Source of the DNA: Calditrichota bacterium
Lineage (GTDB): Bacteria; Zhuqueibacterota; Zhuqueibacteria; Zhuqueibacterales; Geothermadaptataceae
Length of the DNA stretch: 64,000 bases
Assembly: GCA_008501765.1 (NCBI GenBank)
Contig: QQUE01000012.1
Span: 310,001-374,000 of the forward strand
Reading direction: 5' to 3'
Part shown: in pieces, positions 1 through 64,000 of the stretch
Numbering within the stretch: the first letter of the stretch is position 1
Layout: every line of letters begins with the position of its first letter
Position numbers and translations under genes: made by a program
Notes under the pieces: generated by a model
What the model saw: the letters and a program-made list of their open reading frames with translations, nothing else
Database searches by the model: none
Told to the model about the DNA's origin: nothing

Positions 1-2
1 AC

Positions 3-647
3 AGCCTGGCTGAAGTCGAAAATGAAACTGCATCTGCGGAAAAAGAAGTCATCTTGCCATTGCATTTTTCGCAACCACAATTTGCACAAATTCAACCAGC
101 ACCGGTTAAAGCGTTTCGTCTTAAATTCGAGAACCTACAGCGCTGGCAATTAAACATCACCAGCGGTGACGGCTCACAATTTCGGCAAATCGCGGGAGAA
201 GGCAATCCCCCGGAAAGCATTTCCTGGGATGGATTGAGCACAAACAAGGATCCCCTGCTGGCCGGACGAAATTACGCATACAGTTTTACAGCCGTGGATA
301 AAGCCGGGAATAAACGCACATTTCCGGGAAATTCATTTCAAGTCCCGGCCTTTTTTTTGGAATTGGGTGATTCCCTGCTCATCGGTTTGGGCCAGAAAAC
401 ACTTTTCAGTGATGATGGCTTGCGCCTCCTGCCGGGCAGCATCGATTATGCTCGGGAGGTAGCCACGCTCATTCGGTATAAAATGAATGGCCCACAGAAA
501 GTACAGGTTGCATTTCAGACAGCCACTGGCGAAAAATTCTTACAAATGGTCGCTGATGAACTGGTTGTAGAGAAATCATTTTTTGCTCGTATAAATCCCC
601 AGGAAAACAGCAAGAATGGGCTGGTATTTTATATCGTTCCCAATTAA
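3..647 (+). CDS. C-terminal part of a FlgD-Ig-like envelope protein (5'-truncated)
   Basis: The frame is open to the left edge of the window, so this is the 3' end of a longer gene; the TTG at 54 is probably not the true start. The first half of the visible protein resembles a FlgD-type Ig-like domain: a W-x-L-x-I strand, a G-x-G-x-P-x-x-I-x-WDG core, then a Y-x-Y strand and a D-x-A-G-N turn. The last 80 residues (an LLPGSIDYAREVATLIRY region) loosely recall an OmpA-like peptidoglycan-binding fold, but the key residues are not clear. A secreted or outer-membrane location is inferred only from the domain type. The gene is followed directly by a hairpin terminator. I do not recognise the specific protein. 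Confidence 0.6.
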   Translation, partial: SLAEVENETASAEKEVILPLHFSQPQFAQIQPAPVKAFRLKFENLQRWQLNITSGDGSQFRQIAGEGNPPESISWDGLSTNKDPLLAGRNYAYSFTAVDKAGNKRTFPGNSFQVPAFFLELGDSLLIGLGQKTLFSDDGLRLLPGSIDYAREVATLIRYKMNGPQKVQVAFQTATGEKFLQMVADELVVEKSFFARINPQENSKNGLVFYIVPN

Positions 648-674
648 AAATCGAGTTCAAAATTTCTGTAAATT

Positions 675-705
675 AAAAAAGCCCCGTTTCCACGCGGCTT
701 TTTTT
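675..705 (+). terminator. Intrinsic terminator after the first gene
   Basis: AAAAAAGCC (675-683) pairs with GGCTTTTTT (696-704), followed by a T-run. It lies 28 bp after the stop of the truncated gene. Because the A-run and T-run are symmetric it could act in both directions. Confidence 0.75.
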
Positions 706-726
706 ATGACTAATCAGTTTATTTTC

Positions 727-1033
727 GCTCTGTTAAAGGAACGGTATGAATTATCCAGCGATCGCTTCTAAATTCCCATCCTTGAAAAGGAGGGGAAATC
801 AACCGGAGCGTTAAGCGAAGGTTGGAGGGGTGGTTGCTGAGATGAGCCTGGAAATTGATAAAAAAGTAGCTGATCGCATAAAACCACCCCTGATTTTTCC
901 GCTGAACGCTCCAAAATCTGTCCCCTCCTTTTTCAAGGATGGGAATTGCTAAAGCGCTTCACGCTTCAAATGGCTTGGTATATGACCTGACTGGAGACAG
1001 TATAATAATCAACTTGTTTCTTAAACAGAGCCA
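727..1033. mobile_element. MITE-like palindromic element, family A copy 1
   Basis: The 307 bp element has imperfect terminal inverted repeats: GCTCTGTTAAAGGAACGG at the left, and the complement of the right end reads TGGCTCTGTTTAAGAAAC. Flanks TTATTTTC (719-726) and TTATTTTT (1034-1041) look like an 8-bp target-site duplication with one mismatch. Inside is a second, longer imperfect palindrome: arms at about 770-833 and 881-955 contain CCCATCCTTGAAAAGGAGGGG-like sequence and its complement. No transposase is encoded, so it would have to be mobilised in trans. The second copy at 62898-63070 has the same ends but a different core. Confidence 0.75.
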
Positions 1034-1080
1034 TTATTTTTCAATGGTCAACGAATGGCCACATTGTGATTTTTAGCGTA

Positions 1081-1818
1081 TTAATCCCGGCTTTGCAATT
1101 TCGCCAGCAAGCGGAGCATTTCGAGATAAAGCCAGACCAGTGTGATCATCAAGCCAAATCCTGCATACCATTCCATAAATTTGGGCATGCCCTCCCGACT
1201 GGCATTTTCGATAAAGTCAAAATCCAGCAGCAAATTAAAAGCAGCCACACCGATGATAACCAGGCTGAAACCAACACCGAAAAGTCCGTTGCTGTGCAGC
1301 AACGGCACCCCGATGCCGAAGAATCCCAGGATGATCGATGCAAAGTAAAAAAGCGCAATTGCACCCGTTGCAGCGATGACGCCGGAGCGTAGTTTTTCTG
1401 TGACTTTGATCGTGCCGCTACGGTAGAGAAACAGCATCACAAACATCACACCGAAAGTCAAACCGACGGCCTGAAATACAATGCCAGCGTACATATGGGC
1501 ATACATCGCAGAAATACCGCCAAGAAAAAGGCCTTCGAGAATGGCATAAATTGGTGCAGAAATTGGCGACCAATTGGGTTTAAAAATCGTTGCCATCGCA
1601 GCGATGAGGCCGCCGAACAAACCAAACATCAGCAATCCGGGACTCTCATTGCCTGAAAAATATTGTTCCCAGGTAAAAGCCGCTGCAAAAAAAGCCAAAA
1701 ACAGCAGCACCATCGTTTTGTTCATCGTGCCCTGAATTGTCATCACGGCCGACTCATCCACAGCGTGGACGCGGGCACCAAATTTTTGTGAGTTAAATAT
1801 GGGGTTTGAACCTCGCAT
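1081..1818 (-). CDS. Bax inhibitor-1/YccA family membrane protein
   Basis: A 245-residue integral membrane protein with about seven hydrophobic segments after a soluble N-terminus of some 30 residues. Length, topology and the C-terminal pattern (a G-hydrophobic-WLYLEMLRLL segment followed by a short charged tail) fit the BI-1/YccA (UPF0005) family of inner-membrane proteins. Bacterial members have been linked to cation or pH-dependent leak and to FtsH modulation, but the role here is not predictable. The ATG at 1818 is preceded by AAGGAGA at good spacing. It lies 23 bp downstream of the next minus-strand gene, so co-transcription with 1842-2597 is possible. Confidence 0.85.
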   Translation of the reverse strand: MRGSNPIFNSQKFGARVHAVDESAVMTIQGTMNKTMVLLFLAFFAAAFTWEQYFSGNESPGLLMFGLFGGLIAAMATIFKPNWSPISAPIYAILEGLFLGGISAMYAHMYAGIVFQAVGLTFGVMFVMLFLYRSGTIKVTEKLRSGVIAATGAIALFYFASIILGFFGIGVPLLHSNGLFGVGFSLVIIGVAAFNLLLDFDFIENASREGMPKFMEWYAGFGLMITLVWLYLEMLRLLAKLQSRD

Positions 1819-1841
1819 TTTGTCTCCTTTAGTTTATAGAA

Positions 1842-2597
1842 TCATATTGTTTGTAATATTGTCTTTGTAATCAGCGCCAAAACCAGGGCCATCAGAGCTG
1901 ACATCAATGTGCCGATGAGCACATATTCGGCGAAGCTCCGTTTTTCCAGCTCTTTAAAGCGCGTGATTCCCTTTGCAACCAAAATAAAACCAATCGCACC
2001 AAATTGTCCGTGTAATACAAAAATAAAGACCAAGGCCCTTTCCAACATGCCAATTATCCGTCCAGCGTTATAGGCCTTTTTATCGATGATCCAATTCGCC
2101 TGCTCTGCCTCTTTTTTTGGTGCAAAATCCAACCAGTTGAAAATGGTCCGCAGCAGAACATTTACCTCGGTAACCGCCAATAAAAAACCGGTCATCATGA
2201 TATTAAATGCCAACCAGTTTTCGGCAAAATAGATCCCCATCTTGCCATTCATTCTTAAAAAGGCGAAAGATCTTGCTACCAGCTCCGATTCTGTCAGTTC
2301 AGGTCCGGTAAAGGCAACAGCCGCTAAAAGTGGCACTGCCAAAGCAATCGTTGTTAATCGACTTTTAAGCACATTATCGGCACGTATTTCTAACAAAAAA
2401 CTGAGAATATTTATTGCAAGAATTAGTGCTGCAAAGACCAATAACTTTACCGAAAATGTGAAATATAACAACGGGAGCAGTTGTATAAATATCACCCAAA
2501 ATAATATTATTTTGCTTATGGGCTGACTGCGGAAAATGTACAATATTCGCGCGAGCAGCATGGTTTTAAAAATGAGTACAAACGCCAACATCTTCAC
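1842..2597 (-). CDS. Multi-pass membrane protein, DUF3307-like C-terminus
   Basis: A 251-residue hydrophobic protein with roughly six to seven membrane segments. The C-terminal 80 residues carry a GRIIGMLER segment, a hydrophobic GQFGAIGFILVAKGITRF stretch and a FAEYVLIGTLMSAL stretch. This is the pattern I associate with the C-terminal part of DUF3307-type membrane proteins. Its start overlaps the stop of the upstream SatD-like gene by 4 bp, so the two are almost certainly translated from one mRNA. A SatD-like protein next to such a membrane partner is a recurring pair; its biochemical role is unknown to me. Function is left open. Confidence 0.7.
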   Translation of the reverse strand: MKMLAFVLIFKTMLLARILYIFRSQPISKIILFWVIFIQLLPLLYFTFSVKLLVFAALILAINILSFLLEIRADNVLKSRLTTIALAVPLLAAVAFTGPELTESELVARSFAFLRMNGKMGIYFAENWLAFNIMMTGFLLAVTEVNVLLRTIFNWLDFAPKKEAEQANWIIDKKAYNAGRIIGMLERALVFIFVLHGQFGAIGFILVAKGITRFKELEKRSFAEYVLIGTLMSALMALVLALITKTILQTI

Positions 2598-3223
2598 CCC
2601 TTCAACTCTTTTGCAATTATATTTGTAATTTCGCGAATCACCTTGTGAATTATCCCAATGCCATTTATTTGAATGGCTTTATAAATGGCTTTATCCGTAA
2701 GATTTTGGGACTCCGCAATCGCTATTATGCTGGTGTCTGCCATTAATTGTCGTAAAATTGCGAAACGATTCGCTTTCCATTTTTGCATGTGAAATGAGAG
2801 CAAGTTCAAATTCTCTTCGATGAGCGCGCGCTCAGGATTTTGCAGTCCTTTTATATTTAGCAAAGAGTTTTGCCGGCGCATTTTTGACATGCCTTCTCTT
2901 GCACAATGGAACGCCTGCCCATCCATGCCAATCGCTTGATTTTTATTAATTTGAGTCGCGATTGTACCAATACCCAGCGAAAAGCGTATCCGCACTGGCC
3001 ACGTCCGTTCCATTATCGAGAAAATATCCAGAAACAGACGCTGTGGATTTGTGAATACGGCCTGAAATTCATCGCCAAGTGTGATCGTGTAGGGTGAAAT
3101 CAAACTGTTGTTCTTATTGTTTAAATCCGCAAATAAAGCTTGTAGTTCATTTTGAAATTTCATGCGCTCGGGAATTTTTTTTGAGGAAACCACATCCCCA
3201 ATCAAAACAAGGTACCGTTGCAT
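2594..3223 (-). CDS. SatD family protein
   Basis: A 209-residue protein. The N-terminus (YLVLIGDVVSSKKI), the central ITLGDEFQAVF motif and the IRFSLGIGTI strand are characteristic of the SatD family, named from the streptococcal sat locus linked to acid tolerance. The C-terminal third looks like a helix-turn-helix (DKAIYKAIQINGIGII). The frame extends to 3286, but I place the start at 3223: family similarity begins there, and GGAAAA lies just upstream. It overlaps the following membrane-protein gene by 4 bp. The family fold suggests nucleotide binding, but its activity has not been established to my knowledge. Confidence 0.75.
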   Translation of the reverse strand: MQRYLVLIGDVVSSKKIPERMKFQNELQALFADLNNKNNSLISPYTITLGDEFQAVFTNPQRLFLDIFSIMERTWPVRIRFSLGIGTIATQINKNQAIGMDGQAFHCAREGMSKMRRQNSLLNIKGLQNPERALIEENLNLLSFHMQKWKANRFAILRQLMADTSIIAIAESQNLTDKAIYKAIQINGIGIIHKVIREITNIIAKELKG

Positions 3224-3607
3224 ATTTTCCAATTCAAAGATAAAGGTAGAAATTCTATTATTCAACCATAACAGTTGAATATGCACAGTTTTTAAATGAA
3301 AATCAACAAAAATATTTTAAAGAAACAGTTCATCACCATTCGCCAATTTCAAACAGGATGCAATCCAAATTAGTATTTCTGCTTATTTTTTTCGTAAAAT
3401 TTAATTTTTTAATACTTGAAATTAAATCAATAAATATTTTACTTAGCAGAGAGTAAGCTTGTGCGAATTCATACCAGACTTTAAAGACCAATTTAAACAA
3501 TATTTTGTGATTTTTTTATTGCTTTCTCCCATACATAATCTTAAGTTTTATCACACTTCCATTAAAAAGCCAGTCACTTAATTGAATCCCCAATCGAGCC
3601 AATAAAT
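3224..3607. other. AT-rich divergent intergenic region
   Basis: The 384 bp between the divergent SatD-like gene and the oxidoreductase/desulfurase gene are strongly AT-rich. They must hold promoters for both directions. I see no convincing sigma-70 or sigma-54 box, no repeat and no coding sequence. Confidence 0.5.
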
Positions 3608-6600
3608 ATGAATAATAATCAAGCCAATACTGAAAAACAGGGAATTTGCGGCATTTGTCCTTATGGGTGCTGGATTACAGCAACTTATGATGACGCCGGC
3701 AAGATTTCCAAAGTCAAAGCTGATGACAGCTCCCCTTTTGGCAGTATCTGCCAATTGGGGGTGCATTCTGCAGGTATTATTTACTCAAAGGACCGCCTGA
3801 AATACCCGATGAAACGCGTTGGTAAAAAGGGAACCCACAATTTTGAGCGTATCTCATGGGACGAAGCCTACGATGAAATTGCCGAAAATCTGCAAAAAAT
3901 AAAAGCAGAATCCGGAGCCAAAGCGACGGGTATTTATACCGGCAGAGGCAGCTTCGATTTTTCCATGAACGATGTCTTTCAGCCGCGGGATGTAATCCGC
4001 CAATCAACCGCCAGCAGCCTGCTATTCCCCTTCGGTTCGCCGAATACTTTTGGCGTTGGTTCGCTCTGTTATGTTTCTTTCGGCATGATTGCGCCGCACA
4101 CCACACTCGGGGCAATGTGGCTGGATATGTACACAGATATCGAAAATGCGGAGCTCATTATCGTTTGGGGGGCCAATCCGGCGACGGACTCCCCACCGAG
4201 AAATCTCGAACGCATTGTCAAAGCCCACCACCGCGGCGCGAAAGTTATCGTGATCGATCCGCGGCGCACGGCGACCGCAAAACAAAGCCAGGCCGAGTGG
4301 ATTCCCATCCGTCCCGGCACCGATGGTGCGCTGGCTTTGGGTTTGTGTAATATTTTAGTGAAAGAAGAATTGTTCGATGAAAAGTTCGTCAAAGACTGGA
4401 CGATCGGTTTCGATGAATTTTCACAATACATCCAGCATTTTACCCCTGAAGTGGTTGAAAATATCACGGACGTTCCAGCCGAGACCGTCGCAACGCTCGC
4501 CAGAAAAATTGCCCAGGCAAACGGTGTTGCCCAGGTGATGTACACCGGCCTCGAATACAGCGCCAGCGGGGTTCAGGCCATTCGGGCAACGCTGGTTCTG
4601 TGGGCGCTTGCCGGTCAACTCGACATTCCGGGCGGGCTCAATTTTTACATGCCCGGCAACGAATTTCCAATTAATCGCGAAGGCAATATTGCCAATCCGG
4701 ATGTGCGCAACGCCATCGGCCGTGATCTGTTCCCGCTGTACACAAAATACCGCGATGAATCGCACCCGCAAGCTCTGCCCGAGGCAGTTTTAAACGGCAA
4801 TCCCTATCCAGTTCGCGGGCTCATCGTTCTGGGTGCTTCGATTATCACCTCGTGGCCCAATCCATCGCTGTGGCGCAAAACCCTCAACGGCCTCGATTTT
4901 CTCGTCTGTATTGACCGGCAAATGACAGCCGATTGTGCTTACGCCGACATCGTTTTACCGGCAACCACGATGTACGAAATCGAAACTTATATGACCTACA
5001 ATTCCATTTTCAAAATTAGAGAAAAAATGATCGAACCCGTCGGAGAAGCGCGCAGTGATTTTTTTATTCAGGCTCAAATTGCTGAACGCCTTGGTTACGG
5101 TCATCTCTTCCCTCAGACCGAAAAAGAGCTTTTTGAAAATGCATTAAAAGGCACCGGTTTTAATTACGAAGAATTGCGCAAGGGGGACGGTTTGGCGCGC
5201 ATTCCCGCAAAAATGATGGAATATAAAAAATGGGAAAAAGGACTGCTGCGAGCTGACGGCAAACCCGGTTTTGACACACCTTCCGGTAAATTTGAAATTA
5301 CTTCAACAATTTTGGAGGAATACGGCTATGAGCCGTTGCCCGTTTACATCGAACCCTTCGAAGGGCCGCTGGCTGCGCCGGACACGGCAAAAAATTTTCC
5401 GCTCATTTTCAATTCCGGAGCCCGGGTTAAAACCGACTTTCGCTCCCAGCACCACGGCGTTCCATCGTTGAACAAAAAACGCCCGGACCCAACCGTAACG
5501 CTCAATTCCAAAGATGCCGCCGGGCGAAATATTGCAAGCGGCGACCTGGTAAAACTGACAACATTGCGCGGAGCCGTGGAAATGCGGGCGCTCGTCACGG
5601 ACGACATTGTCGCGGGCAGTATTGAAGCCAACATGGGTGGTGGCGGCCCGGTCGGCCCCAAATCCTGGCAAAACTGCAATATTAACGAGTTGACCGACCT
5701 CGATCAATACGACGCTGTTTCCGGTTTTCCGGTGTACAAATCCCTGCTATGCGAGGTCGAAAAAGTGGCTGCGGGTAATGGCGCTGTAAAAGTCGATTCC
5801 GGCGAATACGTTAATAAGACGATCAAAAAACCAGCGGCCAGCAACGGTCGTATTATTTATCTCGATAACAACGCAACGACGCCGATGGCCCCGGAAGTTA
5901 TCGATGAATTGCAAAAAATTATGGCGCTCTACGGCAATCCATCCAGCATTCACAAATTCGGCCAGGAAGCCAAAGATGCCGTTGAACACGCACGGCGGAA
6001 AATTGCCCAGCTCATCAATGCCACCGCACGGCGGATTATTTTCCAGAGCTGCGGTTCCGAAGCCAATAACCACACGATTAAAGGCATTGCCTTCAACAAA
6101 GCAAAAGATGGCAAAAACCACATCATTACTTCGGCAATCGAGCATCCTTCTGTACGCAATACCTGCAAATGGCTGCAGGAAAACGGCTTTACTGTGACCT
6201 ATTTAAAAGTGGATAAATCCGGACGAGTCGACCCGGCTGCGCTTGAAAAAAGTCTGACAAACAAAACATGCCTCGTCAGCGTCATGCTGGCGAACAATGA
6301 AACCGGTACAATTCAGCCGGTGCGCGAACTGGCCCAAATTGCCCGGGATCACGACGTTCTTTTTCACACAGATGCGACACAGGCGGTCGGGAAAATCCCC
6401 ATCGATGTTGTCGATCTCGGTGTCGATATGTTGACTTTTTCCGCCCATAAATTTCACGGCCCCAAGGGCATTGCTGCGCTGTATGCCTCGAAAAACACCT
6501 CATTGGAAAGTCTGATCAACGGTGGCAGCCAGGAAAAAGGCACGCGGGCTGGAACGGAAAATGTTATGGGTATCGCCGGTTTTGGCAAAGCAGCCGAGCT

Positions 6601-7006
6601 GGCAGGAAAACGCCTTTTTGCTGTTGATAAAATAAAAAATTTGCGCGACCAACTGGAAAGCGGCATCCGCAAGTTAGGTATCGATGTCACATTCAACGGA
6701 CATATGGATCACCGTTTGCCGAACACACTCAACGTTACGTTGAATGGATTTCGAGGTGAATCCATCGTACTCATGCTCGGGCAAAAAGGCATTTGCTTTT
6801 CATCTGGCTCCGCCTGCCGTTCCGGTTCACCGGATCCCTCATACGTTCTAACCGAGATGGGATTGTCCGACGAAGAAGCCCACTGCACCCTGCGTTTTTC
6901 CCTCGGGCATGAAAATACGGAAGCAGAAATAGAGACGGTACTCGATGCCCTCGGCAGCATCGTCAAAGATTCCCGCGATGTCGTCAGTTTTATCGCATGT
7001 CGATAA
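3608..7006 (+). CDS. Molybdopterin oxidoreductase fused to a cysteine desulfurase
   Basis: A single uninterrupted 1132-residue frame joins two complete enzymes. Residues 1-716 are a bis-MGD Mo/W oxidoreductase: an N-terminal [4Fe-4S] motif C14-x2-C17-x3-C21-x26-C48, the catalytic body with C154 (codon TGT) at the place of the metal-ligand Cys/Sec, and a C-terminal dinucleotide-binding domain from about 596. A 30-residue linker follows. Residues 748-1132 are an IscS/NifS-type class V aminotransferase fold: YLDNNATTP start, PLP lysine K948 in SAHKFHGPKG, and catalytic C1070 in SSGSACRSG. No Tat signal is visible, so it is probably cytoplasmic. In known formate dehydrogenases a cysteine desulfurase supplies, via FdhD, the sulfido ligand of Mo. 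The fusion suggests built-in sulfuration of its own cofactor, which is inference. The substrate cannot be read from sequence. moaA lies elsewhere in the window (44.8 kb). Confidence 0.9.
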   Translation: MNNNQANTEKQGICGICPYGCWITATYDDAGKISKVKADDSSPFGSICQLGVHSAGIIYSKDRLKYPMKRVGKKGTHNFERISWDEAYDEIAENLQKIKAESGAKATGIYTGRGSFDFSMNDVFQPRDVIRQSTASSLLFPFGSPNTFGVGSLCYVSFGMIAPHTTLGAMWLDMYTDIENAELIIVWGANPATDSPPRNLERIVKAHHRGAKVIVIDPRRTATAKQSQAEWIPIRPGTDGALALGLCNILVKEELFDEKFVKDWTIGFDEFSQYIQHFTPEVVENITDVPAETVATLARKIAQANGVAQVMYTGLEYSASGVQAIRATLVLWALAGQLDIPGGLNFYMPGNEFPINREGNIANPDVRNAIGRDLFPLYTKYRDESHPQALPEAVLNGNPYPVRGLIVLGASIITSWPNPSLWRKTLNGLDFLVCIDRQMTADCAYADIVLPATTMYEIETYMTYNSIFKIREKMIEPVGEARSDFFIQAQIAERLGYGHLFPQTEKELFENALKGTGFNYEELRKGDGLARIPAKMMEYKKWEKGLLRADGKPGFDTPSGKFEITSTILEEYGYEPLPVYIEPFEGPLAAPDTAKNFPLIFNSGARVKTDFRSQHHGVPSLNKKRPDPTVTLNSKDAAGRNIASGDLVKLTTLRGAVEMRALVTDDIVAGSIEANMGGGGPVGPKSWQNCNINELTDLDQYDAVSGFPVYKSLLCEVEKVAAGNGAVKVDSGEYVNKTIKKPAASNGRIIYLDNNATTPMAPEVIDELQKIMALYGNPSSIHKFGQEAKDAVEHARRKIAQLINATARRIIFQSCGSEANNHTIKGIAFNKAKDGKNHIITSAIEHPSVRNTCKWLQENGFTVTYLKVDKSGRVDPAALEKSLTNKTCLVSVMLANNETGTIQPVRELAQIARDHDVLFHTDATQAVGKIPIDVVDLGVDMLTFSAHKFHGPKGIAALYASKNTSLESLINGGSQEKGTRAGTENVMGIAGFGKAAELAGKRLFAVDKIKNLRDQLESGIRKLGIDVTFNGHMDHRLPNTLNVTLNGFRGESIVLMLGQKGICFSSGSACRSGSPDPSYVLTEMGLSDEEAHCTLRFSLGHENTEAEIETVLDALGSIVKDSRDVVSFIACR

Positions 7007-7011
7007 TTCCC

Positions 7012-7243
7012 ATCTCGGGATCATAGGCGTCAAGTTAAGGAATTCAAAATGTGGATAACAGCTTTTTTTGAGGCTAATCACGGACATCCCCCTCAATCCC
7101 CCTTCAAAGGGGGACTTAAAAATCTCCCTTTGAAGGGAGACAGGTTTGTGCTCGTCCAGAGCACTAACCAGAGGGATGTTTACAGCGAACTGCGAGTTAT
7201 CCACAATCTCAGTTTTCTTAACTTGACGCGCATGATCTCGGGA
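7012..7243. mobile_element. MITE-like palindromic element, family C, with 9-bp target duplication
   Basis: Direct repeats ATCTCGGGA at 7012-7020 and 7235-7243 flank a 214 bp element (7021-7234). Its ends are inverted: TCATAGGCGTCAAGTTAAG at the left versus CATGCGCGTCAAGTTAAG as the complement of the right. A TGTGGATAAC block also recurs inverted near both ends. The core holds smaller palindromes (CCCCCTTCAAAGGGGG and CTCCCTTTGAAGGGAG). Short frames inside it are artefacts. It lies 5 bp after the stop of the oxidoreductase/desulfurase gene. Confidence 0.8.
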
Positions 7244-7259
7244 GGGGGAAAGTTTGATT

Positions 7260-7283
7260 AAAAGAACGCGAAGCGTTGCTTTT
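7260..7283 (+). terminator. Possible weak terminator hairpin
   Basis: AAAAG-A-ACGC pairs imperfectly with GCGT-TG-CTTTT around a GAA loop. Only four T follow, so termination would be weak. It lies between the mobile element and the ATP-grasp gene. Confidence 0.35.
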
Positions 7284-7359
7284 AAACAATCAGGGGTGGG
7301 TTCGTCGTTTCGTAATAGAGAATTGAAGTGCGTTGAGTGCAAAAGGAACAAGGGAGCCT

Positions 7360-8322
7360 ATGAACCTGCAACACCAAAAAATAATTCAAGCTGCTGAACG
7401 CCTCTGCATTGATGTCATCTGTCTAGACGATTACGGCGAAAAAGATGCCGTTATCCTGCGCCACAACGGTCGGGAAGAATGGGTCGTCGATGGTAATTTT
7501 CTGTCACAATTAAACCTGCAAAATCACCTGCTTTGCAACAACAAACAGCTCACAAAAGAAGTCTTTGTCCGGCTCGACATTCCCCACCCGCAAAGCCTTG
7601 TTTTTGCGGATTTTGAAAACGAGCTCGCTGCAATCAAAAAATTTTGGCGCGAAGGCGCAATTTATGTCTGCAAACCCCTCTCCGGCACCGAAGGGGAAGG
7701 CGTGGCGATGAATATTTCCAGCCTGCAGCAATTGGAAAACTACTGGCAAAACTGGCGAGGCAAAAGTGATTATTTTTTGCTGGAAGAGCAAGTTGACGGC
7801 GCTGACCTGCGCCTGCAGGCTATTGATGGTAAACTGGCTGCCGCCTGTATCCGTGAGCCTGCTTTTATTGTGGGCGATGGGGAAAATTCCGTTGAATCAC
7901 TCATCGAAAAACGCCGCGAAATTATTAAAAAACAGAATCCAGCCAATCGTATTGATATTGACGCGTCGCTGATGGAATTGTTGCAGCAACAAAAATTAAG
8001 CATGCAATCCATTCCTGACTCCGGACAGAACGTGCAGCTCAAGTACATCGCCAATATGAGCCAGGGTGCCCGGGCTATCGATGTTACCGATAAAATTCAT
8101 CCCCAGTACAGCCAATGGTTAGAGCAATTTGCCGATGAAACCGGCATGCGCCTTTTCGCCCTCGATGTCATTGCCGAAGACTGCACCATCTACAAGCCCG
8201 GCACCGCCTGGGCCCTGGAAGTCAACCCGCAACCGGAATGGCTGCACCACACTTTTTCTGAAGGGAAAACGCATGATATTGCGGGGATGATTTTGGAGGA
8301 ATTGTTTGAAATTTCAAGTTAA
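7360..8322 (+). CDS. ATP-grasp ligase resembling the cyanophycin synthetase ATP-grasp domain
   Basis: A 320-residue stand-alone ATP-grasp protein. Visible motifs are VCKPLSGTEGEGV (nucleotide-binding loop), FLLEEQVDGADLRLQ, then IREPAFIVGDGENSVESLI, a close match to the R-x-PA-x-VVGDG-x-x-T/S-x-x-LI signature of cyanophycin synthetase, and a terminal ALEVNPQP metal-binding E-x-N. These enzymes form amide bonds via acyl phosphates. It lacks both the N-terminal domain and the C-terminal Mur-ligase domain of a full cyanophycin synthetase, so it is not CphA itself. The start at 7360 has AGGGAG just upstream; a TTG 27 bp earlier is less likely. A protein resembling the CphA N-domain is encoded at 49.4-50.0 kb. 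The substrate is unknown. Confidence 0.75.
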   Translation: MNLQHQKIIQAAERLCIDVICLDDYGEKDAVILRHNGREEWVVDGNFLSQLNLQNHLLCNNKQLTKEVFVRLDIPHPQSLVFADFENELAAIKKFWREGAIYVCKPLSGTEGEGVAMNISSLQQLENYWQNWRGKSDYFLLEEQVDGADLRLQAIDGKLAAACIREPAFIVGDGENSVESLIEKRREIIKKQNPANRIDIDASLMELLQQQKLSMQSIPDSGQNVQLKYIANMSQGARAIDVTDKIHPQYSQWLEQFADETGMRLFALDVIAEDCTIYKPGTAWALEVNPQPEWLHHTFSEGKTHDIAGMILEELFEISS

Positions 8323-8406
8323 GTAAAAAGAAGTTCCTTCTCGACGTAAATAACTGTAAATACTGAACGATTCGAAAATCTAAGCTAATAAAGTACATTA
8401 TCCCAA

Positions 8407-8542
8407 GTCCGCCCCCTCGATACTTTTCGCTTAAAAAGCAAGCGAAACACTCGGGATGCTACGTGGTGTTTTAATGTACTACAACAACCTGAGCATCCCG
8501 AGTAGCCGTGTGCTTTTTACACGGCATATCGAGGGGTCGGAC
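8407..8542. repeat. Cloverleaf palindromic repeat, copy 1
   Basis: A 136 bp unit. The outer stem GTCCGCCCCCTCGATA pairs with TATCGAGGGG(T)CGGAC. Three internal hairpins follow in order: TTTCGCTT/AAGCGAAA, ACTCGGGATGCT/AGCATCCCGAGT and CCGTGT/ACACGG. Folded, this gives a four-way cloverleaf. It is followed by an 84 bp spacer (8543-8626) that is itself conserved between units. Confidence 0.9.
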
Positions 8543-8626
8543 ATATGATTTAATCATTTCCGCTTTAAATTTTAGCGCAATTCAAATTATTAGCCTAAGT
8601 TTGATATAATAACAAAATATTGTTGT

Positions 8627-8761
8627 GTCTGCCCCTCGATACTTTTCGCTCAAAAAACAAGCGAAACACTCGGGATGCTACGTGGTGTTTTAATGTACTA
8701 CCACAATCAGAGCATCCCGAGTAGCCGTGTGCTTTTTACACGGCATATCGAGGGGGCGGAC
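8627..8761. repeat. Cloverleaf palindromic repeat, copy 2
   Basis: A 135 bp unit with the same four stems as copy 1, starting exactly 220 bp after it. The left outer arm reads GTCTGCCCCTCGATA (one substitution and one deletion). The GIY-YIG gene begins 42 bp after its right end, where the other units have the conserved 84 bp spacer. Confidence 0.9.
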
Positions 8762-8802
8762 CTTGGATTCAAATCCAACTATCTCAAAATTACATATAAA
8801 TT

Positions 8803-9102
8803 ATGAAACCAGCCTGGGTTTATATTCTTAAATGCCGTGACGGCTCTTATTACACAGGTTCAACAACCAATATTCACCAGAGAATTCAGCAACATGAAAA
8901 TGGGGAAGGGGCTGAGTGGACTAAAAAACGGTTGCCGGTTGAAGTGGTTTTTCTACAGGAAATGTCCAATAAAGATGAAGCTTATCAAATGGAGCAGAAG
9001 GTGAAAAAATGGTCTCGGGCAAAAAAAGTGGCACTAATTGCCGGGGATGAGAATTCGTTACGTTTTTTTGCCAGGAAGCCAGATTTCAGGAATAAGAAAT
9101 GA
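8803..9102 (+). CDS. Small GIY-YIG nuclease embedded in the cloverleaf array
   Basis: A 99-residue single-domain protein of the UPF0213/YhbQ-type GIY-YIG family. The motif halves are VYIL (Y7) and YTG (17-19). R27 in HQRIQQH and E64 in QMEQKVKKW occupy the positions of the family's catalytic Arg and Glu, so the active site appears complete. There is no extra DNA-binding domain. No clear Shine-Dalgarno precedes the ATG. The gene sits exactly between cloverleaf copies 2 and 3, replacing the spacer found between other copies, which suggests it belongs to the repeat element. Family members are Mg-dependent DNA nucleases or are uncharacterised; acting on the cloverleaf is inference. Confidence 0.85.
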   Translation: MKPAWVYILKCRDGSYYTGSTTNIHQRIQQHENGEGAEWTKKRLPVEVVFLQEMSNKDEAYQMEQKVKKWSRAKKVALIAGDENSLRFFARKPDFRNKK

Positions 9103-9113
9103 TGAAGTTTTAT

Positions 9114-9249
9114 GTTCGCCCCCTCGATACTTTTCGCTTAAAAAACAAGCGAAACACTCGGGATGCTACGTGGTGTTTTAATGTACTACAACAATCTGAG
9201 CATCCCGAGTAGCCGTGTGCTTTTTACACGGCATATCGAGGGGGCGGAC
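9114..9249. repeat. Cloverleaf palindromic repeat, copy 3
   Basis: A 136 bp unit beginning 11 bp after the GIY-YIG stop. All four stems are intact except that the left end reads GTTCG instead of GTCCG. The following 84 bp spacer (9250-9333) matches the spacer after copy 1 closely. Confidence 0.9.
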
Positions 9250-9333
9250 ATATGATTTAATCATTTCCGCTTTAAATTATAGCGCAATTCATAATATTAG
9301 CCAAAGCTTGACATAAAAACGAAATATTTATGT

Positions 9334-9469
9334 GTCCGCCCCCTCGATACTTTTCGCTTATAAAACAAGCGAAACACTCGGGATGCTACGTGGTGTTTTA
9401 ATGTACTACCACAATCAGAGCATCCCGAGTAGCCGTGTGCTTTTTACACGGCATATCGAGGGGTCGGAC
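9334..9469. repeat. Cloverleaf palindromic repeat, copy 4
   Basis: A 136 bp unit starting 220 bp after copy 3. The first hairpin loop varies (TTATAAAAC) while its stem is kept. An 82 bp conserved spacer (9470-9551) follows. Confidence 0.9.
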
Positions 9470-9551
9470 ATATGATTTAATCATTTCCGCTTTAAAATAG
9501 CACAATTCATAATATTAACCAGAGTTTGACATAAAATCGAAATATTTATGT

Positions 9552-9605
9552 GTCCGCCCCCTCGATACTTTTCGCTTAAAAAACAAGCGAAACACTTGGG
9601 ATGCT
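9552..9605. repeat. Cloverleaf palindromic repeat, truncated copy 5
   Basis: Only the left outer arm, the first hairpin and the left arm of the second stem (ACTTGGGATGCT, one change) remain. The match stops at 9605, 34 bp before the stop of the convergent activator gene. It is either an incomplete unit or a unit whose right half was lost. Confidence 0.85.
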
Positions 9606-9638
9606 CTGCAATTATTTTGTTTGATGTTACTACAGATT

Positions 9639-11015
9639 TTATTCCAACCCGAATTTTCGCAGGCGGTAGCGCAGGGTTTCGCGGGTGAGGTGCAGCAGGC
9701 GGGCGGCTTTGGATTTATTGCCGGCAGCCATTTCAAGGCTTTTTTGCAGCAATGCGCGTTCAACAGCTTCGAGTGAAATTCCGCCTTCCGGGATGTTGAC
9801 TGCAATGTCGTTTTCATTTTGCTGCAGATGAAATCCATTGCTGCCATTTCTCCGACCAAGGTCAAGTTGTGCCGGTGAGATTTTCCCTTTTTGTCCCAGA
9901 AGGACAGCGCGCTCGATGGCGTTTTTTAATTCTCTCACATTGCCCGGCCAGGGATATTTTTGCAAAAGTTTTTTTGCATCCGTCGAAAAACCGCTCATTG
10001 CACAACTGTGTTCTTCGTTAAATTGATTGCGAAAATGATCGGCGATAAGCAATACATCCCGCCCGCGCTCACGCAAAGGCGGAATGTGAATGGACAACAC
10101 ATTGAGTCGAAAATAGAGGTCTTCCCGAAAAAATCCTTCCTGCACCGCTTTTTCAACATCTCGATTAGTCGCCGCCATAATGCGCATACTCACATTAATA
10201 TCCCGTGTTCCACCGACACGGCGAAAGACTTTTTCTTCCAGCGCTTTGACGAGTTTGATTTGCAGACGCACGTTCAAATCGCCAATTTCATCGAGGAAAA
10301 ACGTGCCCTGATCTGCCAGTTCGAGCAGACCTTTTTTGGTGTGCTTGGCATCGGTAAATGCCCCTTTTTCATAGCCGAAAAGTTCTGATTCCAGCAGATG
10401 ATCCGGCAGTGCTGCGCAATTGATTTCCACAAAAGGCTGGTTGGCGTTGCGGCTGTTTTCGTGAATCGCCCGGGCGATGAGTTCTTTGCCAGTGCCACTT
10501 TCCCCACGAATAAAAACAGTTGCCATTTCACTTTGCGAGATGCGTTCAACCATGTGAAAAACTTCTTTGATCGAATTATCTTCACCGATAATGTTTGAAA
10601 ATGCCGGTTTTTTAAATGGGGTTCTGACAGTATTTATGAGTTTATAAACCATTCTTTTAAATAAGTTTATATCATCCTGTCGGCGCATGACATGGTGCAA
10701 TCCCAAACCATGATAATATTTCAGCACATCTTCACTGATGCTGTCTGTCAAAATGAGAATATGTTCGGGATTTTCTGCTTCTGTGAGTATTTGCAGGCTA
10801 GAAACAAAATCGCATTCATCGTTCACCTGCGGGGTGCAGACGATAACGAGGTAAATTTCATTTTTCTCGCAGAACCGATTGCATTCGATGGCATCGCTAA
10901 AAGTTTCTACCTCGTAGCCTTCAATAAACAATTCCTGCGAAATAAAATAGGAATAGGATTTCTCCGGATCGATAATCGCGATGGTCTCTGTGGCTTTTGC
11001 AAGCATTGTTTTCAT
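9639..11015 (-). CDS. NtrC-family sigma-54 activator with degenerate receiver
   Basis: 458 residues in three parts. The N-terminal 120 residues have receiver-like spacing, but the expected phosphoacceptor Asp in the IYLVIVCTPQ strand is replaced and the paired acidic residues are reduced to DP, so phosphorylation by a histidine kinase is unlikely. The AAA+ domain (about 140-370) has Walker A GESGTGKE, the sigma-54 contact loop as GAFTDA rather than GAFTGA, Walker B FFLDEIG and the R-finger region FREDLYFRLNV. The C-terminus has a Fis-type helix-turn-helix (NKSKAARLLHLTRETLRYRL). It would activate sigma-54 promoters by ATP hydrolysis. It lies 154 bp after the Rrf2 gene and may be a separate unit. 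Its targets are unknown. Confidence 0.9.
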   Translation of the reverse strand: MKTMLAKATETIAIIDPEKSYSYFISQELFIEGYEVETFSDAIECNRFCEKNEIYLVIVCTPQVNDECDFVSSLQILTEAENPEHILILTDSISEDVLKYYHGLGLHHVMRRQDDINLFKRMVYKLINTVRTPFKKPAFSNIIGEDNSIKEVFHMVERISQSEMATVFIRGESGTGKELIARAIHENSRNANQPFVEINCAALPDHLLESELFGYEKGAFTDAKHTKKGLLELADQGTFFLDEIGDLNVRLQIKLVKALEEKVFRRVGGTRDINVSMRIMAATNRDVEKAVQEGFFREDLYFRLNVLSIHIPPLRERGRDVLLIADHFRNQFNEEHSCAMSGFSTDAKKLLQKYPWPGNVRELKNAIERAVLLGQKGKISPAQLDLGRRNGSNGFHLQQNENDIAVNIPEGGISLEAVERALLQKSLEMAAGNKSKAARLLHLTRETLRYRLRKFGLE

Positions 11016-11169
11016 AAATCAAAACATCAGTTTATGACAGGATTAACTGGAAAGGCAAGGCGATTTTTTCCAAAATTAAATAGTCTGACGATTCCAGGCG
11101 GACACCACTTTGGGTATCGTCATATGAAACGAATATGTGCAGAAAATAGATTTAATTCGGATGGGTGAA

Positions 11170-11643
11170 CTAAGATTTTGAGGGAAAATCCAATTGCTGA
11201 ACCGGGGTGATGCGATTGAGTGTGCCATGTCGCGAAGTAGCAAGATCTCCGAGAGTCATATTTTTTAATGCTGCATCGACAGCATTTTGCAGGATTTGCC
11301 AGAGCGAACGCACGGAACAATCGGCTTCCAAATCGCAGCAGTCGCTGAATCCGGAGCGAACTTCACAGAAATCATCATCGAATAAACGGCCACCAAGCAC
11401 GGATAACACTTTATTGAGTTCAATCAGCTCAGCATCTCTGGCGAGCAAATATCCACCGGCATTTCCGCGCGTGCTGGTGATAAAATCAGCGAGCCGCATA
11501 ATCCGGCAAAGTTTCGCTACATTTGCCTGCGTCAATCCCACTTTTTCACTAATTTCAGGAATGGTCTCCCCTTGTGATTTTTCGCTCATCGCGAGATGAA
11601 GCAGAATGCGAAGGCCATTTTCCTCTTGAGCTGTAATTTTCAT
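11170..11643 (-). CDS. Rrf2-family regulator with cysteine cluster, last gene of the suf operon
   Basis: A 157-residue protein. The N-terminal winged helix starts MKITAQEENGLRILLHLA and has the family TRGNAGGYLLAR wing. A cysteine cluster follows at C93, C102, C103 and C109, the region where IscR-type members bind a [2Fe-2S] cluster. That makes it a likely Fe-S sensor controlling the upstream suf genes. The frame continues to 11688, but 11643 matches the family start and has AAGGA upstream. It is transcribed in the same direction as sufBCDSU. A candidate operator is the tandem repeat in the sufB promoter; that link is inference. Confidence 0.85.
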   Translation of the reverse strand: MKITAQEENGLRILLHLAMSEKSQGETIPEISEKVGLTQANVAKLCRIMRLADFITSTRGNAGGYLLARDAELIELNKVLSVLGGRLFDDDFCEVRSGFSDCCDLEADCSVRSLWQILQNAVDAALKNMTLGDLATSRHGTLNRITPVQQLDFPSKS

Positions 11644-11731
11644 TTCGTTGTATTCCTTCAGTTTCAGAGATGGCGATTCAAAGATCATTCGCAGACCTTT
11701 GAACCTTCATTCTGAATCTGAGATTTTTACC

Positions 11732-12265
11732 TTATCCCTCGTATTTCGGGATTTTGCTACCACAAGTTTTTGTGTAAAAAACTTCTGTCAATTGTTCAGC
11801 AGGAACTGAAGGTCCTTTGCGGGTGCAAAGTTTATTAAAAACCTGTTTCATGTAATTTGAGATTTCCTCCGCCTGATTTCCCTCGATCTGGTGCCGGTGA
11901 AGCATAAATAGCAATTCACCATTCTTGAACAATGCCGCACTTGGCGATGATGGTGGCTGACCAGCGAGATATTGGTCGCGTACACGTGCAACGGCTTCTT
12001 TTTCCTGACCGGCAAATACCGTTGTAATGCGGTCCGGAATCAGGTCGTTTTGCAACGCTTGCGAAAAACCGGGACGCGCACTGCCTGCAGCACAACCACA
12101 GACTGAATTGATCAATACGAGGACTGTTTCATCGTTGTTCTGACTTAAAGTTTTGTCCACGTCTTCGGGGGTTAATAGCTCATCAAATCCAACGGCTGTT
12201 AATTCATCGCGCATAAATTGCACTGCGTTGGGATCGTAGTTGGGTCTGCTTGAGAAGTAATCCAT
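11732..12265 (-). CDS. BrxA/BrxB (YphP/YqiW) family bacilliredoxin
   Basis: 177 residues. The core matches the DUF1094 bacilliredoxin family: a NSVCGCAAG active site with the CGC motif, then ARPGFSQAL, and SPSAALFKNGELLFMLHRHQIEG near the end of the core. Such proteins reduce mixed disulfides between proteins and bacillithiol, or act as disulfide reductases. About 35 extra C-terminal residues contain one more cysteine. Its place between the DUF59 gene and the Rrf2 gene suggests redox protection of Fe-S assembly, as inference. Confidence 0.85.
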   Translation of the reverse strand: MDYFSSRPNYDPNAVQFMRDELTAVGFDELLTPEDVDKTLSQNNDETVLVLINSVCGCAAGSARPGFSQALQNDLIPDRITTVFAGQEKEAVARVRDQYLAGQPPSSPSAALFKNGELLFMLHRHQIEGNQAEEISNYMKQVFNKLCTRKGPSVPAEQLTEVFYTKTCGSKIPKYEG

Positions 12266-12352
12266 GTTTTATTTCCTGATATATTTAATGGTGAATGGTT
12301 TTCAGATTTATCAAAATTTAATCGATTGTATTTTCAGTTTCGTTTCACGAAA

Positions 12353-12676
12353 TCACATAAAACCCAGTTCGAGTTTAGCCGCTTCGGTCATCATTTCCAT
12401 ATTCCATTGCGGTTCCCACACCAGTTCCACGTGGGTAAACTTTACCCAGTCGACCATGTTAACGCGTGTAGCCACCTCCCCGGGCATGGTACCGGCGACC
12501 GGACAGGCTGGCGAAGTCAGAGTCATATCGATCATAACTTCGTCATCTTCATTTATTTCGATGTCATAAACGAGTCCAAGATCATAAATATTAACCGGAA
12601 TTTCGGGATCAAAAACGGTTCGCAGGGCGTCTATCACTTCCTGCTTTTTGGTGGTTTCAGTTGCTGTATCGTTCAT
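12353..12676 (-). CDS. sufT: SufT-like DUF59/MIP18 family Fe-S assembly factor
   Basis: A 107-residue DUF59 protein. It has the family signatures DPEIPVNIYDLGLVY, DMTLTSPACPVAG and VELVWEPQWN, with the conserved Cys in the second. Members assist maturation or carriage of Fe-S clusters. I place the start at 12676 because AAGG lies 7 bp upstream. An ATG at 12706 overlapping the sufU stop (ATGA) is the alternative and would add 10 residues. It directly follows sufU in the operon. Confidence 0.85.
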   Translation of the reverse strand: MNDTATETTKKQEVIDALRTVFDPEIPVNIYDLGLVYDIEINEDDEVMIDMTLTSPACPVAGTMPGEVATRVNMVDWVKFTHVELVWEPQWNMEMMTEAAKLELGFM

Positions 12677-12702
12677 CGTAAGACCTTTATTTACAATCGT
12701 TT

Positions 12703-13155
12703 TCATTCAGTTGTCACCATTTCTGTCTTATTTTCGAGGGCTTGCAGTAAAGTATGCCAGGAAAGGCTGGCGCATTTTACACGCATCGGAAACTCACGGA
12801 CACCGGCAAAAACAGCCAGGTGACCATATTCGTCCACATTAACTGCTTCGTTGATATCTGCGGTAACGAGGTGCTGGTATTTTTCAAATAAATACTTGGC
12901 TTCCGCGATAGATTTACCTTTCAAGATTGAAGTCATCACTGAACTGGCGGCCTTGGAAATGGCACAGCCGTGTCCCTGAAAACTGATATCGATAATTTTA
13001 TCATTTTCCACTTTAAGAAAAATCTCAACTTGATCACCGCACAGTGGATTGTGCCCTTCAGCGCTGTGGGTCGGTTCATCCATCTGAAAATAATTCTTCG
13101 GATTTTTGTTGTGGTCAAGAATCACTTCTTGATATAAATCGCGCAATTCATCCAT
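12703..13155 (-). CDS. sufU: SufU-type Fe-S assembly protein (IscU fold)
   Basis: 150 residues. It has the three family cysteines: C39 in NPLCGD, C64 in GHGCAISKA and C128 in RVKCASLSW, plus the Asp in CGD that ligates zinc in SufU. In Firmicutes-type SUF systems SufU is the zinc-dependent sulfur acceptor of SufS. The start overlaps the sufS stop (TAATG) and the stop overlaps the next start, indicating tight translational coupling. Confidence 0.92.
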   Translation of the reverse strand: MDELRDLYQEVILDHNKNPKNYFQMDEPTHSAEGHNPLCGDQVEIFLKVENDKIIDISFQGHGCAISKAASSVMTSILKGKSIAEAKYLFEKYQHLVTADINEAVNVDEYGHLAVFAGVREFPMRVKCASLSWHTLLQALENKTEMVTTE

Positions 13156-14417
13156 TATGAAAACATCTCGATTACTTTGTAAAGTGCTTTAATTAAAGCG
13201 TCAATTTCTTCTTTGGTATTGTAAAATGCAAAAGATGCCCGCGTCGTGGCCGGCACTTTAAATCGCTGCATCACGGGCTGGGTGCAATGATGGCCAGTTC
13301 GCACAGCAACCCCTTCGCGGTCGAGTATGGTGCCGATATCGTGTGGATGCACATTTTCGAGCACAAAAGAAACGGCGCCGGCCCGTTTTTTGGCCTGACC
13401 GATGAAACGCAATCCCTCAATTTCGCTCAACCGTTGCACGGCATACCGAATTAGTTCATTTTCGTAGGCTGAAATTGCAGAATATCCTACTTTTTGAATG
13501 TAATCAATCGCCACGCCAAGCCCGATCACATCGGCAATATTGGGGGTTCCTGCCTCAAACTTGTAGGGCAGGTCGTTAAATTTTGTGCTTTCAAAAGTTA
13601 CATTTAAAATCATGTCGCCGCCGCCCTGGTAGGGTGGCAACTTTTGCAGCCATTCTTTTTTCCCGTAAAGCACACCAATCCCGGTGGGCCCGAACACTTT
13701 ATGGCTCGAAAAAACGAAAAAATCACAATCCAGCGCTTGCACATCAACGTGCGTGTGCGGGACCGCCTGGGCGCCATCCACCAAAACAGGCACGCCTTTG
13801 CTGTGTGCCAGATCGATTATTTCACGCAGGGGGTTTACCGTTCCGAGCGAGTTGGATGTGTGTACAATGCTGACTAATTTAGTACGCTCATTGAGCAATC
13901 CTTCGTAGGCTTCGAAAATTATTTCACCATTATCATTGATGGGAATAATCCGTAGTTTGGCGCCACGCTCTTCACACATCATTTGCCACGGAACGATATT
14001 GGAATGATGTTCCATCGCAGAAATAACGATTTCATCACCTTGTTTAATGAGACCACGACCAAAAGACGCCGCGATCAGATTGATTCCATCGGTCGTGCCC
14101 TTGGTAAATATAATTTCCTCATTCGACTTGGCATTCAGAAAGTGCTGTATTTTTTTTCGCGTACCTTCATAGGCATCCGTGGCAATTTGGCTTAGTCTGT
14201 GAACACCACGGTGTACGTTTGAATTGTACTCAAAATAATATTTTCGCAATGCGTCAACGACAACCGTCGGTGTCTGGCTGGTCGCGGCATTATCCAAATA
14301 AATGAGTGGCTTTCCATGCACTTCTTGCTGCAAGATGGGAAAATCTTTACGAATTTTTTCAACATCGAAATGACTTGCCCTGGTGTCTGCCGTGAAATCT
14401 TTTGTTGTGTTGGTCAT
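13155..14417 (-). CDS. sufS: Cysteine desulfurase SufS
   Basis: A 420-residue group II desulfurase. Visible motifs are PLIYLDNAATSQ, the EHHSNIVPW block, the PLP lysine in SSHKVFGPTG, and the catalytic cysteine in RTGHHCTQPVM. It takes sulfur from cysteine and passes the persulfide to SufU for the SufBCD scaffold. About 20 extra N-terminal residues precede the family core. It lies 15 bp after sufD. This is a second desulfurase distinct from the one fused to the oxidoreductase at 3.6 kb. Confidence 0.95.
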   Translation of the reverse strand: MTNTTKDFTADTRASHFDVEKIRKDFPILQQEVHGKPLIYLDNAATSQTPTVVVDALRKYYFEYNSNVHRGVHRLSQIATDAYEGTRKKIQHFLNAKSNEEIIFTKGTTDGINLIAASFGRGLIKQGDEIVISAMEHHSNIVPWQMMCEERGAKLRIIPINDNGEIIFEAYEGLLNERTKLVSIVHTSNSLGTVNPLREIIDLAHSKGVPVLVDGAQAVPHTHVDVQALDCDFFVFSSHKVFGPTGIGVLYGKKEWLQKLPPYQGGGDMILNVTFESTKFNDLPYKFEAGTPNIADVIGLGVAIDYIQKVGYSAISAYENELIRYAVQRLSEIEGLRFIGQAKKRAGAVSFVLENVHPHDIGTILDREGVAVRTGHHCTQPVMQRFKVPATTRASFAFYNTKEEIDALIKALYKVIEMFS

Positions 14418-14432
14418 AATTGCAATCCGGTT

Positions 14433-15761
14433 TTATGATTTTTCACCGAAACGGGTGATTATTTCATTTTCCAGTTTCTCGCGCACAGCTTCAATTTTAA
14501 TTCGTTCAAAAATGTCGTTGGCAAATGCAATATGCAGCATCGCTTTTGCCATTTCTTCACCTATGCCGCGGGAGCGCAGATAAAACAAGTGTTCATCCTG
14601 AATTTCACCAATTGTCGCGCCGTGGCTGCAAAGCACATCATCGGCAAAAATTTCGAGCTCGGGCTTGGCGTCAATAGTCGCATCTTTGCTGATAAGAATT
14701 GCTTGATTTTGCTGAAACGCATTGGTTTTCTGCGCATCCGGGCGAACCAAAACAGCCCCGTTAAATACACCATGCGATTTATCATCGAGAAATCCTTTGA
14801 ACAACTCATTGCTATCGCAGTGCGGCACTGCGTGATCGATAAAAGTGTGGTTATCCATCAATTGTGTGCCTGTTGCATAATAAAATCCCAGCAGGCGTGC
14901 TTCCGCATTTTCGCCGGTAAATTCAATATTTATATCGTTACGCGAAATCGAACCGCCAAGATCAACACCTGTTGATTTAAACCGTGCATCACGAGCCACT
15001 TTGGCTTGCGTCGCCGAAAAATGATAAGCGCCTTTGCTTTCATCTTGAATTTTAATATGATCCAAACTGGCATTGCGTTCGACAACTACTTCGGTAACAA
15101 AATTATTGAAATAAACATCATCCTTGGCACCGTGATGGCTTTCAATCAGGCTCATCTGGCTGCTCTGTTCAAGGATAATCAAATTGCGTGGGTGATTATG
15201 AAATGGTTTGCCATCCGGATCCGAGATATAGAGAATATGCAGCGGCTTCTCGACCACAACATTTCGTGGAACATAGATAAAAGCGCCATTCTGAGCAAAA
15301 GCCGTATTCAATGCGGCAAAGGGCTGTTCCGCAATTTTCAGATGTTTCGCAAGATGCTTTTCAATTAACTCACTGTGGGAATCATGCGCTGCGTTCAGAT
15401 CTTTAATGACGACACCCGCAGGAACTGAAAAGGTAGACAGTTCCGTTGAGAAAAAGCCATTAACAAACACGAGCCGGTTTTCTTCCAGGCCACGAAAAAG
15501 ATATGGGCCAAGGTCTCTGGCATTTATCTGTTTTTTAGACGCCAATTCGAACTTTTCTTTAATTAGAGAGGCAATATTGGTGTATTTCCATTTTTCTTGC
15601 CGTGTCGTCGGAAAACCCAGTTCAGCAAAAGTGGAAATAGCTTTTACGCGCTCTTTGTGAAACGGCGTTGACGATTGCCCATTAAGTTGGGCTTCAAATC
15701 CTTGAAAATCACGGATATATGAATCACACACTTCGCGGTTTTTATTCTTATCATTTTTCAT
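14433..15761 (-). CDS. sufD: Fe-S assembly scaffold subunit SufD
   Basis: 442 residues with the SufB/D beta-helix. Recognisable parts are the GFPTTRQEKWKYTN start of the conserved region, the C-terminal CSHGATIGEIQDEHLFYL block and a following RGIGEEMAKAMLHIAF helix. It forms the SufBCD scaffold with SufB and the SufC ATPase. It begins 2 bp after sufC stops, so the two are translationally coupled. Confidence 0.93.
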   Translation of the reverse strand: MKNDKNKNREVCDSYIRDFQGFEAQLNGQSSTPFHKERVKAISTFAELGFPTTRQEKWKYTNIASLIKEKFELASKKQINARDLGPYLFRGLEENRLVFVNGFFSTELSTFSVPAGVVIKDLNAAHDSHSELIEKHLAKHLKIAEQPFAALNTAFAQNGAFIYVPRNVVVEKPLHILYISDPDGKPFHNHPRNLIILEQSSQMSLIESHHGAKDDVYFNNFVTEVVVERNASLDHIKIQDESKGAYHFSATQAKVARDARFKSTGVDLGGSISRNDINIEFTGENAEARLLGFYYATGTQLMDNHTFIDHAVPHCDSNELFKGFLDDKSHGVFNGAVLVRPDAQKTNAFQQNQAILISKDATIDAKPELEIFADDVLCSHGATIGEIQDEHLFYLRSRGIGEEMAKAMLHIAFANDIFERIKIEAVREKLENEIITRFGEKS

Positions 15762-15763
15762 AT

Positions 15764-16519
15764 TTACGCCTTGCCATTGCCATTCATCAGGTTATCGTAG
15801 CCATTTTTCTCGAGGTAAAGCGCTAATTCCTTGCCACCGGATTTTACAATCCGCCCGTTGGCGAGCACATGAACAAAATCCGGAACGATGTAATCCAGCA
15901 GACGTTGATAATGGGTTACAATAATGAATGAACGTTCGGGGCTGCGTAATTTATTGACACCGTTGGCTACAATTTTTAAGGCATCGATATCGAGACCGGA
16001 ATCCGTCTCATCGAGAATACCCAGCGTCGGTTCGAGCACGGCCATCTGAAATATTTCGTTGCGTTTTTTCTCACCACCAGAAAAGCCTTCATTAACCGAA
16101 CGATGCAATAACTTCTGATCCATTTCCACAAGTTGCAGGCGTTCTTTTACCATTGTCAAAAAATCCATCGCGTCCAGCGCATCTTCGCCGTTGTGCTGAC
16201 GAATGGCATTCACTGCTGCTTTGAGAAAATTGGCATTACTCACTCCGGGAATCTCCACCGGATACTGAAAAGCAAGAAAGAGCCCTTCACGCGCCCGGTC
16301 TTCCGGCGCCATTTCGAGCAGGTCTTTATCATTGTAGCTCACCGATCCACCGGTCACTTTGTATTCATCACGACCTGCCAGCACATTTGCCAAGGTGCTT
16401 TTCCCGGAACCGTTCGGCCCCATGACCGCATGAACCTCGCCCGGTTTCACTTCCAAATCGATTCCTTTAAGAATTTCCGTCCCATCGACGGATGCGTGTA
16501 AGTCTTTAATTGATATCAT
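15764..16519 (-). CDS. sufC: SufC ATPase of the SufBCD complex
   Basis: A 251-residue ABC ATPase. Walker A is GPNGSGKST, the SufC-specific LAFQYPVEIPGV segment follows the Q-loop, the signature is FSGGEKKRNEI, and Walker B is LGILDETDSGLD. It powers conformational change of SufB-SufD. An 83 bp gap separates it from sufB; that gap holds pyrimidine-rich near-repeats on the plus strand but no clear terminator. Confidence 0.95.
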   Translation of the reverse strand: MISIKDLHASVDGTEILKGIDLEVKPGEVHAVMGPNGSGKSTLANVLAGRDEYKVTGGSVSYNDKDLLEMAPEDRAREGLFLAFQYPVEIPGVSNANFLKAAVNAIRQHNGEDALDAMDFLTMVKERLQLVEMDQKLLHRSVNEGFSGGEKKRNEIFQMAVLEPTLGILDETDSGLDIDALKIVANGVNKLRSPERSFIIVTHYQRLLDYIVPDFVHVLANGRIVKSGGKELALYLEKNGYDNLMNGNGKA

Positions 16520-16602
16520 ATTATTATCTCTTATTTTTAATACATTATATGTGATACGTATAAAACTTTCTAACCTTTTAACTTTTCAACTTTCTAACGT
16601 TA

Positions 16603-18090
16603 TTACCCAACACTGCCTTCCAAACTCACCGCCAAAAGTTTTTGCGCCTCCACAGCAAATTCCATCGGTAATTCACGGAAAACTTCTTTGCAATAGCCGT
16701 TGACTATCATATTGATGGCATCTTCCTGGCTGATCCCGCGCTGCAGCAGATAAAAAATCTGGTCATCGCCGATTTTTGAGGTTGTTGCTTCGTGTTCAAC
16801 CTGAGCTGTGGAATTCTTTATTTCGAGATATGGAAAAGTGTGGGCCCCGCATTTATCACCGATGAGCAAGGAATCGCATTGCGAAAAATTGCGCGCATCT
16901 TCAGCATTTTTACCAACACGGACGAGCCCGCGATAGGAATTTTGACTTTTTCCGGCAGAGATACCTTTTGAAATGATAGTGCTGCGGGTATTTTTTCCCA
17001 GATGTATCATTTTCGTTCCGGTATCCGCTTGCTGATAATTATTCGTTAAAGCGACCGAATAAAATTCACCGATACTGTTATCGCCTTTGAGAATCACACT
17101 GGGGTATTTCCAGGTAATTGCGGAACCCGTTTCGACTTGTGTCCAACTTACTTTGGCATCATCGTGTGTAATTGCACGTTTGGTCACAAAATTAAAAATT
17201 CCGCCAACACCATTTTCGTCACCCGGGTACCAGTTCTGCACTGTCGAATATTTGACTTCAGCTTTTTTATGGACATAAATTTCAACCACGGCTGCGTGCA
17301 ATTGATTTTCATCACGCATGGGGGCGGTGCACCCTTCAAGATAACTCACATGCGAGCCTTCCTCTGCGACAATGAGTGTGCGCTCAAACTGCCCCGTATT
17401 GGCAGCGTTGATACGAAAATAGGTTGAAAGCTCCATCGGGCAGCGCACACCTTTGGGGATATAGCAAAATGATCCGTCACTGAAAACAGCCGAATTCAAG
17501 GCAGCATAGAAATTATCTGTATACGGCACAACGGAGCCGAGGTATTTTTTTACCAGCTCGGGATGATTTTTTACCGCATCAGAAAAAGATCCGAAAATGA
17601 TTCCCTGCTTCGAAAGCTCTTTTTGAAAAGTTGTTGCCACCGAAACACTGTCCATCACCGCGTCGACAGCCACACCACTCAGCCTCTTTTGTTCCATAAT
17701 TGATATGCCGAGCTTGTCGAATGTTTCCCGCAATTTTGGATCAACTTCGTCGAGGCTTTCGAGCTGTTTCTGCGGCTTCGGGGCTGCATAATAATAGGCA
17801 TCCTGAAAATCGATCTCCGGGTAACTGACGTTGGGCCATTTCGGTTCGACCATCTTTTTCCATTGACGAAACGCCTTCAGCCGCCACTCGAGCAGCCATT
17901 CCGGCTCTTCTTTTTGTGCGGATATGTAACGCACGATATTTTCATTCAACCCTTTCGGCGCCAGGTCTGTATCGATATCTGTGGTGAATCCCCACTTGTA
18001 TTCGCTTTTGGTTAATTTTTCAATGGTTTCCTGCTGTTCATCGGAACCAAATTTATCATCATAGTCATTCTTTACAGGTTGTTTTGGCAT
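16603..18090 (-). CDS. sufB: Fe-S assembly scaffold subunit SufB
   Basis: 495 residues, first gene of the operon. It has the SufB core with the [16 protein letters not shown] and [15 protein letters not shown] segments and the C-terminal [19 protein letters not shown] block ending in the helix with [13 protein letters not shown]. It is the subunit on which the cluster is built. The ATG at 18090 lies about 50 bp after the predicted transcription start of a good sigma-70-like promoter. Confidence 0.95.
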
Positions 18091-18147
18091 GGTTAAATCC
18101 AGCTTCTGTTTATTGATTTTTCTATAATTCTCTATTTAATCGGCAGG

Positions 18148-18197
18148 AAGATAGGTGATATGTACAAAAAAGTCAAGATTAATTTGTACAAAAAAGT
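18148..18197 (-). promoter_or_regulatory. suf operon promoter with tandem operator-like repeat
   Basis: Read on the minus strand, TTGACT (18176-18171) and TATCTT (18153-18148) are separated by 17 bp, a near-consensus sigma-70-type promoter. The 13-mer TGTACAAAAAAGT (plus strand) occurs twice, at 18161-18173 and 18185-18197, 24 bp apart. One copy lies in the promoter spacer and overlaps the -35 box, the other just upstream. This arrangement fits a repressor site, possibly for the Rrf2 protein of the operon. Confidence 0.65.
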
Positions 18198-18260
18198 ATA
18201 TATGTTTTTTATCCCCATTTTCAGAACCAGGTTTTGCAAATCCAAAACGGGATATTAATT

Positions 18261-18425
18261 AACGTGAGTTCGACATTAGAAGAATTGGGACAAAACGAAT
18301 TAATTATAGGATATAGTCCGAAGGCGTCCCGCCGAGGATAACACACGAAACGCTCGGCGAGACGCCTTCGCTCTATTAAAAATATGCCTGGTAAAGAATG
18401 TTAAAGCTTACATCGAACTCACGTT
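18261..18425. mobile_element. MITE-like palindromic element, family B copy 1
   Basis: A 165 bp element with inverted ends AACGTGAGTTCGA and TCGAACTCACGTT. A second, central palindrome of about 18 bp per arm (CGAAGGCGTC...GACGCCTTCG) encloses an ATAACACACGAAAC loop. Possible AATT duplications flank it. No coding capacity. A longer copy in the opposite orientation lies at 34331-34693. It sits upstream of the suf promoter. Confidence 0.75.
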
Positions 18426-18744
18426 AATTATAAAAATACTTCCGTCAGTAGTCTGGCAAGGCTTGGAAAAAATGTTCCGGAGTGGAATTCTGCAGCCATG
18501 CCTGATTCATGATTTGCAAACTCAAACAACCGACTCAAGCAACGTTATGTGTCTTAATTCGCATACCAAAGATTTAAGCGAAGCCGAGTAAATCAGCCCG
18601 ATTCACATGCAAGAAGATGAAAAAATTAGCGCGGGACTTTACTTTTATTACGAGGCGAGTTCATCCACTACGGCAGCAAAAAAAATGACTTTATTGAAAG
18701 TGTCAGGCGGTTTTTTTCCAGGCAATCAACACAATTATAAACAA
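18426..18744. other. Intergenic stretch with no recognised gene
   Basis: The 319 bp between the family B element and the terminator of the A-type carrier gene hold no frame with a convincing start and family match. One short plus-strand frame (about 57 codons from 18607) runs through the terminator and is judged chance. Confidence 0.5.
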
Positions 18745-18770
18745 AAAAGCCCCGAATATACGGGGCTTTT
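18745..18770 (-). terminator. Intrinsic terminator of the A-type carrier gene
   Basis: AAAAGCCCCG pairs with CGGGGCTTTT around an AATATA loop. On the minus strand it is followed by six T, and it lies 18 bp after the gene's stop. It is nearly symmetric, so bidirectional action is possible. Confidence 0.85.
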
Positions 18771-18787
18771 AGGGGGATAATTATAGC

Positions 18788-19105
18788 TTAGTTTGAAGAA
18801 CCACAAGCACAGGAACGCTGTACATTGGGGTTGTCAAAAACAAAACCCGTTCCCTGTGGCCCATCGATATAGTCAATTTTTGCGCCTTCGAGATAGTGAA
18901 TGCTTTTGGCGTCCACACGGACGGGAATATCATTTATACTGATGTCTTTATCCAGGGGGCCCAAATCCTTATCCAGGTTCAAAAAGAACGTTAATCCTGA
19001 ACAGCCGCCGCCCTGCACCCCAACGCGCAATTTTAATGTTTCATCATTTTCCTGACCCATGATTTTATTGATTTCCTGGGCTGCAATATTGGTAATTTCG
19101 AGCAT
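18788..19105 (-). CDS. A-type Fe-S carrier (ErpA/IscA/SufA family)
   Basis: 105 residues. It has the three conserved cysteines of A-type carriers: C35 in GGGCSGL and the C-terminal C99-x-C101. The GTGFVFDNPN segment is also typical. It delivers Fe-S clusters to apo-proteins. The start at 19105 is chosen because GGAG lies 6 bp upstream; an ATG 12 bp earlier has no ribosome site. It is read in the same direction as the suf operon but is separated from it by its own terminator and a mobile element, so it is a separate transcription unit. Confidence 0.9.
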   Translation of the reverse strand: MLEITNIAAQEINKIMGQENDETLKLRVGVQGGGCSGLTFFLNLDKDLGPLDKDISINDIPVRVDAKSIHYLEGAKIDYIDGPQGTGFVFDNPNVQRSCACGSSN

Positions 19106-19413
19106 TGTTGACTCCATTTTTATATTAAAGATTATTTTTCTTCATTTCATATGGCTGCAATTCTACAAATTTTTCGCATTATTTGCAAGTGCTTCGTTTG
19201 ATTATCATACAACAAAAGCAGCCAGAGAAAAATTTCATAAGTGCAGAGGTCTACACAATTTCATTTAAATAAAAAGAATAAATGATGTTCTGCTGCACAA
19301 AATTTATTTGCCTGTGACAGATATCTTCGTCTGGTTCCGCTTGCGTTTCGCTTTGGCTTTGATTATGGTTAATTATAAAATGTCAAATTGTAATTTATGA
19401 CACGGGAGAAGCG
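19106..19413. other. Divergent intergenic region
   Basis: The 308 bp between the A-type carrier gene and the penicillin-acylase-family gene hold no credible gene or repeat. Promoters for both directions must lie here; none stands out. Confidence 0.4.
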
Positions 19414-21576
19414 ATGAAAGCAGGCGTAAAAATCTGGCGGGATAAAAACGGCGTTCCACACATCGAAGCCGAAAACAAATTCGATATGTTTTGGGGACAG
19501 GGCTACGTCCACGCGATGGACCGCGGATTACAATTGTTGCTGATGCGCATTTTAGGCAAGGGTCGCGCCTGCGAACTGCTGGATGCCAGCGACGACACCC
19601 TGCTGATCGATAAATTCTTTCGCAAAATGAACTGGAAGGGTGGCACCAAGGAACAACTTGCCAAGCTTGACAAAGATGCACGAAATTGCCTCGATGCCTA
19701 TTGTGATGGCATCAATGCCGGTTTCGCCAAGCGCGTGCCCTGGGAATTCAAACTTCTGGGCTATAGTCCGGAAAAATGGTGCGGCGAAGACAGCATGCTC
19801 ATTTCCCGGATGATTGGTTATCTGACGCTGGTGCAGTCGCAGGCCGAGATGGAGCGTTTTTTTATAGAGATGGTGCAAGCCGGGGTACCGGATGACAAAT
19901 TGCACGAACTTTTCCCCGGAATCCTTGGCGGCCTTGACATCGCATTGCTTAAAAAAGTCAAACTGGAAGAACGCATAGTCCCTCCGGAAAAATTATGGAA
20001 TATCGCCATTCCCAGAATGATGGCTTCAAACAATTGGGTTCTTGCCGGTAAAAAAACCAGGTCTGGAAAACCCGTTATTTCCAATGATCCTCACCTTGAA
20101 ACCAACCGATTGCCAAACGTCTGGTGCGAACTTGTGCTGAGCTCAGAAGGACGCTACATGATGGGTGGAACCATGCCGGGTGTGCCGGGTATTTTAAGCG
20201 GCCGCACGCCAGACATCGCCTGGGCTGTAACATATTCTTTCATCGATGCTGTCGATTCGTGGGTTGAACACTGCAAGGATGGCAAATATTTTCGCGAAGA
20301 AAAGGATCAATGGCTTGCGTTTACTGCTAGAAAAGAGATTATAAAAAGAAAGAAAAAAGAGCCGGTCGAGGCCATCTTTTACGAAAATGAACACGGTATT
20401 CTCGACGGCGATCCAGCCGAAGAATCCTACTTATTGGCAAGCCGGTGGGCGGCAGCCGATTCCGGTGGGCAAACCCTCAGCTCATTTTTAAAAATTTGGG
20501 ACACCCGCACTGTAGAGGAAGGAATGAAAGCTTTTGGGGAAATTGAAACGGGCTGGAGTTTCCTTTTTGCCGATCAAAATGGAGATATCGGCTTTCAAAT
20601 GTCCGGATTGGTACCGAAACGGCGCGAGGGTAGCAGTGGTTTTGTGCCCTTACCAGGCTGGAAAGCGGAAAATGACTGGCAGGGATTTTACAAAGTGGAA
20701 GAAATGCCACGTTCAATGAATCCTGAAAATGGTTTTCTGGTAACGGCCAACAACAACTTCAACGAGTTAAGTTCAGCACGGCCGATAAACATGCCCATGG
20801 GGCCGTATCGATTTGACCGGATTACGGCGCTTTTGGAATCGAAAACTGCGGCAACTGTCGAGGAAATGTGTGCGATGCATTACGATGTTTTTTCGCTGCA
20901 GGCGCAGTATTTTATGGATATTTTGCGTCCGCTATTGCCGGACACGGCCCAGGGAAAAATTTTGCGTGACTGGGATTTAAAGTACGAGTTAAATTCAAAA
21001 GGGGCTTTCCTCTTTGAAGAATTTTACAAAGCATTGTACCGGGAAATTTTTGGTGAGCGCGGATTCGGCACAGATATCATCGATTACCTGCAAGATGAAA
21101 CAGGCATGTTCAACGATTTTTATGAGAATTTTGACCGCATTCTCTTAGCCGAAAGATCAGTGTGGTTTGGCGACCGCAGCCGGGATGAAATTTATACTGC
21201 AGTTGCAGAAAAAGCCCTGCAAACGCAGCCTAAAACCTGGGGAGAAGTACAGGAATTCACCATGCTAAACATGCTTTTCGGTGGTAAACTGCCGAAATTT
21301 CTCGGCTTTGACCGTGGCCCGGTAGCTGCAATCGGCAACCGGGCGACGATCAGCCAGGGGCAATTGTATCGCAGCGCAAACCGCCAGACTTCATTTCTGC
21401 CATCCCTGCGCATAGCGACAGATTTGGCCAGCGATGAAATTCATAGCAATCTCGCTGGTGGGCCATCGGACAGGCGTTTCTCAAAATGGTACTGCTCCGA
21501 TTTGGAAAACTGGAAAAATGGGAAGTATAAAATTTTATCAGCAGATTCAAAGCAGGAGAAAAATCCTTTTAAATAA
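19414..21576 (+). CDS. Penicillin acylase family protein without signal peptide
   Basis: A 720-residue N-terminal-nucleophile hydrolase. The alpha-chain region begins at once with VKIWRDKNGVPHIEA, then GQGYVHAMDR. The predicted self-cleavage site is before S205 in MASNNWVLAG, followed by KPVISNDPHLE. GTMPGVPGILSGRTPDIAWA and the later TANNNFNE are also typical. Members hydrolyse amide bonds, for example of acyl-homoserine lactones or beta-lactams; the substrate here is open. GGGAGAA lies just before the ATG. Most relatives carry a signal peptide for export, but no hydrophobic leader is visible here, so it appears cytoplasmic or the region before the start needs checking. It is convergent with the receptor gene. 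Confidence 0.88.
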   Translation: MKAGVKIWRDKNGVPHIEAENKFDMFWGQGYVHAMDRGLQLLLMRILGKGRACELLDASDDTLLIDKFFRKMNWKGGTKEQLAKLDKDARNCLDAYCDGINAGFAKRVPWEFKLLGYSPEKWCGEDSMLISRMIGYLTLVQSQAEMERFFIEMVQAGVPDDKLHELFPGILGGLDIALLKKVKLEERIVPPEKLWNIAIPRMMASNNWVLAGKKTRSGKPVISNDPHLETNRLPNVWCELVLSSEGRYMMGGTMPGVPGILSGRTPDIAWAVTYSFIDAVDSWVEHCKDGKYFREEKDQWLAFTARKEIIKRKKKEPVEAIFYENEHGILDGDPAEESYLLASRWAAADSGGQTLSSFLKIWDTRTVEEGMKAFGEIETGWSFLFADQNGDIGFQMSGLVPKRREGSSGFVPLPGWKAENDWQGFYKVEEMPRSMNPENGFLVTANNNFNELSSARPINMPMGPYRFDRITALLESKTAATVEEMCAMHYDVFSLQAQYFMDILRPLLPDTAQGKILRDWDLKYELNSKGAFLFEEFYKALYREIFGERGFGTDIIDYLQDETGMFNDFYENFDRILLAERSVWFGDRSRDEIYTAVAEKALQTQPKTWGEVQEFTMLNMLFGGKLPKFLGFDRGPVAAIGNRATISQGQLYRSANRQTSFLPSLRIATDLASDEIHSNLAGGPSDRRFSKWYCSDLENWKNGKYKILSADSKQEKNPFK

Positions 21577-21611
21577 AATCAATTTACTTTTCACCGAAGC
21601 ACGGTTCGAAT

Positions 21612-21656
21612 AAAAAAAAGCATCCCAAGCACAATGTTGCCACCGGCCCGGGATGC
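21612..21656 (-). terminator. Intrinsic terminator of the TonB receptor gene
   Basis: On the minus strand GCATCCC (from 21656) and GGGATGC (ending 21620) form a stem followed by eight T (the A-run at 21612-21619). It lies about 120 bp after the receptor's stop, between convergent genes. Confidence 0.7.
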
Positions 21657-21776
21657 CATTCGAAGAGCCTAACTTCGAGTCTTTTCTTTTAAAATCAATT
21701 TTCTCGCGAAATGATTCAGCCTCGCTGTAAAAATTCCCTTGCGGAAGAATAAATCATCTGCAAGGGACCTACACAA

Positions 21777-24059
21777 CTAAAATTCGTATTTTAAATACAA
21801 ATACACGTTCCGTCCGGGTTCGTAAAAATACTGTCCGGCCATGCCGGTGTATTTCAATCGACGGTTGAGGTGTTCGCGATACCAGGTATCAAAAACATTC
21901 TCCACACCCGCGATTAATGAAAAATTATTATAAATTTCGTAGCCAGTCGAGACATCCCAGACGTTAAAACCGGGTGTTTCCGTCTCTTTAAATGAATCCG
22001 AAATTCGCGTCTGCTCTGCGACAATTCGTCCATTTATGCGAATGAAATTTTTGCTGCCAAAATTATAATTGGCACTGAGTTTGTATTCAAATGGTGGAAT
22101 CTCCATCAGCGGTTCGTCCGTAGTGATATTTTGACCATGCGTATAGGCAAAAATATTGCTGATCGACAAAGCAGGAGTTAAATTATAATCCAGCTTAAAT
22201 TCACCTCCCTTGCGCTCAGCTTCATCAATATTGATAATTTGTTTTACACCCGGAACGGTTTTCATGACGACAGGAATATCAGGCGCAAATTCAGCGGAAA
22301 TATAGTTCTCCATCTTGCTGTAAAATACGGTTGCAGCCAGGCGATATTTATCCCCCTGCGCTGAATAAGTCAAATCCAGCTGCCGGTTTTGTTCAGGCTC
22401 CAACAGCGGATTTCCCAAATATTCAAAACCATCGTTTCCGGTATTAAATCGATTGATGTACAATTCTTTTATGGCCGGTGAACGCACACCCTGCCCTGCC
22501 TTCAAACTGATGGCCTGCCCTTGTTTTAAAAGATATTCGACGCCGCCGTGAAAACTGACATTGTCAAAATCCACGGATGTATTTACACCCGGGTAGAAGG
22601 ACAGAAAAATATCGTCAAAATCGTCGCCCTGATAACTGTCTGCATCAAACCGCAGCCCAGCGGAAAACAGGAAATCGTAAGAGAACGATTTTTTAGCTTC
22701 ACTAAATACACCCAGATGTGTCTGCTGGGCATCCGGCCAAATTTTTTCTTCAAATTTTATGCCTTCCATCATCGTGCCGACAATACCACTGCGGGTTCGC
22801 AAGCCGTCCATATTGAGGCTGTAAAACTCAGAACCAATATATAATTGATCCAAAGCCGGCAGTGTCAGTTGCATTTCGAAACGAGCGCCGAAATTTTTCG
22901 TCTCGGTATCGCTTATTCCATCCATCGTCCTGTCCGTGCGTTGCAGATTACCCATCAGATGTTCAACATTGGCCATGTAAATTTTAGCCTGAATAGTGGA
23001 TAGCCGTTCAGAATGCCCTTGCATCAAATAATCCAATGCGTAAATATGGGTGTCGGTATTTTCAGCATCCATGGGCAACGCGGGATAAGACACATCCTTG
23101 TGTCTTGATTCCCGCGCTGAGAATTGCAAACGGTGGTTGCTGAGAAAATTATACCCGGTTTTAAAGGAGTAATCCTGGGCTTCATAATTTGCCGGGATAA
23201 CATTTCCTTTTGCATCTTCATAATCTTTAAAATTTTTAATACCGGCGTTGAGATAAAAATTGAGTTGATTGTTGCCGCCGTTTACTGTGAAACGCGATTT
23301 GGAACCCTCAGAAATTGTTTCGTAACCGCCTTCAAACGACGAATGAATTTCAAATTGGCTATAATTTTCCGGCTTTTGCATAACCATATTTACCAGTCCC
23401 GACATGTTCGGGCCAAAGCGAACAGAATACGGTCCGGTTATGACTTCAATTTTTTGCAAATCTTCTGATTGCATGTGCGCCGTAGCCGGGTCCATTCGGT
23501 TGGGGCAGCCGCCGACAATTTTAATGCCGTTATCAACTTGCAAATTCAACTGCTCACCCGTGGTTCCCCGAATCACCGGATCAGCACAAAATGCCCCTTT
23601 TTTAATGGCGCTGGTATTGGGAATCTCGCGAAAAAAATCCCCGATATCGTCCGGCGTGTTTGCTTTGAGCATCGCCGAACTTACTTCAAATCCTAAACCA
23701 TTGTCGGCCCGATCTGCCTCTACAATAATCTCTTCCACAGATTTTAAAATGGATTCTTGCATTGCAAATGACAAATCCAAAACCTGATTCTCAGCAAGTG
23801 TTATATTTTTTTGAATATTTTTAAAACCGATGTGAGAAGATTGAATCAAATATTTTCCCGCAGGAATATTTGATATGAGAAATTGCCCATTAACGTCGCT
23901 CACACTGCCTTTTTGAATCGAGGGAAGCGATATTTCAACTCCCTGCAGAGCTTTGCCTGTTTTCTTATCAGTAATCATACCTTGAATTGAAGCTTGCTGC
24001 GCAAGCAAAGTGTTGCATAATAAAAAGCATAATATTGTTATGTACTTAAATTTCATCAC
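21777..24059 (-). CDS. OprC-like TonB-dependent copper receptor
   Basis: 760 residues: a signal peptide (about 1-20), a carboxypeptidase-regulatory-like domain (about 22-105), a plug (about 130-235), and an outer-membrane barrel ending in an aromatic residue (EF). The plug contains CPNRMDP with C185 and M189, and the barrel part contains H367-L-M369. This reproduces the CxxxM plus HxM copper site described for Pseudomonas OprC, with nearly the same distance between the two motifs (182 here, about 180 there). Copper import across the outer membrane is therefore the best guess. The extra N-terminal domain is typical of Bacteroidota-type receptors. A Cys-rich small protein is encoded 241 bp upstream in the same direction. 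Confidence 0.85.
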   Translation of the reverse strand: MMKFKYITILCFLLCNTLLAQQASIQGMITDKKTGKALQGVEISLPSIQKGSVSDVNGQFLISNIPAGKYLIQSSHIGFKNIQKNITLAENQVLDLSFAMQESILKSVEEIIVEADRADNGLGFEVSSAMLKANTPDDIGDFFREIPNTSAIKKGAFCADPVIRGTTGEQLNLQVDNGIKIVGGCPNRMDPATAHMQSEDLQKIEVITGPYSVRFGPNMSGLVNMVMQKPENYSQFEIHSSFEGGYETISEGSKSRFTVNGGNNQLNFYLNAGIKNFKDYEDAKGNVIPANYEAQDYSFKTGYNFLSNHRLQFSARESRHKDVSYPALPMDAENTDTHIYALDYLMQGHSERLSTIQAKIYMANVEHLMGNLQRTDRTMDGISDTETKNFGARFEMQLTLPALDQLYIGSEFYSLNMDGLRTRSGIVGTMMEGIKFEEKIWPDAQQTHLGVFSEAKKSFSYDFLFSAGLRFDADSYQGDDFDDIFLSFYPGVNTSVDFDNVSFHGGVEYLLKQGQAISLKAGQGVRSPAIKELYINRFNTGNDGFEYLGNPLLEPEQNRQLDLTYSAQGDKYRLAATVFYSKMENYISAEFAPDIPVVMKTVPGVKQIINIDEAERKGGEFKLDYNLTPALSISNIFAYTHGQNITTDEPLMEIPPFEYKLSANYNFGSKNFIRINGRIVAEQTRISDSFKETETPGFNVWDVSTGYEIYNNFSLIAGVENVFDTWYREHLNRRLKYTGMAGQYFYEPGRNVYLYLKYEF

Positions 24060-24300
24060 TTCTCCGTTTGATTGCTTCAGGATAATTATTCACAAACTAT
24101 TCGCTCAAATACCACAAATTAAGCCTAGTTATTCTGCGTTCCGATCCTGAATGATAATTATATTTTAGCGCAAAATTTTGCAATTTGACGCACGGATATT
24201 AAAAAAACTGGACGCACCAATACCGAAATTGCAGCTTCTTTAAACTGAATTCAACTTAAATTGATTTGTCATGACGCCAATCTTTGGTTTGGGCGAGATT

Positions 24301-24711
24301 TTAAATATGGAGTTTAATTTGGGGAGGTTCTTCCGGTAGGGAATGGAAATCAGATATCACTGGAGAAGTATCTATTAAAACATAGATTTTATTTTTATGG
24401 TGCAATGGAAATTGATCTGGGATGGGGAATACAAATTTATAAAAATCAAGGTTTACCGTAAATTTATCCAGCCCGCCGCATGTTGTATACCGTTCGCCGT
24501 GCAGGATATTTCTCTTCACTTTTTGCGCATCTTCCGGATGAAAACAGCAATCGGTGCTGCATTCACAGGTCGATTGCCCGTCATCACCGCAACAGCAGAA
24601 ATACTCCACCACCGTTTTGTGGTGAAAAACACTGTACTCCAATGCTACGTTCAAAAATCCCGTAAAATAGAGACTGAGAAAAAGTGAAGTTGTTGTACGC
24701 AGAAAACGCAT
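24301..24711 (-). CDS. Small cysteine-rich exported protein near the copper receptor
   Basis: 136 residues starting with a hydrophobic leader (MRFLRTTTSLFLSLYFTGFL). A dense cysteine cluster CCC-x5-11-CEC-x3-CC lies between about residues 38 and 57, followed by more histidines; one more Cys occurs later (TTCGG). There are no catalytic motifs I recognise. Cysteine density and the neighbouring copper receptor suggest metal binding, which is inference. I know no family name for it. It probably shares a transcript with the receptor or is separately expressed from the same side. Confidence 0.6.
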   Translation of the reverse strand: MRFLRTTTSLFLSLYFTGFLNVALEYSVFHHKTVVEYFCCCGDDGQSTCECSTDCCFHPEDAQKVKRNILHGERYTTCGGLDKFTVNLDFYKFVFPIPDQFPLHHKNKIYVLIDTSPVISDFHSLPEEPPQIKLHI

Positions 24712-25319
24712 AAGAGAGTTTACGGTTTTAAATTTAACAAAATATCATTTTTTTTAATTCGAATGAAAATAATAATAACATTTTTGTTATGCAAGTTGTT
24801 TTGTAGCTTAGCTCAGGCAAAGCACAAATATTTAGTGGCCCAATTTAGCATTTGCCACTGCGCAGATTCGCACGATAATTTTGTCTCAATTATGAGTTCG
24901 AAAATATGGATTAAACTTGCAAAAATTTATAATATTCTTAGTTTTAAACTAAAACAAGGTTGTTGTGTTTCGCAACTAATTTTGAGAAAATGATACCTCA
25001 ATAAATAGAATTATTACTGAACTGGAAGCAATGCAACACACCTCGGTTCAGATCCCGTGATTTCCATTTCTTGATTTAAATATAGAATGTTGCCCAATTT
25101 TCCTGAGCTTAAATTGTGCAGATATTTTTCCACGAAAATATTCCAATGCGTTCATCTGACTGTCATTAAATAGTTGCAGGTGTCTCCATCCAGCTTACAA
25201 TCCAAATTGATCCGGCAACCGGGAAATGAATTATTTCCACAAAAGTTAAGATTCAATTATCTGGAAAAATATAAACTGGCCAACTGCATTGTAATGAATT
25301 GCCGTGAAAGGTGGACCTG
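24712..25319. other. AT-rich intergenic region of about 600 bp
   Basis: Lies between the Cys-rich gene and the first cohesin/dockerin gene, which diverge. A 76-codon plus-strand frame at 24763-24993 has no ribosome site and odd composition, and I do not call it. No hairpin terminator or repeat was recognised. Promoters for both neighbours should be here. Confidence 0.45.
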
Positions 25320-28300
25320 ATGAAATTTCTGACGCGCTTATGTTTTGGTTTTGCTTTGCTTTTTATGTCATCCCTTACTGCGCAACACGTACAACAACTC
25401 AATTGGGATGTGCCTGTCGAAGAGCTTACATTGAGTGATACTGATGATGAAAACAGATATACTTATGGCTTGATGGTTCGTGCTGATGAAACAAGTTATC
25501 TCACCGACCAATACTCAGTATCTTTTACCTGGGGCAGCCAATTAAAACGCTTCGATAATGCTGCTCAAGTGCTCCCTTTTTCAAATTGGGAATTGCCAGG
25601 CACAATAAAAATCCAGGAGGTTAGAGGTCTTTATGGAAACGGGGACATAGCAATTTCTGCACTTCGAGATCCGTGGAATGTCGAACAAGAAATCTCACTC
25701 GCCAGAGTTGACAGTACTGGCCGGGTTGTCTGGCAACACACTGCGAGTACAACCACAACTTGGTCGAGCTATCTTAATAGAATTCTTGCAGCCGACATCG
25801 ATATAAATGAAAATATCTACGTTGCGGGGCGAATTGGAGATAGTACCCCATTAACGTTTGACTTCACACTAGCAGGTCAGACTCTGAACGATGGCTGGGG
25901 ATGGGATATTTTCATTGCAAAGTTTTCACCGTCAGGTCAGTTGCTGTGGATAAAGCACATAAAACCGGATTATCAGGATGTTGAATACTATCATTTATCT
26001 TATTGGCCTAACGAATTTCTTAAAAGTTTCAGCGTTTCTCAATCTGGCACAGTAAATATCGATTATCATTTCGATAAATTTGTTTATAGAATTAACGATT
26101 CATTGAAAACACAAATAACTATCCCCGAATCCTACCACTGGTCCACTTTTGATACAGACGGCACTAGCATCGCACATGTCGAAGAAGACCTGCCGGGTAA
26201 ACATGCTATAGATTCAAATAATCTCAACTGCCGTTACGAGCTCAAAAATTTCAGTGAGACGATTCATGTTGGTGACCGCGAGCTCACAAGCCGTGGTGGC
26301 ATCGATTTTTATTTCGCCAAATACAGCGTGCAAGGCGACCTGCTCTGGCTCATTCATGAGGGTGACAGCGGGGATGAGACCGCGAAAGACTATGCGTTTG
26401 ACAGCGATGGCAATTTATATATAACCGGGGAATTTGCCAATCAATTTACTGTTGACGGCACCACGCTCACCAGCACTGATAATGCTGATATTTTTGTACT
26501 CAAATACGATACTTTTCTGGGAAATATCTGGGCAATTTCTCACCGGTCTCCGGGAAGCAATGAGACGGAAAAAGTTGCGGAAATTGAAGTGAGTCAGGCT
26601 GGTCAAATTTATTTAACCGGCAATCGAACCTTCGAACTCGTCACCGGAGCAAACGAAATAAAAGAAGAAACGTTTCTAGCGCAATTCATTGTGCTACCTG
26701 ATAACAACACGCCGTGCAATTTCAGTGACTCATTTGAAGCCGGAACAGACAGTAATTGGGTCGGGTTGACCCCTGCCCGTTGGGATATTGTCGCCGAAAA
26801 TAGAAACCATGTTTATTCTATAAATACAACGCAATTTCTCAATACTGCGGGCGGTGGTCTAGGCGAATATGTCGTTAATTTAAACCGGTCTTATTCCGAC
26901 TTTGAATTCAGTTTATCAGCCCGGACAGATGAAGATTTGAACATTAATAGTTTTCCTGATTTCGCGATCATTTTCAGCTACGAAAATGCTGAGAATTATT
27001 ATTATGCCCACTATAATGGTGAAATACTGCAAAGCCAGGTGTACCAGGTTATGAGCAATTCAGATCGCCGAATCGTTACCGGATTAAATGTAGATATTTC
27101 CGATAATCAGTTCCACAAGATTAGCATGTCATGCCAAGGCGACCTCTATACATTTTATCTTGACGGAGAAGTTGTTGGCTCGTTTACAGAACCAGGATTG
27201 CCGACAGGCGCCGTGGGATTCGGTTCGTACAACGATGCCGCTTCCTTTGATAATATCTACATTGAAGGATGCTCCGATGGCGAGGCTTTGATTACTACCA
27301 CCCTTCCTCGCCTTGAAGGTGCCATAGCAGATACGGTAACGATACCCATTATACTCTCTACTGAGATGGACATCAGTTTCGCACAAATGGTCGTGGAATA
27401 CGACTCGACAGTACTGAAATTTATCACAGCTGAAAACGGCACCGATGCCGCAGGATTTTCTTTGCTCACCAATACAAATTTACCATTTTCACCATCCGGA
27501 TATGACGTCAATGACAACATCCTGATTCAGCTTTCTGATGCCGGGGTTATCACAGGTATAGACCAGCAAGTGGCTGTACTGAAGTTCTTTGCAATCGGAC
27601 TGGTGAATGGAGCGGCACCGCTACTTTTCGACATGACAAATGGGAAAACCAGTTTCACCAGCAGCACTACTATTGAATTAGAGCCAGAGCAGATAGCATT
27701 TCAAAATGGGGCTATTAGCATAATCAAAGAATATGGAATTCTGCAGGGCAGCGCAGTCTATTTTGGTAAAGAGTCAACAATTTCCGGAGCACCAATATCT
27801 GCAGCATCTGTGACAGCACATGATTTTTTAGGTACTGCCAATAGTGAAACAGATGAAACGGGCTCTTTTATTTTTAATCAGATTATTCAAGGCCCCATTG
27901 AAGTACATGCCACAAAAAATGGCGACAACCGCCGCGCTCTTTCCGGCAATGATGCCTTACTTTTACTCAATCACCTCGCTTTTCTCGAAACGCTCACTGC
28001 AAACCAAATGCGTGCTGCAGATACAGATCAAAACGGAACTGTTTCTGGTTCTGATACATTGCCTTTATTAAAATTTCTTGCTTTTTTTCAACAAGGTACT
28101 GCCGAAACCGGTGCATGGATTTTTGACTCCCCGCAATCACTGATTCTTGGCGAGGGAAATACGGTGGCTTTTAATGGCTATACTGTTGGCGATGTAAATT
28201 TGAACTGGACACCTGCCATAAATTCAGCGCCGGCGAGTAAAACCAACATCCCTCGAATACAAAGCGTCACAAGCATAACTTTGCCTGCCACCGATGCTTT

Positions 28301-29030
28301 CCCGGGAGATACGCTGGAGATTCCATTAGTATTGTCTTCTGGCAGGGCTCTCAGTTTTTTGCAGATAGCTCTGGAATTCGATTCAACCATCGTTCAATTT
28401 ATTGAAGCTCAGCCTGGTGAAAATGCACAAAACATGAGTATGATCACTAACACAATGTTACCCTTTGCGCCACATAATCCGGCGTTTAATAAAAACATTA
28501 TATTGCAACTCTCCAGTGCCACCACGGCAATAACAGGGGAAAATCAGGAAATAGCAATCCTGCGGCTCGCCATAACCGGTTCTGCTGAGCAATCGAGCCA
28601 AATAGGATTCGACTTAACCCAATCACACACTGTTTTGGTGACACAAAATTATGAAGAAATAACAGCAGATTCGATTATTGCTTCAGCAGGTCTGATCAAT
28701 GTGCTTAATCCATCAGGAATAATGGAATCAGAAAATTTACTACCAACAAAATTCAGTTTACAGCAGAATTATCCCAATCCATTCAATCCGCAAACCCACA
28801 TCGAATATGCCATTCCTGTTGATAAAAATGTTCAGACCTCACTAAAAATATATAACGTGCAGGGCCAGTTGGTTAGAGTATTGGTCGATGAACGGCAAGA
28901 TGCTGGAGTGTATAATGTTCGCTGGGACGGCCGTGATAAATCCGGACGAATTCTCCCGAGCGGACTGTATTTGTATGAACTAAAAGCGGGTGACTTCAAG
29001 TTGGTTAAACGTATGATTTTGCTGAAATAA
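25320..29030 (+). CDS. Large secreted beta-propeller/cohesin/dockerin protein with FlgD-like tail
   Basis: 1236 residues with a signal peptide (MKFLTRLCFGFALLF...SSLTAQ). Domains in order: SBBP-like beta-propeller strands such as IFIAKFSPSGQLLWIKH (about 30-450); a concanavalin/LamG-like domain (about 465-650); a cohesin-like domain (about 660-800) with DTVTIPIILST and a VVEYDSTVLKF strand; a Cna-B-like plus dockerin-like module (about 800-937) with D-x-D-x-N-G-x5-D; a second cohesin-like domain (about 978-1123); and a C-terminal FlgD-like Ig domain with YPNPFNPQT ending in LLK. The tail is of the type used for surface sorting in this superphylum. The ATG at 25320 has AAGGTGG upstream; the GTG at 25311 is less likely. 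It is the first of three tandem paralogues. Confidence 0.88.
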   Translation: MKFLTRLCFGFALLFMSSLTAQHVQQLNWDVPVEELTLSDTDDENRYTYGLMVRADETSYLTDQYSVSFTWGSQLKRFDNAAQVLPFSNWELPGTIKIQEVRGLYGNGDIAISALRDPWNVEQEISLARVDSTGRVVWQHTASTTTTWSSYLNRILAADIDINENIYVAGRIGDSTPLTFDFTLAGQTLNDGWGWDIFIAKFSPSGQLLWIKHIKPDYQDVEYYHLSYWPNEFLKSFSVSQSGTVNIDYHFDKFVYRINDSLKTQITIPESYHWSTFDTDGTSIAHVEEDLPGKHAIDSNNLNCRYELKNFSETIHVGDRELTSRGGIDFYFAKYSVQGDLLWLIHEGDSGDETAKDYAFDSDGNLYITGEFANQFTVDGTTLTSTDNADIFVLKYDTFLGNIWAISHRSPGSNETEKVAEIEVSQAGQIYLTGNRTFELVTGANEIKEETFLAQFIVLPDNNTPCNFSDSFEAGTDSNWVGLTPARWDIVAENRNHVYSINTTQFLNTAGGGLGEYVVNLNRSYSDFEFSLSARTDEDLNINSFPDFAIIFSYENAENYYYAHYNGEILQSQVYQVMSNSDRRIVTGLNVDISDNQFHKISMSCQGDLYTFYLDGEVVGSFTEPGLPTGAVGFGSYNDAASFDNIYIEGCSDGEALITTTLPRLEGAIADTVTIPIILSTEMDISFAQMVVEYDSTVLKFITAENGTDAAGFSLLTNTNLPFSPSGYDVNDNILIQLSDAGVITGIDQQVAVLKFFAIGLVNGAAPLLFDMTNGKTSFTSSTTIELEPEQIAFQNGAISIIKEYGILQGSAVYFGKESTISGAPISAASVTAHDFLGTANSETDETGSFIFNQIIQGPIEVHATKNGDNRRALSGNDALLLLNHLAFLETLTANQMRAADTDQNGTVSGSDTLPLLKFLAFFQQGTAETGAWIFDSPQSLILGEGNTVAFNGYTVGDVNLNWTPAINSAPASKTNIPRIQSVTSITLPATDAFPGDTLEIPLVLSSGRALSFLQIALEFDSTIVQFIEAQPGENAQNMSMITNTMLPFAPHNPAFNKNIILQLSSATTAITGENQEIAILRLAITGSAEQSSQIGFDLTQSHTVLVTQNYEEITADSIIASAGLINVLNPSGIMESENLLPTKFSLQQNYPNPFNPQTHIEYAIPVDKNVQTSLKIYNVQGQLVRVLVDERQDAGVYNVRWDGRDKSGRILPSGLYLYELKAGDFKLVKRMILLK

Positions 29031-29058
29031 AGAAAGCCACTTATTGGCCGTTTCAGAC

Positions 29059-29086
29059 AAAAACCGGTTCCTTCAATACGGTTTTT
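29059..29086 (+). terminator. Probable terminator after the first cohesin/dockerin gene
   Basis: AAAAACCG (29059-29066) pairs with CGGTTTTT (29079-29086). It lies 29 bp after the stop codon. The remaining 370 bp to the next gene hold no frame or repeat I recognise. Confidence 0.65.
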
Positions 29087-29457
29087 AAATAAAAATCATC
29101 TTGCATGTATTTTCTGGAAAGTTTAACTTACATAACAATTATACATACTGCGGTAATTCAAAAAAATTACTTTATTCTCACCTCAGAATAAAGAGTTCGA
29201 TCCCGGTACCATAATTTTTCGATATTGTTTTATTGAATGGGCGCAAAGTGAATGAATGTCACATCATTTAAATATGGGGAGGTTGAAAATCAGGACGCAT
29301 TGCAGGGTGGATAATTATCCGAACATACATCTTCTGGAATGTAAGCCCTGATATTTTTTTTCACCCACGCAATTTTCAATAGCCGAACCTCGAAAAACTG
29401 AACCAGGACGAACATCATACTTCTGTATCACGCTTTATAAACCCTGAGGAAATAAGC

Positions 29458-31245
29458 ATGAAAACCCGTCTGATGCTCATTCCCGCACTCTTGTTGATCT
29501 CTGTTTCCGTTTATGCCTCCAATCCGACTTATAAAATTCTAAATTTTGCCGCTGTTAAAGGTGATACCATCGAAATTCCAGTATTACTTTCCAGTCAGTC
29601 TGCAATCAGTTTTGCGCAAGCAGTCATCGACTATGACGACAGCATACTCGAATTTCTTGCTGTCGAAAAAGGCAGTGCGACAACCAATTTCACTTTACAA
29701 GTTAATCCAACACTGCCTTTCCCTCCTGTAAATTCAAATACAACAAATAACGTTTTGCTGCAACTATCATCGACCGCATCTTTCACCGGAGACGACCAGG
29801 AAATTGCCGTTCTTAAATTGATTGCCGTTGGTGATGCCGATTCCAGTACCGTTTTGGCGTTTGATCCTGGTGCCAATCATTCCTATCTCGTCACCTCAGA
29901 TAACGTTGAATTAAGCGGCATTGCGCTTGATTTTGTTGCTGGCGAATTTACAGTTCTGCCTTTTCGCTATGATATAAACGGAACCGTGCATTATCTCAGC
30001 AGCCAGCAAGCTGTATCCTACGCTACCATTGAACTTATTTCGGTAGAAGATACCACAGAAACAAACAGTGACCAGGATGGAATTTTCAATTTAGCTGCAA
30101 TTCGAGAAGGAGATGTTAAAATCACCCCATCAAAAGCTGATGATCGCATTGGAATTAATGGCGTCGATGCATTGAAAATCTTGCGCACCATCGCTTTTCT
30201 CGAGGAACTCTCTGCAAATGAAGTCCTGGCTGCGGATGTCAATCTTGATGGCAAAACAAGCGGAGCCGATGCGCTTGCACTTTTGCATTATTTGATTTTT
30301 TCCAGCACAGGTACGGCCCACACCGGAGAATGGGTTTTTATTGAGCCTGTTGTAGAATTTGAAATACGTGCAGATAGCACTATAAATTATACGACTTACA
30401 AACTTGGCGATGTCAACCTCGACTGGAATCCCGGGCAAAGCTCGGCGGCTTTTTCAAAATCATCGTATGAACACATTCTCACAATAGCCGCAAATTTTAT
30501 TCTCCCATCCATTGAAGCCGTGCAGGGAGATACGGTTGAAATTCCAATAATACTGCATACCGATAAGAGCGTCAGTTTTATACAAATCACCGTTGATTAC
30601 GATTCGAATATTGTCCAGTTTATCGATGCAACCACAGGCTCCCATACAGCAGGAATGAGCCTTATTTCCAATTCAGCCCTGCCTTTTGCACCACAAAATA
30701 CAGATGCCAATAAAAATACAATCCTGCAATTGTCAAGCGCCAGCACAGTTGTAAGCGGCCAGGATCAAGAGATTTTCGTTATCCGTATGCAGATTATTGG
30801 TGATCCCGCACAGTCAGGGCCATTGTCAATCGATACGGTGCCGGCCCACACTTATCTGACAACCAGCAACTACGAAGAGATTTCCGGTGAAGAAATATCA
30901 GCAGAAGCTGGTGAAGTGGTTGTTTCAAACACAACTGCTATAAACTCCGAAGACACGACTGTTCCGGTAGAATTTGCCCTTTTACAAAATTTCCCCAATC
31001 CATTCAATCCGCAAACTTCAATTCAATACGATCTTCCGCACGCCAGCAAAGTTACGCTGCGAATTTACTCACTACAAGGTCAGTTGGTGCAGCAATTTGA
31101 GCGCGATCATCCGACCGGTGGCCGTTTTTCGGTACGATGGAATGGTCGAGGTTTAAATGGGAAATCGGTGAGCAGCGGGACCTATATTTTCCATTTACAG
31201 GCCAACGAATATTCACAAAGTTTAAAAATGCTGCTCGTGAAATAA
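29458..31245 (+). CDS. Secreted cohesin-dockerin-cohesin protein with FlgD-like tail
   Basis: 595 residues with a signal peptide (MKTRLMLIPALLLISVSVYA). A cohesin-like domain comes first (about 22-165: GDTIEIPVLLSSQ, then VIDYDDSILEF). A Cna-B-like fold with a dockerin-like pair follows (about 168-325), including DVNLDGKTSGADALALL, a good calcium loop. Then a second cohesin-like domain (about 340-490) and a FlgD-like tail with FPNPFNPQT ending in LLVK. A GAGGA-like site precedes the ATG. It is essentially the first protein without its propeller and LamG parts. Carrying both partner types on one chain would allow self-assembly into chains; that is inference. Confidence 0.88.
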   Translation: MKTRLMLIPALLLISVSVYASNPTYKILNFAAVKGDTIEIPVLLSSQSAISFAQAVIDYDDSILEFLAVEKGSATTNFTLQVNPTLPFPPVNSNTTNNVLLQLSSTASFTGDDQEIAVLKLIAVGDADSSTVLAFDPGANHSYLVTSDNVELSGIALDFVAGEFTVLPFRYDINGTVHYLSSQQAVSYATIELISVEDTTETNSDQDGIFNLAAIREGDVKITPSKADDRIGINGVDALKILRTIAFLEELSANEVLAADVNLDGKTSGADALALLHYLIFSSTGTAHTGEWVFIEPVVEFEIRADSTINYTTYKLGDVNLDWNPGQSSAAFSKSSYEHILTIAANFILPSIEAVQGDTVEIPIILHTDKSVSFIQITVDYDSNIVQFIDATTGSHTAGMSLISNSALPFAPQNTDANKNTILQLSSASTVVSGQDQEIFVIRMQIIGDPAQSGPLSIDTVPAHTYLTTSNYEEISGEEISAEAGEVVVSNTTAINSEDTTVPVEFALLQNFPNPFNPQTSIQYDLPHASKVTLRIYSLQGQLVQQFERDHPTGGRFSVRWNGRGLNGKSVSSGTYIFHLQANEYSQSLKMLLVK

Positions 31246-31298
31246 AAAATTTATGTATGACGCCCCATCAAAGCACGTCAAACGTTCGGCTGGAAACT

Positions 31299-31326
31299 CA
31301 GCTTCCATTATTTCAGATGGAAGCTG
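31299..31326 (+). other. Perfect 10-bp hairpin between cohesin/dockerin genes
   Basis: CAGCTTCCAT pairs exactly with ATGGAAGCTG around an 8-nt loop. There is no T-run, so it is not a standard terminator. It lies in the presumed leader of the third gene and could be an mRNA stability or pausing element. Confidence 0.5.
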
Positions 31327-31355
31327 AATTCGTCGTATCAACTCAGGAGAGAACA

Positions 31356-34295
31356 ATGAAACGAACAGGGTTCCATATCTATTTTATAGGGCTGATTCTT
31401 TTAAATATGCATTTTTTACAGGTAGAAGTAAATGCGCAGGAAACTGTCGAGGTCAAGTTTATTGCGCCAATAAGTGAAGGCGGCACTCCTGGTGAATGCG
31501 AAAACGGTGATTGCGAATTCAGCCCCTACACATTTCAAATCGATGGTGTGATGTATACAGAAAAAGAATTAGTTTTCGATTGGCAAGTCGGGTCGAAACA
31601 TCATGTTAAAGCAATTTGGGCGGGACACTATGCTACGTATCCCAGAACACCAACTCTCTTTTATCTTTTCAGAGGCTGGAGTGATGGTTTAGAACAGAGG
31701 GAAAGAACCGTTATTGTGACACCGGACTCTTCTACAACCTACGCTATCGTAAAATCAGATTCTGATTATTATTACTTAGGGAAACAAGCCTATAATTCAG
31801 ATTATTCTATAACATATCCGGCAGAATTAGTGCGTTTCATACCCGAGGATATTCCTTTAAAACCCTGGTTTGAAGATCTTTATGAAGAAACATTTGTTCC
31901 ACCGAACGTCGATGCAGTATACATTGCTGTTCCGGATGAAAACAAAATTTTTCGCAGATGGCATACGGAAGAATTCCCCAACAGTCCTGAACAGGGGACA
32001 TTATTTTTAACTCGAAACAATCCTGCGACGTTAAACTATGACGGCCCCGGCACAGTCGCATGGCCAACTTTTGTTGATAAAAAAATCTATACGAATGATT
32101 TCTCTGCGAAAAGCAACGTTGGTTTATGGTATTTGACACCCAGCAAATGGCAATTTACTGAAGAAGGGGGAAATTCAAAACTATCGCTGATCGAGCCGAA
32201 TCCAAATGGCAATGAATTTGCGATTTTAACATCGTATTCCTGGGAAATTTTTACTATTGAATTTGATGCGCAGGCCACAGATCCCGGCCGCCCCAACTAC
32301 TTTATAATTTTTGGGTCCAGCGCCCTCGGGGATATGGCAAACAACAGTTATTATATCCAATTTGCTGCTTATGGCGCCGTCAATCTTTTCAAAACAGTCA
32401 ACGGACAAAATGCGATAATCGACAGCGTGAATATAGATTTTTCAATGGATTTACAGCAGCACCACATTCGCGTCGAAAGGCTTTATAATAAGGAAGGTGG
32501 CATCGTCATTTTCGCAGATGACCAATTTTTGTTCGAACTCGAAGATTCGCAGTTCGAAACCGGCTACCTCGCCCTGGGCTCCTGGAAAAGTACCGCGACA
32601 TTTGATAACATCAATATCGAAGGCATGGTCCATCAAAACGGCACCGTTGATTTGCAATTGCCGGCCGATCACGATTTTGGATTCCCGCCGATCGTTTACG
32701 ATCTTGAGGCCAACTACGGTGAAACCGTCGAAATCCCGGTAACTGTCAGCACTTTTGAAGACCTGAACCACGCCCAATTGACGCTTAATTACAACAGCAA
32801 ACATCTTGAGTTTAAATCTGTTGAATTCTCCGAAAACTTGCAAACGAATGCTCAACTGAACTATAATCCGGAACCGGAATTTTTAAACTCTGATGATCCT
32901 TATTATGATAAAAATGTATTCGTAGAAATCTCCGGCGACGGTAGCCCGCTCATCGTCGGGAATGACAATTTAATTTTAAATTACCAATTCCGGGTAATCA
33001 ACGACGATTATTTATCCCTTTTTCTCTTTGATCGTGATTGTGATCATACATGGGTAAAAACAGTGAACGACGAGGTTTTCTGCGGCGAACAAATCGATTT
33101 TAATGTTGGAATAATCAAAGTGACAGACGATGGATCGCATTTTGATGTCGATAGCAAAATCGAGTATTTTTCCAACAATGCCCGCGTTCCCGACGCCGAA
33201 ATAATTGCGACCGGGCCTATTGAAACACGGGCAATTTCTGAAATTGAAGGCCAATACAAGGTGCCCGGTCTCCCGGAAGGTGTCTACAATTTCACTGTTC
33301 AAAAAAATGGCGATGTGCGCAACGCCGTCACCGGATCGGATTTACTCTTCGTTTTACAAAACCTGGCCTATCTCACCGATTTGGACGATGACCAGCATTT
33401 TGCCGCGGATGTCACCGAAGACGGCCGGATTTCCGGTTCCGATGCTGTAGCTATGTTGCGCTATCTGGCTTTTTTTCCAAGTTCAATCGCTCAAACCGGT
33501 GCGTGGCGATTTCTTCCCGGCGTGACCTCAATGTACGTCGCTCAGGATGAGATACAAGATTTTAAGGCATTTCTCCTGGGAGATGTCAATGGCAGCTGGG
33601 GATCGAATCAGGCAATTTCCGGCAAACGCAATCCAGCGCTGGTTGATTTCTTTAAATCAGAGCACGAAGGGAAATTCGCCGTTTCCATCAGGACAGCTGA
33701 AAACTCAGGCCCGGTGCACACGCTGCAGGCTAAAATATTCTGGCAGGAGGATAATCCTTCCGAGGTTGAATTTATACGCACAGCCAACTCGCTTCATTTT
33801 GCAGCCCATCAGCCCAATGACAACAGCCTATCCCTGGCTCTGGCGACTATCGATGGCATTTCCGGCGGCCAGGAAATAGGGCATTTTCTTTTCAAAGAAT
33901 TAGATGGAATGCAGGAATTGGATGCCGTCGTCACGCACCTCGTTGTCAACGATGTTGTGCTAAAAAGTTCGCTCATTTCGGAAAATGATGGCCTTGCAGT
34001 TCTGCCAACAAAATTTCAGTTGCATCCGAATTACCCAAATCCCTTTAATCCGGAAACAACGATTGCCTACGATGTGCCGCATTTAAGAAACAGTATTGAA
34101 GTCAATCTGGCAATTTATTCGGTACAGGGGCAAGTCGTTCGCCGCTATGAGCGATTTCACAACACACCCGGGACCTATGAAATTAAATGGGATGGCCGAA
34201 ATAACTGGGCACAATATGTAGGAACCGGAACTTACATCGCCCATATTCAGGCAGGAAAATTCAGTCAAAGCATTAAAATGTTGCTGGTAAAGTAA
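31356..34295 (+). CDS. Secreted LamG-like/cohesin/dockerin protein with FlgD-like tail
   Basis: 979 residues from the ATG at 31356, which has AGGAGA upstream and starts a signal peptide (MKRTGFHIYFIGLILLNMHF). The frame is open 219 bp further upstream, but that part overlaps the previous gene. After an N-terminal region with Cys and Trp residues comes a concanavalin-like domain (about 246-430). A cohesin-like domain (about 430-585) and a dockerin-like module (about 588-748, DVTEDGRISGSDAVAML) follow. Then a degenerate cohesin-like segment (about 760-880) and the FlgD-like tail with YPNPFNPET ending in LLVK. It is the third tandem paralogue. Composition and domain order differ enough that recent duplication is unlikely. 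Confidence 0.88.
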   Translation: MKRTGFHIYFIGLILLNMHFLQVEVNAQETVEVKFIAPISEGGTPGECENGDCEFSPYTFQIDGVMYTEKELVFDWQVGSKHHVKAIWAGHYATYPRTPTLFYLFRGWSDGLEQRERTVIVTPDSSTTYAIVKSDSDYYYLGKQAYNSDYSITYPAELVRFIPEDIPLKPWFEDLYEETFVPPNVDAVYIAVPDENKIFRRWHTEEFPNSPEQGTLFLTRNNPATLNYDGPGTVAWPTFVDKKIYTNDFSAKSNVGLWYLTPSKWQFTEEGGNSKLSLIEPNPNGNEFAILTSYSWEIFTIEFDAQATDPGRPNYFIIFGSSALGDMANNSYYIQFAAYGAVNLFKTVNGQNAIIDSVNIDFSMDLQQHHIRVERLYNKEGGIVIFADDQFLFELEDSQFETGYLALGSWKSTATFDNINIEGMVHQNGTVDLQLPADHDFGFPPIVYDLEANYGETVEIPVTVSTFEDLNHAQLTLNYNSKHLEFKSVEFSENLQTNAQLNYNPEPEFLNSDDPYYDKNVFVEISGDGSPLIVGNDNLILNYQFRVINDDYLSLFLFDRDCDHTWVKTVNDEVFCGEQIDFNVGIIKVTDDGSHFDVDSKIEYFSNNARVPDAEIIATGPIETRAISEIEGQYKVPGLPEGVYNFTVQKNGDVRNAVTGSDLLFVLQNLAYLTDLDDDQHFAADVTEDGRISGSDAVAMLRYLAFFPSSIAQTGAWRFLPGVTSMYVAQDEIQDFKAFLLGDVNGSWGSNQAISGKRNPALVDFFKSEHEGKFAVSIRTAENSGPVHTLQAKIFWQEDNPSEVEFIRTANSLHFAAHQPNDNSLSLALATIDGISGGQEIGHFLFKELDGMQELDAVVTHLVVNDVVLKSSLISENDGLAVLPTKFQLHPNYPNPFNPETTIAYDVPHLRNSIEVNLAIYSVQGQVVRRYERFHNTPGTYEIKWDGRNNWAQYVGTGTYIAHIQAGKFSQSIKMLLVK

Positions 34296-34330
34296 ATTCG
34301 AAAAGACAGAAGCAGGTGCGGTTCTAAAAT

Positions 34331-34693
34331 AACGTGAGTTCGATGTAAGCTGTAACATTCTTTACCAAGCATAATTAAAATAGAGCGAAGGCGTCTCGCC
34401 GAGCGTTTCGTGTGTTATCCTCAGCGGGACGCCTTCGGACTATATCCTATAATTAATTCGTTTTGTCCCAATTCTTCTTATCCTGAATAATTCGCACACA
34501 AGGGCACTAAGTCCACAAAAAATATTTGAATACTTATAAAACATAACTTTGTGTACCCCGTGGCTTTGTGAGAGCTAATTTTAATAGATAACTTAGCTTT
34601 TCCTCTCGTCTTATCTCAAATATCTAATTATCACAGGTTAAGAATATTTTAAAAAATATCTGTGAATAAAGCAGGTTATATCGAACTCACGTT
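34331..34693. mobile_element. MITE-like palindromic element, family B copy 2 (with insertion)
   Basis: A 363 bp copy of the 18261-18425 element in reverse orientation, with the same AACGTGAGTTCGA ends and the same CGAAGGCGTC/GACGCCTTCG core palindrome. About 200 bp of extra sequence (about 34480-34677) is inserted near the right end. Part of this insert (GGCACTAAGTCCACAAA, then GTGGCTTTGTGAGAG) resembles the core of the family A element at 62.9 kb. AAAAT flanks both ends and may be a target duplication. The last two bases overlap the stop codon of the HlyD-like gene. Confidence 0.75.
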
Positions 34694-35753
34694 AAAATAA
34701 AGACCTTTTCACATAAACTTTCACTTTCATTGCCAGAATATGATCGTTTGGCGCGTCGTCGAGGGGTTTAATTTCTGCGACGATCATATTCTGTGGTGCG
34801 GCGAATTGGCCGCGGAAAACATGTGGCGTTGCATCGGCCGCCACATAAATCTTTTGCACCAGCCCTAAACTTCTATCCCCATTTTCATAGCGAATCCGTA
34901 CCTGGTCCCCAACATCAAATGCCCCTTCGGATGAAACTTTAAAGAATGCTTTGATAAAAAAATCATCCATTTCAGCAATTTTTACAACCAGCTCCCCGGG
35001 CTGGGCAACTTCACCCAACTTTTGCGACACGGCAGTAATTTTGCCATCGATTGGCGCCCGTAAAATGCGGTCGGCAGGCCAATCGGCCGCTGCTTCCGGA
35101 TTGGTAAAATTATAATGGAACCCACCCCCGTTGCCCGCCACTTTACCAAGCTCGGATTTCAGCGTGTTGACAAGCCGTTGCGCTGCCAACGATTTCGTAC
35201 GCAATAAAATGAGCCGGTGGCTGGTTTCCTCGACTTTCTTACTAACTCCATTAAACCGGGAAAGGGAGATGGCGCTGGCATTCAATAATTTTAAAGCCCG
35301 CTGTTTTTCATTGCGATTGTCGCGTAATTCCCCTTCCACGAGGCTAATTTCTTTGTTGAGTATTTTATGCTCATTTTCCGCTTCAACCAACCGTCGCCGG
35401 ATAACCGAATGCGAACCGATGGAAAAGAATCCGTTTTCAGCTTGGCTCTCAAAGCCGTAACCGGCCAGATAGATGAGTGGATCCCCACGGCGGACCAGGT
35501 CGTTCACAGAGCAATTTATTTTCACAATCGTGCCCGGAACCTGCGTTTCGACAAACGATTCATTGGAAAAAATGTAACCTGTCGCTTCAATATACAGCGA
35601 GTTTCGATAGGCCCAGGATGCCGCTTTGAACAGCAAAAAAATAAAAATGCCAAGATAAATTATTTTCCCCCAGGGGATAGGGCTGTTTTTTTTATGCTCC
35701 TTTGCCGATTGCACAAGGCTGGCGTTATGTTTTTTTAAGCGCTTCGCGTGCAT
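34692..35753 (-). CDS. HlyD-family membrane-fusion protein of an exopolysaccharide exporter
   Basis: 353 residues: a basic cytoplasmic start, one membrane segment (about 30-48), then the periplasmic adaptor. The lipoyl/barrel-sandwich halves are visible as EATGYIFSNESFVETQVPGT and RAPIDGKITAVSQKLGEVA, separated by a long alpha-helical hairpin (about 115-205). It would bridge the inner-membrane synthase and the TolC-like channel, as Alg44-type adaptors do. The start abuts the stop of the TolC fusion gene. The stop codon (34694-34692) overlaps the end of a family B mobile element, so the original 3' end may have been altered by the insertion. Confidence 0.85.
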   Translation of the reverse strand: MHAKRLKKHNASLVQSAKEHKKNSPIPWGKIIYLGIFIFLLFKAASWAYRNSLYIEATGYIFSNESFVETQVPGTIVKINCSVNDLVRRGDPLIYLAGYGFESQAENGFFSIGSHSVIRRRLVEAENEHKILNKEISLVEGELRDNRNEKQRALKLLNASAISLSRFNGVSKKVEETSHRLILLRTKSLAAQRLVNTLKSELGKVAGNGGGFHYNFTNPEAAADWPADRILRAPIDGKITAVSQKLGEVAQPGELVVKIAEMDDFFIKAFFKVSSEGAFDVGDQVRIRYENGDRSLGLVQKIYVAADATPHVFRGQFAAPQNMIVAEIKPLDDAPNDHILAMKVKVYVKRSLF

Positions 35754-37862
35754 TTAACGGGTCTCAATAAAATTGTAAAAAGTTTGAAAGTTATGAATGG
35801 CAAAACCGCGGTTGCCCGGATCATCTGAGAATATATTTTTTAAGGCGATGATCCTTTCATCAAGTTCGGATAAATTATGAAAATCTTTGCTGTTTAGGCC
35901 AATTATATATTTTTTATTCCCTGCCCGGATGGCCTGCAATAGCTTAACTGAATCATCCCTTATTTTTCGGGCGTTACGTCTGTTATAAGCCATGATAGTT
36001 ATTTCATCGCATTCGCTGACGATTTGGTCGAGAACTGATCTATCAAATTTATTTACCAGAAGCGGTAAATCGATTTCTAACGGCATGCCCGATTTCCAAG
36101 CAGCCATCTCCTCATTTACGGCTGACAATGTTTGAATAAATAACTGCATATACAAAGATTTACGCGAAACCCATGCTGCTAATGTGTGTGGTTCGATATC
36201 GAGATGCAGGCTGGAAAACAGGCTAACCGGGGCGTAGCGCTCGTTAAACCTGATGATATCATTCACTTTTTGCAGCAATTTTTTCCGGTTTTGTGGAAAT
36301 ATCCAGTGGGGATCTCCGAGAAGAGCAGCCACTTTAATTTTATTTTTCCATAAATTGGCAAGCAGCCGGATAAAACGTGCGTTTTTAAACAGCTTGTTTT
36401 CCAGCTCACCCGGAAGTGATAAATAGACTTTATTGAACTTTTGTTTATTACAAAGTACAACCAATGCATCGCTGCTGTTTGCATCTATCAGCAACGAGGG
36501 TGAATCCCAAACCCACAGGGCTTTTATTTTTTCTTCAGACTTTGGTTGGGCTTTTTGATTCCGGAACTGCAAAACATCCGGCCAGGAAATACCGGACAAG
36601 TGCATCATTTCAAAATATGTGCCCATGTATTCTGTTCGGTATTCCATCGCCTGTTTTTGCAGCTTGTAATTTTCAGCTTCCAACTCGAGAACGTGCAGCG
36701 GTGTGCTATCAATCCCCTCAATACCCTGCTCGGCGATGGCTTCTTCAATGCGCATGCTTTCCATATTGAGCTGGTGCTGTTCATTTTTCTGCTGCACCAT
36801 CACTTTGAGAGAATGAAGCTGATTATACGTAGTTTTAAGTGTATGAATAAATTCCTGCCGGGCGCCTTCTTCCTCAAGTCGAATTGCTTTCCGGGTGGCT
36901 TCAGCATATTTTTGCTGATGGTGTTTTTGTGAAAAATACCCCAATCCCAGGCCAAAACGAACCCCCACCTCCGGCCCGGCTTCAACAGCGCCTTGCCGCA
37001 GCTCCCGCATACGATACCCCAAATACGGCTCAAGGCTCAATTCATCTGCCGCAGCAGCCCGGGATCGCAGCAGTTCTTTTTCAATATAAAGAGCGCTCTC
37101 CCGGTTTAGTACATGGTTTGACAATGCCTTTTGCAGCAATGAATTTTCGTCGGGGATAAACGGGATGAAAAAATTTTCTTTCAATTCAAATGAATCACTG
37201 GGAATTTTTAGGGCGAGGCCTATTTGCTTCATTCCCATTTCATAAGCAAGCTGATGTTGATTTAAATTTCCTTCATTTTCCCGATAATCGATCTCGGCAG
37301 CGAGAATATGGACTTTTAACGCCTCCCTGTTGTTGAACTGGACACGCCGCAGCGCGCGTATTTTTTCTGAGGTACTGCATACGCGAGCCGCATAATGCGC
37401 CTGGATTTTATGGTGCAGCGTCTCGATATAGAGCTTGCGGAATGCGAAAAGAGCCTCATATTCCAACTTTTGCAGGGCTATTTCAGCCAGCTCAACGGCT
37501 GCCTGTTGCTCCTTTTTTCGTAAAGCGCGTACTTTAAAAAACTTGACTAAATCGAATGTAAAACGGGCATTGAACCAATTCTTCGTGGCGATTTCACCTT
37601 CCTGAAAAGAAACGCCATTGGGAAAATACCGGTAGTAAAAATTCAACCGGGGCCAATATTTTGGGCCGGTCGCCTGCAAAATATGCGTCGCCGCTTCAAT
37701 GCGCTGCCGGGCGGCTTCGAGAGCTGAATTTTGTTTTATTAAAATCGATTCCATCTGCTGATAAGTATAAGCCGGCCTATCTTGTGCCGTAATTTGTGGC
37801 AGACTTTTACTTGCACCCGCTAACAAAATAACGAGAATAAATCTAATTATCGATTTTACCAT
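35754..37862 (-). CDS. TolC-like outer-membrane protein fused to a glycosidase-like TIM barrel
   Basis: 702 residues with a signal peptide (about 1-27). Residues about 30-430 are a TolC-like outer-membrane efflux protein: long heptad helices, a paired repeat, and an AYTYQQMESILIKQNSALEAA start typical of the family. After a short linker, residues about 445-702 form a second domain. It starts KALWVWDSPSLLID, contains GDPHWIFPQNRKK, then SLHLDIEPHTLAAW, LEIDLPLLV and EITIMAYN. These are strand ends of a GH-like TIM barrel; the Glu of LDIEP would be the catalytic candidate. It overlaps the upstream synthase gene by 7 bp. A channel carrying a polysaccharide-acting domain suggests trimming during export, which is inference. 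Confidence 0.82.
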   Translation of the reverse strand: MVKSIIRFILVILLAGASKSLPQITAQDRPAYTYQQMESILIKQNSALEAARQRIEAATHILQATGPKYWPRLNFYYRYFPNGVSFQEGEIATKNWFNARFTFDLVKFFKVRALRKKEQQAAVELAEIALQKLEYEALFAFRKLYIETLHHKIQAHYAARVCSTSEKIRALRRVQFNNREALKVHILAAEIDYRENEGNLNQHQLAYEMGMKQIGLALKIPSDSFELKENFFIPFIPDENSLLQKALSNHVLNRESALYIEKELLRSRAAAADELSLEPYLGYRMRELRQGAVEAGPEVGVRFGLGLGYFSQKHHQQKYAEATRKAIRLEEEGARQEFIHTLKTTYNQLHSLKVMVQQKNEQHQLNMESMRIEEAIAEQGIEGIDSTPLHVLELEAENYKLQKQAMEYRTEYMGTYFEMMHLSGISWPDVLQFRNQKAQPKSEEKIKALWVWDSPSLLIDANSSDALVVLCNKQKFNKVYLSLPGELENKLFKNARFIRLLANLWKNKIKVAALLGDPHWIFPQNRKKLLQKVNDIIRFNERYAPVSLFSSLHLDIEPHTLAAWVSRKSLYMQLFIQTLSAVNEEMAAWKSGMPLEIDLPLLVNKFDRSVLDQIVSECDEITIMAYNRRNARKIRDDSVKLLQAIRAGNKKYIIGLNSKDFHNLSELDERIIALKNIFSDDPGNRGFAIHNFQTFYNFIETR

Positions 37863-39157
37863 TCTATCATCCTCTGTCGCACTTTGTAGGGGGCAAAAGG
37901 ATCTTTTTTTGAATAATTGAAAAAGAATTCTTGCACATACGCGATGAGTCGGACAAATTTGAGAAATATTTTATAAGGATTATAAAGCGGCAAATAAACG
38001 GCAAACCACAAGTCTTTGGTACGGCCGCTTAATATGACTGAAATGATTAACTCATAAAATTCAGCGGCAAAATATAGCACATAATTTATCGGCAAAATAA
38101 AGGGCAGAAGTTCCGGAAAGTTAATTGCGAGATCTAATATGTAAAAGGCGGTAATCCCAGCTAATACAACATGATAGAATATGGAATCAACAAAGGAAAT
38201 TGCATCACGAATGCGAAATTGTTTTTGGAATGGATTGAAAACATTTTTGTGCTTTTTAATCCGGTTTTTTATAATATTGCGATCCCAGCGCTGCCGTTGT
38301 TTCATCAATTTTCCCAGTGTCGTCGGAACATTTGTCAGGCAAATTGCCTCCGGAATAAACACGATGCGGTAACCCTGTTTGCGGATACGAATGGCAAGAT
38401 CGGAATCATTCCCCGGGCCCGGTTCGTGCCCGCCAATTGTGCTGAGAGAAATCAAATCTTTGCGAAATCCACCGAATGCGCCCGAGATTATCGGAAGAAT
38501 ATTTAAATGAGACCGGATGCGGCGGCCAATGCTGATCGAAAAGGTATACTCAATTTGCTGCAAAGTCGTCAGCAGATTTTGGCTGGCATTGCTCGCACGC
38601 AAATTGCCTGAGGCCCCGCCGACGGCAGGATCCGCAAACTGCTGCAACAACTCAAAAATTGAATCGCGGTTGAATGTTGTGTCTGAATCCACAAAAACGA
38701 TATATTCACCGTTGGCATGCTTCAGTCCGTGATTCAAAACGGCAGATTTTCCAGCCCGTTCTTCAAAGCGAAAATAGTGAACGTGCTCTTCCCGTGACAA
38801 ATTCATGCAAATTTCGTGAGTCCGGTCGGTGGAACCGTCATCCACAATTATCAGCTCGAAGTTTTGATACGACTGCTCACTTAGTGAGCGTATGGTCCAG
38901 GCAATTGTTTCTTCTTCATTTAACGCTGGGATAATAACAGAAACAAGCGGCGGGCTGACCTGCAGACGTTCGAGAAAAGCCGGGTCTTTTTTGGTGGTAA
39001 GTTTTTGAAATACCACCACCAAAAGAATGTAAGTATCAGTCAAAATATAACGTGGCATATCGAAAATTGCGAAAAACCAAAAAACACGCAGCAAGCTCAT
39101 CGAATCGAGCGAGGTGCCGTAATAAATGGCGTCCTGAATATAATCAAAAACTGCCAT
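37856..39157 (-). CDS. Processive family 2 glycosyltransferase (exopolysaccharide synthase)
   Basis: 433 residues from the ATG at 39157, chosen for GGGAG 7 bp upstream; the frame is open to 39229. One N-terminal membrane segment is followed by the GT2 domain with VSVIIPALNEEE, IIVDDGSTD, the metal-binding VDSDTT, and the processive QRQRWDRN (QxxRW). Three to four further membrane segments follow. This pattern matches inner-membrane synthases that polymerise and extrude polysaccharide such as PgaC or BcsA. It lacks a PilZ domain. It overlaps the regulator gene upstream by 14 bp and the TolC fusion gene downstream by 7 bp, so the operon is tightly coupled. Confidence 0.9.
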   Translation of the reverse strand: MAVFDYIQDAIYYGTSLDSMSLLRVFWFFAIFDMPRYILTDTYILLVVVFQKLTTKKDPAFLERLQVSPPLVSVIIPALNEEETIAWTIRSLSEQSYQNFELIIVDDGSTDRTHEICMNLSREEHVHYFRFEERAGKSAVLNHGLKHANGEYIVFVDSDTTFNRDSIFELLQQFADPAVGGASGNLRASNASQNLLTTLQQIEYTFSISIGRRIRSHLNILPIISGAFGGFRKDLISLSTIGGHEPGPGNDSDLAIRIRKQGYRIVFIPEAICLTNVPTTLGKLMKQRQRWDRNIIKNRIKKHKNVFNPFQKQFRIRDAISFVDSIFYHVVLAGITAFYILDLAINFPELLPFILPINYVLYFAAEFYELIISVILSGRTKDLWFAVYLPLYNPYKIFLKFVRLIAYVQEFFFNYSKKDPFAPYKVRQRMIEW

Positions 39158-40568
39158 TGAGCTGCTCCCATGCCGCATCGAGGTTTTCAAATTCTCCAGC
39201 CAAATCGACAATTTTATATTCGAGATCAATTTTCACCTGAAATGCATTGTACAATTCGTGGTGCAGGCGATCGAATGCTATTTTCACAGCCTCGCTCGTG
39301 GTATTGGAAAACAGGATGAGAATTTTTTCACTGGAGATATCGGTGAATAAATCCGTGCTGCGAAATGTCGAATGCAAAATAGAAGAAAAATCTTCGCGGA
39401 ACTGCCGCGTATGCGTCGTCAGCTCCGACTCCAGCACCTGCCGGGCAGTGAGCAAAGAAAGCGTGGCCACCGTCGAAGGGTAGCTGTAGCGCTGGCAGCG
39501 TAAAAATTCTACCCGCAGAAATTCCTGAAAGACCTCATTTTTATAGAATCCGAGCTGCTTTTTAAAAATATCCATCAAACCCATGCTCGGCAGGTAGCCT
39601 TCCTGGGCAGCACGCCGGCCTTCCTGGCTTATTTTATATTCATTTATTTCCGCCAGCAGGGTATCTTCCGGTGGGAAAACGTGCCCGGAATTGAGGCAGA
39701 AACAACGCAGCAGGGGTTCGGAAAAATTGCTGTTACAGTCTTCGCACCACAAAACCTCCGAGGGTTTATCATAATCCACACCAATATGCCGTAAAATTTT
39801 TGTGCATTTGGGGCAGACCAGATCGTGCCCTTTGCGGAATTCGGATTCTTTACCGACGTAGGCACAGCGGAAATGATGGATGGTGATTTCTTCCCGAACT
39901 TTGAGCGAATTGCAATGGGGGCACACCTCGCGAAAATTAATCTGCACATGCTTGCAATAGGGACAAAGATTCACTTTATCGATCAAATTTGTGGTGAGCA
40001 GGTTGGCTTCTTTTAATTCTTCCAAAAATGAATGTTCAGAACCCTTTGCCACATCAAATAATATTTTCGCGACCGGGTAGCTGTACCCGATATTCGAGGC
40101 GATATTTCGGTTTGGATCGAGTTTAAAATCGGGCCGGACAAGCAGGAAACGCAGGAGCAGGACTTCTTTATAAGTAACGTCTGTGCTGTGCTCACCGATG
40201 CTTGGCAGAATACTAATTTCCCGTGCCAAATCGATGAGCGGGGTAAATGCGATGACAAATTCCTGGTAGCTCTGCGATGGCTTCAGATAGCCGTCAACCA
40301 GGTCGGAGAGTCCGTCGGGTGCAGAACCAAAATTTAAAAATACCGGCTTTATAAAATGGCGATTGCTCGAGCGGATTTGACGCAATGCCTGGTAGGCCCA
40401 GCGATAGGTTTCAGCATAGAGAATTATTATTTCCGAAGAATCCAGATGGGTGTGGGTCAGCGTGGATTTGTACTCGGAAAAAAACTTTGTAATGCGATCC
40501 TGCAGCTCAAATGAAACATTCTTTTTGTTTTCAAATAATATACATACATTAAAATGGTTGTCAGGCAT
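39144..40568 (-). CDS. TackOD1-like metal-binding protein with degenerate GGDEF domain
   Basis: 474 residues. The first 130 have a receiver-like strand/helix pattern without a clear phosphoacceptor. Residues about 150-300 carry a series of CxxC pairs (CPYC, CPHC, CPKC, CEDC) with an HHFRC motif and the ILRHIGVDYDKPSE segment. I recognise this as the TackOD1 zinc-binding domain often seen next to GGDEF domains. The last 140 residues look like a GGDEF domain (RSTDLFTDISSEKILILFSNT) that lacks the GGDEF signature, so it is not a cyclase. As first gene of the exopolysaccharide operon it is a plausible nucleotide or metal sensor controlling the synthase; that role is inference. Confidence 0.7.
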   Translation of the reverse strand: MPDNHFNVCILFENKKNVSFELQDRITKFFSEYKSTLTHTHLDSSEIIILYAETYRWAYQALRQIRSSNRHFIKPVFLNFGSAPDGLSDLVDGYLKPSQSYQEFVIAFTPLIDLAREISILPSIGEHSTDVTYKEVLLLRFLLVRPDFKLDPNRNIASNIGYSYPVAKILFDVAKGSEHSFLEELKEANLLTTNLIDKVNLCPYCKHVQINFREVCPHCNSLKVREEITIHHFRCAYVGKESEFRKGHDLVCPKCTKILRHIGVDYDKPSEVLWCEDCNSNFSEPLLRCFCLNSGHVFPPEDTLLAEINEYKISQEGRRAAQEGYLPSMGLMDIFKKQLGFYKNEVFQEFLRVEFLRCQRYSYPSTVATLSLLTARQVLESELTTHTRQFREDFSSILHSTFRSTDLFTDISSEKILILFSNTTSEAVKIAFDRLHHELYNAFQVKIDLEYKIVDLAGEFENLDAAWEQLNGSF

Positions 40569-40875
40569 GGTGCATTTGCATCTATTTTATTGGATTAAAA
40601 AATAAACGAACTCGCCAGATTGTGCGGTCACTAAAAATTGATATAAATATATAATAATAAAAATCTTGTGATTCATATCTATTACATGATACAGCTTCAA
40701 TGCGTTTTAAGATTCGGCTAATCTACTGATTATTTTAGCGATAACGCAGAATTGAAGTATGTGCTATAAAATAGTTAAATTTGGCATGGTGCCCGCGATA
40801 TCGCAGCGTCGCCGGGCGCCCGGATTTATGGGAATCCAGTGCCCATTTTTTCAATAATTTGCACAGGGAGTTGGC
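40569..40875 (+). promoter_or_regulatory. Intergenic region with a possible sigma-54 site
   Basis: 307 bp between divergent genes. TTGGCATG at 40781-40788 followed by GC at 40795-40796 gives the GG-N10-GC spacing of a sigma-54 promoter about 80 bp before dinB, but the TT before GC is missing. The nearby GGGCGCCCGG palindrome (40815 region) is unexplained. The rest is AT-rich without features. Confidence 0.25.
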
Positions 40876-41382
40876 ATGGATTTGACTTATTTCGTGGATA
40901 AAATGAGGCAGAATGCGAAAACGATCGAAACAGCGTTCTCATGTTTGACAGAAGAAGAAATTTACTGGCATCCGCAGCCCGAAAAATGGAGTTTGCTCGA
41001 TATCATTTGCCACTTGTACGACGAAGAGCATTTGGATTTCCGGGTACGGATCGATTACACGCTTTTTCGCCCCCGTGAACAGTGGCCGGCGATTGATCCT
41101 GAGGGTTGGGTCACCGCCCACAATTACGCGGAGAAATCCCTTGAAATTATGCTAAAAAACTTTCTCGAGGAACGCGAAAAATCAATCGTGTGGTTGGAAA
41201 AACTACAGCAGGCCGATTGGCATTGTGCCCATGTTCACCCGCAGTTCGGTGAGATTAAAGCCGGGGATTTATTATCGGCCTGGCTTGCCCACGATTATTT
41301 GCATTTGCGGCAAATTATGAACACAAAATTGAGCTACCTGCGCGCGAAAGCGCTCCCCTATTCCCTGCGCTATGCCGAATAA
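40876..41382 (+). CDS. DinB superfamily protein
   Basis: A 168-residue four-helix-bundle protein. The three metal-ligand histidines of the DinB/YfiT fold are seen in ICHLYDEEH (first helix pair) and WLAHDYLHLRQ (last helix). PEKWSLLDIICHL is a typical family opening. Members are thiol-dependent metalloenzymes or stress proteins of unknown substrate. It begins after a GGGAG site. It stands alone, convergent with the YdjM-like gene. Confidence 0.82.
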   Translation: MDLTYFVDKMRQNAKTIETAFSCLTEEEIYWHPQPEKWSLLDIICHLYDEEHLDFRVRIDYTLFRPREQWPAIDPEGWVTAHNYAEKSLEIMLKNFLEEREKSIVWLEKLQQADWHCAHVHPQFGEIKAGDLLSAWLAHDYLHLRQIMNTKLSYLRAKALPYSLRYAE

Positions 41383-41399
41383 TTTCTACCCAGGCCGTG

Positions 41400-42449
41400 T
41401 TACCTACCGGTATTTTCTGCCTTCTCCCCTACGGCTCCCTTAATACGTCGCGTCAAGCTGGTGAAAAATTGCCCGGCATCCTTGCCATCGAATGATGGCC
41501 GAGCTCTAATAATTTTGAGCTTTTTTTCACTATCAACCTGAAATCTGTAATTAAATATAAATGGTGCGTCTGGAAATTCCCAGCCGGCGAGTTGGTCAAA
41601 TCGCAAATCGGAGAGAACTATCGCACTATCAATTTTACTCAAAATGTAGAATCCATCGGTGATAACCGGAAATCGCACCAGACGTGAATCGGCTGGCAAA
41701 TGGGCCAATAAATTGTAGTTTTTGGGGAAAAACGTAAATCCAGGTTTTATTTTTTCATCAAAAAAAGAGGCGTAACCGATGTAAAAACCATCATCGGTTT
41801 CAGCTATTCCGCGCCAGAGAATATTGTTGAAAATAGTCGGGAACAGCGTAATCCGTGAATAATTTATTTTCTGCTCATTAAGTTCATTTTTGAAATTTGT
41901 TGTCATAATCTGCTGATTCAAAAAGGTGAGACATAAGTAGAAAGTACTGATCCCCAATCCTGCCCAATTGAGCACCGACCGTGCGCTGTCCTTTTTCCTT
42001 TTGAACATGACAGCCACCAAAAAAATCAGAAATGGAATCGTATAAACCGGATCGACTACGGATATGTTTTTCCAGGCAATTCGATATTCTGAAAATGGCC
42101 AAAAAAGTTGTGTCCCCCAGGTTGTGCAGCAATCTAATAATGCATGCGTGAAAAGACTCCAAAAAAAGAGATGAGCCCATTGCACAAGACTTGCTTGCGA
42201 TTTTGCATGAATTTTTCGCACCAGCAACGCCAACACAGGCGACATTAAAATGGCGAATAACAAAGAATGCGTCACGCTGCGGTGAAATTCGATCCGGGTG
42301 ACGATTTCCATAAATTGTGACGGCACGATATCGAGGTCCGGAATTGTTCCGGCAATAGCACCCCACACAACCGCTTTGTTTCCAACTTTCCTGCCCAAAA
42401 CTGCTTCACCAACAGCGCCACCAAGTACAATTTGTGATAATGAATCCAT
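41400..42449 (-). CDS. YdjM-like membrane-bound metal-dependent hydrolase
   Basis: 349 residues. It has the family pattern MDSLSQIVLGGAVGEAV, GAIAGTIPDLDIV, HRSVTHS and THALLDCCTTWGTQLFWPFS, with His and Asp residues likely to bind metal. Four to five membrane segments follow, then a soluble C-terminal region of about 150 residues. The E. coli relative is LexA-controlled, but no SOS box was seen here. Its biochemical activity is unproven across the family. Confidence 0.85.
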   Translation of the reverse strand: MDSLSQIVLGGAVGEAVLGRKVGNKAVVWGAIAGTIPDLDIVPSQFMEIVTRIEFHRSVTHSLLFAILMSPVLALLVRKIHAKSQASLVQWAHLFFWSLFTHALLDCCTTWGTQLFWPFSEYRIAWKNISVVDPVYTIPFLIFLVAVMFKRKKDSARSVLNWAGLGISTFYLCLTFLNQQIMTTNFKNELNEQKINYSRITLFPTIFNNILWRGIAETDDGFYIGYASFFDEKIKPGFTFFPKNYNLLAHLPADSRLVRFPVITDGFYILSKIDSAIVLSDLRFDQLAGWEFPDAPFIFNYRFQVDSEKKLKIIRARPSFDGKDAGQFFTSLTRRIKGAVGEKAENTGR

Positions 42450-42596
42450 ATAAAATTCTGACCTGTTTTAAATTAGTTCAAGTTCGGATATTTCGATTTT
42501 AAAAGTTAGAGCAAACCATTTTAAAATTTATATGTCACTTAAATAGGCAAATAAATTGATCTGACATTTTAAAATAATTCAAATGGAGAGCAAAAA

Positions 42597-43628
42597 ATGA
42601 AAAGAACCATGTTTTTAAGCAAAATCACATTAATTATCGCCGTGCTTTTTCTATTAAACATCAGTTTGGGAGCGATGACTCCCGGTGAGTTGAAAAAAGA
42701 ATTTAGCGATATCAACCGGATTAAAATTAACACCATCAGCGGTGACTGTATTATCCAAAAAGGAAACAGCAAGGTTGTAAAACTAAGCCTGGATCATACT
42801 TACAGTTCCGATAGCGGATTTATTCCAATTATCGAGAAACGTGGCAGCATGTTGATGCTTAAGGAAAAATTTGAGGGTCGCCATAGTCGGGGCAGTGCCG
42901 TTTGGACACTATCGGTACCCGATGGATTGGATATAAAATTTAACACGGCTTCCGGCAGCCTGGAAATTTCCCAAATTAAGGTGGACGTCGATGCAAATAC
43001 CGCTTCCGGCGATCTCGATCTCAATGATATTCAGGGTGAACTTGATATGAATACCGCCAGCGGGGATATCGATTGCCAAAACATCAAAGGAAATCGAATC
43101 ACCTTAAATACGGCTTCAGGACGGATTAAACTTGTCGATATTGAGGCTGATTTTAAAGCCGGGGCAGCGAGCGGAACTATTTCTGCATCAAATGTCGCGG
43201 GAAAAATTCGCATGAGTGTTGCTTCCGGAGATATTAACGTTGACAACTGCAAAGGTGAGTTGAAACTGAGTGCAGCCAGCGGTGATATCGAAGTGACAGG
43301 TCTGCAACCGACTGATGACTGTGAATTTAGCACTGCTTCCGGAAATGTTGATGTGCGCCTGGGGAGTAGCCCGGAATACGATCTTTCCCTGAGTTCAGCT
43401 TCGGGAAACAGCCGGCTTGATTTTAATGGAAATAAAATTAATGCGATGATTGAAATGACCGCCCGTGCGAAAAGAAATCGCATAAGCGCACCTTTTAAAT
43501 TTGACACAGAAGATGTGCATTCCAGGTGGAATAACCATGACATGGTAACAAAAATAGCAAAAATAGGCAGTGGTGGTCCCTATATTCGCATTGAAACAGC
43601 ATCTGGCAAAGCAGTCGTTAGAAAATAA
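42597..43628 (+). CDS. DUF4097 exported beta-repeat protein
   Basis: 343 residues with a signal peptide (about 1-26) after a GGAGAG ribosome site. The body is a run of short beta-strand repeats centred on TASGD/ASGDI motifs, about every 20 residues, as in DUF4097 beta-helix proteins. They are often found near ECF sigma or anti-sigma genes, but none is next to it here. Exported or cell-surface location is likely. No catalytic residues are recognised. Confidence 0.85.
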   Translation: MKRTMFLSKITLIIAVLFLLNISLGAMTPGELKKEFSDINRIKINTISGDCIIQKGNSKVVKLSLDHTYSSDSGFIPIIEKRGSMLMLKEKFEGRHSRGSAVWTLSVPDGLDIKFNTASGSLEISQIKVDVDANTASGDLDLNDIQGELDMNTASGDIDCQNIKGNRITLNTASGRIKLVDIEADFKAGAASGTISASNVAGKIRMSVASGDINVDNCKGELKLSAASGDIEVTGLQPTDDCEFSTASGNVDVRLGSSPEYDLSLSSASGNSRLDFNGNKINAMIEMTARAKRNRISAPFKFDTEDVHSRWNNHDMVTKIAKIGSGGPYIRIETASGKAVVRK

Positions 43629-43648
43629 ATTCAGGTTAAATAAAGACT

Positions 43649-43678
43649 CCTCACAGTGTCATTTAAAGACCTGTGAGG
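43649..43678 (+). terminator. Hairpin after the DUF4097 gene
   Basis: CCTCACAG pairs exactly with CTGTGAGG around a 14-nt loop, 21 bp after the stop. There is no strong T-run, so it is either a weak terminator or a 3'-end processing hairpin. Confidence 0.4.
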
Positions 43679-43860
43679 GTGTTCGTAATTCCTTTGAAAA
43701 ACCTGCAATAAAGCAGCAGAATTTCTGAGATAAAAAAAAGAGTTCTTCAAATTTTGATTTGAATTACAATCACGCAAAATAAGCATAATACCCGCTGCTA
43801 TGTTGATATCTCATATATTTCAATTTGCGTTGTTCTGAGGAATTAAGAGGGGAAAGTCAG

Positions 43861-44376
43861 CTATTCAATAGTCTCATTTGAACTTGCATCGACACTAAAA
43901 TCAACGGTTTCATCATCGTTGGCTTTTCGTTTTTTTTGCTTCGCTTTTTCGCCAATGATCTTTCCGTACATCTCTTTTTCTTTTTCTTTCCGAAATTCGA
44001 GCGCCATCTTTTTAGCACCTTCTTCGCCGTACTTTTTAATCGAAAAACTGGTGCGGCAAATTTTATTGGGCTCGGGCGAATATGTTACCTCGTACACCAG
44101 GCCCTTGTTTTTAGCTTTGCGTCCACGAGAAACCAACGCTCGACGCACAGAAGTTGTATCTTCCCGTGCGACAATCACACGGTCTGTACGCGGTTTTCCG
44201 AGCTTACGCTCGGTTTCATTTCGCCAGGCCTGGGCCTTCATTAAAGCTTTGTGGCGTCCACCACAACGTTTGTCGCTAAAAAATTTAGAGTGGATTTTTT
44301 TATTAAAACAGACCCTGACAAAGAATCCGTGGGTCTTCCGCTCTTCCTGATCAATGCGCGATATACTTTTTGCCAT
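43861..44376 (-). CDS. Putative DNA-binding protein with AP2-like domains
   Basis: 171 residues from the ATG at 44376 (GAGGA about 10 bp upstream). The N-terminal part (SRID, then THGFFVRVCFNKKIHSKFFS, then GGRHKALMKAQAWRNE) has the three-strand-plus-helix pattern of AP2/ERF-like DNA-binding domains. A second similar unit (GLVYEVTYSP, then RTSFSIKKYGEEGAKKMALEFRK) follows. The tail is Lys-rich, then acidic. Such domains in bacteria occur in regulators and in homing-nuclease or integrase contexts; there is no nuclease domain here. It stands alone in a gene-poor stretch. Confidence 0.65.
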   Translation of the reverse strand: MAKSISRIDQEERKTHGFFVRVCFNKKIHSKFFSDKRCGGRHKALMKAQAWRNETERKLGKPRTDRVIVAREDTTSVRRALVSRGRKAKNKGLVYEVTYSPEPNKICRTSFSIKKYGEEGAKKMALEFRKEKEKEMYGKIIGEKAKQKKRKANDDETVDFSVDASSNETIE

Positions 44377-44836
44377 TATGCATTGTTCCTCATTCCCCAT
44401 TTTAGATGATTGCGACGGGTACCGCCTTAATTTGCATTCTATAAAAAATCAGAATGAATCAAATAAATTTTACATGTGAAATAAATTCACTGCAAACTTT
44501 ATTTAGCAAACATTGGTTGGGGTTATTAAGTATAGTTATTGAAATGTTATTTAGGGAGTTATGCAAACATATTGTTTCATAATATTCGAGATGCGCGTCG
44601 TTTATTTTTAACTCAGTAAGGTTTTGTTAGACATGAGATTTTGCGAACAACTGCATCATTTATCGTCCGCTCACCTTAAAATAATAGAATGATTTTCTTA
44701 AAATGCAACTTGTTTTAGCTAATCAGCCTAAAAAGTGCGGACTTTACACCGGATAAAAGCAAACACAAATCCCATTCCTGTTGCCACGAGAGACTGAAAA
44801 CAGGCAATTCAATCTGCCGAATTCGCAGGTTTTAAG
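44377..44836. other. Intergenic region of 460 bp
   Basis: Lies between the AP2-like gene and the 3' end of moaA. It is AT-rich. CCTGTT and AACAGG at about 44777-44803 form a loose hairpin but no proper terminator. I see no gene or repeat. Confidence 0.4.
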
Positions 44837-45838
44837 TTAACCGCCGATGAACGACATCTCCACTTTATCCGTATTTGTTTTCGCCTCGCTCCGTTCCTCC
44901 GAATAACGGTTGCTGCGTCCAGTCCATAGATTTTGAATAAATAAACTTATTTCCTCGTCCGAGGCGCCGCCCCGAATCATCGAGCGCAAATCAGTCCCTT
45001 TGTTAGCGAACAGGCACAGATAAAGTGAGCCATGAGCGGATAAGCGCATGCGGGAGCAAGCGCCGCAAAATGCTTGCGTAACTGAGGCAATAACACCCAG
45101 CTCCCCACTGCCATCGGCAAATTCATAACGCCGGGCAACCTCGCCTGAATAATTTGGGGCGATGGGCTGCAATGGATATTTTGAATTGATGGTAGCGATT
45201 ATTTCCTTCTCGGTCACGACATCATCCATTTTCCAGCTGTTGGTCGTTCCGACGTCCATAAATTCAATAAAGCGGAGAATGTACGGAGTCCCTTTAAAAC
45301 GCTCCACCAGGGGCAGAATACTTTCTTCGTTCACACCGCGTTTTATGACGGTATTAATTTTTATCGGGCCGAGCCCGACTTTTTCACATTCGTTTATCCA
45401 GCGCATGGCGTTTTCCACAGACTGATCGACATCGTTCATCTTTTTATAAACGACCTCATCAAGCGAGTCCAGGCTGAGCGTGAGGCGTTTTAATCCGGCA
45501 TCTTTCAATGAGTGCACTCGCGTGGTGGGAAAAGACCCATTCGTGGTCATGCTTAAATCCAGTTCCGGATTCTGCGCCAATAGTGAAATGAGCTGCTCGA
45601 TATCCTTTCGCACCAGCGGCTCGCCGCCGGTGAGCCGCACCTTTCGAACACCGAGTTCAGAAAAAATATTTACTATTCGACCAATTTCTTCAAATGTGAG
45701 GAGTTCGCTGTGTTTCAGATAATCGTATTTTTGATAAACTTCCCGCGGCATACAATAAATACATCGATAATTGCAGCGGTCGGTCACCGAGATTCGCAAG
45801 TCGCGCAAAACTCGATTCTTTTTATCTTTTAATTTCAT
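44837..45838 (-). CDS. moaA: GTP 3',8-cyclase MoaA
   Basis: A 333-residue radical SAM enzyme of molybdopterin synthesis. The N-terminal cluster motif is CNYRCIYC with RISVTDR just before it. RLTGGEPLVR and MTTNGSF are typical, and the C-terminal cluster is C-x2-C-x13-C (CGACSRMRL...YLC). The protein ends in GG, the conserved C-terminal tail. With MoaC it makes cyclic pyranopterin monophosphate from GTP. No other moa/moe gene is in the window. Its product pathway would feed the Mo-oxidoreductase at 3.6 kb. Confidence 0.96.
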   Translation of the reverse strand: MKLKDKKNRVLRDLRISVTDRCNYRCIYCMPREVYQKYDYLKHSELLTFEEIGRIVNIFSELGVRKVRLTGGEPLVRKDIEQLISLLAQNPELDLSMTTNGSFPTTRVHSLKDAGLKRLTLSLDSLDEVVYKKMNDVDQSVENAMRWINECEKVGLGPIKINTVIKRGVNEESILPLVERFKGTPYILRFIEFMDVGTTNSWKMDDVVTEKEIIATINSKYPLQPIAPNYSGEVARRYEFADGSGELGVIASVTQAFCGACSRMRLSAHGSLYLCLFANKGTDLRSMIRGGASDEEISLFIQNLWTGRSNRYSEERSEAKTNTDKVEMSFIGG

Positions 45839-46335
45839 CGTTTTAATCCAGAGAATTTATACCAATTCGTATTGATATTTTAGCACAATATTCCGATAAT
45901 TGCAATTATTTATAATATTAGAAATTCACCTTTCATGTGGTGAAATAATCTACTAAAATACAACCGGTTCAAGTAAAAAGGGAACTAATTCCCGGTAAAA
46001 AATATTTCAACAAATCGAATCAAGCTGTTACTCAAGCACAAAAGTTTTGAAAAGTTTGAATAGAATATTGCATGTAAGTTTATCTTTGATTACAAATTGA
46101 GTCGTTTTAAGCAACGCACGAATATTGCCGTAAAACTTCTCAACATTATAACCGTACGCTGCCCGGTAGCACAGCCGGAACCGGCAAAGTGGATATCCCG
46201 GCTCTCAATTTCGGATAAATAATTCATAATTTATGCAATAGATGTTGCATTTGCCTGCCGGGCATTTTAAATTAATTAACTTTCACCTGTTTAAAAGGTG
46301 ATTTTATTGTTCTTACACTTCATTAGGAGGATCTA
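45839..46335. other. Intergenic region of about 500 bp with a leader hairpin
   Basis: Divergent region between moaA and the coiled-coil gene. CACCT and AGGTG around GTTTAAA (about 46286-46302) form a short hairpin 30 bp before the start. A GC-richer patch at 46145-46200 (GCCCGGTAGC, CCGGAACCGG) stands out in the AT-rich background but does not match a riboswitch I know. No gene is seen. Confidence 0.4.
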
Positions 46336-46686
46336 ATGGACAAGCCCTACGAAAAATATTTTGATGACGCCGTACAAAAAATTCAGGAAGGCATGAGTGC
46401 GCTTGCGGCCAAAACAGATGAATTAACTCAAAAAGGCAAACTTAAATTCGAAATTCTCTCCATTAAACGGGATATCGATAAAAACTTGAACGACCTTGGC
46501 AAACTTGTTTACGATCTTCTTTCCGAAAAGGAAGACACGGCGATTTCTGAAAATAGTGCTGTGTCCTCCACCATGAAAAAACTTAAAGGGTTGAATGAGA
46601 AGCTTACTACGAAAAAGAAGGAATATGATAATATTTCGCATTCCGAAGCTGAGACCAAACAGGAATCTGATGCCGATTTTGTTTAA
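46336..46686 (+). CDS. Small coiled-coil protein
   Basis: A 116-residue charged, mostly helical protein with heptad-like spacing (KTDELTQKGKLKFEILSIKR, and MKKLKGLNEKLTTKKK). No cysteines, signal or membrane segment. A strong AGGAGG lies 5 bp before the ATG. Its stop is overlapped by the start of the CapA-like lipoprotein gene by 17 bp, so the two are co-translated. I do not recognise the family. Confidence 0.75.
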   Translation: MDKPYEKYFDDAVQKIQEGMSALAAKTDELTQKGKLKFEILSIKRDIDKNLNDLGKLVYDLLSEKEDTAISENSAVSSTMKKLKGLNEKLTTKKKEYDNISHSEAETKQESDADFV

Positions 46687-47869
46687 GCCGTGGAAAGAGA
46701 TTCAGCAGCATTTTTTAAAGAAAACGGTACTATTTATTTGCTTTCTTTTTTTACTTCACTGCAGCGGGGGTACGCAATTTCAAAACCGCATGATAGATTC
46801 CCCGGGCAGTGATTTATTATATCCCGATAAAAAACTAAACTTCCGCCAGGAATTTTCACCACCAGGGGCACAAATTCTCGAAATAATTGCCGGGGGTGAT
46901 GTTATGATTGGACACTGGACGCAGTCCTATCTGCAAAAATATGGCAGCGATTATCCATTTCGCGAAATCGAACATCTGCTCAGCGGAAATGATATCGTTT
47001 TTGCCAATCTCGAAGCGCCTTTTGCCGATTCGGGCGAGATTACAATTGAAAAACAATTTACTTTCAAAGTACCAACAAAGCATGTCCGCGGCTTAAAACA
47101 AGCCGGTTTTAATGTCATGAGCCTTGCTAACAATCATATTTTGGATTACGGTTTTAATGGGCTGCAGCAAACCCTGCAAGCGCTGGACAGTGCCAAAATT
47201 CAACATGCCGGAGCCGGCTTTTCTATTGCCGAAGCCTGGGAACCAGCCCTGCTTAAAACACCTGCCGGTCGTGTGGCGATTTTGGCTTTTTCAATGACCT
47301 TTCCCAAAGAATTTTGGGCGACGGATTCTACCGGCGGTACGGCCTATCCCTACGAGGACAAACTTCGGGATGCGCTAAACCGCTTGCAAAACTCAGCGGA
47401 TTTTACAATTGTTTCATTTCATTGGGGCAAGGAAAAAAGCAGCGTACCAAAACAATATCAGCAGTATTTTGCCCGCCTTGCAATCGATCATGGCGCTGAT
47501 TTGGTCATTGGCCACCACCCCCATGTTTTACAGGGATTTGAACTTTATCACGGAAAATTGATCGCCTACTCTTTGGGCAATTTGGCATTTTCCGCCTATT
47601 CCCGGTCTGCGGTCAATTCGGCCCTGTTGCGGATAGTCTTGTCCGGTGATGGCAACCATTTATACAGCCAGATAATCCCTTTAAATGTCGATAATATCGA
47701 GGTGGAATTTCAACCAAAGATTGCTGCGGAACTCAGAAAAAATCAAATTATTACTCATCTCGATACACTTTCTCGGGAATTGACCGGACGAGATATAATC
47801 TCAGAAAACGGATTAATTTTTGATTTTTTGCAAAGTGAAACTCTGACTGCGGAAACTAAAAACTATTAG
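46670..47869 (+). CDS. CapA-family lipoprotein (metallophosphatase-like)
   Basis: 399 residues from the ATG at 46670 (AGGA 5 bp upstream). A lipoprotein signal with lipobox LLHC-S lies near residue 31. The CapA/PGA_cap fold follows: AGGDVMIGH, VFANLEAPF, MSLANNHILDYG, VSFHWGKE and VIGHHPHVLQGFE, which are the metal-binding Asp, Asn and His residues of a calcineurin-like phosphoesterase. In Bacillus CapA takes part in poly-gamma-glutamate capsule export. Here no capB, capC or capE neighbour is seen, so the substrate is open. Confidence 0.88.
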   Translation: MPILFKPWKEIQQHFLKKTVLFICFLFLLHCSGGTQFQNRMIDSPGSDLLYPDKKLNFRQEFSPPGAQILEIIAGGDVMIGHWTQSYLQKYGSDYPFREIEHLLSGNDIVFANLEAPFADSGEITIEKQFTFKVPTKHVRGLKQAGFNVMSLANNHILDYGFNGLQQTLQALDSAKIQHAGAGFSIAEAWEPALLKTPAGRVAILAFSMTFPKEFWATDSTGGTAYPYEDKLRDALNRLQNSADFTIVSFHWGKEKSSVPKQYQQYFARLAIDHGADLVIGHHPHVLQGFELYHGKLIAYSLGNLAFSAYSRSAVNSALLRIVLSGDGNHLYSQIIPLNVDNIEVEFQPKIAAELRKNQIITHLDTLSRELTGRDIISENGLIFDFLQSETLTAETKNY

Positions 47870-47992
47870 TTGGCTTGCAATAAAAAAAACGAGTGAGCAT
47901 TACCGAGGTCAACAATCCGCACTGCATTAATTTAATCACATCAACAAATAAATCGGCTATCCTGCGCTAACCTGGTAAATTGGAGAAGCCAC

Positions 47993-49405
47993 ATGCCCAA
48001 GAACCCTGTTCCTGAAACAGACTTGCATATTTTTTGGGAGAAGTCACAATTTTTCTCGCAAAGATTGCTAACTCATAGCGGGAAAAATATTGAAATCATT
48101 CACCGAGGAAGTGCAAATAAAGATGGGGGGCCGGATTATCGCGGCATTGTTCTTCGCCTCGATGATGTCATAATTGAAGGAGATTGTGAGATTCACATTT
48201 CTCCGCTGGATTGGGTTCGGCATGGCCACCACATAGATCCGGCTTATAATCAAACCTGCCTGCATATTTCTCTCGATTCGATCCCCCCACCCCCGATTCA
48301 ACTGGAAAATGGACAAAATGTCGAGCAAATTTTGGTACCCCAAACTGAATTTGAACATTTCATCAATCGGCACAATCCGGCACGAAAAGTCGAAACGAAT
48401 GCTTGCGCCTTGTTTTCTAAACCAAATTATAAAAAACTGGAAATTCTGCAAGCTGCTGGATTACACCGTTTGCGCCAAAAAGCCCGCGTTTTTCAGGAAA
48501 GATACGATTCTGTTTCCTGGGATCAACTCATTTACGAGGGTATATTTCAAGCACTGGGATATTCAAAAAATATCCAGCCATTTCGAATGTTGTCGAATCT
48601 CCTACCCATTGATCTTGTTTTTCACGAAATGCAACAATCGAGAAATATGCCACCGGAAGATACGGCAGCCGCTTTATTATTCGGCGCTGCGGGCTTTTTA
48701 GAGACAAAACTTTTGGCACAATCCTATTCAAGTGCGGTAGAAATTTATTCAAAAAATTTAATCGAATTTTGGCAGCACGCCCGGCATATTTTGCAAATCC
48801 AGCCCATGCAGCGAGCCCAATGGCAATTTTTCCGATTGCGTCCACAAAATTTCCCAACCCGAAGAATCGCGGGGATCGCGCACCTCCTGGCAAAGTTTCA
48901 ACGACAGGGAATTCTCGAACGCCTGGTGACTGATTTAAAAAATGATGCGTTATCAATTGCCGAGATCAACAAAAATTTGCGGCATTTTTTCACCATTCCA
49001 ACTGATGATTTTTGGTCGGTTCATTTTGATTTTAAAGAACGGAAAGCGCCGAGTGCAAACAAGGGGGATTTAGGAATGTTGATCGGGAAAAATCGTGCGG
49101 ATGATTTGGTGATAAATATTATTTTCCCGATTCTTGAGTTTTATTCACGGGAAGTCGGTGATTCAATTCTGCAGGTCAAATTGCTGGAGCATTTTACACA
49201 TTATCCACGATTGCAGGAAAATACAATCACGCGGGAGATGATCCAAAAAACCGGATTAAGCAGCCAAACATCAGCGCGGCTGCAATACAATGCCCGGATT
49301 CAACAAGGGCTGATTCATCTCGCAAAAAATATTTGCAAACCCGCGCAATGTGACCAATGCTTGCAATCTACGCCGCCGTGCGCATCCACGGAAGTGGGAA
49401 ATTAA
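47993..49405 (+). CDS. DUF2851 family protein
   Basis: 470 residues. Typical family features are DLHIFWEKSQFF near the start, GSANKDGGPDYRG, GDCEIHISPLDW with a following HGHH, then a helical body. The C-terminus has a cysteine group (ICKPAQCDQC, then C). The family is common in Bacteroidota and Chlorobi and has no known activity; the acidic/His N-terminal motifs could suit a nuclease-like fold, as speculation. Its 3' end overlaps the convergent gene by 38 bp. Confidence 0.85.
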   Translation: MPKNPVPETDLHIFWEKSQFFSQRLLTHSGKNIEIIHRGSANKDGGPDYRGIVLRLDDVIIEGDCEIHISPLDWVRHGHHIDPAYNQTCLHISLDSIPPPPIQLENGQNVEQILVPQTEFEHFINRHNPARKVETNACALFSKPNYKKLEILQAAGLHRLRQKARVFQERYDSVSWDQLIYEGIFQALGYSKNIQPFRMLSNLLPIDLVFHEMQQSRNMPPEDTAAALLFGAAGFLETKLLAQSYSSAVEIYSKNLIEFWQHARHILQIQPMQRAQWQFFRLRPQNFPTRRIAGIAHLLAKFQRQGILERLVTDLKNDALSIAEINKNLRHFFTIPTDDFWSVHFDFKERKAPSANKGDLGMLIGKNRADDLVINIIFPILEFYSREVGDSILQVKLLEHFTHYPRLQENTITREMIQKTGLSSQTSARLQYNARIQQGLIHLAKNICKPAQCDQCLQSTPPCASTEVGN

Positions 49406-50024
49406 ATTGTTCGAGCAATTTCAAATTACCCATGGTCTTCTTTTTCGACCACTTGAGCAAACGGGCTAAAACATGCAGCGAATATTCGCCGGATTTTTCG
49501 ATGGCCCGCGCCATTTTGATAACTTCATCGATGTGAAAATCATTTTTTGTGCCATTTAACATGGAGGTGCACAGCTGGAACGCGAAATTGCACGAGAAAG
49601 TTGCGATTGCAGGCTTGTTGCATTCGATAAATACATCAAAGCGATTTTCCGGCTCCCAGTAGTTGCAAGTCAAACCACTGCACTCATCCAGGTCGTCAAC
49701 CTGACATTGAATTTCCAAAGAAATATGCTCCACAAGATGCACGGTATCGATCACATCCCCAACAATTTTGATCGGGGCGCCAAGGTGGCGAATATCAAAA
49801 TCGCGGTTGGGGTATTTATGTTCTCCCTGATGGCAATGGTGATGGCGGATATTTGGAAATAATTTAAGCATCCCAAAAAGCAGATCCGGAAATTTTCCTA
49901 TATAAAAATCCTTTTCTTCGGTCGTATCAATTGTAGCGCGAATTCGCTGTGTATCTTTTTTAAAGTTACCGTTGAGTTTGTTTAACTCAGCAAAATTTCC
50001 GGGCACAATTTTTATCAATTCCAT
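49368..50024 (-). CDS. Protein resembling the N-terminal domain of cyanophycin synthetase
   Basis: 218 residues from the ATG at 50024 (GGAG 10 bp upstream; the frame is open to 50060). The central part, LFPNIRHHHCHQG followed by VHLVEHISLEIQ, matches the N-terminal domain of cyanophycin synthetase (a LP-x-EH-x-CS segment and a GH-VVEH-ALELQ helix). It lacks ATP-grasp and Mur-ligase domains. A stand-alone CphA-type ATP-grasp protein is encoded at 7360-8322, so the two halves of such an enzyme may be split; direct partnership is speculative. The 3' end overlaps the DUF2851 gene on the other strand by 38 bp. Confidence 0.6.
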   Translation of the reverse strand: MELIKIVPGNFAELNKLNGNFKKDTQRIRATIDTTEEKDFYIGKFPDLLFGMLKLFPNIRHHHCHQGEHKYPNRDFDIRHLGAPIKIVGDVIDTVHLVEHISLEIQCQVDDLDECSGLTCNYWEPENRFDVFIECNKPAIATFSCNFAFQLCTSMLNGTKNDFHIDEVIKMARAIEKSGEYSLHVLARLLKWSKKKTMGNLKLLEQFNFPLPWMRTAA

Positions 50025-50205
50025 ATAACTTTTTCTCCAAAACATCCCGTTAATAACCATAAGAGAATCAAAATTTAGACGATAAAGCCCTATTTATTTT
50101 TGACTTCCATTAAGGCTGCGCACTCCAGCAATTCACACTCACAAATTTGAACTTGAAGCTCCATTACTGGTCATTATTAAAAAAAAAATTAGCACCACAT
50201 TGAAA

Positions 50206-50260
50206 ACAAAACCAAGGCATTGTAAAAGAGAGTCGCTTTTGCAGTCTGCCTTGGTTTTGT
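50206..50260. repeat. Long perfect inverted repeat in a gene-free region
   Basis: ACAAAACCAAGGCA (50206-50219) pairs exactly with TGCCTTGGTTTTGT (50247-50260). The 27-nt loop contains a further AAAAG/CTTTT pairing. There is no clean T-run on either strand. The rest of the 50025-50642 region holds no gene. Confidence 0.6.
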
Positions 50261-50642
50261 AAAAACGATCGACCTGTTTATTTTGAACTTAAATGAAAAA
50301 CTGAACACAGTGGTAACAGAAAAAAAACAAGTATTTTCTACAGTTTTTGTGAGCAGATGAGGGGCGTATTTATTGGGAGAAATAAGTAAACTCAGGGAGA
50401 GATCGACAAAGTATATTCAACGCTGAAAATCCCATCCCTGAGGAACAAGGTAGTCTATTGCTTGTGCGCAAGGAAGTTATAACTTTTGAAGTTGTCACTT
50501 TCTTCTCATGGATTCCGAGAAAAGAAAAAAACAGGGGAGATAAATTGACCAGATATTATTATCGAGCATTCAAAACCATGCAATGTTATGCATCGTCCCA
50601 AACACTGTTTTGTCTGTGGAGTAGCAAAAAAAATATTGACTG

Positions 50643-50837
50643 TTAGACAATGTTTGATTTTTTTAGTCGGCCTTTGAGAACAATTTCATAAGTTCCTGTA
50701 CCGCTATCCAAACTGGCAACAGCAGCGCTGTATTTAGCGGAATTTTGCAGAATACTTTGAACATTTTCGCGTAAATCGGGAGATGAAGGCTGGGAAATTT
50801 CGATGTAATCGAGGTCGGAAAGGGTGCGTTTAGACAT
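50643..50837 (-). CDS. Small protein of unknown function (64 residues)
   Basis: The start at 50837 is supported by GGAG 7 bp upstream, inside an earlier ATG at 50849. The sequence begins MSKRTLSDLDYIEIS and ends with a basic tail (LKGRLKKSNIV). It has no Cys, no signal and no membrane segment. Middle and end look like one helix plus a beta hairpin. It lies alone between two gene-free stretches. I recognise no family; a leader-like N-terminus could suit a peptide precursor, but no modifying enzyme is near. Confidence 0.5.
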   Translation of the reverse strand: MSKRTLSDLDYIEISQPSSPDLRENVQSILQNSAKYSAAVASLDSGTGTYEIVLKGRLKKSNIV

Positions 50838-51593
50838 AGATCGCTCCATGAATTAGGTTAGTTAGTGGGGATAAATTATTTAGTGTATTTTTTTCGGCGA
50901 ATCATTTTTTTCACACAATCTGTATTATGTATAGTCACCAAACGAGTGAATCTAAAATGCTAATGCAGTAAATTAATAAATTTGTGAAGTTCCTGTGGTC
51001 GTTTATATTATTGTGAGAAGAAAATGAAACGAGAACCGGAAGCAAAAATAAAACACTTAAGGATTTGGGGAAGAATAAATAAGATTTTTAGGTGTTTTAG
51101 CGACTTGACATAATAAGGAAATTTCCCAATTCTGCAAGCAATATGACAATATTTTTTTTATTTTCTCAAAGTTAGTCTATGATGGAAGTATAGCGGTTTA
51201 TTAATTTCTGATTTTAGCTTGACTTTAACTGCATTTAAAGATACTATTTATAGTTTCACACATTTTTAAAAACACATGGATGGATAGTTCATATAAACTA
51301 ATGATTAGACATATTTTACGGAATGTAGATCCATGACAGAAGTTCGTCGTGTTCTAACATTTTGAGTGAGATTTCACCAATGCTGCTCGCCTATAGCATA
51401 CGAGATCACTTTCATAAGCCGGGATAGAAGTCAAATCCTGGAAGATTTCATTGGGCATCAAATACCCACAAAATGGTCGCAGCCACTTTTAGTCTGAATT
51501 ATAAAACCAGGCGAAAAGTGAGTGCGCAGGTTTTGTTCGGTTGACAATTTTGATTAGACAAGATAATTTTATAGGATATTACGGTACTTTCGA
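50838..51593. other. AT-rich region of 756 bp before uppS
   Basis: No gene is supported. TTGACA at about 51106 followed by AATTCT after 17 bp could be a promoter, but it lies far from any start. GGAAATTTCC just after is a short palindrome. The promoter for the uppS-tamB-bamA block must lie near the right end. Confidence 0.4.
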
Positions 51594-52379
51594 ATGGCAA
51601 AAAACGCTGAACAAACACATTTAGAAGAATTAAAAGATGCCATAAAAAAAGCCGGTAATTTGCCTGAACATATCGCAATAATTATGGATGGCAATGGCCG
51701 CTGGGCAAAGTCGAGAAAATTAAACAGAGTTGATGGACACAAGGAAGGTATAAACTCCGTTCGTGAAATCGTTGAAACGGCAGGAAATCTGGGCATTAAA
51801 TATCTAACGCTTTATACTTTTTCAACAGAAAACTGGAACCGCCCCAAGGGCGAAGTCACGGCTTTGATGGCACTTCTGCTAAAAACAATTCGCGCCGAGG
51901 TAAACGACCTAAAAAGAAATAACGTGAAACTCACAACAATTGGTCGATTGAATGACCTTCCATTTTTAGCGCGACAGAGCATGAAACAAGCCAGCGAAAT
52001 ATTAAAAAAGAATACCGGGCTAAACCTTGTTTTGGCATTAAGTTACAGTAGCCGTCAGGAAATCCTCGATGCTGTACGAGAAATTGCGATGCAAGCAAAA
52101 AATAATAAAATTCAGGTTGAAGAAATCGACGAAATGTTTTTTTCCAATCAAATGTATACCAAAAATATCCCTGATCCCGATTTACTGATCAGAACGAGCG
52201 GCGAATTGAGAATTAGCAATTTTCTGCTCTGGCAATTGGCCTACACTGAAATTTATGTAACCGATGTTTTGTGGCCTGATTTCCGAAGTCTCGACTTTCT
52301 GCAAGCAGTGCAGACGTATCAGGGCCGCGAGCGGCGATTCGGAAAAGTCAGTGAACAGCTTTATACCAGGCCAGATTAG
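51594..52379 (+). CDS. uppS: Isoprenyl transferase (undecaprenyl diphosphate synthase)
   Basis: A 261-residue cis-prenyltransferase. IAIIMDGNGRWAK holds the catalytic Asp (D32), then the GHKEG motif, TLYTFSTENWNRP, and DLLIRTSGELRISNFLLWQLAYTE with the isopentenyl-diphosphate-binding arginines. It builds the C55 carrier lipid for peptidoglycan and other glycans. The ribosome site is weak (AGGA at long distance). It begins a plus-strand envelope block that runs to the end of the window. Confidence 0.95.
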   Translation: MAKNAEQTHLEELKDAIKKAGNLPEHIAIIMDGNGRWAKSRKLNRVDGHKEGINSVREIVETAGNLGIKYLTLYTFSTENWNRPKGEVTALMALLLKTIRAEVNDLKRNNVKLTTIGRLNDLPFLARQSMKQASEILKKNTGLNLVLALSYSSRQEILDAVREIAMQAKNNKIQVEEIDEMFFSNQMYTKNIPDPDLLIRTSGELRISNFLLWQLAYTEIYVTDVLWPDFRSLDFLQAVQTYQGRERRFGKVSEQLYTRPD

Positions 52380-52507
52380 AAATACCGGAACTCAGAAATG
52401 CGTGGCGATGGAACCGGCAGCTCAATTTTTGAGTTTACAAAAAGATCCACAAATTAAATTGACAAATAAATTTTGATATAAATTCGGGCACTTGTGCCTC
52501 TGCAATC

Positions 52508-55500
52508 ATGAAAAAACGTAAATTGCTCATTTGGGCGACTCTTCTTATTTTATGCCTTGGCTTTATAGGTACTGTCGCCTGGCATTTATGGGAAGTAGAA
52601 AAAAAACTCGAAACGGCTATTCGTGGAAAAATTGATACGATCTTTTCCAACAAATTGCACATCGGGCAAATCCATCTCTCGATAGGACGGTTGCATCTCA
52701 GTGATATCCGCTATGACTTTGCTGCATCACCTTTTCTCTTGTCCATTTCGGACATCTCTATTTCTTACAATATTCTCAGCTTTATTAAAAGTGGATTTAA
52801 GTTTGAGCAAACCAGCAATGAGATAATAATTACACGCCCAAATATAACGTACATCCTGAGAGTCAATGGAAATTCCAAAAACAGGCTAACCCAAAAACAA
52901 ATAACTGAAGTTCTTAAAAATCAGTATCATAATGCGATTAAATCTATCGAATTTATCAACAGCGCCTCCGTATCAAACGGTGCCGTTTTCATCCTCGACA
53001 GCCTTTCATATTTAACCACCGGGCGCAGTAAAACTTATGCAGTAGTTCAGGGAGTAAATGGCTGGATCGAAACACAGAAAAACGGAAAAACTTTTGCCAG
53101 ATTGGCCGGGCGTTTTTTTAATTCGGAAAACTATCCGGCCAAAGTTTCTGGCAGCGCAGACCTGAGCCAAGGCACACTCGATTCTCTCATACTGCAACTG
53201 ACCGACTATAAATTTGAAAAGAAAATTCTATCCGAATTCCCGCAATATATTACCGGTGTGGATGGGGATATAAACGGTTATTTGCGCCTTGAAGAAAATT
53301 TGGAGGAACCCGGTTATCAATTATCAGGAAATTTGCAAATCACCAACGGTAAAATGGCCATCTCGGATGCCAATATTTTCTTTGAAGATCTTGTAATCGA
53401 TAGTAAATTGAAAAATTTTGATTTTATGATCAAACACGGTCAGTTTAATCTAAATGGATCCCCGGTTACCCTAACCGGTTCGATTACAAATCTGCTGTCT
53501 CCTCACTTAGATATCAAGCTCTTTTCACCGGATATTGATCTGAAGCAATTTTCGCAACGCTTGAAACCGGAATCTCCTTTCCCGATTTCCGGACGGGGAA
53601 AAATGCAATTGGCCATTCACGATAATATAAATAATCCACGGTTCCAGGGTATATTTATCGCGGAGAATTTATCATTGATTGGCCGACCGGTTGAAAATTT
53701 AAATATTGCGATGACATTTAAAGATTCGACACTTTATCTAAACGAAATTAGAGCAAATTTTCTCCATGCCAATGTGGAATCATGGGGGAAATTGTCATTT
53801 AAAGATGCACAACGTCCGATTGATATGCACCTGATCGCAGACGGAAATTTTCTCGACAATTTGGAGCATATCATTCCCTTTAAAATTCCCGCAAATCTGG
53901 GGGCTCTCGACGCCGAATTAAAAGGACCGTTAAGTTCGCCAAAGCTGTCCGGCAATTATTCAATTTCCTTACCTTTTAAACAGCGGAGCCCGATTGACCT
54001 TCTCGGGCATTTTGCGGTCGATGACTGGAATCTTAACTTTGGTTCAAGCACCGTAGATAATATTTTTCATATGAGTGGGACGATTACAAATCTAATAAAA
54101 CACCCGTTTTATCAAATTCAGGTTCAAAATATCGGGCACATGCTCAAACCATTCGGCGTCCAACCAATCTCGCAAATTGCTGACCGCTACAGCATCGATG
54201 CCAGGTTTAACGGTGTTAAAGAAGAAATGGCGCTCGATCTTTCCGGATATAATTTTAAATCGAAAAACACCCATTTTAATAGCAAAGTAACTCTGACTCG
54301 TCACACTGATACAGAAAGCAAGGTAACAGGAAAATTTACATTTTTCCCGGAAAAGACCTTTTCTTTCGTCACCAATTTCGCTGCTGATTTAACCGACTCT
54401 GCCCTTGTTTTTACCCAGGTTGGCAACAAAAATTGGCTCGACGGCCATTGCCGGATCGATTTAAAAGAAGACAAAACCATCGATGCAGAAATGCGAGTTT
54501 CGAATTTGGAGCTTAGCCAAATCATCTCAAAAAATGATGACGGCGTACCCAAATTATCAGGCAAACTACTCAGTAAAATTCAAATTCAAGGTGAATTGTC
54601 TAAACCGGAAATTACAACGGAATCCTGGCTGCTTGGCGCTAAATATAATGGCATCGGCCTGTTTAATGCGGACCTGAAAGCGCAACTGATTCAAAACAAG
54701 GTTCATATAAACAGTCTCGCGATTGCACGCAATAATACCCCGCTCATTCGGGCGGACGGGCATGTCAATTTATCCCCCTTTGAAATAGATGTCAAATTAG
54801 ATGCACAAAACCTGGATATGAATGATGTTATCCTGGCAACGACGAGAAAAGACAGTATTTTAGGTGGCTTGACAAACATAGACTTGAATATCAAAGGAAA
54901 TACCTGGCCAGCCCCCCTCGATGGTTCCATAAAAATTCGTAAGGGCAATTTATTGTGGTTCCGTTTTGACGAATTGGCTTTTAATTTTGCCGACTCCATG
55001 GCACTACCGGACAGCTCGTTTATCAGCTTCGCAGGTTTGCAATCCAATAATATTAGTTATACACGCAATGAGGAATTTGTACTCAACGGCGCAGGCTACC
55101 TGCCGTTTAATGGCAATGATAATTTGGATATCCATTTAAACGGGTACGGTAATATTTTCGCAACACTGACCGATTTTATACCGCTTCTAACTACAGCATC
55201 AAGCAGTTGTGCCCTGGAAATTGGCCTGAATGGGCCGTATAAAAAAGTGAAACTCGTCGACAGCAAACTAACTGTTGCCGATGGGAGTTTGTCGTTTGCT
55301 GAAGTAGTGAAACATATCGACCAAATTAATGGTGAAGCAACAACGGAGGGTGATTTTATCCACATAAAATCACTCAATGGTTCCATTGATGACGCGCTGG
55401 TTTCTATTCAAAATACCCTTGATTCACCACCTGGTCAAGGCTTGATCGGCACTCCGCTGGTAATAAATAATAACTGGATGAGTCTGGGAACATTTCACCT

Positions 55501-56842
55501 AAAATCCAGCAAAAATGGTGTTCCACTCAATATTCCCGGGCTGATGCCGCCGAGTGAAATCGGGCGATTTCAGCTAAAAGGACGCAATCAGAGTGAACAT
55601 TTTCTCGTTGGCGGACCGTGGTACCACCCGGTATTTCGCGGGAGCGTCATCCTCGATGACGTACCAGTAATCTATCCCTATTTCGAATTGAGTGAAAATC
55701 CCAGCCCACTCGTCGATTATATCATGCTCAATTCCAACTGGGACGTCCATGCAATCGCGGGTAAAAACAACCGCTACGTTGCCGAATTTTCCAATATCGG
55801 TATTGATCAGGTCATCATTAATGCCGGAATCGACGACAGAATTAGCCAGTTGACGTTCACCGGAATTATCATCGACACCACCAATTCTTACTCGCCAAAT
55901 TACGGTCTTGACCTTGCCTTAAACCAGGGCGACACCAGTTCGCTGTTAAATATTTCCGGCGACTCCATTAATACATTGCAAACCAACAGCACGGCAGTCC
56001 CATTGGTTATTCAGCAGGAATTACTGCGCAGCGAAGCGGGGCCCGATACCAGCACTTTCCGCATCGAAGGTCAAATTGAATCGACGCGCGGCACAATCGA
56101 ATACCTCGATCTCAATTTCCGCGTCGATAAATTTGTCGCAACATGGGATAAAAGTTCTCTCGATCCCATCGTTTGGGGACAAGCCTGGACGACGATTCCG
56201 GATTCTTTAAAGGAGCAATATGTTTATTTAAAACTGCAGGCCAAAGACCCAACAACAGGTGAATTCAAAGAACGCGGTCGGTACGAACAAGCCTATTTTA
56301 AACTCGAATCGGAAATGCCGATTTACAATACATCGCAAATGCATGTTCTTTCACTTCTCGGCTACGCACCTGAAAATATTGTTGACAAAAGCAGAACGAC
56401 GAATATCATCGGAGCCAGCACTGAAAACCTGCTTCTCCGGCCATTATTGCGCCCGGTTGAGCGGACGCTTGAAAGATCGCTGGGCCTTGATATCGTTCGA
56501 TTTAACTCCAGATTTACGCAAAATTTTTTAAACAACAATCAATTCTATTCCGATTTTACCACCGCCTTTTTGCAAAATACCCAGTTAACACTGGGTAAAT
56601 ATATTTCCAATAAAATGTATTTTCTCTATACCGGACGATTTTCAACAAATGCGCAGGAAACCGGTGAACTGAATTTAATTGTTCCAGCCACTATTGGATT
56701 AAAACATTCACTTGGGCTGGAATATCGTTTCAATCCAAGCCTGTTATTACAATTGGGCTATAAGTATAACGAAGCCAGCTATCTGTTACCAAAAAGCCGG
56801 CAGGATAAAAATATTTTACTACGTTATTCGTTCCCTTTTTAA
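52508..56842 (+). CDS. tamB: TamB-like translocation/assembly protein (DUF490)
   Basis: 1444 residues with one N-terminal membrane anchor (about 5-30). A very long AsmA/TamB beta-taco region of alternating hydrophobic strands follows, with LxGxIxxxxxxPxxxxxxxxxxL repeats. The C-terminal DUF490 domain (about 1150-1444) includes YLDLNFRVDKFVATW, an LLGY segment and a PATIGLKHSLGLEYRF barrel-like end. TamB-type proteins bridge inner and outer membrane, helping barrel insertion or phospholipid transport. It lies directly before bamA, as is common in this superphylum. Confidence 0.9.
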   Translation: MKKRKLLIWATLLILCLGFIGTVAWHLWEVEKKLETAIRGKIDTIFSNKLHIGQIHLSIGRLHLSDIRYDFAASPFLLSISDISISYNILSFIKSGFKFEQTSNEIIITRPNITYILRVNGNSKNRLTQKQITEVLKNQYHNAIKSIEFINSASVSNGAVFILDSLSYLTTGRSKTYAVVQGVNGWIETQKNGKTFARLAGRFFNSENYPAKVSGSADLSQGTLDSLILQLTDYKFEKKILSEFPQYITGVDGDINGYLRLEENLEEPGYQLSGNLQITNGKMAISDANIFFEDLVIDSKLKNFDFMIKHGQFNLNGSPVTLTGSITNLLSPHLDIKLFSPDIDLKQFSQRLKPESPFPISGRGKMQLAIHDNINNPRFQGIFIAENLSLIGRPVENLNIAMTFKDSTLYLNEIRANFLHANVESWGKLSFKDAQRPIDMHLIADGNFLDNLEHIIPFKIPANLGALDAELKGPLSSPKLSGNYSISLPFKQRSPIDLLGHFAVDDWNLNFGSSTVDNIFHMSGTITNLIKHPFYQIQVQNIGHMLKPFGVQPISQIADRYSIDARFNGVKEEMALDLSGYNFKSKNTHFNSKVTLTRHTDTESKVTGKFTFFPEKTFSFVTNFAADLTDSALVFTQVGNKNWLDGHCRIDLKEDKTIDAEMRVSNLELSQIISKNDDGVPKLSGKLLSKIQIQGELSKPEITTESWLLGAKYNGIGLFNADLKAQLIQNKVHINSLAIARNNTPLIRADGHVNLSPFEIDVKLDAQNLDMNDVILATTRKDSILGGLTNIDLNIKGNTWPAPLDGSIKIRKGNLLWFRFDELAFNFADSMALPDSSFISFAGLQSNNISYTRNEEFVLNGAGYLPFNGNDNLDIHLNGYGNIFATLTDFIPLLTTASSSCALEIGLNGPYKKVKLVDSKLTVADGSLSFAEVVKHIDQINGEATTEGDFIHIKSLNGSIDDALVSIQNTLDSPPGQGLIGTPLVINNNWMSLGTFHLKSSKNGVPLNIPGLMPPSEIGRFQLKGRNQSEHFLVGGPWYHPVFRGSVILDDVPVIYPYFELSENPSPLVDYIMLNSNWDVHAIAGKNNRYVAEFSNIGIDQVIINAGIDDRISQLTFTGIIIDTTNSYSPNYGLDLALNQGDTSSLLNISGDSINTLQTNSTAVPLVIQQELLRSEAGPDTSTFRIEGQIESTRGTIEYLDLNFRVDKFVATWDKSSLDPIVWGQAWTTIPDSLKEQYVYLKLQAKDPTTGEFKERGRYEQAYFKLESEMPIYNTSQMHVLSLLGYAPENIVDKSRTTNIIGASTENLLLRPLLRPVERTLERSLGLDIVRFNSRFTQNFLNNNQFYSDFTTAFLQNTQLTLGKYISNKMYFLYTGRFSTNAQETGELNLIVPATIGLKHSLGLEYRFNPSLLLQLGYKYNEASYLLPKSRQDKNILLRYSFPF

Positions 56843-56961
56843 AAGTGGAGATGCAATAATAAAAGGCTGATTTTCCCAAATTTAAGTAGAACTTTTTGCT
56901 TTACATTGTAGTCTAACTTTTGTATTTTTGCCACAATTTTTGTGAAAACCCAAGGAGAAAA

Positions 56962-59283
56962 ATGTCCAGTTACACATCCAAAATTATCTTCATATTATTT
57001 TTATTTCTTTTACCTGCCCTCGTTTTTTCACAAGGCGGGCAAAAAGCAGAGGTTTTAAGTTTTGTAATCGAAGGAAATAAAACGACTGATGAAGGTCTGA
57101 TCAAATTTACCGCCGGTTTTAGTGAGGGCTCAAAAATCGGTGGCGACGATATCCAAAATGCCATTCGCCAATTGTGGGATTTGGGTATGTTCAGCGATAT
57201 TCAGTTCTATATTGATAAAGAAATTGGCAACGGTCTTTATTTGCGTTTAAAAATCCAGGAATTCCCCCACCTGGAAAAAGTACAACTCCAGGGCAATAAA
57301 AAAATCAAATCCAAAGATTTAAAAAAGAAAATTGATTTTTATCCCGGACAAATGCTCGGACCTGCGAAGATCAACCAAATGCGGCGAAAAATTCTTGATC
57401 TGTATAAAGAAAAAGGCTATTTGCTCGCCAAGGTCGAAAGCAGTTCAACCCCATCTGAAAAACGGACCAACAACATTGTTGTTAAATTCAAAATCAAAGA
57501 AGGCAACAAAGTCCAGGTTCAAAAGATTCGATTTCATGGCAACGCCTCCTTCAAAAACAAAAAATTGCGCAAACAATTTGAAGACATCAAAGAAGATACA
57601 TGGTGGCGCGGTGCCGATTTTGATCCTGAAAAATTTGCAGCAGATAAGGATCTCGTGCTTGCTTTTTACCGCAAGGAAGGCTTTCGCGATGCGGAAATTC
57701 TTCGGGACTCCCTGTCATATGGCCCGGAACAAAAAGATATGTTCATCGATATTTGGGTTCGTGAGGGCATTCGCTACAAATTTGGTGAAGTAAAATTTGA
57801 AGGCAATAAGCTTTATACGATAGAACAACTTTTGCAGGCCGTCGATATCAAAGAGGGCGATATCTATAATTCTGAAAAACTGCAGGAGGCGGTAACCGAA
57901 AAACTCGGAACGCTTTATTATGATGCCGGCTATATTTTCGCCAGAATTATCCCGCAGGAAACACCGGTTGCCAACGATACGGTTGACATCAAATTTTTAA
58001 TTAATGAAGAAAAACCCGTAAAAGTTCGAAAAATCAAAATCGTTGGCAATTCAACAACAAAGGACAAAGTTATTCGCCGCGAATTGCACATGTATCCGGG
58101 GCAGACATTCAGCAAAGCGCTTCTCATGCGAAGCCAGCGCGAAGTGTGGGTTCTGAATTATTTTGCGAATGTAAATCCGACAATCGATCCTGTCGATGAC
58201 GAAAATATTGATGTGTTGATCGAAGTTGAGGAACGAGGCACGAGTACCGCCAACATGTCAGCCGGCTGGAGCGAGCGCGATAAAATTATTGGCAGCCTCG
58301 GCGTCAATATGAATAATTTTGCCGGCGGTGGACAAAGAGTTGGATTTGACTGGAATTTTGGACGCTATTACCGCTCATTTCAAATAAATTTTACTGAACC
58401 CTGGCTGTTGGATACGCCAACATTAGCCGGATTTAGTGTTTACGATACCGAACGGTCACCAGAATATACCGGGTATCGTCAGGAATCCCGCGGGGCATCT
58501 TTGCGCCTCGGGCGGCGTTTTCATTGGCCAGACAATTACTTTCGCGGCGACTGGATTTACCGAATAGACCGGACGAATCTCTCTGATTTTCAGTCCTTCT
58601 TTTCTGCATCGGTAAACACGGCTTATTTTGAAGATACATACCCACAAACTTCCAGCAGTATCACGCAAATAATTTCGCGAAACAGCCTAAACCGTGTCGA
58701 GTTTCCAACCGAAGGATCATCATTTTCCATTTCGACAGAAATATCCGGTGGATTGCTCGGCGGTACGGTGGATTTTACCAAGCATCAATTTAAATCCGAA
58801 TGGTTCACACCACTCATGTGGTCCCTGGTTATGCGCTCGGATTTTCAAGCCGGGGTTATTAAAGATTTTGGAAAAAACGCTTTTGTTCCTTATCTTGAAA
58901 AATTCTTTATGGGTGGCGAAGGACTCACACGCTCAATTCCATTACGTGGGTACAACGATCCGTTGGGAAACAGCAGCGGCACAGTGGACCGCAACGGCGG
59001 AACTGCCATGATGAAATATTCTTTGGAATTGCGCGTACCGATATCTCCAAACCCGACAATTTATGCGCTGACATTTGCAGAAGCCGGACGAACATGGGAA
59101 AAAATCCGGGAGTTTAATCCCAATAATATGCGGCGTTCGGTAGGATTTGGCGCCCGCGTTTTCATGCCGATGATCGGTATGCTCGGTTTTGATTATGCCT
59201 ACGGGTTCGACAATATTGACCCGCTCACCGGCAAGACTTTTGGTGAATGGAAGCCACATTTTGTTTTTGGACAACAATTTTAA
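56962..59283 (+). CDS. bamA: Outer-membrane assembly factor BamA
   Basis: 773 residues from the ATG at 56962, which has AAGGAGAAA upstream; the frame is open 42 bp earlier. A signal peptide (about 1-25) is followed by five POTRA domains (about 30-370), starting VLSFVIEGNKTTDEGLI. The barrel (about 390-773) includes the GGEGLTRSIPLRGY segment, which corresponds to the RGF/Y loop-6 motif. It inserts beta-barrel proteins into the outer membrane. Neighbours tamB and skp-like fit the role. Confidence 0.95.
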   Translation: MSSYTSKIIFILFLFLLPALVFSQGGQKAEVLSFVIEGNKTTDEGLIKFTAGFSEGSKIGGDDIQNAIRQLWDLGMFSDIQFYIDKEIGNGLYLRLKIQEFPHLEKVQLQGNKKIKSKDLKKKIDFYPGQMLGPAKINQMRRKILDLYKEKGYLLAKVESSSTPSEKRTNNIVVKFKIKEGNKVQVQKIRFHGNASFKNKKLRKQFEDIKEDTWWRGADFDPEKFAADKDLVLAFYRKEGFRDAEILRDSLSYGPEQKDMFIDIWVREGIRYKFGEVKFEGNKLYTIEQLLQAVDIKEGDIYNSEKLQEAVTEKLGTLYYDAGYIFARIIPQETPVANDTVDIKFLINEEKPVKVRKIKIVGNSTTKDKVIRRELHMYPGQTFSKALLMRSQREVWVLNYFANVNPTIDPVDDENIDVLIEVEERGTSTANMSAGWSERDKIIGSLGVNMNNFAGGGQRVGFDWNFGRYYRSFQINFTEPWLLDTPTLAGFSVYDTERSPEYTGYRQESRGASLRLGRRFHWPDNYFRGDWIYRIDRTNLSDFQSFFSASVNTAYFEDTYPQTSSSITQIISRNSLNRVEFPTEGSSFSISTEISGGLLGGTVDFTKHQFKSEWFTPLMWSLVMRSDFQAGVIKDFGKNAFVPYLEKFFMGGEGLTRSIPLRGYNDPLGNSSGTVDRNGGTAMMKYSLELRVPISPNPTIYALTFAEAGRTWEKIREFNPNNMRRSVGFGARVFMPMIGMLGFDYAYGFDNIDPLTGKTFGEWKPHFVFGQQF

Positions 59284-59401
59284 TTTAAATCTACCAATTG
59301 GAAAATTTTTCATACGATGTTTATCAGGTAGAAATAATATTTTTTCTTCAATCGGGCGGCTTGAAAATGCCTGATTATCAATGTGAGACGGAGGTTTTTA
59401 A

Positions 59402-59956
59402 GTGAGAAAGAACGTATTTTTATTTATTGTGATGGCTGTCGCCTTTTCAACTATTTCAACGAGTGCATTTGGGCAAAAACTCGGATATTTAAATTCCCAG
59501 GAGATTCTGTCAAAATTCAAAGAAGCACAGGATGTAAAAAAACAGCTTGAAGAAATCAACAAAGGCTGGGAAAACGAGGCTTTAAACATGCAGCGTGAAA
59601 TTAAGGAGAAGTCCGACCAACTCGAAGCCCAAAGATTGCTTTTAAGCGAAACAAAACGTGCTGAAAAAGAACAGGAAATTCAAGTTACCTATCAAAAGCT
59701 GCAAAAATTTCAAGCTACAAAATGGGGCCCACAGGGCGATGCCTTGAAAGAGGAAGCCAAACTGTTGCAGCCAATTCAGGCCAAAATAATCGATGCCATA
59801 AATATAGTTGGCGAAAAAGACGGTTTTGATTATATTTTTGATACAGTAACGGCCAATATCGTTTATGTCAGCAAAGGTCAAGTCAATCTCACGGAGCGCG
59901 TTATTGCTGAACTGGAAAAAAATGCGGCAAGTACAAGTGGTGGATCTGCAAAATAA
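59402..59956 (+). CDS. Skp/OmpH-family periplasmic chaperone
   Basis: 184 residues with a GTG start after GGAGG (7 bp spacing). A signal peptide (about 1-24) is followed by KLGYLNSQEILSKF, the family opening, then a long coiled-coil hairpin (about 45-125). The end is a short beta part (DYIFDTVTANIVYVSKGQVNLTERVI). It holds unfolded outer-membrane proteins on the way to BamA. A strong hairpin terminator follows. Confidence 0.9.
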   Translation: MRKNVFLFIVMAVAFSTISTSAFGQKLGYLNSQEILSKFKEAQDVKKQLEEINKGWENEALNMQREIKEKSDQLEAQRLLLSETKRAEKEQEIQVTYQKLQKFQATKWGPQGDALKEEAKLLQPIQAKIIDAINIVGEKDGFDYIFDTVTANIVYVSKGQVNLTERVIAELEKNAASTSGGSAK

Positions 59957-59990
59957 TTTATTATTTAAAACCGACTGATTTAAATCTTGC

Positions 59991-60031
59991 AAAGGTGCTG
60001 TCGAGCGATTTATTGAGCTCACAGCACCTTT
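59991..60031 (+). terminator. Strong hairpin terminator after the skp-like gene
   Basis: AAAGGTGCTGT (59991-60001) pairs exactly with ACAGCACCTTT (60021-60031), followed by ATTTAT. It separates the BamA block from lpxD. The remaining 340 bp to lpxD hold no gene and probably contain a promoter. Confidence 0.8.
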
Positions 60032-60370
60032 ATTTATGTGCGCCAGGCAAGTTTATTGCCACCAGATTTTTGTTTATATAAAAAATTCGACCATCAACAT
60101 TGATCGCCTGTGCTCAAACCGGGAAGTCAATCTCGATATTGGCCCGATTAAAATGGATTTCTATTTGCTCTGGCAATCGATTTTAAATAAGCCCTTTTAA
60201 AAAGTAACAACGTGCTTTTAAATCTCACGCTTGATTTACGGTTCGGATTTTCAGCAAATAAACGAAAAATTTCACCGGTCAAACTGCCTTCCCGTGAAGT
60301 ATAAACGGTTCTGCGAATATCTCCTGGCCCATAAAAATTCTAATTCAAATTATTCTGTGTTCGCTCTTGT

Positions 60371-61429
60371 ATGGAGGACGGTAAAATCAGCACGCGAACG
60401 GTTAAAGAGATAGCGGCTTTTGTCAACGGTCAGATTGACGGCGCCGAAAATACGGCCGTCGTTGGTGTCGCGCCGATTGATCAGGCACAAACGGGTTTTC
60501 TCGCTTTTATTGCTCAGCCCAAATATGATACTTTTTTAGACACCACACCAGCCGCTGCGATTCTCGTCCGGCCAGATTCCCCGCAGTCAAAAACGGCATG
60601 TTTGATTCGGGTGCCGAATCCGTACCTGGCATTTGTCCGAATTGCCCGGGAACTTTTTGCAATTGGCGAACCGGAAAAACATGGCCGGCATAATTCTGCA
60701 ATCATTGCAAACTCAGCTGAAATTCCAGATAATTTATCCATAGGACCCTACTCGGTCATCGGGGAAAATGCCAAAATTGGTGATGCTACAATAATTGGCA
60801 ACAACAGCACAATTGCACCGGGGGCACGGCTCGGAAAACGCTGCCAAATCGGAAACAATGTCACTATTGCCCACGATGTTATCGTTGGAAACGATGTTAT
60901 AATTCAAGCCGGATCTGTTATCGGATCCGACGGCTTTGGCTATGTCAAAGATCAGGATAAGTACTATAAAATACCGCATGTTGGCACGGTCATTCTCGAG
61001 GATAACGTCGAAATTGGTGTCAACGTTACCGTCGATCGTGGCACGTTTGGCATCACTCGAATTAAAAAAGGCGCCAAACTCGATAATTTAATTCAAGTTG
61101 CACACAACGTTGTCATTGGAGAAAATACAGTTATCGCTTCGCAGTCAGGCATTTCCGGCTCGACCGAAATTGGTGACAATGTAATTATTGCCGGGCAAGT
61201 CGGGTTTGTCGGCCATATAAAAATTGGCAACCGTACCACATTTGCAGCCCAGGCAGGCATCACAAAAAGCATACCGGATGGCATGACAATTTCAGGTTAC
61301 CCGGGCAGGAATCATACCCGTGCGAAACGGGAAGAAGCAGTTATTCGCCAGGGGCCAGAACTACTCAAACGGCTGCGAAAATTGGAAAAATTTATAAAAA
61401 AACACTTCCCATCTTCTGATGAGAAGTAG
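60371..61429 (+). CDS. lpxD: UDP-3-O-acylglucosamine N-acyltransferase LpxD
   Basis: 352 residues: an N-terminal uridine-binding domain (about 1-100) and a left-handed beta-helix of hexapeptide repeats (about 110-320), with the catalytic-His region QVAHNVVIGENTVIASQ and GSDGFGYVKD. It adds the second acyl chain in lipid A synthesis. The ATG has no clear ribosome site, so the start is slightly uncertain. It is the first of three consecutive lipid A genes. Confidence 0.95.
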   Translation: MEDGKISTRTVKEIAAFVNGQIDGAENTAVVGVAPIDQAQTGFLAFIAQPKYDTFLDTTPAAAILVRPDSPQSKTACLIRVPNPYLAFVRIARELFAIGEPEKHGRHNSAIIANSAEIPDNLSIGPYSVIGENAKIGDATIIGNNSTIAPGARLGKRCQIGNNVTIAHDVIVGNDVIIQAGSVIGSDGFGYVKDQDKYYKIPHVGTVILEDNVEIGVNVTVDRGTFGITRIKKGAKLDNLIQVAHNVVIGENTVIASQSGISGSTEIGDNVIIAGQVGFVGHIKIGNRTTFAAQAGITKSIPDGMTISGYPGRNHTRAKREEAVIRQGPELLKRLRKLEKFIKKHFPSSDEK

Positions 61430-61498
61430 TACCATGCTATTTATAATTCGATATCGCTCATTAAAATATACTAATCAGTTCACAAATACAGGCTTGCA

Positions 61499-62896
61499 AT
61501 GTTAGAACAACAAAAAACGATAGAAAAACCCATAACCATCACGGGAACGGGTTTGCATACAGGCAATACATCAACAATCACTTTTGTGCCAGCGCCTGTC
61601 GATCATGGAATTTGGTTCCAGCGTGTCGATTTGGAGGGGCAGCCGAAAATTAAAGCGGACATAAGTCATGTCGTCGAACTGGCACGTGGAACCACGCTTG
61701 GCAATAAACAATTGAAAATTCATACTGTTGAACATATTATGGCCGCCCTTGCCGGCCTGCAAATTGATAATTTGCTCATTGAAATAGACGCCAATGAGCC
61801 CCCGGTTCTCGATGGCAGTTCCATGCCTTTTGTTAAGGCCATCAAGGAAGCCGGCATCGTTGAGCAGGATTCGCAACGCGAAATTTGCATAATTGAAAAT
61901 ACCATCGCCTACGCCGATGAAAAATCGGGAATCGACATCGTGGTTTTTCCCTCCGACGAATTTCGCGTGACCTTTATGGTCGATTACGAAAATCCCGTGC
62001 TCGGAAAAAAATACACCTCGATGTATTCACTCGAGGATGAATTTGAGACACAATTTGCACCGGCACGTACATTTTGCTTTTTAAGCGAAGTGGAAATGCT
62101 GCACCAAAATAATCTGATCAAAGGTGGAAATCTCGACAATGCCATCGTGATTATTGACCGCGAAATTAAACCGGATGAGATCGACTATCTGCATAAATTA
62201 TTCAATCTGAAAGAAAACGTACCCATCAACACCGAAGGCATTCTCAACACCTCGCCGCTCCGTTTTCAAAACGAAATGGTACGTCATAAAACGCTCGATC
62301 TCATCGGCGATTTGTATTTGCTCGGCGCCCCGATAAAAGGACATATTATCGCGGCGCGCTCCGGCCACCGCGCCAATATTGAAATCACCAAATTGATCCG
62401 CAAAGAACACGAAAAAATGCAGATCAAATCGCGCTATTCCGGCAGCAGCAAAATGAAAGATGTCGTGTTGGATGCGCAGGCGCTTTCCAGGATTCTGCCG
62501 CATCGTTATCCATTTTTACTGGTCGATAAAATCATCGATCTGGTGCCCAAAGAAAGGGTGACCGGCATTAAAAATGTCACAATGAACGAACCCTTTTTCC
62601 AGGGACATTTCCCCGGCCATCCGATAATGCCGGGCGTCCTCATTCTTGAATCGATGGCGCAAGCAGGCGGTATTTTATTGCTCAATTCGGAAGCCCATCC
62701 CGAGGACAAACTGGTTTATTTTACCGGGTTAGACAACGTCAAATTTCGTAAACCGGTGTTGCCGGGAGATCAACTACGCCTTGAGCTTGAATTGATAAAA
62801 ATGAGAAAATCGATTTGTAAAATGGCCGCAAAAGCCTACGTCGACGGTGATCTTGTTTGTCAGGCAGAACTGGCAGCGGCAATAATGGATAAATAA
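61499..62896 (+). CDS. lpxC/fabZ: Bifunctional LpxC-FabZ
   Basis: A 465-residue fusion. Residues 1-310 are the zinc deacetylase LpxC with H75-TVE78-H79 and H263-KTLD267. Residues about 322-465 are the hydroxyacyl-ACP dehydratase FabZ with PHRYPFLLVDKI (H335), FQGHFPGHPIMPGV and the catalytic Glu in LESMAQAGG. LpxC commits UDP-acyl-GlcNAc to lipid A; FabZ makes unsaturated acyl-ACP. The fusion is well known in Bacteroidota, Chlorobi and relatives. Its stop codon lies inside the target duplication of the family A mobile element that follows. Confidence 0.95.
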   Translation: MLEQQKTIEKPITITGTGLHTGNTSTITFVPAPVDHGIWFQRVDLEGQPKIKADISHVVELARGTTLGNKQLKIHTVEHIMAALAGLQIDNLLIEIDANEPPVLDGSSMPFVKAIKEAGIVEQDSQREICIIENTIAYADEKSGIDIVVFPSDEFRVTFMVDYENPVLGKKYTSMYSLEDEFETQFAPARTFCFLSEVEMLHQNNLIKGGNLDNAIVIIDREIKPDEIDYLHKLFNLKENVPINTEGILNTSPLRFQNEMVRHKTLDLIGDLYLLGAPIKGHIIAARSGHRANIEITKLIRKEHEKMQIKSRYSGSSKMKDVVLDAQALSRILPHRYPFLLVDKIIDLVPKERVTGIKNVTMNEPFFQGHFPGHPIMPGVLILESMAQAGGILLLNSEAHPEDKLVYFTGLDNVKFRKPVLPGDQLRLELELIKMRKSICKMAAKAYVDGDLVCQAELAAAIMDK

Positions 62897-62897
62897 C

Positions 62898-63070
62898 GCT
62901 CTATTTAAGAAACGGTATGAATTACCCAACTGTTTGGAATGATATATTATTCAGGCAACAACTCTCACAAAACCACGGAGCTTACAGAGTTTTATTTTTA
63001 AGTAATTCTCTGTGGCTCTACGAGAGAATTATATCAGGCTATAATTCAACCTGTTATTTAAACAGAGCCA
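62898..63070. mobile_element. MITE-like palindromic element, family A copy 2
   Basis: 173 bp with ends GCTCTATTTAAGAAACGG and (complement of the right end) TGGCTCTGTTTAAATAAC. Perfect 8-bp direct repeats TAAATAAC flank it at 62890-62897 and 63071-63078. The core palindrome (CTCACAAAACCACGGAG against CTCTGTGGCTCTACGAGAG) differs from that of copy 1. It lies between lpxC-fabZ and lpxA and could affect their co-transcription. Confidence 0.8.
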
Positions 63071-63142
63071 TAAATAACGGCGACCGAATTTGAAACCACT
63101 AATTAATTACTCAACTGAACTCCCTTTTTTACGGGAAATATT

Positions 63143-63916
63143 ATGACCGACATACATAAAACCGCCATCGTTCATGACGCTGCAAAAATTGGTGAAAATG
63201 TAACAATCGGGCCTTTTGTTGTTATTGATGAAGATGTTGTTATCGGTGATGGAACGACCATCGCATCCCACGCTTCTTTGGCAGCGGGATCGCGAATCGG
63301 CAAGAAATGCCGGATATTTCAGGGGGCTGTCATCGGCAACATACCACAGGATTTAAAATTCGAAAATGAAAAAACGCAATTGATCGTTGGTGATCGCACT
63401 GATATTCGGGAATATGTTACCCTCAACCGCGGCACTTCCGAAACTGGCAAAACAGAAATCGGATCCGATTGCCTGCTCATGGCCTACGCTCATGTAGCCC
63501 ATGATTGTGTGATTGGGAACAATGTAATTCTCGCCAACTCTGTAGCAATAGCCGGCCATGTGACGGTGGAGGATTGGGTCACGATTGGCGGGCTTACAGG
63601 GTGCCACCAATTCACACGGGTAGGCGCCCACAGTTTTATTGGCGGCTGCAACCGAATTGCGAAAGATGTTCCGCCCTATATTCTGGCAACAGGTGAACCA
63701 CTCCGGTTTGCAGGTCTGAACCGGATCGGATTGCAACGCCGTGGATTCACAGAGGAGCAATTGCGCAGACTGAAGAAAGCATATCGTATTATTTATCAAT
63801 CGAAATTGAACTTCTCCCAGGCATTGGAGCGGGTCGAACAGGAAATTGACCTCACCCCCGAAGTTCAAAAAATCGTCGATTTAATTAGAGGAAGTACGCG
63901 GGGAGTAATTCGTTAA
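63143..63916 (+). CDS. lpxA: UDP-N-acetylglucosamine acyltransferase LpxA
   Basis: 257 residues. A left-handed beta-helix of hexapeptide repeats starts at once (IHKTAIVHDAAKIGENVTIG). The catalytic His region is MAYAHVAHDCVIGNN, followed by GGLTGCHQFTRVG, and the C-terminus is helical. It performs the first acylation of lipid A. The gap from lpxC-fabZ is enlarged by the mobile element. Confidence 0.95.
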   Translation: MTDIHKTAIVHDAAKIGENVTIGPFVVIDEDVVIGDGTTIASHASLAAGSRIGKKCRIFQGAVIGNIPQDLKFENEKTQLIVGDRTDIREYVTLNRGTSETGKTEIGSDCLLMAYAHVAHDCVIGNNVILANSVAIAGHVTVEDWVTIGGLTGCHQFTRVGAHSFIGGCNRIAKDVPPYILATGEPLRFAGLNRIGLQRRGFTEEQLRRLKKAYRIIYQSKLNFSQALERVEQEIDLTPEVQKIVDLIRGSTRGVIR

Positions 63917-63918
63917 CG

Positions 63919-64000
63919 ATGCCGCAAACTTTATCCGAATCCTGGCGTTTCATTGACAGCGGTGCCCATTCAGCTTATTATAATATGGCTACAGATTTAG
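63919..64000 (+). CDS. Start of a lipoate-protein-ligase-like gene (3'-truncated)
   Basis: The ATG at 63919 is 2 bp after the lpxA stop and the frame runs off the window. The 27 visible residues include WRFIDSGAHSAYYNMATDL, the typical start of lipoate/biotin ligase (LplA-like) proteins, where the conserved N-M-A-x-D motif lies near the N-terminus. Too little is present to be certain. Confidence 0.65.
   Translation, partial: MPQTLSESWRFIDSGAHSAYYNMATDL

Follow-up and report, generated by a model that had tools for sequence, protein, structure and literature searches.

The fusion gene and its neighbours

The window analysed here, a stretch of 64,000 nucleotides, carries a single ATG-started frame in which a metallopterin module is followed, after a linker, by a cysteine desulfurase. 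The parts of this gene and two further genes that bear on it are listed below, with residues numbered as in the window protein and compared with the metallopterin-dependent ergothioneine synthase (MES) of Caldithrix abyssi.

3608..7006, + strand: MES-type fusion gene, 1132 aa, a single frame without a stop, with Pfam and NCBIfam domains and full-length homologues in several phyla
3608..5770, + strand: N-terminal metallopterin (bis-MGD) module, acetylene-hydratase-like, about aa 1-721; PF00384 and PF01568; best PDB match 2e7z, 2e-75
3647..3751, + strand: Fe4S4 cysteines C14, C17, C21 and C48, invariant where covered in the aligned homologues; numbered as in the C. abyssi enzyme
4067..4069, + strand: C154, predicted protein ligand of Mo or W, invariant; counterpart of C. 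abyssi C153
5771..5854, + strand: linker, about aa 722-749, varying in sequence and length in the alignment
5855..6985, + strand: C-terminal NifS-type cysteine desulfurase, aa 750-1126; PF00266, 1.1e-83; TIGR03402 (NifS), 487 bits
6449..6451, + strand: K948, PLP lysine, invariant; C. abyssi K952
6815..6817, + strand: C1070, persulfide cysteine of the desulfurase, invariant; C. abyssi C1074
6884..6886, + strand: C1093, a cysteine kept in MES and not in stand-alone desulfurases; C. abyssi C1097
6998..7000, + strand: C1131, penultimate residue and second relay cysteine; C. abyssi C1135
7360..8322, + strand: ATP-grasp ligase gene (cyanophycin synthetase / GshAB type), a possible partner; TIGR02068, 175 bits; PDB 7lgm, 7.5e-32
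44837..45838, - strand: moaA, molybdenum-cofactor biosynthesis; TIGR02666, 363 bits, above cut-off

Pfam recognizes Molybdopterin at residues 63-494 (9e-46), Molydop_binding at 602-712 (7e-17) and Aminotran_5 at 750-1110 (1e-83), in agreement with the preliminary description of the locus, which had read a molybdenum oxidoreductase and a cysteine desulfurase in one polypeptide. Among the NCBIfam models the desulfurase half fits TIGR03402 best, at a score slightly below the equivalog cut-off, and the molybdenum half falls far under the cut-offs of the models for formate dehydrogenase, thiosulfate reductase and DMSO reductase.

Two other places in the window deserve mention. The SufS of a suf cluster (13158-14417, - strand) scores 680 bits against the encapsulin-cargo desulfurase model (cut-off 800), above its score for the SufS model, and is 420 residues long compared with the 623 of the encapsulin-cargo model. 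Upstream of the fusion, positions 1842-3286 (- strand) encode a member of the SatD family and, after it, a membrane protein that matches no Pfam family; at this spot the congener has neither.

Conservation and spread of the fusion

Among 60 relatives searched, copies that are full-length or cut by contig ends were found in the two remaining genomes of the genus (78-80% identity), in one other member of the family (G003) and in five of the class (G019, G024, G028, G034 and G043). A scan of GTDB contigs added Scalindua, a Brocadiaceae bacterium, bacterium BMS3Abin03, a KSB1 bacterium and a Thermoflexales bin. The fusion is present in 10 of 392 Planctomycetota, the names of which, where known, point to anammox lineages, and in two genomes of a Chloroflexota sample. 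Full-length copies are 78% identical to the window protein in one congener and 55-64% identical in other lineages; in all, the fusion spans Calditrichota, anammox Planctomycetota, Chloroflexota and further lineages. The search for homologues with both domains thus returned full-length fusions across several phyla and, because the same fusion recurs in independent genomes and lineages, an assembly join is excluded and the fusion is taken to be genuine and old. Separate genes for the two halves in near relatives, which the preliminary description had named as evidence against its reading, were not found for any relative above 52% identity, and unfused molybdenum halves were encountered only in Chloroflexota, where they form outgroups to MES in the tree. 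The preliminary description also took both halves to be complete and located the key residues correctly (C14, C17, C21, C48, C154, K948 and C1070). These, and also C1093 and C1131, are kept in every copy wherever the sequence covers them.

The unfused MES-like proteins (L081:4968-7160, L082:8774-10996 and L083:8856-11036) are 49-52% identical and belong to two Chloroflexota genomes that lack EgtD, the histidine methyltransferase that forms trimethylhistidine. One lies between two genes for MttB-type methyltransferases and one beside an HdrD-like protein and ETF. Such proteins could act in the reverse, sulfur-removing direction.

Between the window and its congener the gene aligns without gaps across 3396 bases. 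The differences at codon positions 1, 2 and 3 number 186, 119 and 599, respectively, and 60% of the fourfold sites have changed; with synonymous sites saturated in this pair, these counts were used in place of dN/dS. Because changes at the third position dominate, we conclude that the whole fusion, including both halves, is under purifying selection. A few of the other copies are damaged: there is an in-frame TAG in G003 (L013), a frame break in the otherwise closed genome G344 (L088) and another at a stretch of N in G043 (L050). This damage may reflect either errors of sequencing or genuine loss. For the window copy, however, a join, a frameshift or a pseudogene is already refuted by the uninterrupted fusion in independent genomes and by the codon-position pattern, and we give this explanation practically no weight.

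Assignment to the metallopterin-dependent ergothioneine synthases

The preliminary description knew of no described enzyme with this order of domains. In fact, the architecture is not new; a study of 2022 had already characterized it, with four enzymes tested, as MES, an enzyme that transfers sulfur from cysteine onto the imidazole of trimethylhistidine without O2 (Beliaeva & Seebeck 2022, PMC9516567). The presence of EgtD beside the fusion in nine anammox loci had caused us to suspect ergothioneine, and this paper then settled the identity. The C. abyssi MES has 1136 residues, with modules at 1-718 and 747-1136 and acetylene hydratase as its nearest solved relative. Its predicted ligands are C14, C17, C21 and C48 for the Fe4S4 cluster and C153 for the metal, with K952 as the predicted PLP lysine. 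Mutation of K952, C1074, C1135 or C153 (C153S) abolishes production; C1074 and C1135 are required in sulfur transfer and C1097 is strictly conserved (PMC9516567). In the tested homologue cysteine is the sulfur source, transfer within the same chain is supported and ergothioneine is the product, and when the desulfurase is inactive the metal site still swaps sulfur between ergothioneine and trimethylhistidine (PMC9516567). The metal-sulfido mechanism was proposed by the authors and not proven, and to these describers MES was the only family of molybdenum enzymes known to form carbon-sulfur bonds (PMC9516567).

Each of these features has its counterpart in the window protein, when the two enzymes are matched by published residue numbers, lengths and module boundaries rather than by direct alignment. 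The window protein has the bis-MGD module and the C-terminal cysteine desulfurase in a chain of nearly the same length (1132 residues, compared with about 1136). Its cluster cysteines occupy the same four positions, C154 answers to C153, K948 and C1070 to K952 and C1074, and C1093 and C1131 to C1097 and C1135. The spacings of 122 residues from the lysine to the persulfide cysteine, of 23 and 38 between successive cysteines and of one residue to the end of the chain are identical in the two proteins. Further, the window's genus retains 356 of the 401 positions that are invariant among 17 MES accompanied by EgtD.

The last two cysteines set the family apart from its desulfurase relatives. The column of C1093 contains cysteine in all 17 MES aligned and glycine or serine in all six stand-alone desulfurases; C1131 is kept in each of the 16 MES with sequence extending that far and has no counterpart in the six. 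In this alignment C1093 and C1131 are specific to MES and not general desulfurase residues. An apparent cysteine in the C1131 column of three stand-alone desulfurases was rejected as an alignment artefact produced by long C-terminal extensions. Long C-terminal extensions are found in the stand-alone desulfurases L024, L026 and L031 of class relatives, which have frames of about 735 residues, and by its look we take the extension to resemble selenide water dikinase (SelD). An AlphaFold model of the fusion, inspected for a relay path from C1131 to the metal, was too poor for geometry (mean pLDDT 58, pTM 0.44).

We assign the window gene to MES with a probability of about 0.88. The assignment draws on architecture, residue spacing and conservation, and the same chemistry would be expected of the window copy. 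The PLP desulfurase would draw sulfur off L-cysteine to form a persulfide on C1070, and this sulfur would pass by way of C1131, near the end of the chain, to the metal (Mo or W) held by C154 and form a metal-sulfido group there. N-alpha-trimethylhistidine, or a close analogue, would then attack the sulfido sulfur through its imidazole C2 and ergothioneine would be released without O2, after which the metal would be re-sulfurated before the next turnover.

An alternative, advanced in the preliminary description, is that the desulfurase serves solely to supply the sulfido ligand in a formate-dehydrogenase-like enzyme of ordinary type, so that the fusion would be a redox molybdoenzyme that matures itself. 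In its favour, sulfur delivery within the chain is supported in the homologue. FdhD, the general sulfurtransferase that serves formate dehydrogenases, was not found in 11 of the 13 fusion genomes tested, as might be expected of self-maturing enzymes; its absence is also in line with sulfur serving as the substrate of MES and not in the maturation of a formate dehydrogenase. The genome of the window does have one FdhD, located on a different contig near another molybdoenzyme. Several observations nevertheless speak against the redox proposal. The formate dehydrogenase alpha model TIGR01591 gives 302 bits where its cut-off is 666, and the nearest structure is that of acetylene hydratase. In formate dehydrogenases the Sec or Cys metal ligand is followed by a catalytic His, and the window protein has C154-Y155 instead. 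No conserved electron-transfer partner adjoins the fusion. Turnover in the homologue depends on the desulfurase, and isotope exchange largely refutes a redox function for the family (PMC9516567). On model score, active-site residue and literature we reject identity as a formate dehydrogenase, and the self-maturing enzyme is in our judgement very improbable. Of the earlier proposal that the enzyme sulfurates its own cofactor, delivery along the same chain to Mo or W stands by homology to the tested enzyme. The purpose given for it, maturation, does not, since in the homologue the sulfur is a substrate consumed at each turnover and ends in ergothioneine.

Substrate supply in the window's genus and comparison with known systems

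The MES family was originally found by its co-occurrence with EgtD (PMC9516567), and our survey agrees with this association. With PF10017 above its cut-off as the basis of the call, EgtD is present in 18 of the 23 fusion genomes, compared with 3 of 15 tested genomes without the fusion. EgtD directly adjoins the fusion in nine anammox genomes (L036:4585-11405, and also L042 and L088-L094), with TIGR03438 above cut-off; in the literature searched, no paper was found that treats anammox and ergothioneine together. A betaine-type transporter, the nearest solved relative of which is the ergothioneine transporter EgtUC, accompanies MES and EgtD in 11 of the 12 such genomes tested. In several MES genomes a substrate-binding/permease fusion of the EgtUC-like type lies next to EgtD (G003:C107:40598-43809, G019:C61:83156-86493, G034:C47:58659-61820 and G082:C4:71122-73753), which suggests that it transports ergothioneine or trimethylhistidine. 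In L036 an EgtUC-like transporter precedes EgtD and MES.

The window's genus is represented by three genomes (G000, G001 and G002; completeness values of 98.9, 97 and 67%), and in these EgtD was not found with PF10017, although the same profile search run detected it in sister genomes. This bears on the pathway context and is not a property of the enzyme. EgtD was likewise not found with this profile in the Thermoflexales bin that carries the fusion, nor was the EgtUC-like transporter found in these four genomes. A further fusion genome without EgtD, G420, was set aside, as its contig stops about 210 bases past the fusion and in its sister G254 EgtD follows the fusion at about 0.7 kb. In the tree, the MES of the window's genus stands on a separate branch with full support, closer to the anammox enzymes than to the MES of its own family. 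It falls together with the copies from anammox bacteria and Thermoflexales, the deeper fork being only moderately supported (92/96). G003, a member of the same family, possesses EgtD and the transporter, but its MES belongs to the other main clade. From these tree positions, the genus probably acquired its MES separately.

Because the genus lacks EgtD, trimethylhistidine as the substrate is the least certain part of our reading of the window copy, and two possibilities must be weighed. The enzyme may use trimethylhistidine taken up from outside, or MES chemistry may have been turned to another imidazole, either histidine itself or one of its dipeptides or amides, supplied by the ATP-grasp ligase, to yield a 2-thioimidazole other than ergothioneine. 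The absence of both EgtD and the EgtUC-like transporter from the genus and the separate branch of its MES are what one would expect of the latter. The distribution of the ATP-grasp gene points the same way: it is present in two near-complete genomes of the three in the genus, and directly follows the fusion in both, its only orthologue (68% identical) being that of the congener. Among the 60 relatives there was no other match above about 30% identity, and none was found in 17 other genomes. Nonetheless, most positions invariant in MES are kept in the genus, those around C154 included, and scavenging is feasible, as E. coli with the tested MES imports trimethylhistidine efficiently from the medium (PMC9516567). 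Moreover, a gap of about 350 bases with hairpins separates the fusion from the ATP-grasp gene, and their closeness may in part reflect overall synteny between the two congeners, which also share an upstream Bax-inhibitor gene; for these reasons a functional link between the two genes is only a lead. The spacer itself (7007-7359) contains inverted repeats; in the congener this place is occupied by another hairpin element. On balance, the substrate of the window enzyme is more probably than not trimethylhistidine taken up from outside. We consider use of another imidazole unlikely, and somewhat more doubtful still is the specific proposal that in this genus MES, separated from ergothioneine synthesis, and the ATP-grasp ligase make an undescribed 2-thioimidazole, such as a dipeptide or amide of thiolated histidine. 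Scavenging of trimethylhistidine or, alternatively, thiolation of a different imidazole by this genus is a lead and not a result.

As a whole, the fusion is explained as MES, and the useful part of this analysis is its spread and context: the fusion adjoins EgtD in the anammox genomes, and EgtD is often accompanied by a transporter resembling EgtUC. The distribution of EgtD and the ATP-grasp context go beyond the literature that we found. The fusion itself is not where the novelty lies. A genus that has the synthase and lacks the substrate-making gene offers a testable case of scavenging or of a new substrate, and this EgtD-less context is the part of the locus that merits work at the bench.

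Comparison with known systems places the window protein as follows. The nearest solved relative of its N-terminal module is the tungsten enzyme acetylene hydratase (PDB 2e7z, 2e-75), which also has an Fe4S4 cluster, bis-MGD and a cysteine ligand but, unlike the fusion, no desulfurase. In acetylene hydratase a catalytic Asp immediately follows the second of the cluster cysteines; in the window protein this position is P18. With the NifS and IscS cysteine desulfurases the C-terminal module shares the PLP lysine and the persulfide cysteine, whereas these enzymes lack the additional conserved C1093 and C1131, and the window protein scores under the NifS equivalog cut-off. In the eukaryotic molybdenum-cofactor sulfurase ABA3/MOCOS a NifS-like domain sulfurates the cofactor, as in MES; there, however, the cofactor class and the fold (a MOSC domain) are different, and the protein matures other enzymes and does not use the sulfur itself. 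The C. abyssi MES has the same two modules in the same order at near-equal length and shares the cluster, metal-ligand, PLP and relay residues, the window protein having one extra residue before the metal-ligand cysteine; enzymes of the C. abyssi type were found through EgtD (PMC9516567), in contrast to the EgtD-less setting of the window's genus. Finally, EanB and EgtB lead to the same product as MES, directly or as part of a pathway, by means of unrelated folds and sulfur donors, EanB being a rhodanese that uses polysulfide and EgtB an O2-dependent iron sulfoxide synthase (PMC9516567).
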